From Oscillospiraceae bacterium (GTDB taxonomy: Bacteria > Bacillota > Clostridia > Oscillospirales > Ruminococcaceae), in contig JAFQUQ010000013.1 in assembly GCA_017408395.1 (NCBI GenBank), positions 1 to 57,795 on the forward strand: a DNA stretch of 57,795 bases, written 5' to 3'. This document shows positions 1 to 57,795 of the stretch, one piece after another. Position numbers and translations under genes: made by a program. A model generated the notes under the pieces. The model searched no databases. It was not told the DNA's origin and saw nothing but the letters and a program-made list of their open reading frames with translations. How positions within the stretch are numbered: position 1 is the stretch's first letter; every line of letters starts with the position of its first letter.

Positions 1-225
1 CAAACTTTAGGGGACGCCCTCTCTTGCAGGGCGTCCCCTCTTCAAAAACAGTCCACTGGACTGTTTTTGAATTCACCCCTTGCGGAGCGCCTCTAAGGCA
101 AGGAATTTCGCCCTCTGCGGAGGGCGACAAGGGCTCTGCCCTTTGACCTAAGCAAACGCAGTTTGCTTTCAAGCGGTTTGAAAAGGCTTGACCTAAACTT
201 TAACGTCGAGCGTTTTTGTGCATTT
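1..225. repeat. Intergenic dispersed repeat, left copy
   Basis: No gene lies here. The stretch is a chain of hairpins: a GGGGACGCCCT / AGGGCGTCCCC stem near 9-39, a palindrome AAAAACAGTCCA / TGGACTGTTTTT near 45-69, CGCCCTC / GAGGGCG near 110-127, and AAGCAAAC / GTTTGCTT near 153-172. Bases about 84-220 reappear in reverse complement at 57641-57795 with only a few differences outside one variable hairpin. This indicates a multicopy intergenic element. Confidence 0.75.
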
Positions 226-259
226 TTTCTCAATTGCAACTTTATCTACAATCTGAGCA

Positions 260-284
260 CAGCCGAAGCCGTGCTTTTTACCTT
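260..284 (+). other. UUCG-type stem-loop after the J-protein gene
   Basis: On the minus strand AGCACGGC-TTCG-GCTGTGCT forms an 8-bp stem closed by a very stable UUCG tetraloop just past the end of the first J-like gene. On the plus strand the stem is followed by five T residues. It may stop transcription or protect a 3' end. Confidence 0.4.
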
Positions 285-287
285 GTT

Positions 288-1619
288 TTATTCCGACGGA
301 CGTCCCGAAATAATTTTACCGTTGCTGTCCTGATAAATCATTACTTTTTCCTTGTTCCAGAAAACCCCCGCATCTGCTCTGGTACCGTCTATTTCCGTGT
401 CGGGAGCGGAAAAGGTTATCATCAGCCTTGCCCCTTTTCCCGGTGCCCGGCAGTTTGTTTCTCCGCTGTAAACCTCGCCGTAATATTCCATCTCAAAGGT
501 ACGGTCGTCCTTTAATTCGATATACCCGAAATCGAAGGTCCACTTTCCCTTGCAGAATTCGTAAAGCTGTTCTTCCGAAAATGACATTTCCGCAAGCTCC
601 TCAAAGGACTTGTCAGACAGCGTATAATCAACCGTACCCCAGCTTTCGATGACCTCTTTTGTAGGAAACGGCACATTTTCCGCACCGCTTCCGCCTACAT
701 TGTCAGGGTCAAGAACAGCAGGCAGTACCGTCAGAATTATAACCGAAGCAACGATAAAAACGGTCTTTGCATTATTTTTAAGCAGCTCAAAAGCGTCCCT
801 GAGGGTGTGTATTTTTTTCTTTTCCTTCTGCTTCTTTTCCGTGCCCTTTATAATGTGAACGCCCCATCTGTCCCTGCCGTAATCGAGGATAATCACCCTT
901 GAGCCCATACCGAATTCATCTGCGATAAGCATTGCCGTATCCTTTGAAAGCACCGTATCTTTAAGCATTCCTGCCGCAGAAATACGGAACTCAATATCGT
1001 CCTTTACCGCCGAGAAATTCTCCCAGTCAAAAAGGTCTGCCCATTGTTTATAGCCGCCCTTATCATTGATTATACGCTTCATCACCGCAAGAACGCTTCT
1101 ACGCAGTTCCGCACGCTGTTTTTCTTCGGCTTCATCATCGTAAAGCTCGTTCACGCTGCTGAAATCAAATTTTTCACTGCTCTGTTCTTCCGCTTCCCTG
1201 CGGCGTTTTTCCATGTTAAGCTCATTGTGTGTATCAATTGCAAATTTAAATTCGGGAGGAATGCTCTCCTCATTTCCGACAGCCTTTCTGCCGTTTAAAT
1301 CTACATTTTCAAAGCTGAGCTTTTCACCATTTTCACCGTCATTTTCAGCCTTTTTCCCGTCCGTACCTACCGCCGAAAAATCCAGTCCGCTGTCTTCTTT
1401 TTCTTTACGGCTTTGTTTAAGCTTTTCCACAGTTTTCAGCTCGACGGAAATGCTTCTGCCACGTCCCTTTGCGTAATTGCTTGCCGCCTTGTAAGCGTCA
1501 AAAATACGCTTGAATTCCTCAGGGTGCTCCTCCGGATTAAACTGCTTTGCAAGCTTTGCGTAGGCTGATTTAATTTCCTTTATATCTGTTGTCGGCTTAA
1601 TACCTAATATTTCCCACAT
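288..1619 (-). CDS. Membrane J-domain-like co-chaperone (copy 1, 443 aa)
   Basis: Residues 1-50 have the helix pattern of a J domain (MWEILGI...IKSAYAKLAK...FKRIFDAYKAA), but the HPD tripeptide that activates Hsp70 ATPase is replaced by NPE. A charged linker follows, then one membrane segment near residues 290-312 and a C-terminal extracytoplasmic domain of about 120 residues. It is the third gene of a minus-strand operon behind the Hsp70 gene. The preceding stop and this ATG overlap as TGATG. A TTG three bases upstream (1622) is possible but sits too close to the ribosome site. E. coli HscC works with the membrane J proteins DjlB and DjlC, so by analogy this is a dedicated partner. The function of the C-terminal domain is unknown. 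Confidence 0.8.
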   Translation of the reverse strand: MWEILGIKPTTDIKEIKSAYAKLAKQFNPEEHPEEFKRIFDAYKAASNYAKGRGRSISVELKTVEKLKQSRKEKEDSGLDFSAVGTDGKKAENDGENGEKLSFENVDLNGRKAVGNEESIPPEFKFAIDTHNELNMEKRRREAEEQSSEKFDFSSVNELYDDEAEEKQRAELRRSVLAVMKRIINDKGGYKQWADLFDWENFSAVKDDIEFRISAAGMLKDTVLSKDTAMLIADEFGMGSRVIILDYGRDRWGVHIIKGTEKKQKEKKKIHTLRDAFELLKNNAKTVFIVASVIILTVLPAVLDPDNVGGSGAENVPFPTKEVIESWGTVDYTLSDKSFEELAEMSFSEEQLYEFCKGKWTFDFGYIELKDDRTFEMEYYGEVYSGETNCRAPGKGARLMITFSAPDTEIDGTRADAGVFWNKEKVMIYQDSNGKIISGRPSE

Positions 1620-2488
1620 CAATCTGACCTCTGCTCAAATTCTCTCAGTTCACCGTTTTCGTCAATGTAAAAATAACGGTCTCCCATCTGAAATGTTTCG
1701 GCTGTTGTTTCGGCGTAAACCTCGCCGCTGTCGTAATATTCCCTGTTATCGTAGCGGCTGCTGTAAGCAAGTGCAAGAAAAACTATAACAAACACCGCTA
1801 TTATCAGAAAAAGCCACTCCTTTGCCCCTGCATAAGGACCAAACTCAGAGCGTGCATAATCGGGCAGCAAAGAGCTTTGCTTCGGTGCATTTTTACCCAT
1901 ACCCTCGGAAATTTCAACCTTCCATTCCTGAACAGGATGAAAATTCACAGGCTTTGCCCTTGAGCCACGTCCGAAACCGCTTGCAATAACCGAAGCCGCT
2001 TCAGGAGAAAAGAGCCGTCCCAGAACACAGTTTGAAGCTTCTTTACGAAACTCCGCATCGTAAATAAAAAGCTCGAAATCATCCCTGCTGAAATAGTAGC
2101 TCCACACTTCCGCGTCACGTCTTGCCTCATCGCTGTCCGTAAGCTTTTTAAACCTCATCAGCATACTTTTCTTAAGCTTTGAAATGTCCCCGTCGCTTTC
2201 GTCGCCGTACTCTGCACTTACGCTGCTGAAATCGAATTTATCCTTGTTATTTTCGGGTGCAGGCTCTGCTTTTTCGGTTATGGACTCCTGTACTGCCGTT
2301 TCCGCCGAAATCGTAATTCCCGACTCTTTACACGCCTTTGCAAACCTGCCTGCCGCCTTGTAAGCGTCAAAAATACGCTTGAATTCCTCAGGGTGCTCCT
2401 CGGGGTTATACTGCTTAGCAAGCTTTGCGTAGGCTGATTTGATGATTTTAATGTCGGTGGTAGGTTCAATGCCTAAAATTTCCCACAT
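1619..2488 (-). CDS. Membrane J-domain-like co-chaperone (copy 2, 289 aa)
   Basis: This is a paralogue of the next gene. The first 50 residues are nearly identical (MWEILGIEPTTDIKIIKSAYAK...), again with NPE where HPD is expected. The middle is variable and acidic. One membrane segment lies near residues 226-246 (WLFLIIAVFVIVFLALAY), with a short Glu-rich tail outside. It starts 2 nt after the Hsp70 stop and ends in a 1-nt TGATG overlap with the downstream paralogue, so the three genes are co-transcribed and probably translationally coupled. The shared N-terminus with different outer domains suggests that two cargoes or membrane sites are served by one Hsp70. Confidence 0.8.
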   Translation of the reverse strand: MWEILGIEPTTDIKIIKSAYAKLAKQYNPEEHPEEFKRIFDAYKAAGRFAKACKESGITISAETAVQESITEKAEPAPENNKDKFDFSSVSAEYGDESDGDISKLKKSMLMRFKKLTDSDEARRDAEVWSYYFSRDDFELFIYDAEFRKEASNCVLGRLFSPEAASVIASGFGRGSRAKPVNFHPVQEWKVEISEGMGKNAPKQSSLLPDYARSEFGPYAGAKEWLFLIIAVFVIVFLALAYSSRYDNREYYDSGEVYAETTAETFQMGDRYFYIDENGELREFEQRSD

Positions 2489-2490
2489 AA

Positions 2491-4167
2491 TCAGTAATCC
2501 ATATTGTCAAGCAGACTGCTTAAATTTTCGTATGCGGTACGTATCTGCTTGTTGTTCTGCTCTTTGAGCGCCGCTGTAAAAAGGCTCAGCGCCGCACCTA
2601 TCCTGTCACGCTCGTCGGTAAGCGCTTCCTCATAAATTCTCTCCGCCCTTGCAATAAGCAGACGGTTTTCTTCCTTGTCGGCAGGGCTGATTTTAAGCTT
2701 TTCCATACGCTTCAAACAGCTGTCAATATCAGCCCGCGTCATACTGTTGCTTTTGCTTAAAATAACCTTGCTGTAATGTCTGCCGTCAGCAATAGTTGTA
2801 ACGTCAACAACAAGAATACCGTTTATGTCGTAGGTCATTCTTACAGCACATACAGGCTCATCCTTCTTTGCGGAAGGGAAGCTTACCTCAAGGTCGCCAA
2901 GGTGCAGGTTTTTAACGGGCAGCCTGCTTTCGCCCTGATAAAAATTAAGGATAACACGTCTTTGCCCTTCGTTTACCGCACCGTAGATTTCCTCACGGCT
3001 CGTAGGAAGAGGTGAATTTCGCTCAATAATAAAGCTCATAACGTGCTCACCCGAAACGTGGTCAAGAATTTCCACGCCGAGAGAAAATGGACAGATGTCC
3101 GTTAAAATTATATCTTTAAGCTTGTCGTTTCTGTCCTTTATGCCTGCAAAAATACCTGCTCCCACAGCAATTGCGGTATCAGGGTTTATATCGGTGCAGG
3201 GTGTCTTGTCAGTGATTTTCTCGATAAAAGCCTGAACGGTAGGCATTTTGCAGGAGCCGCCCACTAAGATTATATCGTCAATATCGTCCATTGAGCACCT
3301 GCTGTCACGGAGCGCTCTGCGGATTGGTGCCGCCATTTTTTCAAATATATCCGATGAAATTTCAATAAGCTTGTTGTTGTCAAGGGTAATGGAATACTGC
3401 TTGTCGTTTATGTTTGCGATCATCATTGCAACGGGCTGTGACGTAAGCGCCGTCTTGCAGTCCTCGGCAAGTCTGTAAACGATAGCCCTGTCGTCTGGTG
3501 AAAGCTTACTGCGGTCTATGTTATTGCTTTCGCAGAAATAATCGGCAATAGCCTCGTTGAAATCCTTGCCGCCAAGCTGATTGTTGCCTGCAACCGCAAG
3601 AATTTCCATTACGCTGTCAAAGGAGTCCACTATTGAAACGTCAAGAGTACCTCCGCCGAAGTCTATCACCATATATGTACCGTCCTCAAAACCGTGTGCG
3701 GCCTGATATGCAAGTGCGGCAGCCGACGGCTCGTTTACAAGACGCTCAACCTTAAGCCCCGAAAGCTGTGCGGCGGTCTTTGTTGCGCTGCGGCAGTTGT
3801 CGTCAAAGTACGCAGGCACGCTTATTACAGCTTCCGTGACCTCCTCGCCCAGATACCTTTCGGCTTCTTCCTTTATCTTTCTTAAAACAAGCGAGGACAG
3901 CTCCTCGGGAGTAAACATTTTTTTACCCAGAGGTATCTCCTTCCTCATTCCCATAACACGCTTGAACTCTGCGGCTGTTACATCAGGATGCGAAACAAGA
4001 CGCTCCCTTGCGATTTTTCCCACAAGCACCTCTCCGTTATCGTCAATGCTCACCGCAGAGGGAATATAAGCGTCCCCCAGAGTGTTTTTTATAATTTCAG
4101 CCTTACCGTCCCTGTAACATACCGCAAGGCTGTTTGTTGTGCCCAAATCTATTCCTATGATTGCCAT
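2491..4167 (-). CDS. hscC: HscC-type Hsp70 chaperone
   Basis: This 558-aa ATP-dependent Hsp70 has the actin-like nucleotide domain (GIDLGTTNS near residue 5, DFGGGTLDVS near 170, VGGSCKMP near 303). A substrate domain begins after ILTDICPFSLGVE and carries a YDINGILVVDV strand, and the helical lid is short. The length and the TDICPFSLGVE and IIERN segments match E. coli HscC (556 aa) rather than DnaK (about 640 aa), because the long C-terminal lid and tail are missing. GAGGA precedes the ATG by about 7 nt. It heads an operon with two J-like membrane proteins, the same partnership as HscC with DjlB/DjlC. It is probably a specialised chaperone beside the housekeeping DnaK. Confidence 0.9.
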   Translation of the reverse strand: MAIIGIDLGTTNSLAVCYRDGKAEIIKNTLGDAYIPSAVSIDDNGEVLVGKIARERLVSHPDVTAAEFKRVMGMRKEIPLGKKMFTPEELSSLVLRKIKEEAERYLGEEVTEAVISVPAYFDDNCRSATKTAAQLSGLKVERLVNEPSAAALAYQAAHGFEDGTYMVIDFGGGTLDVSIVDSFDSVMEILAVAGNNQLGGKDFNEAIADYFCESNNIDRSKLSPDDRAIVYRLAEDCKTALTSQPVAMMIANINDKQYSITLDNNKLIEISSDIFEKMAAPIRRALRDSRCSMDDIDDIILVGGSCKMPTVQAFIEKITDKTPCTDINPDTAIAVGAGIFAGIKDRNDKLKDIILTDICPFSLGVEILDHVSGEHVMSFIIERNSPLPTSREEIYGAVNEGQRRVILNFYQGESRLPVKNLHLGDLEVSFPSAKKDEPVCAVRMTYDINGILVVDVTTIADGRHYSKVILSKSNSMTRADIDSCLKRMEKLKISPADKEENRLLIARAERIYEEALTDERDRIGAALSLFTAALKEQNNKQIRTAYENLSSLLDNMDY

Positions 4168-4209
4168 AAAGCGTCCTCTTTTCCCTTAAAACAGGTTAAT
4201 TTCACAGTA

Positions 4210-4238
4210 ATTATACCACCGTGATTTTATACTGTCAA
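4210..4238 (-). promoter_or_regulatory. Consensus promoter of the hscC operon
   Basis: On the minus strand TTGACA (4238-4233), a 17-bp spacer and TATAAT (4215-4210) form a perfect housekeeping promoter about 45 bp upstream of the Hsp70 start. Confidence 0.8.
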
Positions 4239-4296
4239 GAAATTGCAGACAGTTTATGAATAAACAAACAGATTATTTCAAGATAATGGAAATTCA

Positions 4297-4325
4297 TTGA
4301 CTTTTAAGAACATTTGTTGTATAAT
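4297..4325 (+). promoter_or_regulatory. Promoter of the tepA operon
   Basis: TTGACT (4297-4302), a 17-bp spacer and TATAAT (4320-4325). It diverges from the hscC promoter. Transcription should start near 4332, leaving a leader of about 150 nt before tepA. Confidence 0.8.
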
Positions 4326-4331
4326 AGTTAT

Positions 4332-4483
4332 TATGTATAATTATGCCCTGAAATCAGATACTATATAAAGAAGTACTGATCAAATCGTTTCACGACCCTC
4401 TCAGTGACGAATTTTCGGGCGTCGTAAACGATGGCTCTGCCTTTGATCAGCAGTTCCTTAAAACAGCTGTCAGGGAGGTAATT
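4332..4483 (+). ncRNA. Structured 5' leader of tepA
   Basis: The leader can fold into nested helices. CTGATCAAA (4376-4384) pairs with TTTGATCAG (4443-4451), enclosing TCGTTT / AAACGA and ACGACCC / GGGCGTCGT stems. An outer helix CCCTGA (4346-4351) / TCAGGG (4469-4474) would include the first bases of the tepA ribosome site (AGGGAGG). The outer helix would hide that site, so a translational switch is plausible. It matches no riboswitch consensus I know. Confidence 0.5.
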
Positions 4484-5212
4484 ATGCAGGAAAAGAATAA
4501 TCACGACGAAATTAAGCAGGAAGAGGCTTCGGAGCTTGAAAAAGTAAGGCTTATCGAGGAAACGGGACAGGTCACTTCTTCAAACTCAAAGCACCTTATT
4601 CACTGCCTTACAATAATCGGTCAGGTTGAGGGGCACTACATTCTGCCGCCTCAGAACAAAACCACCAAATATGAGCATATTATGCCTGCCCTTGTGGCAG
4701 TTGAGCAGGACCGTTCAATCGAAGGTCTTGTCATCATCTTAAACACGGTAGGCGGCGACGTTGAAGCAGGTCTTGCCATAGCGGAGCTTGTTGCAGGAAT
4801 GAAAACTCCCACGGTTTCCCTTGTAGTGGGCGGCGGCCATTCTATCGGCGTACCGCTGGCGGTTTCGGCTAAAAAATCCTTTATCGTCCCAAGCGCAACG
4901 ATGACCGTTCACCCCGTAAGAATGAACGGAACGGTGCTCGGTGTGCCACAGACCCTCTCCTATTTCGACAAAATGCAGGAGAGAATAAGCCGCTTTGTCT
5001 GCTCAAACAGCCGTATTTCTCCCGAACGCTTCAAACAGCTTATGATGAACACGGGTGAGCTTACAATGGATATGGGCACGGTCATTGACGGTGAAGCGGC
5101 TGTAAAGGAAGGACTTATCGACAGCTTGGGCGGTCTTTCCGACGCTATCGACGCTCTTTATGAGCTTATCGAAACAAGCGGACCCCGTTATCAGGACGAA
5201 ACGGAGGAGTAA
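4484..5212 (+). CDS. tepA: ClpP-fold protease TepA
   Basis: A 242-aa ClpP/SDH-superfamily protein of the TepA (YmfB) group. Visible features are the [18 protein letters not shown] segment, where a Gly-Gly follows the oxyanion strand, [14 protein letters not shown] holding the presumed nucleophilic Ser in the GHSIG context (ClpP GxSxG-like), and TVHPVRMNG with the candidate His. B. subtilis TepA has been linked to protein secretion and small-protein turnover. The gene order tepA, ylzJ-like, then spoIIIE/ftsK is the conserved Firmicute arrangement. AGGGAGG lies 6 nt before the ATG, inside the leader helix described separately. Confidence 0.88.
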
Positions 5213-5213
5213 T

Positions 5214-5390
5214 ATGGTCATTCACACTATTATAAATGAATATGATTTACTGTATGCACAGACCTTGCAGGAAAAGGAGCTGCCCTTTAAAGCAGACCGG
5301 CCTGCGGTGTGTGTGGATTTGGCGGCGCTGACAGCTTATACTGCGCTGCCCGATTTAAGGAAGGGGACTAATTTAAATGACAATACTTGA
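5214..5390 (+). CDS. YlzJ-like small protein (58 aa)
   Basis: This short reading frame starts with ATG 1 nt after the tepA stop and has GGAGGAG directly upstream. The product MVIHTIINEYDLLYAQ... fits the YlzJ-like family, which sits between the ClpP-like gene and spoIIIE in Bacillus and many Clostridia. It overlaps the uppP start by 14 nt, which supports translational coupling. The function of the family is unknown. Confidence 0.75.
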   Translation: MVIHTIINEYDLLYAQTLQEKELPFKADRPAVCVDLAALTAYTALPDLRKGTNLNDNT

Positions 5391-6279
5391 AGCAATTTTA
5401 CAGGGCGTGATACAGGGACTGACAGAATTTCTCCCTGTGTCAAGCTCGGGACATCTTTCGCTTTTCCAGCATTTTTTCGGTCTGGACGGTGAAACAGCGG
5501 TAGCAATGACCCTTGTTCTTCATCTGGGAACGCTCGTGGCGGTATTTGCGGCGTTCCGGGATAAAATCAAGAAGCTTATTGCCGAGGGGCTCCGTATGAT
5601 TAAGGATATTTTTACAGGCAAATTCAGCTTAAAGAAAATGAACGGTGAACGCAGAATGATATGTATGATGGTCGTTTCCATACTGCCCCTGTTTATTTTC
5701 TACATATTCAAGGATTTTTTTGCAAACCTTGCTTCGGACGGCAGTATCATTGCGGAGGGCATCGGCTTTCTTTACACAGCCTCCATCCTTTTCCTCTGCA
5801 CAAGCAGGACCTGCGGCGGCGGAACACACACCTGCTCACAGCTTACTGCAAGGGCGGCGGTGTTTATCGGCGTTTTTCAGGGAATAGCCCTCGTCCCCGG
5901 CATTTCACGCTCAGGCTCAACTATTTCCGCAGGTGCAATTGCAGGCTTAAAGCGTGAAGAAGCGGTTGAGTACAGCTTCATTTTAGGCATACCCGTAATT
6001 CTTGCAGGCTCACTGGTAAGCCTTGCGGATATGGGTGAGGCTACGGAAAGCATCGGCGCACTTCCGCTTGCGGTAAGCTTTGTTGTGGCGGCAGTTTCGG
6101 GCTATCTTGCAATAAGACTTATCAAACTGCTGGTGGTTTCGGATAAATTCCGCATTTTCGCTTATTACACCCTTGTTCTCGGAGCAATAGTCCTTGGCGT
6201 GGGTATTTACGAAGCCGCTACGGGAAATGTTGTAAGCTTCAAGGAAGCGGAAGACGTTATGCACGCACTTAATGTTTAA
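5377..6279 (+). CDS. uppP: Undecaprenyl-diphosphatase UppP/BacA
   Basis: A 300-aa polytopic membrane enzyme that dephosphorylates undecaprenyl diphosphate and so recycles the lipid carrier for peptidoglycan and wall polymers. The family signatures are present: EAILQGVIQGLTEFLPVSSSGH near the N-terminus (catalytic Glu and Ser/His region) and PGISRSGSTI near residue 175. About seven hydrophobic segments are visible. An AAGGGG ribosome site precedes the ATG. It is inserted between the YlzJ-like gene and the DNA translocase gene, which is less usual than the bare tepA-ylzJ-spoIIIE order. Confidence 0.93.
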   Translation: MTILEAILQGVIQGLTEFLPVSSSGHLSLFQHFFGLDGETAVAMTLVLHLGTLVAVFAAFRDKIKKLIAEGLRMIKDIFTGKFSLKKMNGERRMICMMVVSILPLFIFYIFKDFFANLASDGSIIAEGIGFLYTASILFLCTSRTCGGGTHTCSQLTARAAVFIGVFQGIALVPGISRSGSTISAGAIAGLKREEAVEYSFILGIPVILAGSLVSLADMGEATESIGALPLAVSFVVAAVSGYLAIRLIKLLVVSDKFRIFAYYTLVLGAIVLGVGIYEAATGNVVSFKEAEDVMHALNV

Positions 6280-6299
6280 TATTGAGCAGATCAGAATTA

Positions 6300-6322
6300 A
6301 CGGGCGGCAATCTGCCGCCCGT
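6300..6322 (+). other. GC-rich hairpin between uppP and ftsK
   Basis: ACGGGCGGCA-AT-CTGCCGCCCGT forms a perfect stem with no T-run after it. It lies upstream of the preferred TTG start of the translocase, so it may be an RNA processing or attenuation element rather than coding sequence. Confidence 0.45.
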
Positions 6323-6361
6323 CATAAAAAGTCAGGAAGTTTAATAAGGGAGGATACTGTT

Positions 6362-9052
6362 TTGGCAGAGAAAAAGACAGGCAGCAGAAGCCGTGCCGCA
6401 AAGGCTGAAATAGAAAAACAGAACGAAAACAAGCAGCGCCGTGACAGGGTGCTTTGGTCAACACTGCTTTTTGCAGGGGGCGTGCTTACGCTGATGTTTA
6501 CGCTTATCACGGGCGAGTCGGCGTGGAACACGGTACATAACATTATGCTGGGATTATTCGGCATTTCCGTGTTTATCGTGCCCCTTATACTTATTTACGT
6601 TTCAATAATGATAGCAATGGACAAAAGCGAAATTTACGTCAGCTCAAAGGTGTGGCAGAGTTTTGCCCTCATACTGCTGCTGTCGGGCTTTGTTCAGATT
6701 ATTTTTTCGGGAGAGCTTCAGGGCGAGGACCTTTTCAACGAAATTCTCCCCACTCTCTTTGCAGAGGGCAAAAAGTTAAGGGGCGGCGGTATTTTAAGCA
6801 TTATCATCGCAGGTCCTCTCCTTGCAATGTTTAAAAAGACAGGCGCTACCATTATAATTATCCTGCTGATATTTATCTTTGTAATGATACTTACAAACAA
6901 AACCATCATCGACGTGTTTAAGATAATACGCAACGCTTTAAACAAGGCAAGCGCAGAAAGAGCAGAGCGTTACGTTGAAACCGAGGATTTCGTACCTCCT
7001 CCGGGAGCAAAGAACAAGACCGTTCCCAATCAGGACGTACCTGCTAAAATCGCAAAGGAAAAACAGAAGGATTTCAACGTGGATATTCCTATGCCTGCAG
7101 GTCAGAAGCTTTCGGCAAATGAGCAGGTCAAGGCAACAGGCACCGTTACAGAGCCTCCGAAGGAGCTTGCTCCCGAAGAAAAAACCGTTGAAAGCGTTAT
7201 TCCTGCGGCTGCTCCCGTAAAGGAAAAGGACAAGAAGCTTGAAGCCGACAAGGAAGTTGCAAAGGAAAAGATGAAGAGCGCTTCCGCCGAGCTTGACAGC
7301 ATAATCAAAAAAGCGGCGGCTGTTCCTGCAAAGCCTGCGCCGTCCCCTGCAAAGGAATGTGCAGGTCAGCCCGACGAACAGGCTCAGCTTAAAAAGAGCA
7401 TAGCTTCCGCTATAAAGCATAAGCAGTCCACCCTTGCTTCGGACAAGATAAACACCACCGAGGAGCTTGATATGCCCGACGCTATGACTGCCGCTGACAT
7501 CCAGAACGAAATCGCAGAAAACAAAAAGGAAGCTGTCATCTACCAGTTTCCGCCCGTTTCCCTGCTTAAACAGGCTGACAACGAGCGCAATGCCGAGGAC
7601 GCTGAAGCAGAAATGAAGGCAAACGCCGACACCCTCGTTGACACCCTCAAAAGCTTTGGCGTACAGACCCGTATCGTTGACATTCACCGTGGCCCTACCG
7701 TTACAAGATACGAGCTTCAGCCAAGCGCAGGCGTTAAAATTTCAAAGATAACCTCCCTTGCCGATGATATTGCCCTTAATCTTGCGGCGGCAGGCGTCCG
7801 TATTGAAGCGCCTATCCCCGGCAAGGCGGCGGTTGGTATCGAAGTGCCTAACCGTGTAAAGGACACGGTTTCCATCCGTGAAATGATTGAAAGTGAAGAG
7901 TTTGCAAACGCCAAGAGCAAGCTTTCCTTTGTTGTGGGTAAAAATATCGACGGTGACGTTATCATCGGCGACATCGGCAAAATGCCCCACGTTATCATTG
8001 CAGGTACTACGGGTTCGGGTAAATCCGTATGTACAAACAGTATAATTATGTCGATTTTATACAATGCGTCACCTGACGAAGTGCGTCTTGTGCTTATCGA
8101 CCCTAAAATGGTTGAGTTTAAAGTTTACGACGGCATCCCTCACCTGCTCATTCCTGTTGTTACCGACCCACGAAAGGCGGCAGGTGCACTTTCATGGGCT
8201 GTACAGGAAATGCTTAAACGTTATAAGCTTTTTGCAGACAGCAACGTCCGTGACCTTAACGGCTACAATGAAATGGCGGCTGAAACAGAGGGCGTAGAGC
8301 CGCTGCCGAGAATTGTCATTGCCATCGACGAGCTTGCCGACCTTATGATGGCCTGCTCAAACGAGGTCGAAGACTCAATCTGCCGACTTGCACAGATGGC
8401 ACGTGCGGCAGGTATGCACCTTATTATCGCAACACAGCGTCCTACCGTTGATGTTATCACAGGTCTTATCAAGGCAAACATTCCTTCCCGAATTGCGCTT
8501 ACCGTTTCTTCACAGGTGGACAGCCGTACCATCATCGACACCGCAGGCGCAGAAAAGCTCCTTGGCTACGGCGATATGCTCTATTATCCGTCAGGCATAC
8601 CGAAGCCTGTCCGTGTACAGGGCTGTTTCGTTTCAACCAAGGAAGTCGAAGCTGTGGTTGAATTTATAAAGAGCGGCGGTACGGTTGAATATTCAAGCGA
8701 AATCATTGCTGAAATCGAAAAGGCTATCCCTGTACCTAAGAGCGAAAAGGGTGACAATTCCTCAGATGTGCCCGTAGGAGACAGCGACGAGGAAATCATC
8801 GACCGTGCAGTAGAAGTTCTTGCGGAAGCAGGACAGGCATCCGTTTCATACTTACAGCGCAAGCTTAAGCTTGGCTATGCCCGTGCGGCAAGAATTATGG
8901 ACCAGCTTGAAGAACTGGGAGTGGTAGGTCCTTACGAAGGCTCAAAGCCCCGTTCCGTACTTGTGACAAAGGAAATGTGGTTACAGCGAAAGCTTATCAA
9001 TCAGGATAACATTGAAGCGGAGGAAACAGCTGAAACTCAGGACAGCGAATGA
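6362..9052 (+). CDS. ftsK: DNA translocase FtsK/SpoIIIE
   Basis: An 896-aa motor that pumps chromosomal DNA through the division septum (or into the forespore). The N-terminal third has four or five hydrophobic segments, followed by a Pro/Ala/Lys-rich linker. The alpha-beta motor has Walker A GTTGSGKS near residue 548 and Walker B IVIAIDELADLMM near 650. A C-terminal winged-helix gamma domain (about 800-865) ends with GSKPRSVLV. I prefer TTG at 6362 because AAGGGAGG lies 7-8 nt upstream. The longer frame from 6272 would overlap uppP, translate a GC-rich hairpin and lacks a ribosome site. It is co-oriented with tepA, ylzJ-like and uppP. Confidence 0.93.
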   Translation: MAEKKTGSRSRAAKAEIEKQNENKQRRDRVLWSTLLFAGGVLTLMFTLITGESAWNTVHNIMLGLFGISVFIVPLILIYVSIMIAMDKSEIYVSSKVWQSFALILLLSGFVQIIFSGELQGEDLFNEILPTLFAEGKKLRGGGILSIIIAGPLLAMFKKTGATIIIILLIFIFVMILTNKTIIDVFKIIRNALNKASAERAERYVETEDFVPPPGAKNKTVPNQDVPAKIAKEKQKDFNVDIPMPAGQKLSANEQVKATGTVTEPPKELAPEEKTVESVIPAAAPVKEKDKKLEADKEVAKEKMKSASAELDSIIKKAAAVPAKPAPSPAKECAGQPDEQAQLKKSIASAIKHKQSTLASDKINTTEELDMPDAMTAADIQNEIAENKKEAVIYQFPPVSLLKQADNERNAEDAEAEMKANADTLVDTLKSFGVQTRIVDIHRGPTVTRYELQPSAGVKISKITSLADDIALNLAAAGVRIEAPIPGKAAVGIEVPNRVKDTVSIREMIESEEFANAKSKLSFVVGKNIDGDVIIGDIGKMPHVIIAGTTGSGKSVCTNSIIMSILYNASPDEVRLVLIDPKMVEFKVYDGIPHLLIPVVTDPRKAAGALSWAVQEMLKRYKLFADSNVRDLNGYNEMAAETEGVEPLPRIVIAIDELADLMMACSNEVEDSICRLAQMARAAGMHLIIATQRPTVDVITGLIKANIPSRIALTVSSQVDSRTIIDTAGAEKLLGYGDMLYYPSGIPKPVRVQGCFVSTKEVEAVVEFIKSGGTVEYSSEIIAEIEKAIPVPKSEKGDNSSDVPVGDSDEEIIDRAVEVLAEAGQASVSYLQRKLKLGYARAARIMDQLEELGVVGPYEGSKPRSVLVTKEMWLQRKLINQDNIEAEETAETQDSE

Positions 9053-9076
9053 TTTTTACCGCAGGGGGTGACGTTT

Positions 9077-9616
9077 ATGCTTAAAAAGCTCATCGATAAG
9101 TTTTTCGACTTTTACGACTACGGCTTTAACGCTCACAAATCTGAAAAGCACACTCCGCACAACACCGAAAAATCCGTCACAGACCCTCTCGAAGGCACAC
9201 GCTACTCCTTATCTGCCGAAAAAAACACGCCTGATACCCAAAAGAAACCCGACTGGCTCATTTATCTTATACTTAACCTTGTGGGAATCGTCTTTGCTTC
9301 ATCGGCGGTGTGGTCTGATGTAAGCAGCACTTTGGGATACCTTATGGTGTTAGCAGTTTATATGTTTTCGATATGGGGGATTTTTCCTGTGCTGGTGCTT
9401 GTTTCAAACATATGGGGATTTATTTCCGTTGTTTCGGACGCAAAGTCAGGTGTGGCATTTGCAGTTGCCGCAGGCTCTCCGGGTGCATTTATTGCGGCAA
9501 GCTTTTTCAACAAAAATTACGTGTACAGAAAAATTGTCAACTGCATTTTTAATGTAACGGTATACGTTGCAGTCTGGCTTGTGCTTTCGTATCATTACGG
9601 GAGTATTTCTGTGTGA
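9077..9616 (+). CDS. Small membrane protein of unknown function (179 aa)
   Basis: The frame begins at ATG 9077 with CAGGGGG about 8 nt upstream. An in-frame GTG at 9068 overlaps that site and is unlikely to be used. The product has a charged cytoplasmic N-terminus of about 60 residues and then four hydrophobic segments between residues 65 and 175. No family is recognised. It follows the translocase by 24 nt and may be read through from it. Confidence 0.7.
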   Translation: MLKKLIDKFFDFYDYGFNAHKSEKHTPHNTEKSVTDPLEGTRYSLSAEKNTPDTQKKPDWLIYLILNLVGIVFASSAVWSDVSSTLGYLMVLAVYMFSIWGIFPVLVLVSNIWGFISVVSDAKSGVAFAVAAGSPGAFIAASFFNKNYVYRKIVNCIFNVTVYVAVWLVLSYHYGSISV

Positions 9617-9618
9617 AA

Positions 9619-9658
9619 TAATTAAGAATTACGCATTACGAATTACGCATTGAACAAC
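9619..9658. repeat. Short AATTACGCATT direct repeat
   Basis: AATTACGCATT is followed a few bases on by ACGAATTACGCATT, the style of dispersed intergenic repeat seen in many Firmicutes and related in texture to the AATGAATAATG repeat near 20.9 kb. Confidence 0.4.
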
Positions 9659-9668
9659 GGAGGTTTTT

Positions 9669-11624
9669 ATGCCATTTTTACCTATATCAAAACAGGAAAT
9701 GCTCGAACAGGGCATTGAACAGTTCGATTTTATCTGCATAACAGGCGACAGCTACGTTGACCATCCAAGCTTCGGCATTGCAATAATTTCGAGAATCGTG
9801 GAAAGCTTAGGCTTTACCGTGGGTATGATAGCTCAGCCCGACTGGCACTCCACACGGGATTTTATGCGCTTCGGCAAGCCTAAATATGCATTTCTCGTAA
9901 ACGGCGGCAACATCGACAGTATGGTTGCTCACTACACCTCCGCAAAGAAAAAGCGCTCCGACGACGCTTACACCGCAGGCGGCAAGGCAGGCGCACGTCC
10001 CGACAGAGCAACCATCGTTTACTGTCAGAAAATCCGTGAAGCATACGGCGACGTACCTGTTGTCATAGGCGGCCTTGAAGCTTCTTTAAGACGGTTTGCA
10101 CACTACGATTACTGGGATGACGCTGTACGTCCGTCAATTTTAAGCGACAGCGGCGCAGATATTCTGATTTACAGTATGGGCGAGCACCAGATAGAAGAAA
10201 TCTGCACCCGTCTTGCAAAGGGCGAAAACATAAATGATATTAAAGATGTGCGTGGTACGGCTTATCTCTGCAAGCCTGTTGACACGCCTTACGGTGCGGT
10301 TGAGTGTCCGTCCCTTAAAGCCTGCCGTGAGAAAAAGGAAGAATACGCAAAGGCGTGTAAAATACAGTACGACTGGCAGGACGAGGTTTACGGAAGAACG
10401 GTCATTCAGCGTCAGGACGATATGATGCTTGTTCAGCTGCCGCCGTCCCCTGTTCTTACAACGGAGGAGCTTGACAGAGTTTACGAGCTGCCCTATATGC
10501 GTACTTATCATCCTGTTTACGAAAAGCTGGGCGGTGTCCCGGGAATTCAGGAAGTGGAATTTTCCGTTACACATAACCGTGGCTGCTTCGGCAACTGCAA
10601 TTTCTGCTCAATCGCTCTCCATCAGGGCAGACGTATTGCTGTAAGAAGCGAGGAAAGTGTGCTTAAGGAAGCTAAGCTTCTCACTACTCTCCCCAACTTT
10701 AAAGGCTACATTCACGACGTAGGCGGCCCTACGGCAAATTTCCGCCGTACAAGCTGTGACAAGCAGCTTACGGCAGGTATGTGCAAGGGCAAGAAATGCC
10801 TTGCTCCCGAACCCTGCAAGGCTCTGGTAGTTGACCACACGGAGTATCTTGAAATGCTCCGCAAATTAAGAGCGCTCCCAAAGGTGAAAAAGGTTTTCAT
10901 CAGAAGCGGCATACGCTACGACTATTTAATCGAGGACAAGGACGAAAGCTTTATGCGTGAGCTTATCGAGCACCACGTCAGCGGTCAGCTTAAAGTTGCG
11001 CCTGAGCACTGCTCTGCGGCTGTCCTTGATAAAATGGGCAAGCCCCACATTGAAGCTTACAAGAAGTTCCAGGATAAATTCTACAAGACTACCTCTAAAA
11101 TCGGCAAGGAACAGTATCTTGTGCCGTATTTAATGTCCTCTCACCCCGGCAGTACGCTTAAAGAAGCGGTTGAGCTTGCACTTTTCCTCAAAAGCTTAAA
11201 AATGCGACCCGAACAGGTGCAGGACTTCTACCCCACCCCCGGCACTATCTCAACCTGTATGTTCTACACGGGACTTGACCCATACACTATGAAGGAAGTT
11301 TACGTTCCTAAAACCGCTGAGGAAAAGGCTATGCAGAGGGCGCTGCTCCAGTATTTCCGTCCGCAGAATCAGCGTAAAGTTATCGAGGCTTTACAGAAGG
11401 CACACCGCACCGATTTAATCGGAAACACAAAGGATTGTCTTGTCAAGCCCGACGCTCAGTATTTACGTGAGGAACAGCAGCGTAAACAGGCTGCCGAAAA
11501 TAAAAAGCACAAGGGCGGCAGAAACGGAAGTGATAACAGATGGCAGCAAAAAGGCAAAGCACCAAGGGGAAAAGCTCCTCAAAAGCCAAAAATGCAGTCA
11601 AAAACCAAGCGAAAAGGGCTGTAA
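9669..11624 (+). CDS. YgiQ-family radical SAM protein
   Basis: A 651-aa protein of the UPF0313/YgiQ family. The N-terminal part has the conserved FICITGDSYVDHPSFG start and a cobalamin-domain-like region. The radical SAM cluster motif GCFGNCNFCS (Cys-x3-Cys-x2-Cys) is near residue 304. The C-terminal tail (after about 590) is Lys/Arg/Gln-rich and probably disordered. AACGGAGG precedes the ATG. The reaction is not established for the family. The tail overlaps the next gene by 85 nt. Confidence 0.88.
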   Translation: MPFLPISKQEMLEQGIEQFDFICITGDSYVDHPSFGIAIISRIVESLGFTVGMIAQPDWHSTRDFMRFGKPKYAFLVNGGNIDSMVAHYTSAKKKRSDDAYTAGGKAGARPDRATIVYCQKIREAYGDVPVVIGGLEASLRRFAHYDYWDDAVRPSILSDSGADILIYSMGEHQIEEICTRLAKGENINDIKDVRGTAYLCKPVDTPYGAVECPSLKACREKKEEYAKACKIQYDWQDEVYGRTVIQRQDDMMLVQLPPSPVLTTEELDRVYELPYMRTYHPVYEKLGGVPGIQEVEFSVTHNRGCFGNCNFCSIALHQGRRIAVRSEESVLKEAKLLTTLPNFKGYIHDVGGPTANFRRTSCDKQLTAGMCKGKKCLAPEPCKALVVDHTEYLEMLRKLRALPKVKKVFIRSGIRYDYLIEDKDESFMRELIEHHVSGQLKVAPEHCSAAVLDKMGKPHIEAYKKFQDKFYKTTSKIGKEQYLVPYLMSSHPGSTLKEAVELALFLKSLKMRPEQVQDFYPTPGTISTCMFYTGLDPYTMKEVYVPKTAEEKAMQRALLQYFRPQNQRKVIEALQKAHRTDLIGNTKDCLVKPDAQYLREEQQRKQAAENKKHKGGRNGSDNRWQQKGKAPRGKAPQKPKMQSKTKRKGL

Positions 11625-12595
11625 AACAGGCGGTACAGAAGGAAGATTTCAAAAACAGATGGAAATACGGTCTTTCCACGCCTATGCTTATAATGCTGAT
11701 GATTTTCGGTGCGGCGTTCTGCTACGGCGCATACCTTGAAAACGGCGGCATTGAAAATGAGCCTGAACAGATACGGCAGAATTTTATCGAAAAGGACGCT
11801 GACCTTTCCGTTCACTACATTGATGTTGGTCAGGGGGACTGTTCGCTTATCGTTTATAAGGATGAAACGGTGCTCATTGACGCAGGCGAAGCTGAATACG
11901 GCGGCACCGTTGCAAATTACATTTCCGCACTGGGGATAGAACAGCTTGATTATGTGGTTGCGACCCATCCTCACTCTGACCATATAGGCGGTCTTGCCCA
12001 TATAATCGACACCTTTGAAATCGGCAAGGTAATCGCTCCCAAGGTAAGCGATGAAATGACTCCCACCGCCGTTGTCTACGAGAATTTTATCACCTCACTC
12101 AAAGCAAAGGGGCTGCGTCTTACCGCCGCAAAAGCGGGAAATGTCTACTCCCTTGCAGATGAAAGCATCGAAAATGACAACACCTCCTTTGAAATTCTCG
12201 GTCCTGTCAGAAATGATTATGACGATTTAAACAACTGGTCCGTGGTTCTTAAGCTTACTCACGGCGGTACATCGTTCCTTTTTACGGGTGACGCTGAAAA
12301 ATCCGCCGAGAATGATATTCTCGACAGCGGCGCTGACCTCTCGGCAGACGTTCTCAAGGCAGGTCATCACGGCAGCAGTACCTCTACGGGAAAGAAATTT
12401 CTGACGGCTGTTGCCCCCGAAATTGCAGTTATCCAGTGCGGAATTGATAATTCATACGGTCATCCCCACGCTGAGGTCCTTGACCTTTTCGATGAATACG
12501 GCGTAAAATATTACCGCACGGACGGGTGCGGCAGCGTGGTTGTTTACTCGGACGGAAGCGCTGTCCGTGCTTTATGCGAAAAAGGAGAAAAATAA
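11540..12595 (+). CDS. ComEC-like metallo-beta-lactamase-fold hydrolase, membrane anchored
   Basis: A 351-aa protein. A Lys/Arg-rich N-terminus (about 45 residues) precedes one membrane segment (TPMLIMLMIFGAAFCYGAYL), followed outside by an MBL domain. DVGQGDCSLI near residue 94 and HPHSDHIGG near 143 are the metal-binding motifs of the ComEC C-terminal nuclease-like family, with GDAEKSAE and AGHHGSSTST further on. It is probably an exported nuclease or phosphodiesterase. The start lies inside ygiQ (85-nt overlap), and only a weak AGTGATAAC-type site precedes it. A DUF3006 gene follows directly, a common pairing. Confidence 0.85.
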   Translation: MAAKRQSTKGKSSSKAKNAVKNQAKRAVKQAVQKEDFKNRWKYGLSTPMLIMLMIFGAAFCYGAYLENGGIENEPEQIRQNFIEKDADLSVHYIDVGQGDCSLIVYKDETVLIDAGEAEYGGTVANYISALGIEQLDYVVATHPHSDHIGGLAHIIDTFEIGKVIAPKVSDEMTPTAVVYENFITSLKAKGLRLTAAKAGNVYSLADESIENDNTSFEILGPVRNDYDDLNNWSVVLKLTHGGTSFLFTGDAEKSAENDILDSGADLSADVLKAGHHGSSTSTGKKFLTAVAPEIAVIQCGIDNSYGHPHAEVLDLFDEYGVKYYRTDGCGSVVVYSDGSAVRALCEKGEK

Positions 12596-12805
12596 ATGTT
12601 GACAGTTGACAAAATAGAGGGTAAAATAGTAAGAGTTGAAGACAAAATGCAATTTACAGAAATAAATCTTTCACTTTTCGACGGAGAGGTCCGTGAGGGC
12701 GACGTTGTTTTTATGGACGAAAACGGACGCTTCCACACAGACACCACCGCTACCGAAAAAAGACGGAAGGAAATTCTTGCTCTTCAGAACAGCTTATGGG
12801 AATAA
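12596..12805 (+). CDS. DUF3006 family protein (69 aa)
   Basis: This small acidic protein starts immediately after the stop of the MBL-fold hydrolase, with AAAGGAG just upstream. The pattern (DKIEGKIVRVED...EGDVVF, then a Lys/Arg helix ending in LQNSLWE) fits DUF3006, a family almost always found beside ComEC-like hydrolases and predicted to be a small beta barrel. The function is unknown. Confidence 0.8.
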   Translation: MLTVDKIEGKIVRVEDKMQFTEINLSLFDGEVREGDVVFMDENGRFHTDTTATEKRRKEILALQNSLWE

Positions 12806-12829
12806 ATCTGCTATAAAGGGGAATTTGTT

Positions 12830-13747
12830 ATGGCAAAAACTTTTTTTGACCAGCTTAATGAAATTATGCCCACCCTTTCAAAAGGACATAAAAAAATCGC
12901 ACAGTATATGCTTACCCACTATGACAAGGCGGCTTTTATGACAGCTTCAAAGCTTGGCAATATAGTAGGCGTAAGCGAGTCAACGGTTGTAAGATTTGCA
13001 ACTGAGCTTGGATACGACGGCTATCCTGAGCTTCAGCGTGCTCTTAAGGAATACACCAGCAACAAGCTGACCACCGTTCAGCGTATCGACGTTATGAACG
13101 ACCAGCTGGGCGATGATGATGTTTACGAAAAAATCATCAATATGGACATCGAAAAGCTTAAAAAGACCCTTGAAGAGGGGGACCGTGAGCAGTTTTACAG
13201 TACGGTAGAGCTTTTATGCAGGGCACGCAACATCTATATAATCGGCGCACGCTCCGCAGCTGTGCTTGCACGCTTTATGTCCTTCTATTTTACGATGATG
13301 TTCGACAGCGTAAAGCTTGTTCACACCACCTCCACAACGGAAATGTTCGAACAGATAATAAACATCGGCGAGGACGACGTTATGATAGGCATAAGCTTCC
13401 CGCGCTACTCAAAGCACACCGTCAAGGCGTTCAGATACGCTTCCGCACACGGCGCAAAGGTAGTTGCCATAACGGACAGCCTTGTTTCTCCCCTTGCGGA
13501 TTATGCCGACAACATCCTTATTGCAAGAAGCGATATGGCGTCCTTTGCAGACTCCCTCATCGCACCTATGAGCGTTATAAACGCCCTGCTTGTTGCGGTA
13601 GGTCTGCGAAGAAAGGACTACGTTGCCGACAGCTACAAGCGTCTTGAACAGATATGCGAGGAATATGACGTTTTCGATACCTCTGACGACAAGGACTACG
13701 ACCTCACTCCCGAACAGAAGACCACCCACTCGGAATTTAAGCTGTAA
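12830..13747 (+). CDS. MurR/RpiR family transcriptional regulator
   Basis: A 305-aa regulator. The N-terminal HTH_6 domain (residues 1-80) contains VGVSESTVVRFATELGYDGYPELQ. A SIS sugar-phosphate-binding domain (about 120-265) contains IYIIGARSAAVLARF and MIGISFPRYSKHT. Members sense phosphorylated sugars and control sugar or amino-sugar catabolism. No sugar operon is adjacent, so the target is not evident. It follows DUF3006 by 24 nt with an AAGGGG ribosome site. Two AAAACGTTTT palindromes lie 51 bp after its stop, upstream of dus. Confidence 0.85.
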   Translation: MAKTFFDQLNEIMPTLSKGHKKIAQYMLTHYDKAAFMTASKLGNIVGVSESTVVRFATELGYDGYPELQRALKEYTSNKLTTVQRIDVMNDQLGDDDVYEKIINMDIEKLKKTLEEGDREQFYSTVELLCRARNIYIIGARSAAVLARFMSFYFTMMFDSVKLVHTTSTTEMFEQIINIGEDDVMIGISFPRYSKHTVKAFRYASAHGAKVVAITDSLVSPLADYADNILIARSDMASFADSLIAPMSVINALLVAVGLRRKDYVADSYKRLEQICEEYDVFDTSDDKDYDLTPEQKTTHSEFKL

Positions 13748-13796
13748 CCCCGTAAAATGCCGAAAATTATACACCTTATATAACATAAAAACCCTG

Positions 13797-13837
13797 TAAA
13801 ACGTTTTTTTCGTAAGATTAAAACGTTTTATTTTTTT
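13797..13837 (+). promoter_or_regulatory. Paired AAAACGTTTT palindromes (operator or weak terminator)
   Basis: AAAACGTTTT occurs at 13798-13807 and 13820-13829, centres 22 bp apart (about two helical turns), just upstream of a TATAAT at 13850-13855. The two copies can also pair as an 11-bp AT-rich stem followed by seven Ts, so an intrinsic terminator for the regulator gene is the competing reading. Confidence 0.45.
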
Positions 13838-13891
13838 GCGGAATGTGTTATAATTATAGGGTATGTTTACTAAAGAAAGCGAAGGTTTTTT

Positions 13892-14869
13892 ATGGAGTAT
13901 ATAAGCATAGGCGGAGTCAAAATCGAAAAAACGGCTGCTCTTGCACCTATGGCGTCGGTTGCTGACAGAGCGTACCGTGGAGTGTGCAAGGAGTACGGTG
14001 CCGCATATATGGTGTCGGAAATGATTTCCGCAAAGGGTATGTGCTACTCCGACAGAAAAACCGAGGAGCTTTGCACGGTGCTTGAAAGCGAGCGTCCCTA
14101 TGCTCTCCAGCTTTTCGGCGAAGACCCCGAATTTGTGGGCAGGGCGGCAGGTATGCTTATGAAGTACAAGCCCGACATTATTGATATAAATATGGGCTGT
14201 CCCGTTCCTAAAATTGCAGGAAACGGCAGCGGCTCAGCTCTGATGAAAAATCCTGAGCTTGCGGCGGAGATCGTCAGAAGCACGGTTAAAAATTCAGATG
14301 TGCCCGTAACGGTAAAATTCCGCAAGGGCTGGGACGAAAACAACGTGAACGCTGTGGAATTTGCCGTTCTTATGGAGCAGGCAGGCGCTTCGGCGGTAAC
14401 GATCCACGGCAGGACAAAAAATCAGATGTATCAGGGAAAAGCTGACTGGGACATAATCAAAAAGGTGAAAGACGCTGTAAAAATCCCCGTTATCGGAAAC
14501 GGCGACGTTGTTTCCCCCGAAACAGCGGAGGAAATGTACCGTTATACAGGCTGTGACCTTGTTATGATAGGCAGGGGCAGCTACGGAAAGCCCTGGCTTT
14601 TTAAACAAATTAAACATTATCTTGAAACAGGCGAAAAGCTCCCCGACCCTACCCTTGAAGAACGTCTTGACGCTATGATGCATCAGGCTGAAATGGCGGT
14701 GGAATACAAGGGCGTGCGTATGGCAATGAGCGAGCTTCGCAGACAGTGCGCATTCTATTTAAGAGGAATGCCCGGGGCGGCGGCTTTAAGAAACCGCTGC
14801 GGAAGTTTAAGCTGTATGGACGACCTTAAAGCCATACGTGACGAGGTTTTAAGAGGTGCCGAAAAATGA
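13892..14869 (+). CDS. dusB: tRNA-dihydrouridine synthase
   Basis: A 325-aa FMN enzyme that reduces uridine to dihydrouridine in the tRNA D-loop. Features are APMASVADRAYR at the start of the TIM barrel, the DINMGCPVPKI segment, the ITIHGRTK-type phosphate loop (seen as VTIHGRTKNQMYQGKADW) and VMIGRGSYGKPWLF. The catalytic Cys is in NMGCP near residue 108. It heads a three-gene set with rimI and tsaD, linking three translation-fidelity enzymes. Start: ATG at 13892 with GAAGG upstream. Confidence 0.92.
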   Translation: MEYISIGGVKIEKTAALAPMASVADRAYRGVCKEYGAAYMVSEMISAKGMCYSDRKTEELCTVLESERPYALQLFGEDPEFVGRAAGMLMKYKPDIIDINMGCPVPKIAGNGSGSALMKNPELAAEIVRSTVKNSDVPVTVKFRKGWDENNVNAVEFAVLMEQAGASAVTIHGRTKNQMYQGKADWDIIKKVKDAVKIPVIGNGDVVSPETAEEMYRYTGCDLVMIGRGSYGKPWLFKQIKHYLETGEKLPDPTLEERLDAMMHQAEMAVEYKGVRMAMSELRRQCAFYLRGMPGAAALRNRCGSLSCMDDLKAIRDEVLRGAEK

Positions 14870-15303
14870 TAGGAATACGTACAGCCAATGAAAACGACCT
14901 GCCCCGTCTGGCTGAAATAGAGCTGGAATGTATCCCCGACCCGTGGAGTCTGAATTCGTTTAAGGCGGAATTTAAATCGGAAGGCTCACTTTTTCTTGCG
15001 GCAGAGGACGAAAACGGCACGGTCTGCGGATTTATAACAGCGTCGAGAGTTCTTGACGAGGTGAGCATTTACAACGTTGCGGTGACCGCTTCGCACCGCC
15101 GTCAGGGAATTGCTCAGGCACTGATGGAGCATTTATGGAAAATATCGGAGGGTGCGGCTTTTATTACGCTTGAGGTAAGAGAAAGCAACACCCCTGCAAT
15201 AAAGCTTTATGAAAAGCTTGGATACGAAAATGTGGGTCTGCGTAAGAATTTTTACTCGAATCCCACGGAAAACGCCGTGCTTATGACTAAATTTGCAGGG
15301 TAA
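14866..15303 (+). CDS. rimI: Ribosomal-protein alanine N-acetyltransferase RimI
   Basis: A 145-aa GNAT acetyltransferase. The acetyl-CoA-binding motif A is VTASHRRQGIAQALMEHL, and a C-terminal LGYENVGLRKNFYSNPTENAVLM matches RimI. It overlaps the dus stop by 4 nt (ATGA) and is followed 21 nt later by tsaD, the usual RimI-TsaD pairing in Firmicutes. Confidence 0.9.
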   Translation: MIGIRTANENDLPRLAEIELECIPDPWSLNSFKAEFKSEGSLFLAAEDENGTVCGFITASRVLDEVSIYNVAVTASHRRQGIAQALMEHLWKISEGAAFITLEVRESNTPAIKLYEKLGYENVGLRKNFYSNPTENAVLMTKFAG

Positions 15304-15324
15304 CGGCAGAAAGGAAGCTGTTTT

Positions 15325-16347
15325 ATGAAAATATTAGCAATCGAATCCTCCTGTGACGAAACAGCGGCGGCTGTGGTTGAGGACGGCAGAAAGATCCTCT
15401 CCAACATCGTTTCCACACAGATAGAGGAGCATAAAAAATTCGGCGGCGTTGTTCCCGAAATCGCTTCACGCCGTCACTGCGAAAATATAGTTGAGGTCGT
15501 TGACAAGGCTCTGACCGAAGCAGGCACGGATATTGACGGTATAGACGCAATCGCCGTTACTTATGCACCGGGACTTATAGGCGCTCTTCTTGTAGGCGTA
15601 AGCTTTGCAAAGGGTCTGGCTATGGCAACGGGAAAGCCGCTTATTCCCGTTCACCACATTGCAGGCCATATTGCCGCAAACTATATCGCCTCAGCTGAAA
15701 CGGACAAGCCCCTTAAACCGCCTTACCTCTGCCTTGTTGCAAGCGGCGGTCATTCTCACATAATCGAGGTAAGGGACTACACTGAATTCAGCGTAATCGG
15801 CCGTACCCACGACGACGCCGCAGGCGAAGCCTTTGACAAAGCGGCACGTGTTCTCGGATTTCCTTATCCCGGCGGCGTTCACATCGACAAGGCTGCTCAG
15901 CAGGGCAATCCTTCAACCTACAAGCTCCCTCACCCAAAGATAAACGGTAGTGAGTACGATTTCTCATTCAGCGGACTTAAAACAGCCGTAATAAACCTTG
16001 TCCACAACTCCGAACAGAAGGGCATTGAAATAAACAAGAACGACCTTGCGGCGGCTTTCCAGAAGACCATTTCCGAAATTCTCGTAAGCAAGACCATTGC
16101 GGCGGCAAAGGCTCACAACTACAAGACCGTTGCTCTTGCAGGCGGTGTTTCCGCAAACTCAGGTATACGCTCCCTTCTTGAAAAGGAATGTAAAAAGAAC
16201 GGCTTTGAGCTTTATATGCCGCCAATGTATCTCTGCGGCGACAATGCGGCTATGATAGGCTGTCAGGCTTATTACGACTATCTCGACGGCAAGAGGGCGG
16301 ATATGACTCTCAATGCTGTGGCTACGCTTTCGCTGGAAAATATTTAA
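15325..16347 (+). CDS. tsaD: tRNA threonylcarbamoyladenosine transferase TsaD
   Basis: A 340-aa ASKHA-fold enzyme that, with TsaB and TsaE, transfers threonylcarbamoyl to A37 of ANN-decoding tRNAs. ILAIESSCDETAAAVV opens the protein. The metal-binding His pair is in HHIAGHIAAN near residue 112. The nucleotide motif is CLVASGGHSHI, with DDAAGEAFDKAARVLG and ALAGGVSANSGIR further on. GAAAGGAAG precedes the ATG. tsaB and tsaE are not in the window. A strong terminator follows. Confidence 0.95.
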   Translation: MKILAIESSCDETAAAVVEDGRKILSNIVSTQIEEHKKFGGVVPEIASRRHCENIVEVVDKALTEAGTDIDGIDAIAVTYAPGLIGALLVGVSFAKGLAMATGKPLIPVHHIAGHIAANYIASAETDKPLKPPYLCLVASGGHSHIIEVRDYTEFSVIGRTHDDAAGEAFDKAARVLGFPYPGGVHIDKAAQQGNPSTYKLPHPKINGSEYDFSFSGLKTAVINLVHNSEQKGIEINKNDLAAAFQKTISEILVSKTIAAAKAHNYKTVALAGGVSANSGIRSLLEKECKKNGFELYMPPMYLCGDNAAMIGCQAYYDYLDGKRADMTLNAVATLSLENI

Positions 16348-16351
16348 AATA

Positions 16352-16404
16352 AAACACGGTTTAATCTGACTGCATTATGCAAATCATGATTAAACCGTGT
16401 TTTT
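16352..16404. terminator. Bidirectional terminator after tsaD
   Basis: AAACACGGTTTAATC and GATTAAACCGTGTTT form a perfect 15-bp stem with T-rich flanks on both strands. It separates tsaD from the convergent acidic-protein gene. Confidence 0.8.
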
Positions 16405-16407
16405 CTG

Positions 16408-16695
16408 TCAATAATACGGGTCATAAGAATCATCGTCATAATCCGAATCGTATGTATCATCGCCGTAATCTTCCATACATCTCATTTCCTCGTACTCATC
16501 AAGACTCATATCATATAATTCGGGGTCTCTCTGAAGCCACTCATCATAATATTCGTACTCGTCACGAAGATAGTCTTCATCAATTTCGTCTTCTTCATCG
16601 TCATCTTCATATTCATCCGTCTCGTAATCAAGATTCAAGTCACTGTCATCGGCAAAATTTATCTCTCCATTAAATAATATACTGCCCAAAACCAT
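16408..16695 (-). CDS. Highly acidic 95-aa protein
   Basis: No family is recognised. The first 13 residues (MVLGSILFNGEIN) are neutral and hydrophobic. The rest is dominated by Asp, Glu and Tyr, with runs such as EDDDEEDEIDEDY and a final YDSDYDDDSYDPYY. Such composition is seen in DNA mimics, antitoxins and immunity-like or metal-binding proteins, but nothing here decides among them. AAAGG lies 5 nt before the ATG. It is the second gene behind a strong operator-controlled promoter, downstream of a 53-aa peptide gene and convergent with tsaD. Confidence 0.6.
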   Translation of the reverse strand: MVLGSILFNGEINFADDSDLNLDYETDEYEDDDEEDEIDEDYLRDEYEYYDEWLQRDPELYDMSLDEYEEMRCMEDYGDDTYDSDYDDDSYDPYY

Positions 16696-16713
16696 CCGAC
16701 CTTTCTTTACAAA

Positions 16714-16875
16714 TTATTTAACTTTAGCATTTGTAACTGTTTCAACAACTTTTTTTGCAGTATCAGCACCTTTTAAAGCATTATCAAGTTTTTGTGCTCC
16801 AGTAGCAGCTCCTGCAACACAGGTAAGCATTGTACCAATTGCGCCTATAATATCCGCGATTTTTTTCCAATCCAT
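16714..16875 (-). CDS. 53-aa amphipathic small protein
   Basis: This frame has a strong GGAGGTAG ribosome site 5 nt before the ATG. The product starts MDWKKIADIIGAIGTMLTC, continues with an Ala/Gly-rich hydrophobic stretch (VAGAATGAQ) and ends in a basic amphipathic tail (KKVVETVTNAKVK). It has no signal peptide. The Trp near the N-terminus and the amphipathic helix recall leaderless bacteriocins and small membrane-active toxins, but this is only a resemblance. It is the first gene after the repressible promoter and is followed by the acidic 95-aa gene, divergent from an XRE regulator. Confidence 0.6.
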   Translation of the reverse strand: MDWKKIADIIGAIGTMLTCVAGAATGAQKLDNALKGADTAKKVVETVTNAKVK

Positions 16876-16894
16876 AAAACTACCTCCGATACTA

Positions 16895-16934
16895 AATGTA
16901 ATTGTTAGTACTTATCAGTACTAACAATTACATT
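16895..16934. promoter_or_regulatory. Perfect 18-bp-arm inverted-repeat operator
   Basis: AATGTAATTGTTAGTACT, a 4-base spacer TATC, then AGTACTAACAATTACATT: arms are perfectly complementary. It overlaps the -10 box of the minus-strand promoter by three bases and covers its start point, as expected for a repressor site of the divergent XRE gene. Confidence 0.8.
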
Positions 16935-16960
16935 ATATCATTCAAATATGGTATTGTCAA
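16932..16960 (-). promoter_or_regulatory. Perfect consensus promoter of the 53-aa/95-aa genes
   Basis: On the minus strand TTGACA (16960-16955), 17 bp, TATAAT (16937-16932). It is a full consensus promoter, immediately followed by the inverted-repeat operator, so it is likely strong but tightly repressed. Confidence 0.85.
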
Positions 16961-16994
16961 TAGTGATAACAGCTATTGAAAAGGACTGAAATTT

Positions 16995-17216
16995 ATGTAT
17001 TTTCAACGATTACGGGATTTGCGTGAGGACTCGGATTTAACACAGACACAGATAAGCGAAATTCTCGGCATTCAGCAAACCGTTTATTCAAGATATGAAC
17101 GGGGATTTCAGACAATACCCGTGGAACATTTAATAACGCTTGCAGACTTTTACAACGTATCAACCGATTATATACTGGGACGTACACTGGTAAAAGAAAC
17201 CGCCCAGAAAAAGTAA
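16995..17216 (+). CDS. XRE-family HTH repressor (73 aa)
   Basis: A single Cro/C1-type helix-turn-helix domain (FQRLRDLREDSDLTQTQISE... YSRYERGFQTIPVEHLITLADFYNVSTDYILGRT) with almost nothing else. AAAGGACTG precedes the ATG. It is divergent from the 53-aa/95-aa genes, with the inverted-repeat operator between them, so it most likely represses them and perhaps itself. It resembles the regulator at 53.0 kb. Confidence 0.88.
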   Translation: MYFQRLRDLREDSDLTQTQISEILGIQQTVYSRYERGFQTIPVEHLITLADFYNVSTDYILGRTLVKETAQKK

Positions 17217-17231
17217 ATTTTGCCGAAATCA

Positions 17232-17260
17232 TTGCATATTCCCGATATTTATGTTATCAT
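17232..17260 (+). promoter_or_regulatory. Promoter of the esterase gene
   Basis: TTGCAT (17232-17237), 17 bp, TATCAT (17255-17260), about 35 bp before the start codon. Confidence 0.55.
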
Positions 17261-17294
17261 AGACGAAATATCACATTAACGGAGATTATAATTT

Positions 17295-18128
17295 ATGCTT
17301 TACGAAAAATACAAACTTGACGTACCATATGAAAAGGCGGGTCTTTCTTCCGAGGGCTGTGAGGCTGTGCTGACAGCAATCGTTCCCGACAAGCTTCCCA
17401 ACGACTGCCGTGATTTCAAAAGAAAGGCTGTTGTTATCTGTCCGGGCGGCGGCTACGACTACTGCTCCGTCCGTGAAGCGGAGCCTGTTGCGGTAAGATT
17501 TATGTCCTACGGCATAACCGCTTTCGTTTTAAATTACAGCTGCGTTAAAAAGCCTTACCCTACCGCCCTGCTTGAGCTTGGTGCGGCTATGAAATTTGTA
17601 AGGGACAACGCTGAAAATTTCGGCATAGACCCTGAAAATATCTTTGTCAGCGGCTTTTCCGCAGGCGGTCATCTTGCAGGAAGCCTTGCGGTACACTGGA
17701 ACAAGCCGTACATTTACGAAGCTTTAAGCGTAAATAAAGAGTACATCCGTCCCTGCGGCGCAATTTTAAACTACCCTGTCATAACAAGCGGCGAAAAGCG
17801 TCATCACGGCTCAATCGCAAACATTGCAGGCGAGGATATGAGCAATGAAATGTGGCAGACCGTTTCCCTTGAAAAGCAGGTAACTGCCGATACGGTGCCC
17901 GTGTTTATATGGTCAACCTTTGACGATGAGACCGTGCCCGTTGAAAACACCCTGCTGTTTACATCTGCCCTTGCGGAAAACAAGGTGCCCTTTACAAGCC
18001 ACATCTTCAGCAGCGGCGTTCACGGTCTTTCCCTCTGCGATGACAGCACCGCAAACTATGACGGTCACATCAATCCCGAATGTGCTCAGTGGGTGCGTCT
18101 TGCACTGGACTGGCTCGGTAAATTTTAA
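17295..18128 (+). CDS. Alpha/beta hydrolase, acetyl-xylan-esterase-like
   Basis: A 277-aa cytoplasmic hydrolase without a signal peptide. CPGGGYDYCS supplies the oxyanion region, GFSAGGHLAG near residue 118 is the GxSxG nucleophile elbow, a Asp in FDDETVPVENT and His in GVHGLSLCDD complete a plausible triad. The overall pattern resembles carbohydrate-ester deacetylases (BD-FAE/AXE-like) that trim acetylated oligosaccharides, which fits a plant-glycan user. The substrate is not proven. It is a single gene with its own promoter. Confidence 0.8.
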   Translation: MLYEKYKLDVPYEKAGLSSEGCEAVLTAIVPDKLPNDCRDFKRKAVVICPGGGYDYCSVREAEPVAVRFMSYGITAFVLNYSCVKKPYPTALLELGAAMKFVRDNAENFGIDPENIFVSGFSAGGHLAGSLAVHWNKPYIYEALSVNKEYIRPCGAILNYPVITSGEKRHHGSIANIAGEDMSNEMWQTVSLEKQVTADTVPVFIWSTFDDETVPVENTLLFTSALAENKVPFTSHIFSSGVHGLSLCDDSTANYDGHINPECAQWVRLALDWLGKF

Positions 18129-18278
18129 ATCAGGCGGCATCGTGCTTTTATGCTCACGGTGCCGTTTCTGCCTTAAATAAGAATATATTTTGTATAAATG
18201 TTAAATAACGCAACTCCTGCTGTTGCCTTAATACCATATATTTGCTCCGAAAACGATTAAATTTGTCTAAATTTCCAA

Positions 18279-18307
18279 TTGTAATAAATTTAACAATGTT
18301 ATATAAT
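18279..18307 (+). promoter_or_regulatory. Promoter of glgP
   Basis: TTGTAA (18279-18284), 17 bp, TATAAT (18302-18307). The leader from about 18314 contains AGGAC...GTCCT hairpins (18336-18355). The rest of the 18129-18392 gap holds an imperfect CGGCA...TGCCG stem just after the esterase stop. Confidence 0.75.
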
Positions 18308-18392
18308 TAAACAAGGACTTTTTAGTGTCTGAGGACCTTTTATGTCCTTATGAAGAGATGGAACAAAAATAGGAAAGGATTTGAAATCAATT

Positions 18393-20789
18393 ATGCAGCC
18401 TATTATTACCAAAGAAGCATTTGAAGAACAGCTTCGCAACGAGCTTCAGGTTGAATTCAACGTAAAACCCGACGAAGCTTCAGATAATCAGATTTATAAG
18501 GCACTTTCTTCCGTAGTTGTTGAGCTTCTCCGTGCAAAGCGCAGAAAGTTCCGCAACAGCGTTCATTCCGCAGGCAGAAAGGAAGTTTACTACCTTTCTA
18601 TGGAATTCCTTATGGGACGTTCCCTGAAGACAAGCCTTTTCAACCTCCAGATCAACGACATCGTTGAGTCTGTATTCAAGAAGTGGAAGATCAATCTTGA
18701 CCGTATCTACGATTACGAGCCTGACGCAGGTCTCGGCAACGGCGGTCTCGGACGTCTTGCTGCCTGCTACCTTGACGGTCTTGCAACAGACGGCTACCCT
18801 GCTATGGGTTACTCCATCTGCTACGAATACGGTATCTTCAAGCAGAAGATGGACGAAGGCTGGCAGACAGAGCTTCCTGATAACTGGCTCCCGGGCGGCG
18901 ACAGCTGGCTCGTTCCTAAGACAGACAAGACCATCGAGGTTCACTTCGACGGCGAGATCAAGGAATGCTGGGATGACAAGTATCACCACATCTCCCACAC
19001 AAACTACAACACAGTTTACGCTGTTCCATACGATATGTATGTTCCGGGCTACGGCAGCGATGGCGTTTCCGTTCTCCGTCTGTGGCAGGCTAAGGCAGCT
19101 TCCTTCGATATGCAGATGTTCAATCAGGGCGACTATGCAAAGGCTCTCAGCCAGAACTCCGTTGCTCAGGCTATCACCAAGGTTCTTTACCCTAACGATA
19201 ACCATATGGAAGGTAAGTCCCTCCGTTTAAGACAGCAGTATTTTATGTGCGCTGCTTCCGTAGGCGATATTGTAAACCGTCATATGAGCATCTACGGCAC
19301 ACTTGACAACCTCCACGAAAAGGTTGCTATCCACATCAACGATACACATCCTACACTTGCTATCCCTGAGCTTATGCGTATCCTTCTCGACGACTGCGGT
19401 TACTCCTGGGCTAAGTCATGGCATATCGTAACAAATACATTTGCTTACACAAACCACACCGTTCTTGCGGAAGCTCTTGAAAAGTGGGATATGAACCTCG
19501 TTAAGCAGATCCTCCCACGTATTTTCTCAATCATCATCGAAATCAACAACCGTTACTGCGCAGACCTTATGGAACGCTTCAACGACAGCAGCAAGGTTAC
19601 AAGAATGTCCATCGTTCAGAACAACCAGATCCATATGGCTCTCCTCTGCGTATGCGCTTCACACAGCGTAAACGGCGTTTCAAAGCTCCACTCCGATATT
19701 ATCAAGCAGGATCTCTTCAACAACGAATATCTTGATACTCCTCACAAGTTCAAGAACGTTACAAACGGTATCGCTTACAGAAGATGGCTTCTCCAGTCCA
19801 ACCAGGGTCTTACAAAGCTCCTTGAGGACACTATCGGTGACGGCTTCAAGAAGAATGCCGCTGAGCTTTCCAACTTCAAGAAGTACGAAAACGACTCCGC
19901 TGTTCTTGACCGCCTTGAAAAGATCAAGAAGGAAAACAAGACACGCCTTGCCAAGTACATCAAGTCCAACTTCGGCACAACTCTCAACACAGACGGTATC
20001 TTCGACGTACAGGTAAAGCGTCTCCACGAATACAAGCGTCAGCACCTCAACGTGCTCAACATTATCTCCGAATACCAGTATCTCCTTGATAATCCTAACG
20101 CTGATTTTGTACCAAAGACATACGTCTTTGCTGCAAAGGCTGCTCCCGGCTACTACCTTGCTAAGCAGATCATCAAGCTTATCTGGGCTCTCGGCGAAGA
20201 AATCAAGAAGAATCCTGCTGTAAGCAAGAAGCTTCAGGTTTACTTTATCGAAAACTACTGCGTAAGCCTTTCCGAGCTTATTATGCCAGCTTCAGAAGTT
20301 TCCGAGCAGATCTCACTTGCAGGTAAGGAAGCTTCAGGTACAGGTAATATGAAGTTTATGCTTAACGGTGCACTTACTCTCGGTACTCTCGACGGCGCTA
20401 ACGTTGAAATCAAGGAGCAGGTGGGCCTTGACAACATCTTCATCTTCGGTATGACAGCTGACGAGGTTCTCGCTAAGCTTGCACAGGGTTACAGACCTGA
20501 GGACTACTTCAACAACAACGACGTTATTTCCAAGGCTATCAACAAGATGTACGCAGGCATCAACGGCTGTACATTTGAAGAAGTTGCAAACTCCCTCAAG
20601 TACAAGGACCCATATATGGTACTTGCTGACTTTGACGCATACCAGTCTGCTCAGCAGTATGTTTCCGAGTGCTACAAGAACAGAGAAAAGTGGAACAGAA
20701 TGTCCCTCCACAACGTTGCAGGCGCAGGTATCTTCTCCGCAGACAGATCTGTTGAAGACTACGCTCGTGACATCTGGAAGCTCAAGTAA
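18393..20789 (+). CDS. glgP: Glycogen/alpha-glucan phosphorylase
   Basis: A 798-aa PLP enzyme that releases glucose-1-phosphate from glycogen or maltodextrins. The N-terminal YLSMEFLMGRSL and EPDAGLGNGGLGRLAACYLD motifs and the PLP-site segment GTGNMKFMLNGALTLGT (Lys near residue 654) are intact, and the length is normal. I prefer ATG 18393. A TTG at 18381 is only 2 nt from AGGAAAGG, whereas the ATG is about 14 nt away, so the start is not settled. Codon use is strongly biased to TTC, CTC and ATC, suggesting high expression. Confidence 0.95.
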   Translation: MQPIITKEAFEEQLRNELQVEFNVKPDEASDNQIYKALSSVVVELLRAKRRKFRNSVHSAGRKEVYYLSMEFLMGRSLKTSLFNLQINDIVESVFKKWKINLDRIYDYEPDAGLGNGGLGRLAACYLDGLATDGYPAMGYSICYEYGIFKQKMDEGWQTELPDNWLPGGDSWLVPKTDKTIEVHFDGEIKECWDDKYHHISHTNYNTVYAVPYDMYVPGYGSDGVSVLRLWQAKAASFDMQMFNQGDYAKALSQNSVAQAITKVLYPNDNHMEGKSLRLRQQYFMCAASVGDIVNRHMSIYGTLDNLHEKVAIHINDTHPTLAIPELMRILLDDCGYSWAKSWHIVTNTFAYTNHTVLAEALEKWDMNLVKQILPRIFSIIIEINNRYCADLMERFNDSSKVTRMSIVQNNQIHMALLCVCASHSVNGVSKLHSDIIKQDLFNNEYLDTPHKFKNVTNGIAYRRWLLQSNQGLTKLLEDTIGDGFKKNAAELSNFKKYENDSAVLDRLEKIKKENKTRLAKYIKSNFGTTLNTDGIFDVQVKRLHEYKRQHLNVLNIISEYQYLLDNPNADFVPKTYVFAAKAAPGYYLAKQIIKLIWALGEEIKKNPAVSKKLQVYFIENYCVSLSELIMPASEVSEQISLAGKEASGTGNMKFMLNGALTLGTLDGANVEIKEQVGLDNIFIFGMTADEVLAKLAQGYRPEDYFNNNDVISKAINKMYAGINGCTFEEVANSLKYKDPYMVLADFDAYQSAQQYVSECYKNREKWNRMSLHNVAGAGIFSADRSVEDYARDIWKLK

Positions 20790-20809
20790 TTTAATTTATC
20801 CCATAAATC

Positions 20810-20840
20810 AAAGCTGCCGCACAAATTGTACGGCAGCTTT
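20810..20840 (+). terminator. Stem-loop after glgP
   Basis: AAAGCTGCCG / CGGCAGCTTT stem without a good T-run. A near-identical hairpin with a T-run lies at 21015-21051, on the other side of an inserted repeat. Confidence 0.5.
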
Positions 20841-20842
20841 AT

Positions 20843-21012
20843 CTGTCGAAAAAGTCTTTTCGACAATGAATAGTGAATAATGAATAATGAAAAATTATGG
20901 AATTGCCTTCGGCAATGATATTAAAAATGTCCGCAAAGCGGACACCTTACTTATTCACTATTCATTATTCTTTCTTCATTTTTCATTAGCCTGTCGAGTT
21001 TATCGACAGGCT
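20843..21012. repeat. MITE-like intergenic element
   Basis: About 170 bp with GTCGAAAA-AGTC-TTTTCGAC, GCCTTCGGC and GTCCGCAAAGCGGAC hairpins. An AATGAATAGTGAATAATGAA arm is answered by a reversed TTCACTATTCATTATTC arm, and a CCTGTCGA / TCGACAGG stem follows. It has no coding capacity. A related shorter piece is at 40919-40975. The two flanking glgP-type hairpins suggest that it inserted into, or duplicated, a terminator. Confidence 0.6.
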
Positions 21013-21014
21013 CA

Positions 21015-21051
21015 AAGCTGCCGCACAGCATTGTACGGCAGCTTGTTTTTT
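21015..21051 (+). terminator. Intrinsic terminator (second copy) for glgP
   Basis: AAGCTGCCG (21015-21023) pairs with CGGCAGCTT (21036-21044), followed by GTTTTTT. Confidence 0.75.
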
Positions 21052-21059
21052 GCTGAATT

Positions 21060-21098
21060 AAAAAGGTACGCAGAACATTTTGCCCTGCGTACCTTTTT
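21060..21098. terminator. Bidirectional terminator
   Basis: AAAAAGGTACGCAG and CTGCGTACCTTTTT form a perfect 14-bp stem between convergent genes. It mainly serves the minus-strand zinc-ribbon gene. Confidence 0.8.
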
Positions 21099-21100
21099 AA

Positions 21101-22771
21101 TTATACTATTTCAATATTGAACTTGTAAAGGACTGCGCCTGTTTCAGCAAGCATTACGCTGACTTCGGCTGTTCCAACGGACTCTGCCGTAGTTTCAAAA
21201 TCAACGCTGAACTCTGCGCCCCTTCTCATTCCGCTTACGGACTCAGCCCCTGACAGACCGCTGCCCGTGATGCGTATCACATAAATTGCAGCTGCGGCAG
21301 GTGATGTTTCGTTTCCTGCCTTGCCGGATACGGTGATGGTTTCTCCCGCCTTGAACCTTGTGGTTGCAAAATCACCCGTGTATGTGTAACATTCTGCGTT
21401 CCAGGTGTTGTGCGGAGCCATAGGCTCTCTTGCAAGCTCATTCTTTTTCATCACGCTGTCCTGATATGTTCCAACAGCGGCAAAAAGATTTCTCGCACTG
21501 TCCTTGTCACCGTTTGCAAGACGCTTTGAAGCTTCCTTGTAAAGGCAATCCCTGACCTTCAGCGCCGACTCATCCGTATTAAGGAACATTGCGGCAGCTG
21601 AAACGTAGTCCTCGCTGTTCATATAGGACTCTGCAAGGCTTGTGCAGAGCTGTGTAAATCTCTCTGCGCTGTCCATATAGCCTTCCATTGCCATAAGTGT
21701 TCTTAAATCGTCTTCGTCAGCCGTGCCGCCGTCAATTTCCGCACAAAGCTCAAGGTAGCCGTACTCCTTGATTTTATCTGCGGCTGTTGCTTCGCCGAAG
21801 CTCTTGTCCGATACCGCTTCAAGGGCAGATTTTGCGCCTGTAAAGTCGCCCTCTGCCGCAAGTGCGTCTGCGTGGGTAAATATGGTTTCAATGTATCTGT
21901 CGGCAGAATCGTTATAATCAGCCAGCGCAAGGAAATCCGCCGCCGCACCTGCATAATCGCCCTCTGCAAGCTTCTGTTCAGCCATTTTATAGCTGCACTG
22001 TGTTATTGCACTTTTAAAATTAGGGTAGTTATATGTACTGAAAGCGGCAATTGCACCTGCATAATCTCCGCTGTCCATTTTCTGTTTGCCGTCAAGATAA
22101 ATAGCGGCGCTTGCCTTTGAGGAGCTGTCCTTGAAATCGCCAAGCTCCAGAAATGCGTTGTATGCGTCGGCATATCTTCCGCCGTCCATAGCCGCAGAAG
22201 CCTCATTATAGGCAATAGTCGGCTTTATAAGTGTAGGGTACGCTACTGCCGCACCTGCCACAAGAACTATCGTAATAACGGCAGCGGTCGCAACGCCCTT
22301 GCCGAGTCCCGTGCGTCTTGCCTTGACATATGTATGCGTCTGTTCCTCCTTGCTGTTTTTCAGCAGCAGCTTTGAATCCGCTTTAAGGGGAACGTCCTCT
22401 GTTCTGTTTTCCGCAGGCTTCGGAGCCTTCACTTCGGGAGCTGTCTTCACAGGCTCAGCCTTTATATCGTTTTCGGCAGTAAACTTCTCCTCAGCAGGCT
22501 TTTCAACGGGAGCAGCCGCCTCGTAAGCAGGCTCTTCCTCGATTTTCTTCTCCTGCATAACAGGCACTTCCTCAGGTGTGGAAACGATTTCAGCGGGCTG
22601 AACAGGCTCTTCACGGACTTCCATAACAGGCTCTGCCGCAGGAGTTTCCGCTGTTTCTGCGATTTCCTGCACTTTTTCCTCTTCCGCAGGCATCGCTTCA
22701 ACCCTACAGCCGCAGAAGGCACAGAATTTCGCTGTATCTTTAAGCTCATTTCCGCATTTTAAGCATTTCAT
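21101..22771 (-). CDS. Zinc-ribbon membrane protein with TPR-like repeats
   Basis: A 556-aa protein. Residues 1-24 form a zinc ribbon (CLKCGNELKDTAKFCAFCGC). A Glu/Pro/Val/Ala-rich linker of about 120 residues follows, then a single membrane segment near 158-180. Outside lie about eight TPR-like units carrying the G-D/E-Y/F-A-A...F..L..Y/F-D-S pattern (for example ADAYNAFLELGDFKDSSSKA). The C-terminal 110 residues look beta-rich. The zinc-ribbon plus membrane plus repeat plan is common in Clostridia, but the role is unknown. It probably links a cytoplasmic sensor to an external scaffold. Confidence 0.8.
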   Translation of the reverse strand: MKCLKCGNELKDTAKFCAFCGCRVEAMPAEEEKVQEIAETAETPAAEPVMEVREEPVQPAEIVSTPEEVPVMQEKKIEEEPAYEAAAPVEKPAEEKFTAENDIKAEPVKTAPEVKAPKPAENRTEDVPLKADSKLLLKNSKEEQTHTYVKARRTGLGKGVATAAVITIVLVAGAAVAYPTLIKPTIAYNEASAAMDGGRYADAYNAFLELGDFKDSSSKASAAIYLDGKQKMDSGDYAGAIAAFSTYNYPNFKSAITQCSYKMAEQKLAEGDYAGAAADFLALADYNDSADRYIETIFTHADALAAEGDFTGAKSALEAVSDKSFGEATAADKIKEYGYLELCAEIDGGTADEDDLRTLMAMEGYMDSAERFTQLCTSLAESYMNSEDYVSAAAMFLNTDESALKVRDCLYKEASKRLANGDKDSARNLFAAVGTYQDSVMKKNELAREPMAPHNTWNAECYTYTGDFATTRFKAGETITVSGKAGNETSPAAAAIYVIRITGSGLSGAESVSGMRRGAEFSVDFETTAESVGTAEVSVMLAETGAVLYKFNIEIV

Positions 22772-22816
22772 CTGTATTTCATTCCTTTCATTCGGATTTT
22801 ATTGGTATTCAAATCT

Positions 22817-22845
22817 ATTTTACACCATAAATATTTACAAATCAA
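22817..22845 (-). promoter_or_regulatory. Promoter of the zinc-ribbon/TPR gene
   Basis: Minus strand TTGATT (22845-22840), 17 bp, TAAAAT (22822-22817), about 45 bp before the start. Confidence 0.5.
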
Positions 22846-22898
22846 GTTACAAATATAAATCATAATTAAAATAAATTGTATTAAAAGAATTTTAATGA

Positions 22899-22927
22899 TT
22901 GACAAAAGGGGGTTATTGAGGTATAAT
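22899..22927 (+). promoter_or_regulatory. Consensus promoter of secA
   Basis: TTGACA (22899-22904), 17 bp, TATAAT (22922-22927). The leader of about 113 nt to the secA ATG contains AATGACA / TGTCATT and GGGC / GCCC hairpins. Confidence 0.8.
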
Positions 22928-23047
22928 ATTAAAGTGTAATATTATTTTATATTGGGTAATTATACATCAATGACACGGCATCCGCTGAATGTCATTTCAA
23001 AACAGGGCAGACGCCCCATAGAAAAATTTAAAGGTGGAATAATTAAA

Positions 23048-25795
23048 ATGGGTATTTTTGACGGGCTTTTCGGATCATACAGCAAAAGAGAGCTTAACAA
23101 GATAGAACCTATCAAAAACAAGGTTCTTGAGCTTGAAGACGAATATGCTGCAATGTCTGAGGAAACCCTTAAGGGACAGACAGCAAAGTTCAGAGAACGT
23201 CTTGCAAACGGCGAAACTCTTGACGATATTCTCCCAGAAGCGCTTGCAACAGTAAGAGAAGCTGCGTGGCGTGTTCTCGGAAAGAAGCCTTTCCCTGTTC
23301 AGATCATCGGTGCTATCGTTCTTTATCAGGGACGTATCGCTGAAATGAAGACAGGTGAAGGTAAAACTCTCGTTGCATGCTGTGCATCATATCTTAATGC
23401 ACTCACAGGCGACGGCGTTCACGTTGTTACTGTTAACGACTATCTTGCAAAGTATCAGTCCGAAGAAATGGGTAAGGTTTACCGCTATCTGGGACTTACT
23501 ATCGGATGTATCCTCCACGAGCTGAATAACGACCAGAGACGTGCGGCTTATGCCTGCGACATCACTTACGGTACAAACAACGAATTCGGCTTCGACTACC
23601 TCCGTGACAATATGGTCATCTACGCAAAGGAAAAGGTTCAGAGAGGCCACGCTTTCGCTATCGTGGACGAAGTTGACTCCATCCTCATCGATGAAGCAAG
23701 AACCCCTCTTATCATTTCAGGCCGAGGCGACAAGTCTACCGACCTCTATACTCAGGTTGACAAGTTCGCACGTTCCCTCAGACCTTACGTTGTTGTTGAA
23801 ATGGACGACAAGGTTGACCAGGAAGAAGAAATCGAAAACTGCGACTATATCATCGACGAAAAGGCTAAAACCGCTACTATCACCCGTCAGGGCGTTAAGA
23901 AGGCTGAAAAGTTCTTCAATATCGAAAACCTCTACGACGCTGACAACTCCACTCTCCTTCACCACGTAAACCAGGCTCTCAAGGCGCACGGCGTTATGAA
24001 GCTTGATATTGACTACGTTGTAAACGACGGCGAAGTTATCATCGTTGACGAATTCACAGGCCGTCTTATGATGGGACGCCGCTTCAACGACGGTCTCCAT
24101 CAGGCTATCGAAGCAAAGGAAGGCGTTAAGGTTGCTCACGAGTCCAAGACTCTCGCTACCGTTACTTTCCAGAACTACTTCCGTCTTTACAAGAAGCTTT
24201 CCGGTATGACAGGTACAGCTATGACGGAAGAAGAGGAATTCAGAGAAATCTACGCTCTTGACGTTATCGAAATCCCTACAAACAAGCCTGTTCTCAGAAT
24301 TGACCACCCTGACGTTGTTTTCAAGACGGAAAAGGGCAAGTTTATGGCAACTATCGACCAGATCCTCGAATGCCACGAAAAGGGCCAGCCTGTTCTTGTA
24401 GGTACTATCTCAATCGAAAAGTCCGAGCTTCTTTCCGATATGCTTAAAAAGAAGGGCGTAAAGCATAATGTCCTCAACGCTAAACAGCACGAAAAGGAAG
24501 CTGAGATCGTTGCACAGGCAGGTAAATACGGCGCTGTAACAATCGCTACAAATATGGCGGGCCGTGGTACCGACATCATCCTCGGCGGTAACGCTGAGTT
24601 CCTTGCAAAGGCTGAAATGAAGAAGAAGGGCGTTGACGATTATATCATCAGCGAGGCTATAAGCTATGCTGATACGGACAACGAACAGATCCTTGAAGCA
24701 AGAAAGATGTATCGTGAGCTTTATGAAAAATACGATGCAGAGGTAAAGGAAAAGGCTGAAAAGGTAAAAGAAGCGGGCGGTCTGTTTATTCTCGGTACAG
24801 AACGTCACGAATCAAGACGTATCGACAACCAGCTCAGAGGCCGTTCAGGCCGTCAGGGCGACGTCGGTGAAAGCCGCTTCTTCCTCTCTCTCGAAGACGA
24901 CCTTATGCGTCTGTTCGGCGGTGACAGAATCACCACTATGATGGATACCCTTAAGGTTGAGGAAAATATGCCTATCGAAGCTAAAATGCTTACAAGAGTC
25001 ATCGAATCCTCACAGAAGAAGGTTGAAGGCCGTAACTTTGCTATAAGAAAGACCGTCCTCAACTACGACGACGTTCTCTCCGCACAGCGTGATATTATTT
25101 ACAGCCAGAGAGAAAAGGTTCTCAACGGCGAGGATATTCACGACTACATCCTTAAGATGATCAACGATATGATCAACGAAACCGTTGACCAGTACCTTAT
25201 GGACGATAATATCCACGATGACTGGAATCTTGCAGGTCTCCGTGACAGATTCATGGGTCTTATCACCGTAAACGACGACTTCCGCTACACTCTCGAAGAG
25301 CTTGCCGAGGTTTCCAAGAAGGACATCAAGGAAAAGCTTCTTGGCAGAGCACTTGAATTCTACAAGGCTAAGGAAGAAAAGGTCGGCAGCGATATTCTCC
25401 GTGAGCTTGAACGTGTTATCCTGCTTAAGGTCGTTGACCACAAGTGGATGTCACACATCGACGATATGGACGAGCTGAGAAGAGGTATCGGTCTCCGTTC
25501 ATACGGTCAGAAGAACCCTGTTGTTGAATACCGTTTCGAAGGCTTCGAAATGTTTGACGCTATGGTTGAATCCATCAGAGAAGAAACCATCCGTATGCTG
25601 TTTACAATTCAGGTAAAGCAGGACCAGGAAGCTCCTAAGAGAGAGCGTGTTCTGCAGCCTACACAGACAAGCGGCGGCAGCGAAACCACAGACAACACAC
25701 CTCGCAAGTCCGATAAGAAGGTCGGCAGAAACGATCCTTGTCCTTGCGGAAGCGGCAAGAAATACAAGAAGTGCTGCGGACTTGATCTTAAGTAA
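23048..25795 (+). CDS. secA: Protein translocase ATPase SecA
   Basis: A 915-aa motor of the Sec system that drives preproteins through SecYEG. Walker A MKTGEGKT is near residue 100, the DEVDSILID box near 206, and [11 protein letters not shown] and [10 protein letters not shown] follow. The C-terminal zinc site ([19 protein letters not shown]) is intact. I choose ATG 23048 (MGIFDGLFG) because AAAGGTGG lies upstream and it matches the family start. A frame extension to 22952 would translate the hairpin leader. It is the export route for the many signal-peptide proteins in this window. Confidence 0.96.
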
Positions 25796-25805
25796 ATAAG
25801 TTTAA

Positions 25806-25840
25806 AATGTATCCGTCAGGGTGAATTCACTCTGACGGAT
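25806..25840 (+). other. Stem-loop between secA and the DUF1015 gene
   Basis: ATCCGTCAG-GGTGAATTCACT-CTGACGGAT is an almost perfect hairpin without a T-run. It may be a processing or partial termination site, since the next gene lies 30 nt on. Confidence 0.5.
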
Positions 25841-25867
25841 AAATAAAATAGAAGGGATCTGAATCAA

Positions 25868-27160
25868 ATGGCTGAAATCAAGGCATTCAAAGGTATGCGC
25901 TATAACGTTTCAAAGGGCGGAGACCTGAACTCTCTCGTGTGCCCTCCTTACGACATCATCTCCGATGAACAGCGTACAGGCTACATCGAAAAGAATCCTT
26001 ACAACATTATCCGTCTTGAACTCCCAAAGGGCGACGACAGCCGCTACAAGGAAGCAGGCGACACTCTTGACAGCTGGCTCTCCGACGGCGTTCTCGCACA
26101 GGACGAAAAGGACAGCATCTATGTTTACGAAATGGAATTTACAGCTAACGGCAAGAAAAACAAGCTCAAGGGCTTCGTTTCACTTGTAAAGCTTGTTGAA
26201 TTTTCCGAGGGTATCGTTCTTCCTCACGAAGAAACTCTCTCCAAGGCAAAGGTTGACCGCTTCAATCTTATGAGCGAGACCTTCTGCAACTTCAGCCAGA
26301 TATACTCCCTTTATATGGACGAAAACGGCTCCGTTTACAGCATGATAGACGGCTGTTCACAGGGCACTCCCGATATGAGCATTGCAGACAGCGACGGTAC
26401 TATCCACAGAATGTGGTGCGTAAACGACCCTGATGTTGTTGCAAAGGTTACTGCTGCTTTTGCTGACAAGAAGCTTTACATTGCAGACGGCCACCACCGT
26501 TACGAAACTGCTCTTAACTTCCACAAGCACCTTGTTGCCGAAGGAAAGGCTGAACAGGGCGACCTCAGCGGCTATATCGCAATGATGCTTGTAAATATTG
26601 AAAATGAGGGACTTGTGGTGTTCCCTACTCACAGAATTGTACGTGACCTTGAAAGCTTTGACGCCGAAAAGCTTATCGAAGCTTGTGAGCCTTACTTTGA
26701 AATCAATCAGGCTCCTTCCGAGGAACGTATGAGAGCTGCTCTCAACACACTTTATTTCGACGGCAAAAAGGCTTTCGCTATGTACACAGGCGCAGGCAAA
26801 TGCTACGTTATGACCCTTAAGGACAACAACGCTGTCAAGGAATTCCTCCCTGAAATGTCCGACGCTTACTGCGGTCTTGACGTTTCCGTGCTTCATAACC
26901 TTGTCCTTGAACGTATCTTCGGCATTGACAAGGAAAATATGGCTAATCAGAAAAATCTTACATACACCCGTTCCCTTTCAGAAGCTCTTGAAGCTGTTGA
27001 CGCAGGCGGCGCAGACTGCTCATTTATCCTTAATCCTACAAAGGTTGAGGAAATCCGTGACGTTGCTCTTGCAAACGAAAAGATGCCTCAGAAGTCAACA
27101 TATTTCTATCCAAAGCTTATTACAGGTCTTGTAATGAATAAATTTGCAGAGCGCAAGTAA
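25868..27160 (+). CDS. DUF1015 family protein
   Basis: A 430-aa cytoplasmic protein matching the DUF1015 pattern: CPPYDIISDEQR near residue 26, NPYNIIRLELPKG, LPHEETL near 118 and YIADGHHRYETA near 205. The conserved His/Asp/Arg residues in the last motif suggest an enzyme, but no reaction is established. AGAAGGGATC precedes the ATG. It is followed 13 nt later by cellobiose 2-epimerase, so the two are probably one unit. Confidence 0.85.
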   Translation: MAEIKAFKGMRYNVSKGGDLNSLVCPPYDIISDEQRTGYIEKNPYNIIRLELPKGDDSRYKEAGDTLDSWLSDGVLAQDEKDSIYVYEMEFTANGKKNKLKGFVSLVKLVEFSEGIVLPHEETLSKAKVDRFNLMSETFCNFSQIYSLYMDENGSVYSMIDGCSQGTPDMSIADSDGTIHRMWCVNDPDVVAKVTAAFADKKLYIADGHHRYETALNFHKHLVAEGKAEQGDLSGYIAMMLVNIENEGLVVFPTHRIVRDLESFDAEKLIEACEPYFEINQAPSEERMRAALNTLYFDGKKAFAMYTGAGKCYVMTLKDNNAVKEFLPEMSDAYCGLDVSVLHNLVLERIFGIDKENMANQKNLTYTRSLSEALEAVDAGGADCSFILNPTKVEEIRDVALANEKMPQKSTYFYPKLITGLVMNKFAERK

Positions 27161-27173
27161 AACGGGGGTCTAT

Positions 27174-28349
27174 ATGCTTAATCTTAAAGAAGAATGCAGA
27201 GCCGAGCTTACAGGACGTATAATTCCGTTCTGGAACAAGCTCCGTGACGATGAAAACGGCGGCTTTTACGGCTTTATGAACAACAATCTGGAAGTTGACA
27301 AAAAGGCTGACAAGGGTGTTATCCTCAATTCAAGAATTCTCTGGTTCTACTCCATGGCCTACAAGGCTCTCGGAAGCAGCGATGAAACTCTTCTTGACAA
27401 TGCCCGTCACGCTTACGAATTTCTCCGTGACAACTGTGTGGACAGAGAAAACGGCGGCGTTTACTGGATGATGACATACGACGGCAGAATTTCCGACGGT
27501 ATGAAGCATACATACAATCAGGCGTTTGCAATTTACGCTCTTTCCGCTTATTTCCTTGCGTCAGGCGACGAACAGGCTCTTGAGCTTGCTTTCGAGCTTT
27601 TTGACACGGTAGAGGAAAAATGTACCGACGACATCGCTTATATGGAAGCTTTCTCGGAAGAATGGGAGCTTATCCCTAACGATGCGCTCTCTGAAAACGG
27701 TCTTATGGCTGACAAGACAATGAACACCGTTCTCCACCTCATTGAAGCCTACACCGTGCTTTATGACGCTTCAGGCGATGAAAACGTAAGGGACAGAATG
27801 TTGTTCCTTCTCGATATTTCCAAAAATAAAATCTTCGACAGCGACAACAACAAGCTTCTCGTTTTCTTCGACAGAGAGCTTAACGTTATCGGCGATATTC
27901 ACTCCTACGGTCACGATATTGAAGCTACCTGGCTTTTCGACAGAGCCTGCCAGACAATTGCAGACAAGATGCTCGAAACAGACTGGCGCTTCATTAATCT
28001 GCGTATTTCCGAAAATATCTACAACATCGCATTTGAAAACGGTGCTGTAAACAATGAGCGTGAAAACGACAAAATCGACAAGAAGCGTGTATGGTGGGTT
28101 CAGGCTGAAAGCGTAGTAGGCTTTGTAAACGCTTATGAACAGGGCGGCGACAAGAAATTCCTTGAAGCTGCATCAACGGTTTTTGAGTGGATAAAGAACT
28201 GCCAGACTGACAAGCGTGAAAATTCGGAATGGTGGGGAGAGGTTGACTTCGACGGTAATCCTATGCAGACAGTTGATATGGTAAACCCTTGGAAATGCCC
28301 ATACCACAACGGCAGAATGTGCATAGAAATTCTCAACAGAAAGTTTTAA
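27174..28349 (+). CDS. Cellobiose 2-epimerase (AGE family)
   Basis: A 391-aa (alpha/alpha)6-barrel epimerase that converts cellobiose and related beta-1,4 disaccharides at the reducing end to the mannose form. The sequence follows the R. albus enzyme as I recall it: IIPFWNKLRDDENGGFYG near the start, ILNSRILWFYS with the conserved Arg, HTYNQAFAIYALS, SYGHDIEATWL and CPYHNGRM with catalytic or metal-free active-site His residues. CGGGGG precedes ATG 27174; an upstream in-frame start at 27144 lies in the previous gene. The product 4-O-glucosyl-mannose feeds mannosyl-glucose phosphorolysis, which fits the GH130 gene at 54.3 kb. Confidence 0.92.
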   Translation: MLNLKEECRAELTGRIIPFWNKLRDDENGGFYGFMNNNLEVDKKADKGVILNSRILWFYSMAYKALGSSDETLLDNARHAYEFLRDNCVDRENGGVYWMMTYDGRISDGMKHTYNQAFAIYALSAYFLASGDEQALELAFELFDTVEEKCTDDIAYMEAFSEEWELIPNDALSENGLMADKTMNTVLHLIEAYTVLYDASGDENVRDRMLFLLDISKNKIFDSDNNKLLVFFDRELNVIGDIHSYGHDIEATWLFDRACQTIADKMLETDWRFINLRISENIYNIAFENGAVNNERENDKIDKKRVWWVQAESVVGFVNAYEQGGDKKFLEAASTVFEWIKNCQTDKRENSEWWGEVDFDGNPMQTVDMVNPWKCPYHNGRMCIEILNRKF

Positions 28350-28365
28350 TCGCTCTCAGATATAC

Positions 28366-28394
28366 TTTAAGTATAACCCACAGCCGGGTATAAT
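28366..28394 (+). promoter_or_regulatory. Promoter of the comFB-like gene
   Basis: TTTAAG (28366-28371), 17 bp, TATAAT (28389-28394), only 21 bp before the start codon. Confidence 0.5.
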
Positions 28395-28415
28395 GTCGAA
28401 AGGGGAAAACAAAAT

Positions 28416-28679
28416 ATGGCCATTGTTAACATAATGGAAGGTATTGTTGAAGAAAAAATCGAAAAGCTGATTGAAGAAACGGATTACTGCAAATGTGAGG
28501 ACTGCAAGCACGATATGATGGCGTTTGCCCTTAATATGCTTCAGCCACGTTATGTAAACTCCCGCAAGGGCGAGCTTTTCGGACGTATCGACAGCACCAA
28601 ATACCAGAATTCCGTTGATATTGAAATTGCGGTATCAAAGGCAATAGAAACAGTAGGCAAATCTCCTAAGCACGATTAA
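28416..28679 (+). CDS. ComFB-family protein (87 aa)
   Basis: A small protein matching the late-competence ComFB family: VNIMEGIVEEKIEKLIE, then a CKCEDCKHDMMAFALNMLQPRYVNS segment with three Cys, and a short C-terminal helix. AAAGGGG precedes the ATG. In cyanobacteria ComFB homologues bind cyclic dinucleotides; in Firmicutes the role is unclear. A strong terminator follows. Confidence 0.82.
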   Translation: MAIVNIMEGIVEEKIEKLIEETDYCKCEDCKHDMMAFALNMLQPRYVNSRKGELFGRIDSTKYQNSVDIEIAVSKAIETVGKSPKHD

Positions 28680-28687
28680 AAAAATAA

Positions 28688-28733
28688 CACCTGCAAATCG
28701 GATTACCCTGATTTGCAGGTGATTTTTTATTTT
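28688..28733. terminator. Terminator after comFB-like gene
   Basis: CACCTGCAAATC / GATTTGCAGGTG stem followed by ATTTTTTATTTT. The reverse strand is A/T-rich too, so it may serve both convergent genes. Confidence 0.85.
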
Positions 28734-28744
28734 AAGCTGAAATT

Positions 28745-29527
28745 TTATCTTCTGCCGCCTCGGCTGCTTCCGCCTGTACGATGGCCGCCGCCTGAGCTTC
28801 GTCCGCCGCCGCCTGAGCTGCTTTCGATTTTTGTCTTGGTTGTAAATTCCCTGATAAATCTGTCGCTTCTGCGGTAGAAGTTTGTTTTGCTTCCGTCAAG
28901 ATAAGCATTTGCGGAAGGCGTGTACTTGAATTTGTAGGAGCTGATTACGGCAACTATCGCAATTATAGCCGCAATAAGTCCGCAAAGGAAGAATGCGCCT
29001 ACGCTGAATATGGACTTTCCGTAAATAAAGCTGCTGGTGTAGTAAGGACCTGCGTCGTAGTACGCTTCAAGGTTGTTGTAGAGCGCTTCAAGACTGCCTA
29101 CGTCGTCGTAGTTCTGATAAAGCTCCTCAACCATATCGTGCATAGCGTCCTTACGGGTCTGGTTGAAGTACTCGGTGTCAACCTCGCCGCAGAGAACGAT
29201 ATGTCTCCAGTCAAGGTCAACAAGGTAAAGTATACCGTCCTCGTTCAAGCTTCCGAACAGCTCTTCATAGTAATTCTCGGCATAGTCAACAGCCGCCATT
29301 CTGTTGCTTTCACCGAAGCCTGTGTTTGTTGTGACAACAGCAATGTTCCAGCCTGTGTGGTTTGCAACCTCTTCCTGACGTGCTTCAAGCTCCTGGAGCT
29401 GGCTTTCTGTGTAAAGACCTGCATCGTCGATAATTCCTGCGGAGTACGCAAAGGATGTTACCGTCATAAGAGAAACTGCCGCCGCAGCTGACAGGACAGC
29501 CGCAAAAAGTTTAAATATCTTCTTCAT
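28745..29527 (-). CDS. TPM-domain exported membrane protein
   Basis: A 260-aa protein with a signal peptide (KKIFKLFAAVLSAAAAVSLMTVTSFAYS). A TPM domain (about 33-155: DDAGLYTESQLQELEARQEEV, NIAVVTTN, DGILYLVDLDWRH) precedes a membrane segment near 178-200. The tail is rich in Gly, Ser and Arg (SSGGGGRSSGGGHRTGGSSRGGRR). TPM proteins are linked to photosystem repair or phosphatase activity in plants; in bacteria the role is unclear. It is the last gene of the SPFH operon and overlaps the upstream stop as TGATG. Confidence 0.85.
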   Translation of the reverse strand: MKKIFKLFAAVLSAAAAVSLMTVTSFAYSAGIIDDAGLYTESQLQELEARQEEVANHTGWNIAVVTTNTGFGESNRMAAVDYAENYYEELFGSLNEDGILYLVDLDWRHIVLCGEVDTEYFNQTRKDAMHDMVEELYQNYDDVGSLEALYNNLEAYYDAGPYYTSSFIYGKSIFSVGAFFLCGLIAAIIAIVAVISSYKFKYTPSANAYLDGSKTNFYRRSDRFIREFTTKTKIESSSGGGGRSSGGGHRTGGSSRGGRR

Positions 29528-30591
29528 CAGAGCACAGCACCTCCGATAAATCCTGCGATTACTCCCACTACGGCAAAAAGACCTGCCGCAAAGCCGAGAA
29601 GCTTAGGCATTGAAACGGGCAGCATACCTACGATTTTGCCTGTCTGACCGTTCATACCGAATAAGTAATCCTTGCCGTTGTATTTATACGTCATAAACCA
29701 TACGGGCAGCATTGTATAATGCCAGTTTGTACGGATTATCTGTGTACGCTTGAAGTTAGGAGTTACGGTTGTGTAGCCGTGAACATCGTTTCTGAGAATA
29801 TCCTGACAGCCCTGCTCAACTCTCGTTCTGATACGGGGCAGTACCTCTGCCTTGTCAACGTCGTACTTATCAGCGTAAAAGCCTGACAGGTATGCCATTG
29901 AGAACGGCACAAACGCCTTGTAATCAAACGGCTCAACCGAGTCCATAAGCTTGTCGTCAAGCTTCTTTGAAGCGTCGGCAGGCACGCCCAGATATTCCAT
30001 TGTAGCGGCTCTTTCGACGTTGTAGATTTTAGTGTTTGTAATGCGGTAATTGCCGCTTGTGCGGGTGTGTATGATTTTAGCCTCGGCGTTCATCTCGGCG
30101 TTTACGGTACAATCCGCAAGCCAGTAGGGCACATACAGACCCGTAATTTTTTCAAGCTGCTGAGCAGAAGTGTAGTCGCTTGGAAGGAACCACTTCTTTT
30201 TACACCAATCCTTGTACATTTCAAGAGCCTGCTCCCTCGTATGTTTAAACGGAATAACAAGCTCAGGACGACATTCGCCCGTAAGTCTTCCCTTTAAAGT
30301 AACAGGGTTGTGGCAATAACAGCAGAAGGTTGCGGCGGTATTTTCGTCACTGATTATTTCAGCGCCGCAGCTGTTGCAGATGTAAAGGTTGGTGTGCTGA
30401 TTGAACTCGTCCTGCAATTCCCGGTCGGGAATGGAATAAGTATCAGCGCTTTCGTCAGCAATTGCGTTGGTTTTTTCGATTTCTTCCTTTGTAAAATCGG
30501 ATAAACAATATTCGCAGACGTGCTTCTGTGCCGCAGGGTCAAACATCAGAGGCGCACCGCAGTTAGGGCATTTAATCTGAACTATGTCCAC
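29527..30591 (-). CDS. TFIIB-type zinc-ribbon membrane protein
   Basis: A 354-aa protein. The N-terminal ribbon is CPNCGAPLMFDPAAQKHVCEYC, and a second one, CNSCGAEIISDENTAATFCCYC, lies near residue 72. A mixed domain with a Trp-rich stretch follows (LPVWFMTYKYNGKDYLFGMNG near 293). One or two C-terminal hydrophobic segments (LLGFAAGLFAVVGVIAGFIGGAVL) place it in the membrane. It sits between the SPFH gene and the TPM gene, a recurrent set in Clostridia. The function is unknown. Confidence 0.8.
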   Translation of the reverse strand: MDIVQIKCPNCGAPLMFDPAAQKHVCEYCLSDFTKEEIEKTNAIADESADTYSIPDRELQDEFNQHTNLYICNSCGAEIISDENTAATFCCYCHNPVTLKGRLTGECRPELVIPFKHTREQALEMYKDWCKKKWFLPSDYTSAQQLEKITGLYVPYWLADCTVNAEMNAEAKIIHTRTSGNYRITNTKIYNVERAATMEYLGVPADASKKLDDKLMDSVEPFDYKAFVPFSMAYLSGFYADKYDVDKAEVLPRIRTRVEQGCQDILRNDVHGYTTVTPNFKRTQIIRTNWHYTMLPVWFMTYKYNGKDYLFGMNGQTGKIVGMLPVSMPKLLGFAAGLFAVVGVIAGFIGGAVL

Positions 30592-30625
30592 TTTTTATCC
30601 CCCTTAAATGTAAATTTAAATTATG

Positions 30626-31897
30626 TTATGGGCGCTTTGAGCCGCAGTTGTTGCAGAAATTACCTGTGTTTTCGCTGCCGCAGGAGCATTTCCAAGAAGC
30701 ATTTGGATTTTTTGCGCCACAGTTATTGCAGAAATTGCCTGTGTTTACATTGCCGCAGGAGCACTGCCACTGACCCTGAGGAGCAGGCTTCTTGTTACCG
30801 CAGTTGTTGCAGAAATTGCCTGTGTTTTCGTTGCCGCAGGAGCACTTCCATGTGTTTGCAGCCTGCTGCTGAGCCGCCTGCATCTGCTGTGCCTGCTGAG
30901 CCTGCATCTGCATCTGCTGTGCGTTGGTCTGGGAAGCGGCGTTCATAAATCCGCCTGCCATATTCATACCCATACCCATTCCCATAAATGCCTGAGCAGC
31001 ACCTGCTGTATTTGAGCCTGCTGCCTTGATGCCTTCGGAAATGTTGCCCTGAACGTAACCTTCACGGATTGCAGCGTCCTTAAGCATTGCACCCTGATTA
31101 CGCATATTGATAAGACGCTTGGACTCATCATCATAAGAAATGCTTGCAATACCTACGGAGCAGATCTCCATACCTCTTGTTTCAGTCCAGTCCTCATCGA
31201 GAACCTTAGCCATATACTTGGAAAGCTCAAGAGATTTTGAGCCGATGTGGCTGATAGAAATACCGTCCACGGACATCTGATTTACAGATGACTGAAGAGC
31301 GCCCAGGAATTCGTCAAGGTACTGTGCGTTGATTTCCTTTATATCGCATCTTGAAGCGCTTCTAGGAATAGCTTCGTTGTAGAATTTAAGCGGGTCGGTA
31401 ATTTTGATGGAATATGTGCCGTGTGCACGAAGGAAAAGTTCAGCGTCGTACTTCTGGTCCCAGTAGCTTATAGCGTTAGGGGTGCCGAACTTGATACCCT
31501 TGATTTCCTGAAGATTAATGTAGTAGACCTTCTGTGAGGAAGACGCCGCACCGCCGTGCTTGAAGCGTTCCCATGTGTCCTTTAAGGTTTCGGAAAGCTC
31601 ACCGTTGAAAAGTGATGGCGCAGAGGACTGTGACACCTCATAGTAGCCCTCCTGTGCACAGAAGTCAACGACCTTGCCGTTATCCATAAGGAGCATCATC
31701 ATATTAGGATAAACGTGGATAACAGAGCCGTTTGAAACGATGTTGCCGTCGCCCTTGTTGCTGCTCTTGCCATTTTTAGTCTTGACACCGCTTACCATAA
31801 CGGTGGTGTCGCTCATTGAATCAGGCTCAATAACCTCAAGCCAGGAATCCTTAAGAACTCCGCTTACGGAATCAACTGCTGCTTTAATAAGACCCAT
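30626..31897 (-). CDS. SPFH-domain protein with C-terminal zinc ribbons
   Basis: A 423-aa protein starting MGLIKAAVDSVSGVLKDSW with GGAGGTAATTACT upstream; the longer frame to 31936 overlaps the preceding small gene. Residues about 35-250 form an SPFH/virion-core (YdjI-like) domain. A Gly/Met/Gln-rich hinge follows (about 280-340, AAQAFMGMGMGMNMAGG and many Gln/Ala). Three near-identical zinc ribbons of the form C-C-G-N-NTGNFCNNCG end the protein. Such proteins can oligomerise at membrane stress sites. It is co-transcribed with a 43-aa membrane peptide, a zinc-ribbon protein and a TPM protein. Confidence 0.85.
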   Translation of the reverse strand: MGLIKAAVDSVSGVLKDSWLEVIEPDSMSDTTVMVSGVKTKNGKSSNKGDGNIVSNGSVIHVYPNMMMLLMDNGKVVDFCAQEGYYEVSQSSAPSLFNGELSETLKDTWERFKHGGAASSSQKVYYINLQEIKGIKFGTPNAISYWDQKYDAELFLRAHGTYSIKITDPLKFYNEAIPRSASRCDIKEINAQYLDEFLGALQSSVNQMSVDGISISHIGSKSLELSKYMAKVLDEDWTETRGMEICSVGIASISYDDESKRLINMRNQGAMLKDAAIREGYVQGNISEGIKAAGSNTAGAAQAFMGMGMGMNMAGGFMNAASQTNAQQMQMQAQQAQQMQAAQQQAANTWKCSCGNENTGNFCNNCGNKKPAPQGQWQCSCGNVNTGNFCNNCGAKNPNASWKCSCGSENTGNFCNNCGSKRP

Positions 31898-31913
31898 AGT
31901 AATTACCTCCGAT

Positions 31914-32045
31914 TTATTTTTTCTTTTTCTTTGCAATAATGCCTGCGATTACAGCTGCGGCAATAATAACCGCTGCTGCGATAAACACTATCAGATAAAC
32001 GTTGGATGAAACGTTTCCTGCTAAAATGCTGCCTGCCATATCCAT
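31914..32045 (-). CDS. 43-aa single-pass membrane peptide
   Basis: This short frame has GAAAGG upstream of its ATG and ends 16 nt before the SPFH gene start. The product MDMAGSILAGNVSSNVYLIVF... has one long Val/Ile/Ala transmembrane helix and a terminal KKKKK. It heads the SPFH-TPM operon, so it may anchor or recruit the SPFH protein. No family is recognised. Confidence 0.65.
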   Translation of the reverse strand: MDMAGSILAGNVSSNVYLIVFIAAAVIIAAAVIAGIIAKKKKK

Positions 32046-32082
32046 AAACAACATTCCTTTCGGAAAAATATTATACAACTTT

Positions 32083-32111
32083 ATTATAACACACTATACA
32101 CACAATTGCAA
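32083..32111 (-). promoter_or_regulatory. Promoter of the SPFH-TPM operon
   Basis: Minus strand TTGCAA (32111-32106), 17 bp, TATAAT (32088-32083), about 40 bp before the 43-aa gene. Confidence 0.7.
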
Positions 32112-32122
32112 TAATTATTTTC

Positions 32123-32157
32123 AAAAATAAAACCGCCTCCCATCAAGGAAGGCGGTA
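32123..32157 (-). terminator. Terminator after surface protein gene A
   Basis: On the minus strand ACCGCCT / AGGCGGT stem followed by TTTATTTTT. Confidence 0.75.
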
Positions 32158-32186
32158 AATTTTGTTTTTATAAGATCAAGTATAAA

Positions 32187-32984
32187 TTACTTTCTCTTGG
32201 AAGCAACTGCAGCAGCACCTGCAACAGCCATTACTGCAACGATAGCAGCAGCTGTTGTGTTGCCTGTAGCAGCAACCGGAGTTGTTGTATCAGCAGCAGG
32301 AGCTTCTTCAACTACTGGAGCTTCTTCAACTACTTCTTCAACTTCCTCTACAACTTCTTCAGCTGTGTCTTCTTCTACAACTTCTTCAGCTGTGTCTTCT
32401 TCTACAACTTCTTCAGCTTCTTCAGCGATTTCTTCTACTTCAGCAGCATCTTCTGTTGCAGCTTCTTCAGCAGGAGCTTCTGTTTCAGCTGGAGCAGCCT
32501 TGCCTTCAAGACCGATAATGGATGTACCGTCGATAGTAATGTCAGAAATCTGCATTGTGCCATCGCCGGAGCCCCACCACCAGCCAACCTGAATAATACC
32601 GTCAGCAACGTCAATAGCAGGAGCTGCGCCGCCTAAATCAAGTTCAGCAGAGAATACACCTGTTGCAGAGTCGAGAGTAACATTTGCACCGTCAAGAGCA
32701 AAGTCAACCTGCTTCCAGCCGTCAACAGATTCGTAACCGAACTGTCCGCCGCCGCCGCACCAGCCGTCGCCAACAGAAGCTGTACCGCTGAGAACTACTG
32801 TACCAACGGAAGAGAAGTCTGCAAGTGCAGAAATAGGCCACTGAACGAGCTTGCCGTCTTCGCTTGCGGAATCAAGCTTTACAGCTTCGATCTTGTTTGC
32901 AGTCATAGCAAATGAGCTTACTGCCATAGTTGTTACAGCAACAGCAGAAGCAACGAGTGTAGCAAAAATTTTCTTAAGATTCAT
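32187..32984 (-). CDS. TGN-tailed surface protein A with acidic repeat stalk
   Basis: A 265-aa exported protein. The signal peptide is MNLKKIFATLVASAVAVTT... ending near SSFA. Residues about 30-160 form a Gly/Trp-rich beta domain (GDGWCGGGGQFGYESVDGW, QVGWWWGSGDG) that looks like a small carbohydrate-binding module. An acidic stalk follows with a 9-residue repeat EVVEEDTAE. The tail is VAATGN, a hydrophobic helix and KRK. ATG 32984 is chosen because GGAGGAAAAAACA precedes it. It starts 47 nt after gene B with no terminator between, so B and A form a pair. Function is inferred as cell-surface binding. Confidence 0.75.
   Translation of the reverse strand: MNLKKIFATLVASAVAVTTMAVSSFAMTANKIEAVKLDSASEDGKLVQWPISALADFSSVGTVVLSGTASVGDGWCGGGGQFGYESVDGWKQVDFALDGANVTLDSATGVFSAELDLGGAAPAIDVADGIIQVGWWWGSGDGTMQISDITIDGTSIIGLEGKAAPAETEAPAEEAATEDAAEVEEIAEEAEEVVEEDTAEEVVEEDTAEEVVEEVEEVVEEAPVVEEAPAADTTTPVAATGNTTAAAIVAVMAVAGAAAVASKRK
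32350..32417 (-). repeat. 27-nt tandem repeat in gene A stalk
   Basis: Two and a half copies of a 27-nt unit encode the EVVEEDTAE stalk. The copies appear identical, so the number of units could vary by slippage. Confidence 0.75.
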
Positions 32985-33031
32985 TGTTTTTTCCTCCAAA
33001 ATATAAATTAAAATGTTATTCTGCAAAGAGA

Positions 33032-33754
33032 TTACTTTCTCTTCTTAGCAGCGATAGCAGCAGCACCTGCAACAGCCATTACACCTACAACGGAAGCAAC
33101 AGCAGCGTTGCCTGTAGCTGTGGATGTTGTTGTAGCGTCAGCAGCAGGAGCCTCTTCAGCAGCAGGAGCTTCAGCAGCGCCAGCGTATGCCTTCTGAGCA
33201 ATTTCATTGCCGTCAGCATCAAAGAACTTGAGGTTGGAAATAGAAACTGTCATGTTGTTGATAGCAGCATGAGAAGACCAGTCTATGAATACGAGTTCAG
33301 ATTCAGCTGTGAGTACTTCTGTTGGGAGAAGGAACTTAACTGTATCTTCGATAGAATATTCTGTGTTAGCCCAGTAAGCGTTGCCTGCATCATCGTAATC
33401 AGGGCTGATCCAGTAACCTGTGGAGTTCTTGCAGCCGAACCATGTGCCGCCGCCTACACCGTTACCAGCTTCTGTGCCTTCAGGAATTGTGTATGTGATT
33501 GTCCAGGAAGCAGACTTTACTGCGTCAGGATTGTCGAGAAGATCGCCTACTACTACTCTGCACTTAGCAGCAGCAGCGGAAGCTGTAGCTGTAAAATCAA
33601 CCTTATCTTCAGATGTAGCAATGATCTTAACTGTGTTTGGGTCGCCGTCAGAGTAAGAAGCGTTTGCCCAGTTTGTAGCTTCAACAGCAACAGACATCAT
33701 TGAAGCTGTAAGTGCAGCAGCTGCTGCGCATGATAAAATTTTCTTCATGTTCAT
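33032..33754 (-). CDS. TGN-tailed surface protein B
   Basis: A 240-aa exported protein. The signal peptide (KKILSCAAAAALTASMMSVAVEA) precedes a beta-rich domain with several aromatic residues (GGGTWFGCKNSTGYWISPDYD). An Ala/Glu/Pro-rich linker leads to STATGNAAVASVVGVMAVAGAA and KKRK. Start is ATG 33754; the TTG frame above overlaps the GGAGG site. Own promoter at 33827-33855. Confidence 0.72.
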   Translation of the reverse strand: MNMKKILSCAAAAALTASMMSVAVEATNWANASYSDGDPNTVKIIATSEDKVDFTATASAAAAKCRVVVGDLLDNPDAVKSASWTITYTIPEGTEAGNGVGGGTWFGCKNSTGYWISPDYDDAGNAYWANTEYSIEDTVKFLLPTEVLTAESELVFIDWSSHAAINNMTVSISNLKFFDADGNEIAQKAYAGAAEAPAAEEAPAADATTTSTATGNAAVASVVGVMAVAGAAAIAAKKRK

Positions 33755-33826
33755 TTTAATTTCCTCCAATTGATAGCGGCTGTATATATATCTTTAAATT
33801 ATTAAATGCCGCCAGTTTCACAATTA

Positions 33827-33855
33827 ATTATATCATTATCCAGTGATTTTCACAA
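33827..33855 (-). promoter_or_regulatory. Promoter of surface genes B-A
   Basis: Minus strand TTGTGA (33855-33850), 17 bp, TATAAT (33832-33827). Confidence 0.65.
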
Positions 33856-33913
33856 CATTAATATTAAATAATTATTTTTGTGTTTTTTTGTTACTTTTAA
33901 CTATGCATCCGCA

Positions 33914-33947
33914 TAAAAAAAGAACGGCACCTTTCGGAGCCGTTCTT
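33914..33947 (-). terminator. Terminator after surface protein gene C
   Basis: AAGAACGGC / GCCGTTCTT stem followed on the minus strand by a T7 run. Confidence 0.85.
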
Positions 33948-33971
33948 GTAAATGTCAGTTTTTAAGAAAAA

Positions 33972-34640
33972 TTACTTTCTCTTTCTGGAAGCAACTGCAG
34001 CAGCACCTGCAACAGCCATTACTGTTACGATAACAGCGGATGTAGCGTTGCCTGTTGTTGCGGAAGTTGTAGCGCCTGTATCAGCAGCAGGAGCAGAATC
34101 AGCAGGGAGACCATTCTTCATGAGTTCGCCGGATTCTTCTTCAGAAACGATCTTGAATTCGCCCTGTGGTGTGCCAGCGGAGAGCTCAGCGTTCTTGATG
34201 ATAACGTCGTTAACCTGGAATGCAAGGCCTGCAGAGCCGTCGCCTTCTTCATCAGCATATGGAACGAAAGCTTCCCATACAGCCTGTGGAACTACGAATT
34301 CGATTGTTGTAACACCGTTAGGAACAACGATGAAGCCGTCGCCCTTAGCAATAGCTGTGTCACTTGTGAGCTGGGATGTGATAGCGTCCCAAGAAGAGCA
34401 GATGTTCATAGGCTTGAGGAGGTAGTTACCGTCGCCAACGAGAGGAGGCTTTCTCTCTACTGTGAGAACAACCTTAACGTCGCCGCCGATTGCTGCGAAT
34501 TCAGACTTTGGAATTGTCTTACTTGCAGACCAGCCACCTGTGTACTCAGAGTCCATTTCGAATGCGAATGCGCTTACTGCCATTGTAGTTACAGCAACAG
34601 CTGCAGCTGCAACAGCTGCTACGATTTTCTTGAAGTTCAT
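33972..34640 (-). CDS. TGN-tailed surface protein C
   Basis: A 222-aa exported protein. After the signal peptide (MNFKKIVAAVAAAAVAVTT...SAFA) comes a beta-rich domain of about 145 residues (GGWSASKTIPKSEFAAIGG, VPNGVTTIEFVVPQAVWEAF). A short Ala/Thr linker leads to SATTGNATSAVIVTVMAVAGAA and RKRK. ATG 34640 has GGAGGAAAAAACA upstream. It is monocistronic, with its own promoter and terminator. Confidence 0.72.
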   Translation of the reverse strand: MNFKKIVAAVAAAAVAVTTMAVSAFAFEMDSEYTGGWSASKTIPKSEFAAIGGDVKVVLTVERKPPLVGDGNYLLKPMNICSSWDAITSQLTSDTAIAKGDGFIVVPNGVTTIEFVVPQAVWEAFVPYADEEGDGSAGLAFQVNDVIIKNAELSAGTPQGEFKIVSEEESGELMKNGLPADSAPAADTGATTSATTGNATSAVIVTVMAVAGAAAVASRKRK

Positions 34641-34706
34641 TGTTTTTTCCTCCATACATAAAAATTTAAAAAGCAGATGTAAATTCAATCACATCTTAGT
34701 GACTTT

Positions 34707-34735
34707 ATTATATCATTTTACAGTTTATCACGCAA
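34707..34735 (-). promoter_or_regulatory. Promoter of surface gene C
   Basis: Minus strand TTGCGT (34735-34730), 17 bp, TATAAT (34712-34707). Confidence 0.65.
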
Positions 34736-34806
34736 GAACAATTTAGCATAATTTTATCTGTACATATTTGTCACATTTATACAACAGATTTAAGAAAACG
34801 TTACCG

Positions 34807-35853
34807 TCATTTTTGCTTTTTACTTAAAACAGCGGTTACGCCTGCACACATCATCAGTGCCGCAATGCCGTTTACAGAAGCATTTCCCGTATTTACGCTG
34901 TCCGTGACCGAGTCGGCGGAAGGCTTATTTGTGTCAGCATCGCCCGAAGGTGTTTTTTCGGTATTATCCGTATTTACAGCTGTATCCTCCGTATCTGCCG
35001 TAGTTTCTTCAACAGCAGGCTTGTCCTCTGTCACAGCAGTAACCGTCTCCGAAACCACTTCTGTTTCAGACACGGCCGTTTCGGAAGCGTCCACCGCAGT
35101 TTCCGCAGCAGAAGTTTCCGCCGTTGACTCAGCAGGCTTTTCCACAGCAACGACAGTTGTTTCAGCAGTCGTTTCGGCAGGCTTTTCAGTTACGGTTTCC
35201 GTTTTGGTATCCTGAACGGAGGTTTCCGTTGTTTTTTCCGTACCTGCGGAAGTTTCCGTCACCTGAGTTTCCACGGCCACCACAGAGGAAATCTCACCGG
35301 AAGTCACGCTTTCTTCGGCAGCAGCGTCCAATCCCGTCACTCTGAACGTTATTTCAAGGGAGCTTATGCCCTCTGTCCAGTCGAGGTTTTCCGTGTAATT
35401 ATATTTGCCGTCCTCCCACGGATTATATATGTAAACCGCCATAGTGTCGTAATAATTCATATCGCAGACGCTTTTGTCCCCCTGAATTTCAACATCATCC
35501 GCCTTTACGCTTATCACAGACAGCTTTGCTTCGGGATAATCCGCAAAAGCCGCTTCGCCCTTCCTGCTTCCCATAGCTTTAAAATCAGTGCCGAGAGCAA
35601 AAAACTGACCGTAGTTTATGGCTTGTTCAAATTCAACAGAAGCCGTATAAACACCGTCGCCTGTTATTTCAGCGTCAACAGCCGACGCTATGCCGCTGTT
35701 GCTTTTGTGGCCGTTGCCCCAGTATTGCACATCCCACGTATCATCAGCCGCACAGACCCACGCCTTCCCTGCCGTCCCTGCATTTGCAGACACAATAACG
35801 ACAGCGGCGGTAAATGCGGCAATCACGGCAGACGCTATGATTTTTTTAAGCAT
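34807..35853 (-). CDS. TGN-tailed surface protein D with long Thr/Glu stalk
   Basis: The largest member (348 aa). A signal peptide ends near SANAG. A beta domain of about 150 residues (WDVQYWGNGHKSNSG, YNYTENLDWTEGISSLEITFRVTG) is paralogous to protein E (WATQWWDDGN...). A low-complexity Thr/Ser/Glu/Val stalk of about 130 residues follows, probably a wall-spanning spacer. The tail is VNTGNASVNG, a hydrophobic helix and KKQK. Two ATGs (35856, 35853) follow GGAGGG; either may be used. Base use in the stalk is less biased than in the neighbours. Confidence 0.72.
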   Translation of the reverse strand: MLKKIIASAVIAAFTAAVVIVSANAGTAGKAWVCAADDTWDVQYWGNGHKSNSGIASAVDAEITGDGVYTASVEFEQAINYGQFFALGTDFKAMGSRKGEAAFADYPEAKLSVISVKADDVEIQGDKSVCDMNYYDTMAVYIYNPWEDGKYNYTENLDWTEGISSLEITFRVTGLDAAAEESVTSGEISSVVAVETQVTETSAGTEKTTETSVQDTKTETVTEKPAETTAETTVVAVEKPAESTAETSAAETAVDASETAVSETEVVSETVTAVTEDKPAVEETTADTEDTAVNTDNTEKTPSGDADTNKPSADSVTDSVNTGNASVNGIAALMMCAGVTAVLSKKQK

Positions 35854-35894
35854 CATCAACCCTCCGATTGTCAGATTTTAACCTAATTATAATT

Positions 35895-35923
35895 ATTATA
35901 TAACATCCTGCCGCAAATTTCTA
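35895..35923 (-). promoter_or_regulatory. Promoter of surface gene D
   Basis: Minus strand TAGAAA (35923-35918), 17 bp, TATAAT (35900-35895). The -35 is not TTGACA-like but resembles those of genes E and F. Confidence 0.45.
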
Positions 35924-35969
35924 TATCCATATCACAAAAATAAATGCACTTTTCTTGTGCATTTACAAT

Positions 35970-36004
35970 AAAAAAACGTCCCGCACTCATTATGCAGGAC
36001 GTTT
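35970..36004 (-). terminator. Terminator after surface protein gene E
   Basis: AAACGTCCTGCA / TGCGGGACGTTT stem then a T-run on the minus strand. Confidence 0.85.
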
Positions 36005-36033
36005 ATATGCTTTATTCAGAAACAGTAATCAGA

Positions 36034-36729
36034 TTACTTTCTCTTTCTGGAAGCGATTGCAGCAGCACCGGCAACTGTCATTACAGCAACGATTGCAGCA
36101 GCAGCTGTGTTACCTGTTGCAGCAGCTGTTGTTTCTTCAACAACAGGAGCTTCTTCTGCTGCAGCTTCTTCTGTTGCAGCACCGCCGCCGAGACCGGAAA
36201 CTGTGAATGTAACTTCGATTGTTGTCCATTCGCCGATAGAAGCGAGGTCGTAAGCTGTTGCGCTCATATCAGTAGCGTCGTTTGCTGTACGAGCATCATC
36301 AGGAAGGGAAGATACCCAGGAGTTGTAGAGGTTAGCTCTTGTAACGATAGCATCGTCAGAAGATGTGTAAGCTGTACCGCTTGGCTGGATTTCAAGACCG
36401 TCAACCTTAACGGAATCGATTGTAAGGATAAGTGTTTCAGCACCGAATGCAACTTCACCGTTTGCAACGCCTACTGCAGCGAATGCGAAGGAGCTTGCAG
36501 GAGCAGCAGCTGTAGCCTTTACTGTGTACTGGCCGTCGCCTGTGATCTTAACTGTTTCAGCAGTTACGTTGTCGTAAGCATTGCCGTCATCCCACCACTG
36601 TGTTGCCCAGTTAGCATCAGAGAACATGATGTAAGCTGTGCCGTCTTCAGAAGCAAAAGCATTGATAGCCATTGCGGATACTGCAACAGCAGCTGCAACT
36701 ACTGCAGCAAAAAACTTTTTGATTTTCAT
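36034..36729 (-). CDS. TGN-tailed surface protein E
   Basis: A 231-aa exported protein. Signal peptide MKIKKFFAAVVAAAVAVSAMAINAFA; beta domain of about 150 residues (YIMFSDANWATQWWDDGN, ITGDGQYTVKATAAA, LTIDSVKVDGLEIQ, WTTIEVTFTVSGLGG) homologous to that of D; short Ala/Glu linker; AAATGNTAAAAIVAVMTVAGAA and RKRK tail. The aromatic patch suggests ligand binding, as in carbohydrate modules. ATG 36729 follows GGAGGAAACAACT. Confidence 0.74.
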   Translation of the reverse strand: MKIKKFFAAVVAAAVAVSAMAINAFASEDGTAYIMFSDANWATQWWDDGNAYDNVTAETVKITGDGQYTVKATAAAPASSFAFAAVGVANGEVAFGAETLILTIDSVKVDGLEIQPSGTAYTSSDDAIVTRANLYNSWVSSLPDDARTANDATDMSATAYDLASIGEWTTIEVTFTVSGLGGGAATEEAAAEEAPVVEETTAAATGNTAAAAIVAVMTVAGAAAIASRKRK

Positions 36730-36784
36730 AGTTGTTTCCTCCAAAATTTTGTTTTTATTTTTCGCTTTAAATTAAGCTGTATTT

Positions 36785-36813
36785 ATTATACAACATCCCA
36801 TTTCAAAAATCTA
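36785..36813 (-). promoter_or_regulatory. Promoter of surface gene E
   Basis: Minus strand TAGATT (36813-36808), 17 bp, TATAAT (36790-36785). Confidence 0.45.
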
Positions 36814-36828
36814 TATCAATATTGCAAA

Positions 36829-36842
36829 AAATAATAACGTTT
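36829..36842 (-). promoter_or_regulatory. cre-like site upstream of gene E
   Basis: Minus strand TGTAAACGTTATTA differs from the CcpA consensus TGWAANCGNTNWCA at one base. It lies just upstream of the -35 region of gene E, where cre sites can activate. Confidence 0.25.
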
Positions 36843-36863
36843 ACATTGTTGTAATTTCACAAT

Positions 36864-36900
36864 AAAAATACACGCCCCGTTTGTCATCGGGACGTGTATG
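36864..36900 (-). terminator. Terminator after surface protein gene F
   Basis: ATACACGTCCCG / CGGGGCGTGTAT stem followed by TTTTTATTG on the minus strand. Confidence 0.85.
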
Positions 36901-36924
36901 TAATGCTTTCAGCTTGTTTAAAAA

Positions 36925-37575
36925 TTACTTTCTCTTTCTGGAAGCGATAGCAGCTGTGCCTGCAACAGCCATTACAGCTGCAACTGCAGCAGCAGTTGTG
37001 TTGCCTGTGGAAGCGGATGTTGTTTCTGCAACAGGAGCTTCTTCAGCAGCAGGAGCGTCAGCGGCAGGAGCGTCGCCGAAGGAAACAGAGAAGTTAACCT
37101 CGAATGTGTTTACAGGTTCGCCGAAGGAGTAGCTGTCGCCTTCTTCAGACATTGGGCAGTCGCCTGCTTCAACAAATGTATCAGCCCAGCCGTTGATCAT
37201 ACAAACGTCGATTACGCCGCTGTCAGGGTTAACGAGTTCGTATTCTGTCTTTGTAGGTGTGAGGGACTTGCCGTTTGCAGTAATGGAATTGATTGTTACA
37301 ATACCGCCCTTGAAAGCTTCAGGAGCTTCTGCACCGTTTACATCCTTGATGTAAAGAGTGATGTAGAGGTTTTCTCCGCCTGCATCGAGAGTAACATTGT
37401 AGTCGCCGCCGTCAGTGCTGATATCGAAAGCGTCGGACTCATAAAGTGTCCAGGATTCGGTATTCTGTGAGTAGAGCTTGCAGCTTACAGTTTCAGCAGC
37501 GAATGTGTTTATAGCCATTGCGGATACTGCAACTGCTGCAGCTGCAACAGCGGCAAAAAACTTTCTGATCTTCAT
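36925..37575 (-). CDS. TGN-tailed surface protein F
   Basis: A 216-aa exported protein. Signal peptide MKIRKFFAAVAAAAVAVSAMAINTFA, nearly that of E; beta domain (SWTLYESDAFDISTDGGDYNV, LYITLYIKDVNG, VNTFEVNFSVSFG); Ala/Pro linker; SASTGNTTAAAVAAVMAVAG and RKRK. The domain is a divergent relative of the D/E type. ATG 37575 follows CGGAGGAATTTTATT. Confidence 0.73.
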   Translation of the reverse strand: MKIRKFFAAVAAAAVAVSAMAINTFAAETVSCKLYSQNTESWTLYESDAFDISTDGGDYNVTLDAGGENLYITLYIKDVNGAEAPEAFKGGIVTINSITANGKSLTPTKTEYELVNPDSGVIDVCMINGWADTFVEAGDCPMSEEGDSYSFGEPVNTFEVNFSVSFGDAPAADAPAAEEAPVAETTSASTGNTTAAAVAAVMAVAGTAAIASRKRK

Positions 37576-37626
37576 AATAAAATTCCTCCGTAATTCAATT
37601 TTGCACATTAAATGTGTCTATCATAA

Positions 37627-37655
37627 ATTATACTGTATTTCTTCGTTAAAATCTA
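37627..37655 (-). promoter_or_regulatory. Promoter of surface gene F
   Basis: Minus strand TAGATT (37655-37650), 17 bp, TATAAT (37632-37627), the same -35 as gene E. Confidence 0.45.
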
Positions 37656-37701
37656 CTGTCTGTTCTACAAATTACGCAGGCAAATATTGTTTAAAATGTA
37701 C

Positions 37702-37732
37702 AAAACCCGCCTGTGTTTTCACACAGACGGGT
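37702..37732 (-). terminator. Terminator after gene G
   Basis: ACCCGTCTGTGT / ACACAGGCGGGT stem followed by TTTTG on the minus strand. Confidence 0.75.
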
Positions 37733-37753
37733 CGTCGTCCGAAAAAATCGGAA

Positions 37754-38071
37754 TTACTTGTTAGCCTTCTTAGCAACAACAGCTGCAGCAGCAAGAGCTA
37801 CAGGAATTACTGCGAGAGCGATAGGAGCGTTGCCTGTGCCTGGGTTTTCAACAACAGGAACATCTTCTACTACTGGTTCATCAACTACATCTTCAACAGG
37901 TTCGTCGATGATTTCATCGTCAACGATTTCGTCGTCAACAACTTCTTCAGTAACTTCATCTTCGATAACGTCTTCGTCAGCTTCAACGCCAGCAGCGGAT
38001 GCTGTCATACCGATAAGTGCAACGGACATAGCGCAAGCTGCGATAGCAGCAAGAATCTTCTTCATTGTCAT
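37754..38071 (-). CDS. Surface stalk protein G with NPGTGN tail
   Basis: A 105-aa exported protein with no globular domain. Signal peptide MKKILAAIAACAMSVALIGMTASA; then about 50 residues of Glu, Asp and Val (VIEDEVTEEVVDDEIVDDEI...). The tail ENPGTGNAP, hydrophobic helix, KKANK resembles a sortase signal of the NPxTG type. It thus shows what the TGN motif of its neighbours may be. GGAGGAATTTATT precedes ATG 38071. Confidence 0.72.
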   Translation of the reverse strand: MTMKKILAAIAACAMSVALIGMTASAAGVEADEDVIEDEVTEEVVDDEIVDDEIIDEPVEDVVDEPVVEDVPVVENPGTGNAPIALAVIPVALAAAAVVAKKANK

Positions 38072-38125
38072 AATAAATTCCTCCAGTTTGATAATAGGTT
38101 TATAATCTTTTTTGACTATGGTGTT

Positions 38126-38154
38126 ATTATATCACAGTATTTCCGAAATTCAAA
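38126..38154 (-). promoter_or_regulatory. Promoter of gene G
   Basis: Minus strand TTTGAA (38154-38149), 17 bp, TATAAT (38131-38126). Confidence 0.5.
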
Positions 38155-38435
38155 GTGTTATTCCACCATATTTTTAATGAATTTTGTTTTTTATTTTGCA
38201 CATTATCACCAAAAACGGCGATTTTTTTCACGTAAAAATTAAAATTCAGTTACAATTACGGCGTTTTTACGTCACACACGTTTCCTCCGCAGTGATTTTT
38301 CTTTGAATTTCCAACTGCAATTCACCTTAAATATATTGTGCCCCGATTTCCGTATTTATTCATAGCTCTGTTTTTAAATTTATACACGCTGTAAATTCAC
38401 TTTTTAAAATAAACCGAAAGTAAATAAAAAATCTG

Positions 38436-38464
38436 TTGACAAACGAAAATTTATATGCTATAAT
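38436..38464 (+). promoter_or_regulatory. Consensus orphan promoter P1
   Basis: TTGACA (38436-38441), 17 bp, TATAAT (38459-38464). No coding frame with a ribosome site follows. The stretch 38155-38435 upstream is AT-rich and I see no gene in it. Confidence 0.75.
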
Positions 38465-38470
38465 ATAGTT

Positions 38471-38640
38471 TAAATTAAAAATTGCAGTTTTGATTTTCTG
38501 CATTTAATTTACACAAAGAAGTTACCATTGTGCCCTGAAATTCTATCTTTTGATTGAAGCGGCAAGATACATTTAACAATTATGTCAATTCAAGTGCTGG
38601 CATTTTGTGCATATATACAAAAACAAAAAAATTAGCCTGA
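38471..38640 (+). ncRNA. Candidate structured RNA from P1
   Basis: The sequence after P1 can form successive hairpins: AAATTAAA-TGCAG / CTGCA-TTTAATTT (about 38470-38513), CACAA / TTGTG and TATCTT / AAGATA. No terminator is seen before the next promoter, so the 3' end is uncertain and the RNA might continue to 38814. It is not recognised as 6S, SRP, tmRNA or RNase P. Confidence 0.4.
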
Positions 38641-38645
38641 AACTG

Positions 38646-38674
38646 TTGACGTACAGCATCTTATGCGTTATAAT
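38646..38674 (+). promoter_or_regulatory. Orphan promoter P2
   Basis: TTGACG (38646-38651), 17 bp, TATAAT (38669-38674). Confidence 0.75.
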
Positions 38675-38680
38675 AATGAT

Positions 38681-38814
38681 GATGTTAGAATTCGTAAAAA
38701 TTCTATTTTAATTTAGTTTAACATCCGTTTTGTTGTCTCCTTTCTTTTGTTCTACACATATTTTTTATTATCTCATCTGATTTTCGCAGGACACCGTTGT
38801 CCTGCATTTTTTTT
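38681..38814 (+). ncRNA. Candidate trans-acting small RNA
   Basis: About 134 nt between promoter P2 and an intrinsic terminator, without an open frame. The 5' part closes with GATGTTA / TAACATC. The middle is an unpaired C/T tract including GTCTCCTTTCTTTT, which is complementary to ribosome binding sites such as GAAAGGAGA. This layout (5' stem, pyrimidine seed, terminator) is typical of sRNAs that block translation. Confidence 0.55.
38786..38814 (+). terminator. Terminator of the candidate sRNA
   Basis: GCAGGACA-CCGT-TGTCCTGC followed by eight Ts after one A. Confidence 0.9.
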
Positions 38815-38844
38815 GCATTTTTTACGATACTATAATAATAGAAA

Positions 38845-38873
38845 TTGACAAATAACTTTGTTTGAGCTATAAT
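38845..38873 (+). promoter_or_regulatory. Consensus promoter of metG
   Basis: TTGACA (38845-38850), 17 bp, TATAAT (38868-38873). The leader is only about 30 nt, too short for a T-box or riboswitch. Confidence 0.8.
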
Positions 38874-38910
38874 ATAGTGTATGATTTTAACCTTTCAGGA
38901 GGATTTCAAT

Positions 38911-40857
38911 ATGTCAAAGACACCATTTTACATTACCACTCCGATTTACTACCCATCGGGCAACCCTCACATCGGTCACTGCTACACAACCGTTGCCTGC
39001 GACTCCATCGCACGCTACAAAAGAATGCAGGGCTATGACGTAATGTTCCTTACAGGCACAGATGAGCACGGCCAGAAAATTGAGCTTAAGGCTGCCGAAA
39101 AGGGTGTTACACCTCAGCAGTACGTTGACGAGATCGTTGAAATTTTCAAGAAGCTCTGGAGCTATATGAACATCAGCTACGACAGATACATCCGTACAAC
39201 CGACGATTACCACGTTGAAGCCGTTCAGAAAATTTTCAAGAACCTTTACGACAAGGGCTACATCTACAAGGGCGAGTATTCAGGCAAATACTGCACCCCT
39301 TGCGAAAGCTTCTGGACAGATTCACAGCTTGTTGACGGCAAGTGCCCCGACTGCGGCCGTGAAGTCGTTGAAGCAAAGGAAGAGGCTTACTTCTTTAAAA
39401 TGTCACCATTTGCTGAAAGAATTGAAAAGCTTCTTACAGAAACAGACTATCTCCGTCCTAAGACAAGAGCTACCGAGCTTGTAAACAACTTCATCAAGCC
39501 GGGCCTTGAAGACCTCTGCGTGTCAAGAACATCCTTCAAGTGGGGCGTTCCTGTTTCATTTGATGAAAAGCACGTTGTTTACGTATGGATAGACGCTCTC
39601 TCAAACTATATCACAGCTCTCGGCTACCAGAACAGCGCTCACGATGATTACGCTAAATATTGGCCTGCCGACACCCATATGGTTGCAAAGGACATTATGC
39701 GTTTCCACGCTATCATCTGGCCTGCAATGCTTATGGCTCTTGACCTTCCTCTGCCTAAGCACCTTGCTGTGCACGGCTGGATCACCTTCAACGGTCAGAA
39801 GATGAGCAAATCCATGGGCAACGTTGTTGACCCGTTTGTACTTGGTGAACGCTACGGCGCAGATTCCATCCGCTACCATATTCTCCGTGAAATGGCTCTC
39901 GGCGCAGACAGCTCCTTCTCAAACGAAATTATGATAAACCGTATCAACTCCGACCTTGCAAACGGTCTGGGCAACCTTATTTCAAGAACCGTTGCAATGG
40001 TGCTCAAATACTTCGACGGCACTCTCCCCGAAGAAAAGCAGAAGGGTGATTTTGACGACGCTCTCATTGAAGCAATGACATCACTCCGCCCTGTTGTTGA
40101 CGAAGCTGTTGAAAATACACAGCTCAACGTTGCTCTCGCTGAAATCTTCAAGGTAGTATCCGCCGCAAACAAGTACATCGACGAAACTGCACCGTGGGTA
40201 CTCGCAAAGAACGAGGCAGACAAGCCAAGACTTGCAGCTGTTCTTTACAACCTCCTCGAAGCGATCAGAATTACAACCACTCTCCTCTCCGCATTTATGC
40301 CTACCGATATGCCTAAGGCGTGGGAACAGATCGGCGCTTCCGCCGAACACACTTCCTACGAAAATGCCGACAAGTACGGCGTGCTTCCTGCAAACGTGAC
40401 CGTAAAGAAGGGCGACGTTCTCTTCCCGAGAATTGACGTTGACAAGGAAATCGACGAGCTTAATGCACTCATTATGGCGGCCGCTCCCAAGGAAGAAGCT
40501 GACGAGGACAAGGCTAATCTTGTGCCTCTGTCTGAAACCATCAGCATTGACGATTTCTGCAAGGTTGACCTGAGAGTTGCAGAGGTAAAGGAATGCGAAA
40601 AGGTGCCTAAGGCAAAGAAGCTTCTTAAGCTTCAGCTTGACGACGGCTTCGGCGGCAGACAGGTAGTATCGGGTATTGCAAAATGGTACGCTCCCGAAGA
40701 CCTTATCGGAAAGAAGATAATCGTTGTTGCAAACCTTGCTCCCGCAAAGCTCTGCGGCGTAGAAAGCCAGGGTATGATAGTAGCGGCTGACGTAGGCGAG
40801 GATGCAAGAGTAATCTTCGTTGACAGCGACATCCCTAACGGTTCAAAGTTAAGATAA
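38911..40857 (+). CDS. metG: Methionyl-tRNA synthetase
   Basis: A 648-aa class I synthetase charging tRNA-Met. HIGH is seen as NPHIGHCYT near residue 19, the zinc knuckle as CTPCESFW...CPDCG near 128-147 and KMSKSMGN near 296. A C-terminal EMAP-type tRNA-binding domain (about 545-648, KVDLRVAEVKECEKVPKAKKL) is fused. I choose ATG 38911 (MSKTPFYITTPIYYPS) behind CAGGAGGA; the frame opens earlier at 38881 without a ribosome site. Confidence 0.96.
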   Translation: MSKTPFYITTPIYYPSGNPHIGHCYTTVACDSIARYKRMQGYDVMFLTGTDEHGQKIELKAAEKGVTPQQYVDEIVEIFKKLWSYMNISYDRYIRTTDDYHVEAVQKIFKNLYDKGYIYKGEYSGKYCTPCESFWTDSQLVDGKCPDCGREVVEAKEEAYFFKMSPFAERIEKLLTETDYLRPKTRATELVNNFIKPGLEDLCVSRTSFKWGVPVSFDEKHVVYVWIDALSNYITALGYQNSAHDDYAKYWPADTHMVAKDIMRFHAIIWPAMLMALDLPLPKHLAVHGWITFNGQKMSKSMGNVVDPFVLGERYGADSIRYHILREMALGADSSFSNEIMINRINSDLANGLGNLISRTVAMVLKYFDGTLPEEKQKGDFDDALIEAMTSLRPVVDEAVENTQLNVALAEIFKVVSAANKYIDETAPWVLAKNEADKPRLAAVLYNLLEAIRITTTLLSAFMPTDMPKAWEQIGASAEHTSYENADKYGVLPANVTVKKGDVLFPRIDVDKEIDELNALIMAAAPKEEADEDKANLVPLSETISIDDFCKVDLRVAEVKECEKVPKAKKLLKLQLDDGFGGRQVVSGIAKWYAPEDLIGKKIIVVANLAPAKLCGVESQGMIVAADVGEDARVIFVDSDIPNGSKLR

Positions 40858-40878
40858 CGCCGTATGCGGTATAGATAA

Positions 40879-40921
40879 AAATAAGCTGACTCCGTAATTT
40901 GTACGGGGTCAGCTTATTTTG
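40879..40921 (+). terminator. Terminator after metG
   Basis: ATAAGCTGACTCCGT pairs with ACGGGGTCAGCTTAT, followed by TTTT. Confidence 0.85.
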
Positions 40922-41003
40922 TCGAAAAAGTCTTTTCGGCAATGAATATTCGTTTTTCACTAGTCCGTAGACAGGCTCTGACGGGCGGATAATATCCGCC
41001 CGT
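40919..41003. repeat. Repeat fragment and hairpin between metG and yfbR
   Basis: GTCGAAAAAGTCTTTTCGGC and AATGAATA match the element at 20.85 kb, here truncated. It ends with a perfect ACGGGCGGAT / ATCCGCCCGT hairpin (40981-41003). Confidence 0.55.
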
Positions 41004-41026
41004 TTAATTTTATCCGCAAAAATTTA

Positions 41027-41620
41027 TTATGTCTGCTCATCAAGCGTACAGTCGTAGCTTGGCAGGAATTTTTCAATGAAATAATCCACTTCGGGCATTT
41101 TCATTTCACGCAGGGACTCCATCGAAGCCTTTTCTGCACTTAAAAAGTCGGAATTTCCCGTCGCACGCTCCTCTATGCACTTTACCAGCGCAGAAAGCTT
41201 GTCCGCCGCTTTTACAAGCTGCCACAGCTCCTTTTCTTCGTCGGAACAGTCATCCTCAGGTGAAAGCAGAGGTCTGAATTCGCCCTGCATTTCGTCGGGA
41301 AGCATTGACACAAGCTTGTTTTTGGCGGTGTTCTCGACTTCCTTGTAAGCATTGCGTATTTCGGGGTTGTAATATTTAACGGGGGTAGGCAGGTCGCCTG
41401 TGATAATTTCCGTTACATCGTGGAAAACTCCAAGCAGTGCACATCTTTCAGCGTTTACATTTCCTCCGAAATAGGTGTTTCTTATGACCGCAAGACAATG
41501 TGCAAGCATTGCGGTTTCAAGGCTGTGTTCGGAAATATTTTCGCTTCTTGTGTTCCGCATAAGCCCCCATCTATTGATAAGCTTCATTCTGGCAAGCATT
41601 GAGTAAAACTGGTTCTGCAT
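41027..41620 (-). CDS. yfbR: HD-domain 5'-deoxynucleotidase YfbR
   Basis: A 197-aa HD-superfamily phosphohydrolase matching YfbR: RWGLMRNTRSENISEHS near residue 17 with the first His, FHDVTEIITGDLPTPVKY near 70 with the HD pair, and KAADKLSALVKCIEE with the last Asp. It hydrolyses deoxynucleoside 5'-monophosphates. It follows the SHOCT gene with AAAGGAG inside that gene's end, so the two are coupled. Confidence 0.92.
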   Translation of the reverse strand: MQNQFYSMLARMKLINRWGLMRNTRSENISEHSLETAMLAHCLAVIRNTYFGGNVNAERCALLGVFHDVTEIITGDLPTPVKYYNPEIRNAYKEVENTAKNKLVSMLPDEMQGEFRPLLSPEDDCSDEEKELWQLVKAADKLSALVKCIEERATGNSDFLSAEKASMESLREMKMPEVDYFIEKFLPSYDCTLDEQT

Positions 41621-41621
41621 A

Positions 41622-42116
41622 TTAATTATTATCTCCTTTGTTTAAAATTTCCGCTTTTTTACGCTCATATTCCTCCTGCGTAATGCTGTTTGCTTCATAT
41701 TTAAGCTCAAGCTCGTTGAGCGCCTTTTCTGTGGGGTCAAAGGGCTTTGCACAGGACGCAGGCACGGCACCGCCCTCGTTTTCGTCGTAAGCATAGCCGA
41801 ATGCGGAAACCAGCAGCTTCTGCTGTAAGGACGCCAGCAGCCGATTAAGCACAAATGACACCGCCCTTATTACAACACACCCTATCACAGCCGCCAGCAG
41901 ATACATCCACCACGTCGCCCCTATCGTCAGCAGATTAAGCACAGCAGCCACGATAACCGCCGCAACATATACTACCATAAGCAGCGGCGCACCCACTCCC
42001 GTCAGAAACGTCAGCAGCGTCACGATCACCAGTATCACCACGCTGAAAAACTGCTTTACTGAGCGTATGGGGTTTTCTTTTATCCTGTCAAAAAGGGATT
42101 TCTTTTCCTTTTCCAT
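41622..42116 (-). CDS. Membrane protein with SHOCT-like tail
   Basis: A 164-aa protein. A basic N-terminus, two or three hydrophobic segments between residues 20 and 95, and a C-terminal SHOCT-like helix pair (LNELELKYEANSITQEEYERKKAEIL). SHOCT tails are short oligomerisation or regulatory modules found on many membrane proteins. The function is unknown. It is the first gene of a two-gene unit with yfbR. Confidence 0.75.
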   Translation of the reverse strand: MEKEKKSLFDRIKENPIRSVKQFFSVVILVIVTLLTFLTGVGAPLLMVVYVAAVIVAAVLNLLTIGATWWMYLLAAVIGCVVIRAVSFVLNRLLASLQQKLLVSAFGYAYDENEGGAVPASCAKPFDPTEKALNELELKYEANSITQEEYERKKAEILNKGDNN

Positions 42117-42147
42117 TTAACACCTCATAAAGTAAATTTATGTTTAC

Positions 42148-42176
42148 ATTATATACAAATAAATCATAAATTTCAA
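42148..42176 (-). promoter_or_regulatory. Promoter of the SHOCT-yfbR unit
   Basis: Minus strand TTGAAA (42176-42171), 17 bp, TATAAT (42153-42148). Confidence 0.65.
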
Positions 42177-42187
42177 GTATTTTTTTC

Positions 42188-42216
42188 TTGAAAATAGCTA
42201 AAAGATGTGTTATAAT
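42188..42216 (+). promoter_or_regulatory. Promoter of the 42.3-kb gene
   Basis: TTGAAA (42188-42193), 17 bp, TATAAT (42211-42216), divergent from the SHOCT-yfbR promoter. A TGACGGCA / TGCCGTCA leader hairpin follows (42234-42256). Confidence 0.7.
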
Positions 42217-42281
42217 ATATTTAAAGTCAATAAGTGACGGCAGAAGTGTGCCGTCAGATTCAGAAAGGATGATTTTGTTAA

Positions 42282-42809
42282 ATGGATATATTTACGGAGC
42301 AGCTTGTTAAAAGACCCGCATCGGGTAAAACCACGGCACTGAAAGCGCTTATAGGCGTAGGTGCGGCAATAGTGTGTCTTATTTCGGTTTATCTTATGCT
42401 GCTGGGCTTTGCAATTGCTCTATTCATTATTCTCGGTGCTTGCTACGGGGCTTTTTTCCTTATGTCAAACCTTGACGTTGAGTACGAATACATCGTTACC
42501 AACGGTGAAATCGACATCGACAAGATAATCGCCCAGCGTACAAGAAAGCGTCTTCTTACAGCAAAGGCTTCAAGCTTTGAACGCTTCGGCAAGCTTGCCG
42601 ACGCTCCTGCAATCGAGTCGGGCGTTACAACCATTCAGGCAGAGGGCACAAGCGCAAATTCTTCGGAAGCTTACTACGCAGACCTTCCGCACCCCGCTTT
42701 CGGAAACGTAAGACTTATCTTCTCCCCCGAAGAAAAAGTGATCGAAGCGCTCCGCCCTTATTTCTCACGCAACCTTCGTGTTGAGTACGACCGCAAATAC
42801 GGGAACTGA
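42282..42809 (+). CDS. Membrane protein of unknown function (175 aa, DUF6106-like)
   Basis: Two hydrophobic segments (about residues 20-60) are followed by a cytoplasmic domain with DVEYEYIVTNGEIDIDKIIAQRTRKRLL, a PH-like motif in which a membrane protein displays a short beta domain. I recall this pattern as DUF6106 in Clostridia, though I cannot confirm it. AGAAAGGATG precedes the ATG region. It is followed 34 nt later by the AcpS-like gene. Confidence 0.65.
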   Translation: MDIFTEQLVKRPASGKTTALKALIGVGAAIVCLISVYLMLLGFAIALFIILGACYGAFFLMSNLDVEYEYIVTNGEIDIDKIIAQRTRKRLLTAKASSFERFGKLADAPAIESGVTTIQAEGTSANSSEAYYADLPHPAFGNVRLIFSPEEKVIEALRPYFSRNLRVEYDRKYGN

Positions 42810-42843
42810 TAACCATTAAATAACCTCAGAAAGGATAACCGCT

Positions 42844-43206
42844 ATGATTATCGAAACCTACCACGTTGATATGCCCCACTTCCGTGAACTCATCAAGAAG
42901 CCTAAATTTCTTGCACGACTCTATTCTCCCCAGGAAATGAAATTCCTTATGAAAAAGAATTTTTCACCGTACATCACAGCTGAAATGTACTGTGCAAAGA
43001 TGGCTTTCAGAAAGGTTATGGGTGCAAATTTCAGCGGATGCGATTTCCGTGAAATTTCCGTTCTTGCAGACTATACAGGCGGTTATTATATAAGCCTGTC
43101 AGGCGAAGCAAAGCACCGCTTTATGCCCCTTAAACTGCGAGCAAGCGTTTCCTGCTCACACTCAAAATCACTTGCTTCAAGCACGGTTTTATTCTACGAT
43201 AATTAA
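42844..43206 (+). CDS. acpS: AcpS-like holo-ACP synthase, possibly inactive
   Basis: A 120-aa protein with the AcpS pattern: an early Asp (YHVDMPHF, the G-I/L-D position), ARLYSPQEMKFL, and a C-terminal VSCSHSKSLASSTVLF matching VSxSHxxxxA. It sits directly before nnr, as acpS often does in Firmicutes. The helix that normally reads AAKEA, whose Glu binds the metal, reads CAKMA here, so that Glu is Met. It is either a diverged enzyme with altered metal binding or a non-catalytic paralogue. Confidence 0.65.
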   Translation: MIIETYHVDMPHFRELIKKPKFLARLYSPQEMKFLMKKNFSPYITAEMYCAKMAFRKVMGANFSGCDFREISVLADYTGGYYISLSGEAKHRFMPLKLRASVSCSHSKSLASSTVLFYDN

Positions 43207-43265
43207 ACTTTCACAGCCCCACTCGAAAAAGTGGGGTTGAATTTTAAGCACAGGAGGCTTTATTT

Positions 43266-44798
43266 ATGTTCTATGCTACCCCTGCACAGATGAAAACTAT
43301 CGAAGCCTTTTCCGACAGCCACGGCGTTTCCTATAAGGAGCTTATGGAAAATGCAGGCGCCGCCGCTGCCGAGTTCATATGCAGACTCGCCGCCGTAAAT
43401 GATTTGTCCGACGGCATACTTATTATCTGCGGAAAAGGAAACAACGGCGGTGACGGCTTTGTTGCCGCACGAAATCTCGCCGACATCGGTATGAAAGTAA
43501 CCGTCGTTCTTGCGGCAGGCGACCCTTCAACAGAGCTTTCCGCTTACGAATACTGTGAATTAAGCAGCTGCGGCACGGTAAACGTGCTTAACCTCAACGA
43601 CAACATTGACGCCGTATTCAAGCTTTTTTCCGCTTCCGCAATCATCGTTGACGCTGTTTACGGCACAGGCTTCAAAGGAGAGCTCCCTCCCGAAATAAAA
43701 GCCTGCTTCTCTTACGCTTCACGCTGTGGGAAAATCATACTTGCCCTTGATGTGCCATCAGGGGGAAACTGCCTTACGGGCGAAGCCGCTGAAAACACCC
43801 TTAAATGCGATTACACCCTCACCTTCGGCTGCCTTAAAACGGGTATGCTTTCCGAGCCGCTTAAATCTCTCTGCGGTAAAATTTCCACAGCCGACATCGG
43901 CTTCACCGAGGATTGCTTCAGAAGCGTTGATTTTATCGCCGAAAAGCTTGAGGACAGCTATGTAAAATCCCTTTTCCCAAAACGCAGCGAGGACTCCTAC
44001 AAAAATCAGTTCGGGCATCTGCTTAACATTGCAGGAAGCCGCTGTATGAGCGGTGCGGCACAGCTTTCCACCCTTTCCGCATTAAGAAGCGGCGTCGGTT
44101 TATGCACCCTTGCTTCAACCGACGAGGTAATAAACCGTATCGCAGGAAACATCCCCGAAGCTACTCTCCTGCCCCTTACCGCCGACAAATGCGGAACGAT
44201 TTCAGAGAAAAACATCCCCAACATCATTAAGTTTACAGAAAAAATGACCGCCGTTTCCATCGGTCCGGGGCTTGCAGTTTCCGAGGACACACAGGCTGTC
44301 GTAAAGGCTGTCATAGAAAATGCGGATTGTCCCGTAATCCTTGACGCAGATGGCATAAACTGCATCACCGACTGCATAGATATTATCAGAAGCACAAAGA
44401 ACAGGCTTATTATTACACCGCACCAAGGCGAGCTTAAACGGCTTTACAAGGGTTGCTACGGCAAGGACGCAGAAGCCGACAGGCTCACTATGGCAATCGA
44501 GCTTTCCCGTGAGTATGATATTATCGTTGCGGCAAAGGGTGTGCCCAATTTTATCGTTGGCGACGGTAAGGTTTACGTCTGCAAGGCAGGCAACCCGGGC
44601 TTGAGCAGGGGCGGCAGCGGCGACGTTCTCACAGGCATTATCGCAGGCTTTACAGCCCAGGGACTCTCTCCCCTTGACGCTGCCTGCGCAGGAGTTTACT
44701 TCCACGGTAAAGCCGCTGACCTTGCCGCAAAAAACCTCTCCCAGCAGGGAATGCTCCCCTCCGATGTAATAAAAGAACTGCCTTTTGTCTTTAAATAA
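43266..44798 (+). CDS. nnr: Bifunctional NAD(P)H-hydrate repair enzyme
   Basis: A 510-aa fusion that repairs hydrated NAD(P)H. The N-terminal epimerase (YjeF_N, about 1-215) shows GKGNNGGDGFVAAR and DVPSGG. The C-terminal ADP-dependent dehydratase (about 230-510) shows HLLNIAGSRCMSGAAQLS and NPGLSRGGSGDVLTGIIAG with its catalytic Asp. ACAGGAGG lies upstream. Length and motifs are normal. Confidence 0.94.
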   Translation: MFYATPAQMKTIEAFSDSHGVSYKELMENAGAAAAEFICRLAAVNDLSDGILIICGKGNNGGDGFVAARNLADIGMKVTVVLAAGDPSTELSAYEYCELSSCGTVNVLNLNDNIDAVFKLFSASAIIVDAVYGTGFKGELPPEIKACFSYASRCGKIILALDVPSGGNCLTGEAAENTLKCDYTLTFGCLKTGMLSEPLKSLCGKISTADIGFTEDCFRSVDFIAEKLEDSYVKSLFPKRSEDSYKNQFGHLLNIAGSRCMSGAAQLSTLSALRSGVGLCTLASTDEVINRIAGNIPEATLLPLTADKCGTISEKNIPNIIKFTEKMTAVSIGPGLAVSEDTQAVVKAVIENADCPVILDADGINCITDCIDIIRSTKNRLIITPHQGELKRLYKGCYGKDAEADRLTMAIELSREYDIIVAAKGVPNFIVGDGKVYVCKAGNPGLSRGGSGDVLTGIIAGFTAQGLSPLDAACAGVYFHGKAADLAAKNLSQQGMLPSDVIKELPFVFK

Positions 44799-44864
44799 TC
44801 TAAACAGACGGGCAGCTTATATGAATATTATACCCTCTGTTCGGACGATACGGAGGGTATTTTT

Positions 44865-45455
44865 ATGAAGAAAATCAAGGCTTTATTTATACTTTTGGTA
44901 TTATCATCATTGATTTTAACAGGATGTACTGCAATAAAGAATGCTGTCACCGCAAAAACGCCACATTTAGCTGACCCTTACAGCTGCAATTTTACAATCA
45001 ACGCCTTCGGTGATATGGAAGTGCAGGGCACTCTGTCACGCTACGGCGGCGGTTTGTGGAACGTTGAAATCACCGCCCCCGAAACTATGGCAGGTATGAA
45101 TTTTTCACGCAACGACACTGGAATGAAGCTTTCTCTTGGTGAGCTTAAGCTTGAAATCGAGCAGGAGAAAATCAACCGCGGTGCAGTAACGGAGCTTATT
45201 TTCTCTGCCATCGACGACTGTGCCGCTCTTCAGGAGCTTTCTCTCAACGAAGCCGAGGACGGACTGGAATACATAGGAAAAGCCGCCGACTGTGCTTATG
45301 TGATGATTTTCAACCGTGACACCCTGGAACTTGAAAGACTCTCCTTTCCTGCTCTGGAAATAACGGCTTTTTTCAGCGGCTACACTCCTCTTTCCGCTTC
45401 AACCGACGAAACAGCTTCCCCATCAGAAACGACAGTTACCGTTACCTCCGAATAA
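44865..45455 (+). CDS. Lipoprotein of unknown function (196 aa)
   Basis: A lipobox signal peptide (LSSLILTGC, Cys near residue 21) precedes a beta-rich body (SCNFTINAFGDMEVQGTLSRYGGGLWNVEIT) and a Thr/Ser-rich tail. The body resembles LolA-like lipid-binding folds in rhythm, but no family is certain. ACGGAGGG precedes the ATG. Confidence 0.7.
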   Translation: MKKIKALFILLVLSSLILTGCTAIKNAVTAKTPHLADPYSCNFTINAFGDMEVQGTLSRYGGGLWNVEITAPETMAGMNFSRNDTGMKLSLGELKLEIEQEKINRGAVTELIFSAIDDCAALQELSLNEAEDGLEYIGKAADCAYVMIFNRDTLELERLSFPALEITAFFSGYTPLSASTDETASPSETTVTVTSE

Positions 45456-45460
45456 TACAA

Positions 45461-45502
45461 AAGACCGATGTAAGGGGCAAACCCTTGCATCGGTCGATTT
45501 TT
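45461..45502. terminator. Terminator between lipoprotein and M23 genes
   Basis: GACCGATG-AAGGG / CCCTT-CATCGGTC followed by GATTTTT; convergent genes share it. Confidence 0.8.
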
Positions 45503-47342
45503 AATACTGTGAAACGTAATCGCACGGATCGCTGTAATAGCTTCCTGAACGCACTTCAAAGTGGAGATGATTACCTGTGGAGCTTCCTGTGCTTCCAACG
45601 TAACCGATAATCTGTCCCCTTACAACATAGTCACCGTAGTTGATGGCAATGCTGCTCATGTGAGCGTAGTAAGTAACGTTTCCGTCTTCGTGGTAAATTG
45701 CAACTGCGTTGCCGTAGCCGCCGTTCCAGCCTGTACCTGTTTCAGTAACGGTACCTGATTCAGCAGCATATACAGGAGTACCGTAAGGAGCCGCAATATC
45801 AAGGCCCTTATGGTTTCTGTAACCGCCGAAGTAGTCGGAGATCTTACCGCCGCCTACCGGCCAGAAATAAACACCTGAGCCGCCGCTTCCTGTGCTTACA
45901 GCTGTGGAAGTCTTTCTTGTGCCGACTCTCTGTTCCTGTGGAACAGGCTCAACAGTAACAACTCTTTCGAGAACTTCTGTTGAAACAGGCATACCGTCCT
46001 TGTAAGTAACAAGTGCAGTAACCTCTGCTTCACCTTCAACGCCCTTGACATCTACCTTTTTATCACCCTTGTACATATCAGGGTCTTCAGTCTGGATAAT
46101 TTCGTAATCAACAGCTTCTGTATATGTAACATTCTTTGTTACCATAACCTGAAGGTAAGGAACCTCAGCGCTGAGCTGGATCATTGCACCGACAGGACAG
46201 AATTCGGTAATATCGCTGATCTGCTTGCCGTCAAAGGAAGCAAAGCAGCTTGTAAGCTGATCAAGAGTCATATCGTGATCTCTTGCGATGTTCCACGGGT
46301 TGTCACCAAGCTGGATTTCATAGTAAACAGGCTCGGAAACGATGGATTCAAGCTTGTTGATGATAACTTCCGCATCAACGACCTCGGCAGGATTTACGAA
46401 ATCCTCATAGCCGTATTCAACTTCCTTATCAAAGCTTACTTCAACAACATCGTCAGCTTCATAGCCCTTCTTGATAGAGTTGAGATAGCTTTCAAGCTTT
46501 TCTGTGTTATCAACTGCGCCTACCTTTTCGCCGTCAACTGTAACAACGTAAGCTCTTACCTTGCCTTCGTTTGCGGCTTCACCTGCGGTAGTAACCTCTG
46601 AAGCTTCGGAAATTGCTCTGAAAATAACGCTTTCATCGCTTTCAGGCTCTTCAACCTCAGGAGTTGTAACAACGATATGCTCCTCAAGCTTTTCAGCAAG
46701 AGCAACCTCATCAATGACCTCATCGTAAGCATTGAGGGGCTTGATGGAAAGGTTTGCAGTAACGTAAATCTCATTTTCGGTATCACGGTAAACAGCCTTG
46801 TCAGCAATAACCATCTGAGCGTCTGCAACAACGGATTCAGCGGCTACAACGCCCAGCTCGGTACCGTTGCATTCAACTGTGATACCATAGCTTGCGGAAG
46901 CTGTATTGTAAACAATGCCCACCAGAAGCGCAACTGCGGCAACAGGTACGGTATGGTTTACAACCGTGCTTATCATGGGTCTGTTCTTCTTTACATAATT
47001 AACAATGTCGGACGCCTGAAGCTTGACAGCACTGCCGAAACCAACGGTTTTCACCCTGTCGGCAAACTTTCTGTTGAAGCCTGCAAAGCTTTCCGCAGCG
47101 GAAACAAGCTTATCCTTCACAGCTGCAAAGAAATTCTTTATGCTTACTGTGGAAGAAATGCTCTTTCTTGCGGCGGAAGCAAGCTCCTTAACAATGCCTG
47201 CGCCCTTTGAAGCGCCGTAAGATACAATATAAACAACCAGTGCACCAATATTTATCATAGATGCCGCAGCAGGATTTATTTTATTGTTATTTTTTGAAGA
47301 AAGCGGAGGGACAAAGTTGAATTCCTCGGTTTTCTTACCCAT
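45501..47342 (-). CDS. M23 peptidoglycan endopeptidase with LysM and G5 domains
   Basis: A 613-aa membrane-anchored wall hydrolase. A transmembrane helix lies near residues 128-150. A LysM-like motif (YEIQLGDNPWNIARDHDMTLDQL, near 335) and a G5 domain (TYTEAVDYEIIQTEDPDMYKGDKK...) precede a LytM/M23 domain from about 495. The zinc ligands are in NHKGLDIA (near 510) and HLHFEV (near 593), with YYAHMSS between. It probably cleaves peptide cross-links during growth. WalR-type boxes lie upstream, as at B. subtilis cwlO, lytE and yocH. Confidence 0.9.
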   Translation of the reverse strand: MGKKTEEFNFVPPLSSKNNNKINPAAASMINIGALVVYIVSYGASKGAGIVKELASAARKSISSTVSIKNFFAAVKDKLVSAAESFAGFNRKFADRVKTVGFGSAVKLQASDIVNYVKKNRPMISTVVNHTVPVAAVALLVGIVYNTASASYGITVECNGTELGVVAAESVVADAQMVIADKAVYRDTENEIYVTANLSIKPLNAYDEVIDEVALAEKLEEHIVVTTPEVEEPESDESVIFRAISEASEVTTAGEAANEGKVRAYVVTVDGEKVGAVDNTEKLESYLNSIKKGYEADDVVEVSFDKEVEYGYEDFVNPAEVVDAEVIINKLESIVSEPVYYEIQLGDNPWNIARDHDMTLDQLTSCFASFDGKQISDITEFCPVGAMIQLSAEVPYLQVMVTKNVTYTEAVDYEIIQTEDPDMYKGDKKVDVKGVEGEAEVTALVTYKDGMPVSTEVLERVVTVEPVPQEQRVGTRKTSTAVSTGSGGSGVYFWPVGGGKISDYFGGYRNHKGLDIAAPYGTPVYAAESGTVTETGTGWNGGYGNAVAIYHEDGNVTYYAHMSSIAINYGDYVVRGQIIGYVGSTGSSTGNHLHFEVRSGSYYSDPCDYVSQY

Positions 47343-47742
47343 TATAACATCTCCTTCCCGAAGCCGAATGCTTCAAGATCACATCTTTTTTTCTTTCGTT
47401 CTTTTTCTATATACTATATAAAATCATACTCAGATCAAACGGTTACAAATCAGTAACACTATGAACAATTATACCTTTTTCACGGCAAATTGCAACCTTT
47501 ACAGCAAATTAGTCACAATTATTTAATTCTTTTTAGCAACTATCACAAATTATACGTTATATTTTTATCTATTTTAACGTAGAATTTTACATTTATATCC
47601 TGTAAAATATTGCATATCCGAATTTTAAGGAGATGTATACGTTTTCTCTGTGGGTTGTAACATTTAAACAAACAGCGTTACGATAACGTTTAAGGCTTTT
47701 GACATATCCGATATAAGTTACAAAAGTTACAATTCGGTTACA
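47342..47742 (-). promoter_or_regulatory. Intergenic region with WalR-type boxes upstream of the M23 gene
   Basis: No gene in this stretch of about 395 bp. On the minus strand TGTTAC-TGATT-TGTAAC lies at 47458-47442 and TGTAAC-CGAAT-TGTAAC at 47742-47726, with a third TGTAAC at 47722-47717. Both pairs fit the WalR consensus TGTWAH-N5-TGTWAH. The nearer one is about 100 bp before the start, with TTGATC and a TATAGT-like -10 just downstream. Confidence 0.6.
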
Positions 47743-48601
47743 AAAACAACCCTTCTATATCATTTCTCACAGGCGACGTTACTTTTACCGTTTCCTTTGT
47801 CACGGGTGACTGAAACTCCAGCTCTCCGCAATGAAGCGCCTGGGCGGTTATGTTGCTCACATCGCCGCCGTAGAAATCATCTCCCGCAAGAGGATGTCCA
47901 ATGTGAGAGAAATGCACACGTATCTGGTGGGTCCTGCCGGTTTGTAAGATTATCCGCAGAAGCGTGTACTTTTCATTCCCTTTTATAATAGTATAGTCTG
48001 TAACCGCACGCTGACCATCAGGCCGCACCTCACGCTTTATTATGGAGTCGCCGACACGTCCGATGGGAGCGTCAATCTGACCGTCCTTTTCAATTTTACC
48101 GCACACCGCCGCATAATACACCTTTTTAAGCGTGCCCTGCAGGACGTTCGCTGAATGAGCGTTCTTTGCAACGGCGCAAAGTCCCGATGTGTCCCTGTCA
48201 AGACGATTTATGGGACGGAATGTAAGGTCGGGGTACATTGCCGAAAAGCAGTTGCCCAAGGTATCGCCCTGGTGCTTTATGGAAGGGTGCACAGGCATAT
48301 TTACAGGCTTATCAAAAACAACAACGTCCTCGTCTTCATAAACCACGGGGACGTTTATGTCTGCATTGGCTTCAAGGCTTCGGCTGTCCTCCAGATAAAC
48401 CGACAGACAGTCACCCTTTCTGACCTTATCTATGGTGCGGATATGGCTTCCGTTAAGCATTATGCCGTTTTCGCACCGTTTAAGCTTTGTGATGAGCCGC
48501 TTTGAAATTCCTCTCTGACGAAGCATACTGCCCACATCAAGACCGTCTTCCCTTTCATCAGCCGTAAAATCAAGGGTCCTGCCCTTTTTATGCTCACACA
48601 A
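47738..48601 (-). CDS. RluA-family pseudouridine synthase
   Basis: A 287-aa enzyme. An S4-like RNA-binding region (GSMLRQRGISKRLITKLKR) precedes the catalytic domain with RPINRLDRDTSGLCAVAK, holding the catalytic Asp, and LQTGRTHQIRVHFSHIGHPLAGDDFYG. Target is rRNA or tRNA, not decided. I choose TTG 48601: AAGGAGG lies 9 nt upstream and it overlaps the preceding stop by 8 nt (TTGTGTGA). The longer frame to 48691 runs inside the upstream gene without a ribosome site. Confidence 0.9.
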   Translation of the reverse strand: MCEHKKGRTLDFTADEREDGLDVGSMLRQRGISKRLITKLKRCENGIMLNGSHIRTIDKVRKGDCLSVYLEDSRSLEANADINVPVVYEDEDVVVFDKPVNMPVHPSIKHQGDTLGNCFSAMYPDLTFRPINRLDRDTSGLCAVAKNAHSANVLQGTLKKVYYAAVCGKIEKDGQIDAPIGRVGDSIIKREVRPDGQRAVTDYTIIKGNEKYTLLRIILQTGRTHQIRVHFSHIGHPLAGDDFYGGDVSNITAQALHCGELEFQSPVTKETVKVTSPVRNDIEGLFL

Positions 48602-49457
48602 AGGTATTTTCCTCCTTGCGCTGTGTTGTGCGTCTGCCGGCTTCCGCAGAAATATCATCTGAATTGTACTCCATAAGCTCCTTGGCAGCAAGAGTAAACA
48701 TCATTTTAATATACGGCAGTACAAAAACCAGAGGAAAAATCAGAAGTCCCGACGCTATCCACGGTCCAGTTGAAAACAGCACTTCCAGTATGTAGGATTC
48801 CTTTCCCATCACGCATTCCTTGCTCTCCTTTATAATGTCATCAACCGACATTTCGGGGTTTTCCGCAAAAATATACGTCACAAGGGAATATCTCAGAGAT
48901 ACGAACAGATACGCAAACAGCATAACTGCCATAACCAGTATCATACAGCAGAGCACCACTGTATAAACAAAACCGTCCTTTGTGTTTTCAAGTGCATTCC
49001 GTGCGAGCATTACCTCTCCCACTCCGAGCGCCGCCGCAGGAAGTATAAGCATCCAATGTCTTGCGGATACCGCAAGCTGAAGCTTTATTGTTCTTACAAA
49101 AATGGTATTGTTTGTATAACAGCTGAAAAAGCTGGACGATGGCACCGTTCTTCCCTTTGCCGTCTGTAAACAGAACCAGCTTACGCCGTATCTCAGCGGT
49201 GACAGGAATAACAGTGCCGCCGCTGTAATGACAGCCGCAATGATATAGAAGGTCAGTGTGCCGTCCTTCCAGAAGGTATCTATATCAAAATCGATCATAC
49301 CGTAGGTGTAGCAGAATTTTATTACAAGCAGTGCCGACAAAATCAGCACCGCTACAATTCCTGACTCCACCAGAAGCATACTAACGCACTCGCCCCAGCA
49401 TCCCGACAGCTTTTCCCAGGCTGTCCTGCGGAGCTCGCTGCTTTTTTTCAGTTCCAT
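48594..49457 (-). CDS. DUF975-like integral membrane protein
   Basis: A 287-aa protein with about six hydrophobic segments, starting MELKKSSELRRTAWEKLSGCW. The layout, a short basic start then alternating helices with a conserved-looking AKGRTVPSSSFFSCY loop, resembles DUF975/YesL-type proteins. The role is unknown. It ends in an 8-nt overlap with the pseudouridine synthase gene. Confidence 0.7.
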   Translation of the reverse strand: MELKKSSELRRTAWEKLSGCWGECVSMLLVESGIVAVLILSALLVIKFCYTYGMIDFDIDTFWKDGTLTFYIIAAVITAAALLFLSPLRYGVSWFCLQTAKGRTVPSSSFFSCYTNNTIFVRTIKLQLAVSARHWMLILPAAALGVGEVMLARNALENTKDGFVYTVVLCCMILVMAVMLFAYLFVSLRYSLVTYIFAENPEMSVDDIIKESKECVMGKESYILEVLFSTGPWIASGLLIFPLVFVLPYIKMMFTLAAKELMEYNSDDISAEAGRRTTQRKEENTFV

Positions 49458-49484
49458 ATTGAACCGCCTTTCCTTTTAATCGGA

Positions 49485-50102
49485 TCAAATCTCATCAGGC
49501 ACACGACCCAGTATCTCAAATGCACCGCCGTTCTGCCACATCATCGCCGTAACGTGCACCTGCCAGCCCTCACCGGGGTCACAGGCAAAATCCATCGGCT
49601 TCATTTTAGGCAGACCGAAACAGGACATCGTATTCATAAGAATACCCGAATGTGTGACAACGCCTGCTTCGTGAATGTTTTCCTTCATCATATCCATTAT
49701 GATAAGGTTGATTCCCGAAAGGGTCCTGTCCATCATATTCCTTAAGCTTTCACCGTTTGGCGGAGGATTGTCAAGTCCGCCCTTTATCCATTTATGATAG
49801 CTGTCAAGCTCAAGCAGGTCCTTTACGGCAAGTCCCTCGAAAACACCGAAATCCATCTCTGTCATTTCGTCGCATATTACGATCTCACGGTCGGGGAAAA
49901 GGATTTCCGCAGACTGTATCGCTCTTGTGAGAGGGCTTGAGTAAACTCTCTCAACTCTCGGATATTCGTGCATATCGTATTTTTCTTCAAGCTCCTCCCT
50001 GCCTGCGTCGGAAAGAGGCCAGTCCGTCTTGCCTATATAGACGCCGTTTTCGTTGGCTTCTGTTCTTCCGTGACGCAAAAAGGTGATTTTATAACCGTTC
50101 AT
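49485..50102 (-). CDS. Histidine phosphatase family protein
   Basis: A 205-aa phosphoglycerate-mutase-like phosphatase. FLRHGRTEANENG near residue 7 carries the nucleophilic His, SSPLTRAIQSAE the second Arg, MTEMDFGVFEG the acid, and GVVTHSGIL the second His. ATG 50102 begins MNGYKITFLRHG, placing the motif as usual; GAAAGGAATTTTAAGGG precedes it. The substrate is unknown (CobC/GpmB-like). It precedes the DUF975-like gene by 27 nt. Confidence 0.88.
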   Translation of the reverse strand: MNGYKITFLRHGRTEANENGVYIGKTDWPLSDAGREELEEKYDMHEYPRVERVYSSPLTRAIQSAEILFPDREIVICDEMTEMDFGVFEGLAVKDLLELDSYHKWIKGGLDNPPPNGESLRNMMDRTLSGINLIIMDMMKENIHEAGVVTHSGILMNTMSCFGLPKMKPMDFACDPGEGWQVHVTAMMWQNGGAFEILGRVPDEI

Positions 50103-50297
50103 ACCCTTAAAATTCCTTTCATTTTCCAAAATCAATTTAAATCGGTTTAGTTTCTATAAATTAACATTTCTACATATTGACAGCCAATATTTGCAAAAGC
50201 ACAATATGTTGTATGTAAAATTCTGTAAGTTGATATATATATGTAACCTTCACAAAAAAGTTTGATAACATTTATCGACTTTTTTTTCGATTTACCC

Positions 50298-50326
50298 TTT
50301 ACAAAAAGTACGTTATGAGATATAAT
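50298..50326 (+). promoter_or_regulatory. Promoter of the 50.4-kb XRE gene
   Basis: TTTACA (50298-50303), 17 bp, TATAAT (50321-50326). The rest of 50136-50406 holds no gene. Confidence 0.65.
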
Positions 50327-50406
50327 TTACAATGTGTAAAAGACTATGAGCCGTTTACGGTTCAGCTTAAATAAAGATAAAAAGTGTAAAACAAACAGGA
50401 GGTGAC

Positions 50407-51117
50407 ATGATGAATTCGGACTTTCCTCGTATAATATCTCTTTTAAGGAAAGAACGCGGCATCAGTCAGAAAAAAGCTGCGGCGGATTTAGGCATATCTC
50501 AGGCGCTGCTCTCACATTATGAAAAAGGTATCCGTGAATGCGGACTTGAATTTCTCGTAAAGGCTGCCGATTATTACAACGTATCCTGCGATTACCTGCT
50601 GGGACGTTCACCTGAGCCTGCGGGAAAAACCCTTTCCTATGACGACATCCCCGAACAGGACGCTTCAGGCAACAGAGTTGCGGCAGGCGGAATGATGGCG
50701 GCTTTCAACAAAAAGCTTATCGTCAATTCAACCAACGTTCTGTTCTCCCTTATCCAGAAAACAGGAAGCAATACTATTATGAAGGAAGCGTCATCCTATC
50801 TGATGCTTGCAATTTATAAAATGTTCCGTGTTGTTTATGCGGCTAATCCGAAAAACGACCAGCGCTTCTTTACAGTTCCCGAAATCACAGCTTCGGGAGT
50901 TTCCTCTGCGGCAATGTCCGTTTGCGAATCAAACGCACTTGCAGCTGCAAAGGGAATCGTTATCGGCGACGGTGACACCGCTGTCGAAACCGACGACACT
51001 CTCATCACAACGGGAGCTCTCTCCGAGGAATATGCAGGCTCTGCTTCTTCCCTGCTCAACACCATCAAGAACAGCGAAGCAAGGATTCAGATGCTCTCAA
51101 ATCCTCAGCAGAAATAA
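50407..51117 (+). CDS. XRE-family regulator with C-terminal domain (236 aa)
   Basis: An N-terminal Cro/C1 HTH (residues 5-70: RIISLLRKERGISQKKAAADLG...LLSHYEKGIRECGLEFLVKAADYYNVSCDYLLGRS) is followed by a helical domain of about 150 residues with no recognised family. AGGAGGTGAC precedes two adjacent ATGs. The length and the unknown second domain distinguish it from the small regulators at 17.0 and 53.0 kb. Its targets are not evident. Confidence 0.85.
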   Translation: MMNSDFPRIISLLRKERGISQKKAAADLGISQALLSHYEKGIRECGLEFLVKAADYYNVSCDYLLGRSPEPAGKTLSYDDIPEQDASGNRVAAGGMMAAFNKKLIVNSTNVLFSLIQKTGSNTIMKEASSYLMLAIYKMFRVVYAANPKNDQRFFTVPEITASGVSSAAMSVCESNALAAAKGIVIGDGDTAVETDDTLITTGALSEEYAGSASSLLNTIKNSEARIQMLSNPQQK

Positions 51118-51166
51118 CGCTTACAGTTATTCTACCACACTTTAAGCATAATTTCAACCATATTTT

Positions 51167-51201
51167 AATCCGTTCCGTAAATCGGGGCGGATTATTTTTT
51201 T
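51167..51201 (+). terminator. Terminator after the XRE gene
   Basis: AATCCG / CGGATT stem followed by ATTTTTTT. Confidence 0.65.
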
Positions 51202-51432
51202 GACAGCTTCCACAAACGTCAAGGGTTGAAAACTCCAAGTATAAAATGTGGAAAAGTGTGTGTAAAAAGTTGAAAGGTGAGCAAAACGGCATTATTTTTG
51301 TGGAAAGACAAGCCCCTATTCTGCGTGTTTTCCGCATATTATTCCACATTTTCAACATTCTTTCCACATTTGCATATTACAAAAAGTTTACTGACCTTGC
51401 GTTAATTATAAATTTTAATCTGCCATAAAATA
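51202..51432. other. Intergenic cluster of TTCCACA motifs
   Basis: No gene here. TTCCACA occurs at 51208, 51342 and 51362 on the plus strand and at 51247-51253 and 51299-51305 on the minus strand: five copies in 160 bp. One context (TTTTCCACA) is one base from the DnaA box TTATCCACA. Confidence 0.45.
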
Positions 51433-51460
51433 AAAAACCTGCCGAAACCAGCAGGTTTTT
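51433..51460. terminator. Terminator after the C39-like lipoprotein gene
   Basis: AAAAACCTGC / GCAGGTTTTT perfect stem, T-run on both strands. Confidence 0.85.
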
Positions 51461-51463
51461 CAT

Positions 51464-52861
51464 TCAGTTGATTATAATTGCCTGTCTGAACATATCATTG
51501 TAACGCTGTTCAAACAATTCTCTGTCGTATTCTTCGATTTTTCCGCTGTATGGTTCATAAGCTTCGATTATGTTTTCATCATAGCCTGTGATTATATAAC
51601 ATTGAGCGTCATTTGTATATTCAAATTCTGCACCGTCACCTGCATAATCAGTTCTGAACTCAGGTTTATTTAAATTTATAGTTCCCCATATCATTGCAGG
51701 AATATTGTTTGCAGTATATTCAGATAAAATTTCTTCCAGCTCACAATCCATTTTTAAATAAACTTTCTTTCCGTTGGTTTCCTTGTCAACCCATACGCCC
51801 TCAAGAGCAATATCTATTACAGGAGCATAACAGCTTGAAGTGTCCCACGTTTTCCACAAAATATCTTCAGCAGGAGTATTTACGGAAGATGCGGGAACAT
51901 ATTGATAGAACTCCGACGGGGTCATATCAATTCCGTGATAATGCAGAAGCGCACAGATTGCAGGCAGTTCACACCCCTTATTGTTATATTCTTCAAAGCG
52001 GATTTCTTCAAAGTCAATATGATTTTCTTTCTTTGTTTCCTCTTCTGAGATTACAGTTGTATCAGCCTTGTTTTCATTATTATCAACTTTAATCACAATT
52101 GCCTGTCTGAACATATCATTGTAACGCTGTTCAAACAATTCTCTGTCGTATTCTTCGATTTTTCCGCTGTATGGTTCATAGGCTTCGATTATGTTTTCAT
52201 CATAGCCTGTGATTACATAGCAATAATTGTCATGGGTAAATTCATATTCCGTCATATTATACCAATCATCTGTTTCATATTTTGGCTCAACCAGTTTGTA
52301 TGTTGCCCATACCATAATCGGCTCACCGTTTTTTACACAGTCCTCAAGCAGATAATTAAGGTCTTCACCTATAAAAGATTCAATTGTTTTCTCTGATTTT
52401 CTTTCAATCAGCATTTTGTCTGCGGCTTCTTCAATAACAGGAGCATATCCTGTCAATAATGAATCATACCATGCCTTCCAGAAAAGGTCCTCCGATAATG
52501 TATCCTTGGTTACGAATGTCAGATGTTCATAAATATCCGATGGAGCTGCTTCTATTCCATAATAATGCAGCAGCGCACAGATTGCAGGCAGTTCACACCC
52601 CTTATTGTTATATTCTTCAAAGCGGATTTCTTCAAAGTCAATATGTACCCTTTGATTTTTTATCTCCTCAGTTGTTGTTTCCTCAGAAACAGAATTTTCC
52701 TTTTCAGTTTCCGACACAGCCGTTGTATCTGCCGCGCTTTCCGATACCGCCGATGTCTGCGAAGGAACCGCTTCGGTTACATCCGTTTCTTTTTTTTCGG
52801 AAGAACATCCCGTCAGCCCCATTGCAATTATCAAAGTAAGCAAAATTATTTTATTTTTCAT
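51464..52861 (-). CDS. Lipoprotein with two tandem C39-like domains
   Basis: A 465-aa exported lipoprotein: lipobox MGLTGCSS, then a Ser/Thr/Glu-rich spacer to about residue 70. Two copies of a domain of about 200 residues follow. Each starts HIDFEEIRFEEYNNKGCELPAICALLHY and ends YVITGYDENIIEAYEPYSGK. The layout matches papain-like C39_2 domains: Cys in KGCELP and an Asp/Pro-type end in YEPYSG. The His expected before VITGY is Cys in both copies (NYCYVITGY, AQCYIITGY), so catalysis is doubtful. It is divergent from an XRE regulator and its promoter overlaps a palindrome. Confidence 0.78.
   Translation of the reverse strand: MKNKIILLTLIIAMGLTGCSSEKKETDVTEAVPSQTSAVSESAADTTAVSETEKENSVSEETTTEEIKNQRVHIDFEEIRFEEYNNKGCELPAICALLHYYGIEAAPSDIYEHLTFVTKDTLSEDLFWKAWYDSLLTGYAPVIEEAADKMLIERKSEKTIESFIGEDLNYLLEDCVKNGEPIMVWATYKLVEPKYETDDWYNMTEYEFTHDNYCYVITGYDENIIEAYEPYSGKIEEYDRELFEQRYNDMFRQAIVIKVDNNENKADTTVISEEETKKENHIDFEEIRFEEYNNKGCELPAICALLHYHGIDMTPSEFYQYVPASSVNTPAEDILWKTWDTSSCYAPVIDIALEGVWVDKETNGKKVYLKMDCELEEILSEYTANNIPAMIWGTINLNKPEFRTDYAGDGAEFEYTNDAQCYIITGYDENIIEAYEPYSGKIEEYDRELFEQRYNDMFRQAIIIN
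51480..51600 (-). repeat. Near-identical repeat, C-terminal edge of domain 2
   Basis: About 120 bp nearly identical to 52101-52221 (one visible difference early on), offset 621 bp (207 codons). It marks the end of each C39-like domain. Confidence 0.85.
51951..52021 (-). repeat. Identical repeat, N-terminal edge of domain 2
   Basis: About 70 bp identical to 52575-52645 (offset 624 bp). The region between the two edges has diverged, so identity is confined to the edges of the domains. Confidence 0.85.
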
Positions 52862-52894
52862 AATCAGACCTCCTTTTTTATTAATACATCAAAC

Positions 52895-52920
52895 GTTGTA
52901 TTATTTTAAAATTATACAAC
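52895..52920. promoter_or_regulatory. 26-bp palindromic operator
   Basis: GTTGTATTATTTT and AAAATTATACAAC form an inverted repeat with one mismatch. It contains the -10 box of the divergent lipoprotein gene, so it is probably the site of the XRE regulator at 53.0 kb. Confidence 0.7.
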
Positions 52921-52939
52921 AAACTATGTTATATTTCAA
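52911..52939 (-). promoter_or_regulatory. Promoter of the C39-like lipoprotein gene
   Basis: Minus strand TTGAAA (52939-52934), 17 bp, TATAAT (52916-52911); the -10 lies inside the palindrome. Confidence 0.75.
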
Positions 52940-53000
52940 TATAATTACTTGATTTGTGGTATAATCTTGTCATAAAAAACAATAATCGGAGGTGAGCTAT

Positions 53001-53327
53001 GTGCAACATTACAACAGAATCCGTGACCTGAGAGAGGATATGGACCTGACTCAGGAACAGCTTGTCCAGAAGCTTGGTATGCACAAAACAACATACACCA
53101 ACTATGAGCAGGGCAAACACAGCGTTCCTCTTGATTTTGCAGTAGAGCTTGCCAATTTTTATAATGTAAGCCTTGATTATATTGCAGGTCTGACCAACGA
53201 AAAGCAGGGACTTACCAAAAGCTCGCTTGACGTTATCGAAACTGAAACCGTCTGCAAGCTCAGACAGCTTAGTGATATTGATAAAGGACGGGTGCTCGGT
53301 GTGATTGACACATTGCTTAACAAATAA
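53001..53327 (+). CDS. XRE-family HTH regulator (108 aa)
   Basis: A Cro/C1 HTH domain (YNRIRDLREDMDLTQEQLVQKLGMHKTTYTNYEQGKHSVPLDFAVELANFYNVSLDYIAGLT) plus a short helical C-terminus. I prefer GTG 53001 with GGAGG 8 nt upstream; another GTG at 52992 overlaps that site. An extended -10 TGGTATAAT lies about 40 bp upstream. It faces the C39-like lipoprotein gene across the palindrome, and is a relative of the regulator at 17.0 kb. Confidence 0.86.
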   Translation: MQHYNRIRDLREDMDLTQEQLVQKLGMHKTTYTNYEQGKHSVPLDFAVELANFYNVSLDYIAGLTNEKQGLTKSSLDVIETETVCKLRQLSDIDKGRVLGVIDTLLNK

Positions 53328-53358
53328 ACTCTCCCTATCGCTTAAATTACATTTATCA

Positions 53359-53387
53359 TTGACTATTGCACTTATAGCTGTTATAAT
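53359..53387 (+). promoter_or_regulatory. Promoter of the traX-like gene
   Basis: TTGACT (53359-53364), 17 bp, TATAAT (53382-53387). Confidence 0.7.
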
Positions 53388-53413
53388 TTATATCAAAACA
53401 AGGGGGAATGTTT

Positions 53414-54190
53414 ATGGAAAACAGCAAGCTTAAAGTGCTCAACCGTGATATGATGAAATATCTTGCGCTGATTCCGATGTTCATCGGCCATATGATAGCG
53501 TGGATAAATCTTATGAATAATCCCGAAAACTCGCTTGCGGTGTATGAACTGCCGATACCCCTGCTTATTCTTACGGGTCTGTCGCTTTTTTGTCCGCCCG
53601 TTATGTTCTTTTTTATTGCAGACGGCTACAAATACACCAAGGACATAAAAAAATACGCCCTGCGGCTTCTGATTTTTGCCTGCATTTCACAGCCCTTTGA
53701 CTGGCTTGTTTTTCAGCCCATATTAGGCTGGTGGACGTCAAATGTTATTTTTACGCTGTTTTTCGGACTCCTTGCCATCATTGCCTGGGAAAGCAGGTTT
53801 AAACTATGGCAGAGAATAGCGCTTGTTGTTCTTTGCGTCGGGGCAACTGTCCTGATTTACTCGGACTGGATGATTTTCGGCGTAATATTCATTTTGTTCC
53901 TGCACATTTTCCGAGAAAAACCAAAAGCAAGATTTATTTCATACAGCATACTCATACTCCTGCACACCTCCCTTAATCTCACATCCCTTGGGTCTGTGCC
54001 GACCTTTAAACTGCTTCTGTATATGTTCGTTATGCTTGCGTCCTTTATGGCGGCATATTTCTGTATGACAACATTTTACAACGGCAGAAAAAGCAGTCAC
54101 CCCGTTTTTGCAAAGTGGTTCTTCTATATCTTTTATCCCCTGCACTACCTGATAATTTTTGCTGTAAAAATGCTGATGGATATTTTATAA
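53414..54190 (+). CDS. TraX-family membrane acetyltransferase-like protein
   Basis: A 258-aa protein with about eight hydrophobic segments. The start (VLNRDMMKYLALIPMFIGHMIAW) and KYALRLLIFACISQPFDW match the TraX family, whose founding member acetylates F-pilin. Chromosomal Clostridial copies have no pilin nearby and probably acetylate another target. ATG 53414 follows AGGGGG by 7 nt; an ATG at 53408 is too close. Confidence 0.85.
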   Translation: MENSKLKVLNRDMMKYLALIPMFIGHMIAWINLMNNPENSLAVYELPIPLLILTGLSLFCPPVMFFFIADGYKYTKDIKKYALRLLIFACISQPFDWLVFQPILGWWTSNVIFTLFFGLLAIIAWESRFKLWQRIALVVLCVGATVLIYSDWMIFGVIFILFLHIFREKPKARFISYSILILLHTSLNLTSLGSVPTFKLLLYMFVMLASFMAAYFCMTTFYNGRKSSHPVFAKWFFYIFYPLHYLIIFAVKMLMDIL

Positions 54191-54200
54191 TTGTTAAAAA

Positions 54201-54242
54201 AATACGGAGAAGATAATCAGAATCTTCTCCGTATTATTTTTA
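54201..54242. terminator. Bidirectional terminator
   Basis: AATACGGAGAAGAT / ATCTTCTCCGTATT stem with T-runs on both strands, shared by the traX-like and GH130 genes. Confidence 0.88.
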
Positions 54243-54255
54243 ATTATTCAGCAGA

Positions 54256-55293
54256 TCAAACCTGGCTGTTGTGGTCAAGGAAGTCCATAACGTCATCAAC
54301 AGTTGTGAATGCCATAGCTGTGCAGGTATCAGCGCAGCCGTAGTAGATGCAGATTCTGCCTGTGTCAGCGTCAACGAGGTTAGCGCAAGGGAATGTTACT
54401 GCGTCTGTATCACCAACGAGTTCATAGTATTCCTGTGGGCTGAGGAGGTAGGAAGCACCTCTCTTGAGAACCTTCCATGGCTCATCCTTATCGAGGAGAG
54501 CAGCAGAGAAGCTGTAAACGTAGCCGTTGCAGGATGTAAGTACGCCGTGGTAGAAAATGAGCCAGCCGCGATCTGTTTCGATCGGAATAGGACCTGCACC
54601 CATCTTTGTGGATTCCCAGCCCTTGGATGGTCCCATAACGTGTCTGTGCTTGCCCCAGAATGTGAGGTCAGGAGACTGGCTGATGAACATATCACCGAAT
54701 GGTGTATGACCGCTGTCGGAAGGACGGCTCATCATCATGTACATACCGTTGATCTTTCTTGGGAACATTACGCCGTTTCTGTTGAATGGGAGGTAGGAGT
54801 TCTCAAGCTGTGTGAATGTTTCGAAATCTTCTGTAAGAGCGATGCCGATAGTAGGCTTCCAGCCGTAAGCGTTGCACCATGTAACGATGTACTTGTCTTC
54901 GCCTTCGAGCTTGCAAACTCTTGGGTCGTAGCCGTACTGCCACTGAGCAACCTCAGGGTCGAGGTTTTCTGTATTGAAGTGAATTCTTTCTTCGTTGATG
55001 TCCCAGTTGATGCCGTCCTTAGAGAAGCCAACGTGGATTTCCATGTTTCTTTCTCTGTCGTCAACTCTGAAAACGCCTGCAAACTTATAGTCGCCCTTTT
55101 CAAAAGGAACTACTGAGCTGTTGAAAATGGAGTTGGAAGGCTCTCTGTAACCGTTAGCCTTCTTGACCATGATATGATCTCTCTTGATAATTGGGTTTGC
55201 GCTGTAACGCCAGATAATGTCTTTGCATCCCTCAGGCTTGTCCTGCCATGGGATATTTGGAAGTGATGTACCGTTGATAATTTTTACGTTCAT
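54256..55293 (-). CDS. GH130 beta-1,4-mannooligosaccharide phosphorylase
   Basis: A 345-aa five-bladed beta-propeller of family GH130. NSIFNSSVVPFEKGDYKFAGVFRVDD near residue 50 carries a catalytic-site region, YGYDPRVCKLEG the Asp, then WCNAYGWKPTIG, RNGVMFPRKINGMYMMMSRPSDSGHTPFGD, KMGAGPIPIETDRGWLIFYHG. The pattern fits the R. albus RaMP2 type (mannooligosaccharide phosphorylase) better than the mannosyl-glucose RaMP1 type, from memory. It releases mannose-1-phosphate. ATG 55293 follows GAAAGG. It is monocistronic, with strong codon bias. Cellobiose 2-epimerase at 27.2 kb is a pathway partner. Confidence 0.88.
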   Translation of the reverse strand: MNVKIINGTSLPNIPWQDKPEGCKDIIWRYSANPIIKRDHIMVKKANGYREPSNSIFNSSVVPFEKGDYKFAGVFRVDDRERNMEIHVGFSKDGINWDINEERIHFNTENLDPEVAQWQYGYDPRVCKLEGEDKYIVTWCNAYGWKPTIGIALTEDFETFTQLENSYLPFNRNGVMFPRKINGMYMMMSRPSDSGHTPFGDMFISQSPDLTFWGKHRHVMGPSKGWESTKMGAGPIPIETDRGWLIFYHGVLTSCNGYVYSFSAALLDKDEPWKVLKRGASYLLSPQEYYELVGDTDAVTFPCANLVDADTGRICIYYGCADTCTAMAFTTVDDVMDFLDHNSQV

Positions 55294-55354
55294 TAAGAAT
55301 ACCAACCTTTCAATTTTAAATAATTCTCTGAGCCGTCGGACTCACATTGCTCTT

Positions 55355-55383
55355 ATTATACAATACCCAAAAATAAAAATCAA
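55355..55383 (-). promoter_or_regulatory. Promoter of the GH130 gene
   Basis: Minus strand TTGATT (55383-55378), 17 bp, TATAAT (55360-55355). Confidence 0.65.
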
Positions 55384-55452
55384 TAGGCATTTTTCTACTT
55401 AAAGGTATAAGTCACAAAATTTTCAGAATTGTAAACGTATTCTTTTTTTAAC

Positions 55453-55484
55453 AAAAAATACCGCAGAGTTTTTCACCCTGCGGT
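55453..55484 (-). terminator. Terminator after the vWA gene
   Basis: Minus strand ACCGCAGGGT / ACTCTGCGGT stem followed by ATTTTTTG, about 70 bp past the stop. Confidence 0.8.
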
Positions 55485-55555
55485 CAGTATTTGAAATTTA
55501 TGCAGCCATTTTTTGTAGGGGAGACTATCAGCCTTCCGTTAACAGCGGTATAAAT

Positions 55556-57493
55556 TTAATCAGTAATATGCAGATGTTTTTTGATAAGCGCTTCAAGCTG
55601 TTTTACATAAATGTCAGGGTTTTCAAGGGACTCAATAAGCTCAAGTGCATTTAAAAGGTCTGCCGTGCCCTTGTAATCGCTGTCCTTAAGCACCAGACCG
55701 AACTGTGTAACTGCACAGGCAAGCTTCATTCCGTCGCTCATTGTTTCGGAGTAGCTGTCCTTTTTAACGGTCTTTGTTATGCGGTAGGTCTTGTTGTCGG
55801 AGGTGTCCTTATAACGTACCTTCACCGTAAGCATTTCGTCGCTGTTGCCTGCGCTCTGCTGATATTTAAGCTTGTCGCCTGTTCCGTCGGCAGGGATGAT
55901 CTCATAAAGGGCAGTTACGCTGTGGCCTGCACCTACTTCGCCTGCGTCCTTGGTATCATCTGTAAAGTCCTCGTTTTCAAGGCGGCGGTTGTCATAGCCG
56001 ATAAGACGGTAGCTCTTTACGTTTTCGGGATTGAATTCAAGCTGGATTTTAACATCCTTGCCTATGGTGTAAAGTGTGCTGTTTCTTTCCTCAACAAGCA
56101 CCTTTGCAGCTTCCTCGGCGGTGTCGATATAATGGTAGCTGCCGTTGCCGTTATCAGCAAGCACCTCCATTTTATCATCCTTGATGTTATCTTTGCCGTA
56201 GCCTAAAACGGAAAAATAAACGCCGCTTTTACGCTTTTCCTCAATAAGCGCCTTAAGCTCATCCGTGTCGCTTATGCCCACGTTTAAATCACCGTCGGTA
56301 GCAAGGATAATTCTGTTGTTGCCGCCCTCGATGAAATATTTTTCCGCAATCTTATAAGCCGCTTTGATACCGCCCTCGCCGTAGGTTGAGCCTTCTGTAT
56401 CGAGAATATTCATCAGTGCGGAAACTGTTTTTATCTGCGTACCCTTTGCGCCTGCAAGGATAACATCCTCCGAGCCTGAGTAGGTCACGATTGAGATACG
56501 GTCATTTTCGCCCATTGTCTTAGCCAGCATTTTTATGGACTCTACAACAAGTGGGAATTTATCATCCGACCAGCCCATAGAGCCGCTTGTGTCCACAAGG
56601 AAAACTAAATTTGAGTCGGGTGTCTTTTCCAGATCCTTGCCCTGAATACCAATTTTAAGCAGCTGTGCTTCCTCGTTCCACGGGCAGTCGGAAAGCTCCG
56701 TATTTACCTTGAAAGCCGCCTTGCCCTTTGGCATTTCGTAGCCGTAATCGAAATAATTGAGCATTTCCTCAATTCTTACAGCGTCCTCGGGAACATACAG
56801 ATTATCGTTTATGATACGGCGTATATTTGCGTAGGAAGCCGTGTCAACGTCAGCGGAAAATGTGGAGAGAGGAGATGTTGCGGCATTCTTGTAGCCGCTT
56901 TCTTCGTTATGGCTGTACTCCTCGGTGTTTGGAATTTGTTCAATTTCATCTTCCACATATTCCTCGGCAGGCGCTTCGGAAACGGTATCTTCGGCTTCAT
57001 ATTCGCTGTCTGCGACAGCTCCTGCGTCTGAGTAATCATAATCATCTGCTACATCTTCAGAAGAATAACAGCTATCTTCATTCTCGTAATATTCCGACTC
57101 TGATTTCACAGTGTTTGAATATTTGCTGAAACGTGCCTTGTCCTCATATGTAAAAGTAACAGCACGGATTTTATACTCACAGCCTACCTCTAAATCCCAG
57201 TAATCAAGATTTACGGTAGATTTTGCAAGTTTAAATGTCTTATCCTTTGGCGATTTTTTATAAATAGAGTAATAGAGCGCATTTTCAACAGGCTCCCATC
57301 TTATGTGCTCGCGGTACCAGCCATTAGCATAAAGTGTAATTTTCGGCGTAATCTTTCCGAAAGCCTTTGCTTCCTCCGCAGAAATAGGCTCGGGAAGATT
57401 GTCCATATCAATCTCCGCCGAAGCAGGTACTGCCGTAAAAACGCTTAAAACCAGGGACGCTGAAATTATGCCCGATAAAATTTTCTTGTTCAT
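55556..57493 (-). CDS. Secreted vWA-domain protein (YfbK-like)
   Basis: A 645-aa exported protein. Signal peptide KKILSGIISASLVLSVFTAVPASA; a fibronectin-III-like region (about 40-130: WYREHIRWEPVENALYYSIYKKS); an acidic Tyr/Asp/Glu linker (about 135-190); then the YfbK-type N-terminal segment (NAATSPLSTFSADVDTASYANIRR) and a vWA domain with MIDAS motif DTSGSMG near residue 301 and a second Asp in ATDGDLNVG. It binds a metal and probably a protein or glycan partner at the surface. ACGGAGGGG precedes the ATG. Confidence 0.88.
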   Translation of the reverse strand: MNKKILSGIISASLVLSVFTAVPASAEIDMDNLPEPISAEEAKAFGKITPKITLYANGWYREHIRWEPVENALYYSIYKKSPKDKTFKLAKSTVNLDYWDLEVGCEYKIRAVTFTYEDKARFSKYSNTVKSESEYYENEDSCYSSEDVADDYDYSDAGAVADSEYEAEDTVSEAPAEEYVEDEIEQIPNTEEYSHNEESGYKNAATSPLSTFSADVDTASYANIRRIINDNLYVPEDAVRIEEMLNYFDYGYEMPKGKAAFKVNTELSDCPWNEEAQLLKIGIQGKDLEKTPDSNLVFLVDTSGSMGWSDDKFPLVVESIKMLAKTMGENDRISIVTYSGSEDVILAGAKGTQIKTVSALMNILDTEGSTYGEGGIKAAYKIAEKYFIEGGNNRIILATDGDLNVGISDTDELKALIEEKRKSGVYFSVLGYGKDNIKDDKMEVLADNGNGSYHYIDTAEEAAKVLVEERNSTLYTIGKDVKIQLEFNPENVKSYRLIGYDNRRLENEDFTDDTKDAGEVGAGHSVTALYEIIPADGTGDKLKYQQSAGNSDEMLTVKVRYKDTSDNKTYRITKTVKKDSYSETMSDGMKLACAVTQFGLVLKDSDYKGTADLLNALELIESLENPDIYVKQLEALIKKHLHITD

Positions 57494-57523
57494 ACTACCC
57501 CTCCGTAAAATTTTGTTACTCTA

Positions 57524-57552
57524 ATTATACACCTCTTACATCCCGTTTGCAA
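57524..57552 (-). promoter_or_regulatory. Promoter of the vWA gene
   Basis: Minus strand TTGCAA (57552-57547), 17 bp, TATAAT (57529-57524). Confidence 0.65.
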
Positions 57553-57619
57553 TATATTTTTAAATGTGTAATACTATTGTAATAATGTTGTAAACAAAAA
57601 GACGGCACGTTTTGTGCCA

Positions 57620-57795
57620 TCTCAGCTTGTCGAAAAAGTTGCACAAAATCGCTTGACGTTAAAGTTTAGGTCAAGCCTTTTCAAATCGCTTGAAAGCAAA
57701 CTGCGTTTGCTTAGGTCAAAGGGCAGACCCTCGTCGTATGTCATCGAAGATGACATTTAGCAGAAGGGCGAAATTCCTTGCCTTAGAGGCGCTCC
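57620..57795. repeat. Intergenic dispersed repeat, right copy (inverted)
   Basis: Reverse complement of about 84-220, with one mismatch in the core of about 70 bp around AAGTTTAGGTCAAGCC. The variable hairpin differs: here a GTATGTCATC / GATGACAT stem replaces the GC-rich one of the left copy. No gene is present, and the element runs off the window. Confidence 0.75.

What the first reader, a model, noticed from the sequence alone, without database searches (positions are those of the whole stretch)
32187..38071. Tandem array of seven secreted TGN-tailed surface proteins
Seven successive minus-strand genes encode a signal peptide, mostly one beta-rich domain with exposed aromatic residues, a low-complexity stalk, and a common C-terminus: xTGN, a hydrophobic helix, and KRK/KKRK. 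Five have their own terminators and six their own promoters, so they form a repertoire rather than one operon. D and E share one domain type, F is a distant relative, while A, B and C differ. No named system is known to me; a glycan-adhesion or phase-variable coat is an inference.
Basis: partly seen in the sequence, partly recalled or inferred. Interest (0 to 1): 0.8.

Follow-up and report, generated by a model that had tools for sequence, protein, structure and literature searches.

The report
Array of wall-anchored glycan-binding proteins
A Ruminococcus-like bacterium carries seven side-by-side genes for proteins that share one tail and are predicted to be secreted and fixed to its cell wall; most likely they hold plant-fibre sugars at the cell surface, and similar gene sets occur in related bacteria, some from animal guts.

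The parts
37754..38071 (-). G: 105 aa; signal-peptide-like start, 53-residue acidic stalk without Lys or Arg, canonical ENPGTGN tail; first gene of the array
36925..37575 (-). F: distant E-type domain, stalk, SASTGN tail
36034..36729 (-). E: beta-sandwich domain (also C-terminal module of GH5 proteins), stalk, AAATGN tail
34807..35856 (-). D: E-type domain, long Thr/Glu-rich stalk, SVNTGN tail; low codon adaptation (0.26)
33972..34640 (-). C: beta-sandwich domain resembling SGBP-B of B. ovatus, ATTGN tail
33032..33754 (-). B: separate domain type, TATGN tail; no terminator, so probably co-transcribed with A
32187..32984 (-). A: separate domain type, long acidic stalk, VAATGN tail; no promoter found for it alone
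38126..38153 (-). promoter-like site of G (TTGAAT-16-TATAAT)
35895..35923 (-). promoter-like site of D (TAGAAA-17-TATAAT)
33827..33855 (-). promoter-like site of B (TTGTGA-17-TATAAT)
37695..37745 (-). stretch folding as terminator after G (z -5.2)
36860..36905 (-). stretch folding as terminator after F (z -5.9)
35968..36010 (-). stretch folding as terminator after E (z -5.9)
33910..33965 (-). stretch folding as terminator after C (z -4.4)
32125..32162 (-). stretch folding as terminator after A (z -4.7)

Best explanation
The seven genes are a recurring set whose proteins are predicted to be secreted and fixed to the cell wall by class B sortases and likely capture plant polysaccharides at the cell surface. 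Shown: the recurring array, the shared tail, the E-type module on GH5 proteins, and codon usage at ribosomal-protein level for six of seven genes. Predicted: Sec export, cleavage between T and G of xTGN by one of the four clustered sortases, and beta-sandwich folds for E and C. Inferred: each stalk holds one binding module out from the wall; the different modules grip different parts of beta-glucans or other hemicelluloses; and they feed GH5 proteins that carry the same module. G, a stalk without a module, would space the others or make the surface strongly acidic. It works like the surface glycan-binding proteins of Bacteroidetes, with sortase anchoring in place of lipid anchoring.
Confidence: 0.57

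Rival explanations
1. The proteins form an abundant structural coat or fibre layer (an S-layer-like or pilus-like cover) rather than a glycan-capturing set; the beta-sandwiches serve protein-protein contacts.
Against: The E-type domain sits on GH5 proteins and lipobox proteins. G has no lysine between signal peptide and TG in 15 of 15, so it lacks a side chain for isopeptide linkage in a sortase-built pilus. The modules differ from gene to gene.
Confidence: 0.2
2. The xTGN tail is not a sorting signal but a plain C-terminal membrane anchor with a positively charged stop; the proteins stay in the membrane uncut.
For: 73 of 73 non-G tails lack NP before xTG; the hydrophobic stretch plus K/R would also work as a membrane anchor; Rumino_NPXTG scores are below cut-off.
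Against: TG is kept just before the helix in 93 of 120 listed E and 117 of 120 listed C homologues; G with a canonical NPxTG heads the same arrays; four clustered sortases are present in 6 of 6 genomes of the genus.
Confidence: 0.18
3. The proteins bind host or microbial targets (mucin, other bacteria) rather than plant fibre.
For: Four of 14 named relatives come from animal gut samples by their titles; no ligand is known.
Against: Link to GH5 of the endoglucanase, lichenase or xyloglucanase kind and the glucan-binding match for C.
Confidence: 0.12
4. A phase-variable or antigenically variable coat in which one member is expressed at a time.
For: Several similar genes with their own promoters; signal-peptide and tail DNA 60-81% alike between genes; tails of different types more alike within a genome than between genomes (0.67 against 0.60; 0 of 500 label shuffles reach it). 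D alone has poor codon adaptation.
Against: G and E positions kept across arrays, no promoter-flanking inverted repeats found, and six genes all with strong codon bias, which suggests that all are usually expressed. Tails also show a weaker likeness by type between genomes (7 of 500 shuffles reach it).
Confidence: 0.04

Closest known systems
Ruminococcus bromii RBR_09240 (relative of Sas20 domain 1), described in PMC9112005 (passages seen)
   Same: Predicted glycan-binding beta-sandwich, low-complexity linker and sortase motif; surface protein without dockerin or cohesin
   Different: Starch-type module (CBM26-like) with helices, one gene; here other modules, a tandem array, xTGN tails
Surface glycan-binding proteins of Bacteroidetes, e.g. 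B. ovatus MLG SGBP-B (6e57/6e9b)
   Different: Sortase-type tail instead of lipid anchor; not beside transporter and enzyme genes; 10% identity in the fold alignment
NCBIfam NF033846 Rumino_NPXTG (NPXTG-anchored protein)
   Same: C-terminal tail layout; A, B, C and F give weak matches
   Different: All scores below the 23.5-bit cut-off; NP missing in all but G
CBM37 of Ruminococcus albus (PMC4081043, passages seen)
   Same: Lineage-restricted binding module present on enzymes and on non-catalytic proteins, shown at the cell surface of a ruminococcus
   Different: CBM37 attaches enzymes to the cell wall itself; no tandem array with sortase tails in the passages seen; sequence relation not tested

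Membership tests
NF033846 Rumino_NPXTG-anchored proteins | C-terminal tail scoring at least 23.5 bits | tested here: not met
   A, B, C, F 14.1-18.2 bits, no match listed for D, E, G; genome scan 12.3-20.0 bits for six array genes, D not listed
Class B sortase substrates | NPxTG-type motif before the hydrophobic helix | tested here: inconclusive
   NP before xTG in 15 of 15 G proteins and 0 of 73 others; these 88 were picked for having TGN, so TGN itself is not counted here. Motif recalled
Class B sortase substrates | Class B sortase in the genome | tested here: inconclusive
   Four proteins match TIGR03064 at 4e-35 to 7e-45 but at 121.2-153.2 bits, under the 153.75 cut-off; the best of G001 and of G003, same genus, pass it
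Class B sortase substrates | Cleavage at T-G and linkage to peptidoglycan | not testable with these tools
   needs cell wall proteomics
Carbohydrate-binding modules (CAZy sense) | Discrete non-catalytic module within a carbohydrate-active enzyme | tested here: met
   E type only: C-terminal to GH5 in 10 of 11 large proteins; not seen for C (12 genomes with a match) or B (11)
Carbohydrate-binding modules (CAZy sense) | Demonstrated carbohydrate binding | not testable with these tools
   no binding data
Carbohydrate-binding modules (CAZy sense) | Sequence match to a known CBM family | tested here: inconclusive
   No Pfam match above cut-off for the seven; weak Cbm74 hit, E 0.047, for an A-type relative in L045. 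CAZy's own models were not available
Bacteroidetes SGBP | Fold of the glycan-binding domain | tested here: inconclusive
Bacteroidetes SGBP | Gene next to SusC/SusD-type transporter genes | tested here: not met
   Neighbours are metG (by reading) and SPFH, zinc-ribbon and TPM genes
Cellulosome components | Dockerin or cohesin domain | tested here: not met
   No such Pfam match in the seven proteins at E up to 1

The most novel reading that the evidence does not exclude
The array is an unrecognised Gram-positive surface glycan-capture system: a mobile but cohesive gene set of three or four new carbohydrate-binding module families plus a lysine-free polyanionic stalk protein, all loaded on the wall by a dedicated four-sortase cluster that reads a non-canonical xTGN signal, and making up one of the most abundant protein layers of these bacteria.
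Probability: 0.35. Interest if true: 0.8.

Novelty: new variant of a known kind. Interest (0 to 1): 0.6.

Why it matters
How fibre-degrading Gram-positive gut bacteria without cellulosomes hold their substrate is poorly known. If right, this names a recurring, probably highly expressed set of surface binders, offers several new binding-module families (one already tied to GH5 proteins), and gives a testable sorting signal for a multi-sortase cluster. Each module is small and can be expressed and tested directly on glycans.

Tried and rejected
Pfam, NCBIfam and solved-structure sequence searches gave no family for the domains (the hit at 0.0036 is to a chain named like a designed protein, over 28 residues, and was ignored). 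PHROGs and PADLOC were not searched. ARAGORN found no tRNA and Rfam at gathering scores nothing in the window. Phase variation: rejected as the main reading. Pilus: G was considered as a pilin and dropped because its stalk has no lysine. CBM families not listed by the fold search are not excluded.

Literature: NPXTG + Ruminococcus + sortase 0 papers; class B sortase + Ruminococc + gut 0; other searches gave reviews or other systems. PMC8612152, PMC9112005, PMC10318527 and PMC4081043 were seen as passages only; all other papers as search listings with abstract starts. That this array is not described rests on these nine searches of an open-access library.

Selection effects: L074-L086 were fetched with a C-type query, so their having a C gene is no finding; the genus arrays were first fetched with E, so their having E is none. 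The 88 tailed proteins were picked by their TGN tail. The family searches with A3 and A4 used full-length profiles with signal and tail, so weak matches may be tail only. Rows dropped: L073 and L075 hold the same contigs as G005 C58 and G003 C7 (same lengths and genes) and were not counted again; L070 was left out. In one search, 18 loci have array genes and 2 more (L071, L072) a lone E-type gene; G is visible in 15. L069 and L076 begin at contig ends; L079 has a C-E pair with no G found. The sortase count (11 of 12 against 55 of 185) was made by hand; the genomes are related and differ in completeness, so the p value overstates independence.

Full report
What is there. Seven minus-strand genes between 32187 and 38071 have ATG starts at the coordinates given under parts. 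The seven proteins share TGN, a following hydrophobic stretch and a basic end. Six have an exact TATAAT beginning 35-78 nt upstream and five are followed by hairpins with shuffle z of -4.4 to -5.9. Read together this gives units G, F, E, D-C and B-A, with C also having its own promoter. G differs from the rest: it has no domain.

A recurring unit. Related arrays were found in the genus and by a scan of named genomes (14 loci titled Ruminococcus, Clostridia or Oscillospiraceae, 13 of them marked MAG and one uncultured; four titles name deer or goat gut). In one search, 18 loci have array genes. G is visible in 15; in 15 of 15 it is first, the array genes lie on one strand, and an E- or F-type gene is second. 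All 15 have a C-type gene, but ten of these loci were fetched by C. Eight have B, and five have another type (FED) related to B (hhalign 92.7). Eight have A or the A-like type; in L047 that gene is cut by the contig end. The order of B and C varies. L069 and L076 start at contig ends, and L079 has a C-E pair with no G found. In the window's genus, where contigs reach far enough, the array lies between metG and an SPFH gene. In L080 and L082 it follows an rpoA gene, and elsewhere it has other neighbours (my reading of translations). The set therefore seems to move or persist as a whole. In a sample of 197 genomes of the family, C-type matches were found in 12 and E-type in 40 (E 1e-10 or better), B-type in 11 and A-type in 17 (1e-5 or better).

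Expression. Against 15 ribosomal genes of this genome (0.63-0.81), codon adaptation is 0.77-0.88 for A, B, C, E, F and G, but 0.26 for D. Measured against their own arrays, D-type genes in L080 and L082 are also poorly adapted (0.33, 0.34), but the one in L048 is not (0.66). High expression is inferred from this, not measured.

Tail and sortases. In 88 proteins picked by their TGN tail, NP precedes xTG in the 15 G proteins and in none of the other 73. NCBIfam Rumino_NPXTG matches some tails, always below cut-off. The genome has four sortases within 5 kb on another contig, and so have the five other genomes of the genus, one with a fifth elsewhere. They resemble class B at 121.2-153.2 bits against a cut-off of 153.75; the best of G001 and G003 pass it. 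In the family sample, 11 of 12 genomes with a C-type gene have four or more TIGR03064 matches, against 55 of 185 without. Which sortase reads which tail is unknown. Tails of different domain types are more alike within a genome (0.67) than between genomes (0.60), which fits either gene conversion or adaptation to the local sortase. The 15 G stalks lack lysine and arginine and hold 10-31 acidic residues in 45-65.

Setting. The window also encodes close relatives of a beta-1,4-mannooligosaccharide phosphorylase (5ayd, 1e-170; codon adaptation 0.78) and of cellobiose 2-epimerase (3vw5, 9e-161). The GH5 carrying the E module is nearest to cellulases and endoglucanases, with beta-1,3-1,4-glucanases and xyloglucanases close behind. 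A life on plant beta-glucans and mannans is a fair inference.

Verdict. I read the array as sortase-anchored surface glycan-binding proteins, working like Bacteroidetes SGBPs and closest in architecture to the single R. bromii protein RBR_09240 (PMC9112005, passages). Arrayed organisation, the new modules and the xTGN tail make it a new variant. The weakest steps are ligand binding and tail cleavage, both untested.

Noticed in passing
L017:2409-7509 (G000 contig C42): Four sortases in tandem, the third 671 aa with a long N-terminal extension and a Thr/Glu-rich end, followed by a SpoIID-like gene (reading of the translation); four clustered sortases in all six genomes of the genus.
   Followed up: partly
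L022:4575-6398 (G000 contig C25): 607-aa secreted-looking protein with an acidic stalk and NPGTGN tail like G, codon adaptation 0.83, no Pfam match; a related gene lies directly beside the array in L045.
   Followed up: partly
34807-35856: D keeps the family domain and tail but has one of the lowest codon adaptations in the window (0.26); D-type genes in L080 and L082 are poorly adapted too, that of L048 is not. Low or conditional expression is possible.
   Followed up: partly
54256-55305 and 27144-28349: GH130 phosphorylase with ribosomal-level codon adaptation and a cellobiose 2-epimerase, a pair known (recalled) from R. albus mannan breakdown.
   Followed up: partly
38436-38873: Two perfect TTGACA-17-TATAAT sites, plus a near-perfect one at 38646-38674, in tandem upstream of metG on the plus strand.
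   Followed up: no
31914-32045: 43-codon minus-strand frame after the array, hydrophobic with a lysine-rich end; possible small membrane protein.
   Followed up: no
L083:5155-6444: Array gene of 424 aa in which an A-type and a C-type domain are fused, showing module exchange between array members.
   Followed up: no
28745-31936: SPFH, zinc-ribbon and TPM-domain genes follow the array in the window's genus and in L086.
   Followed up: no
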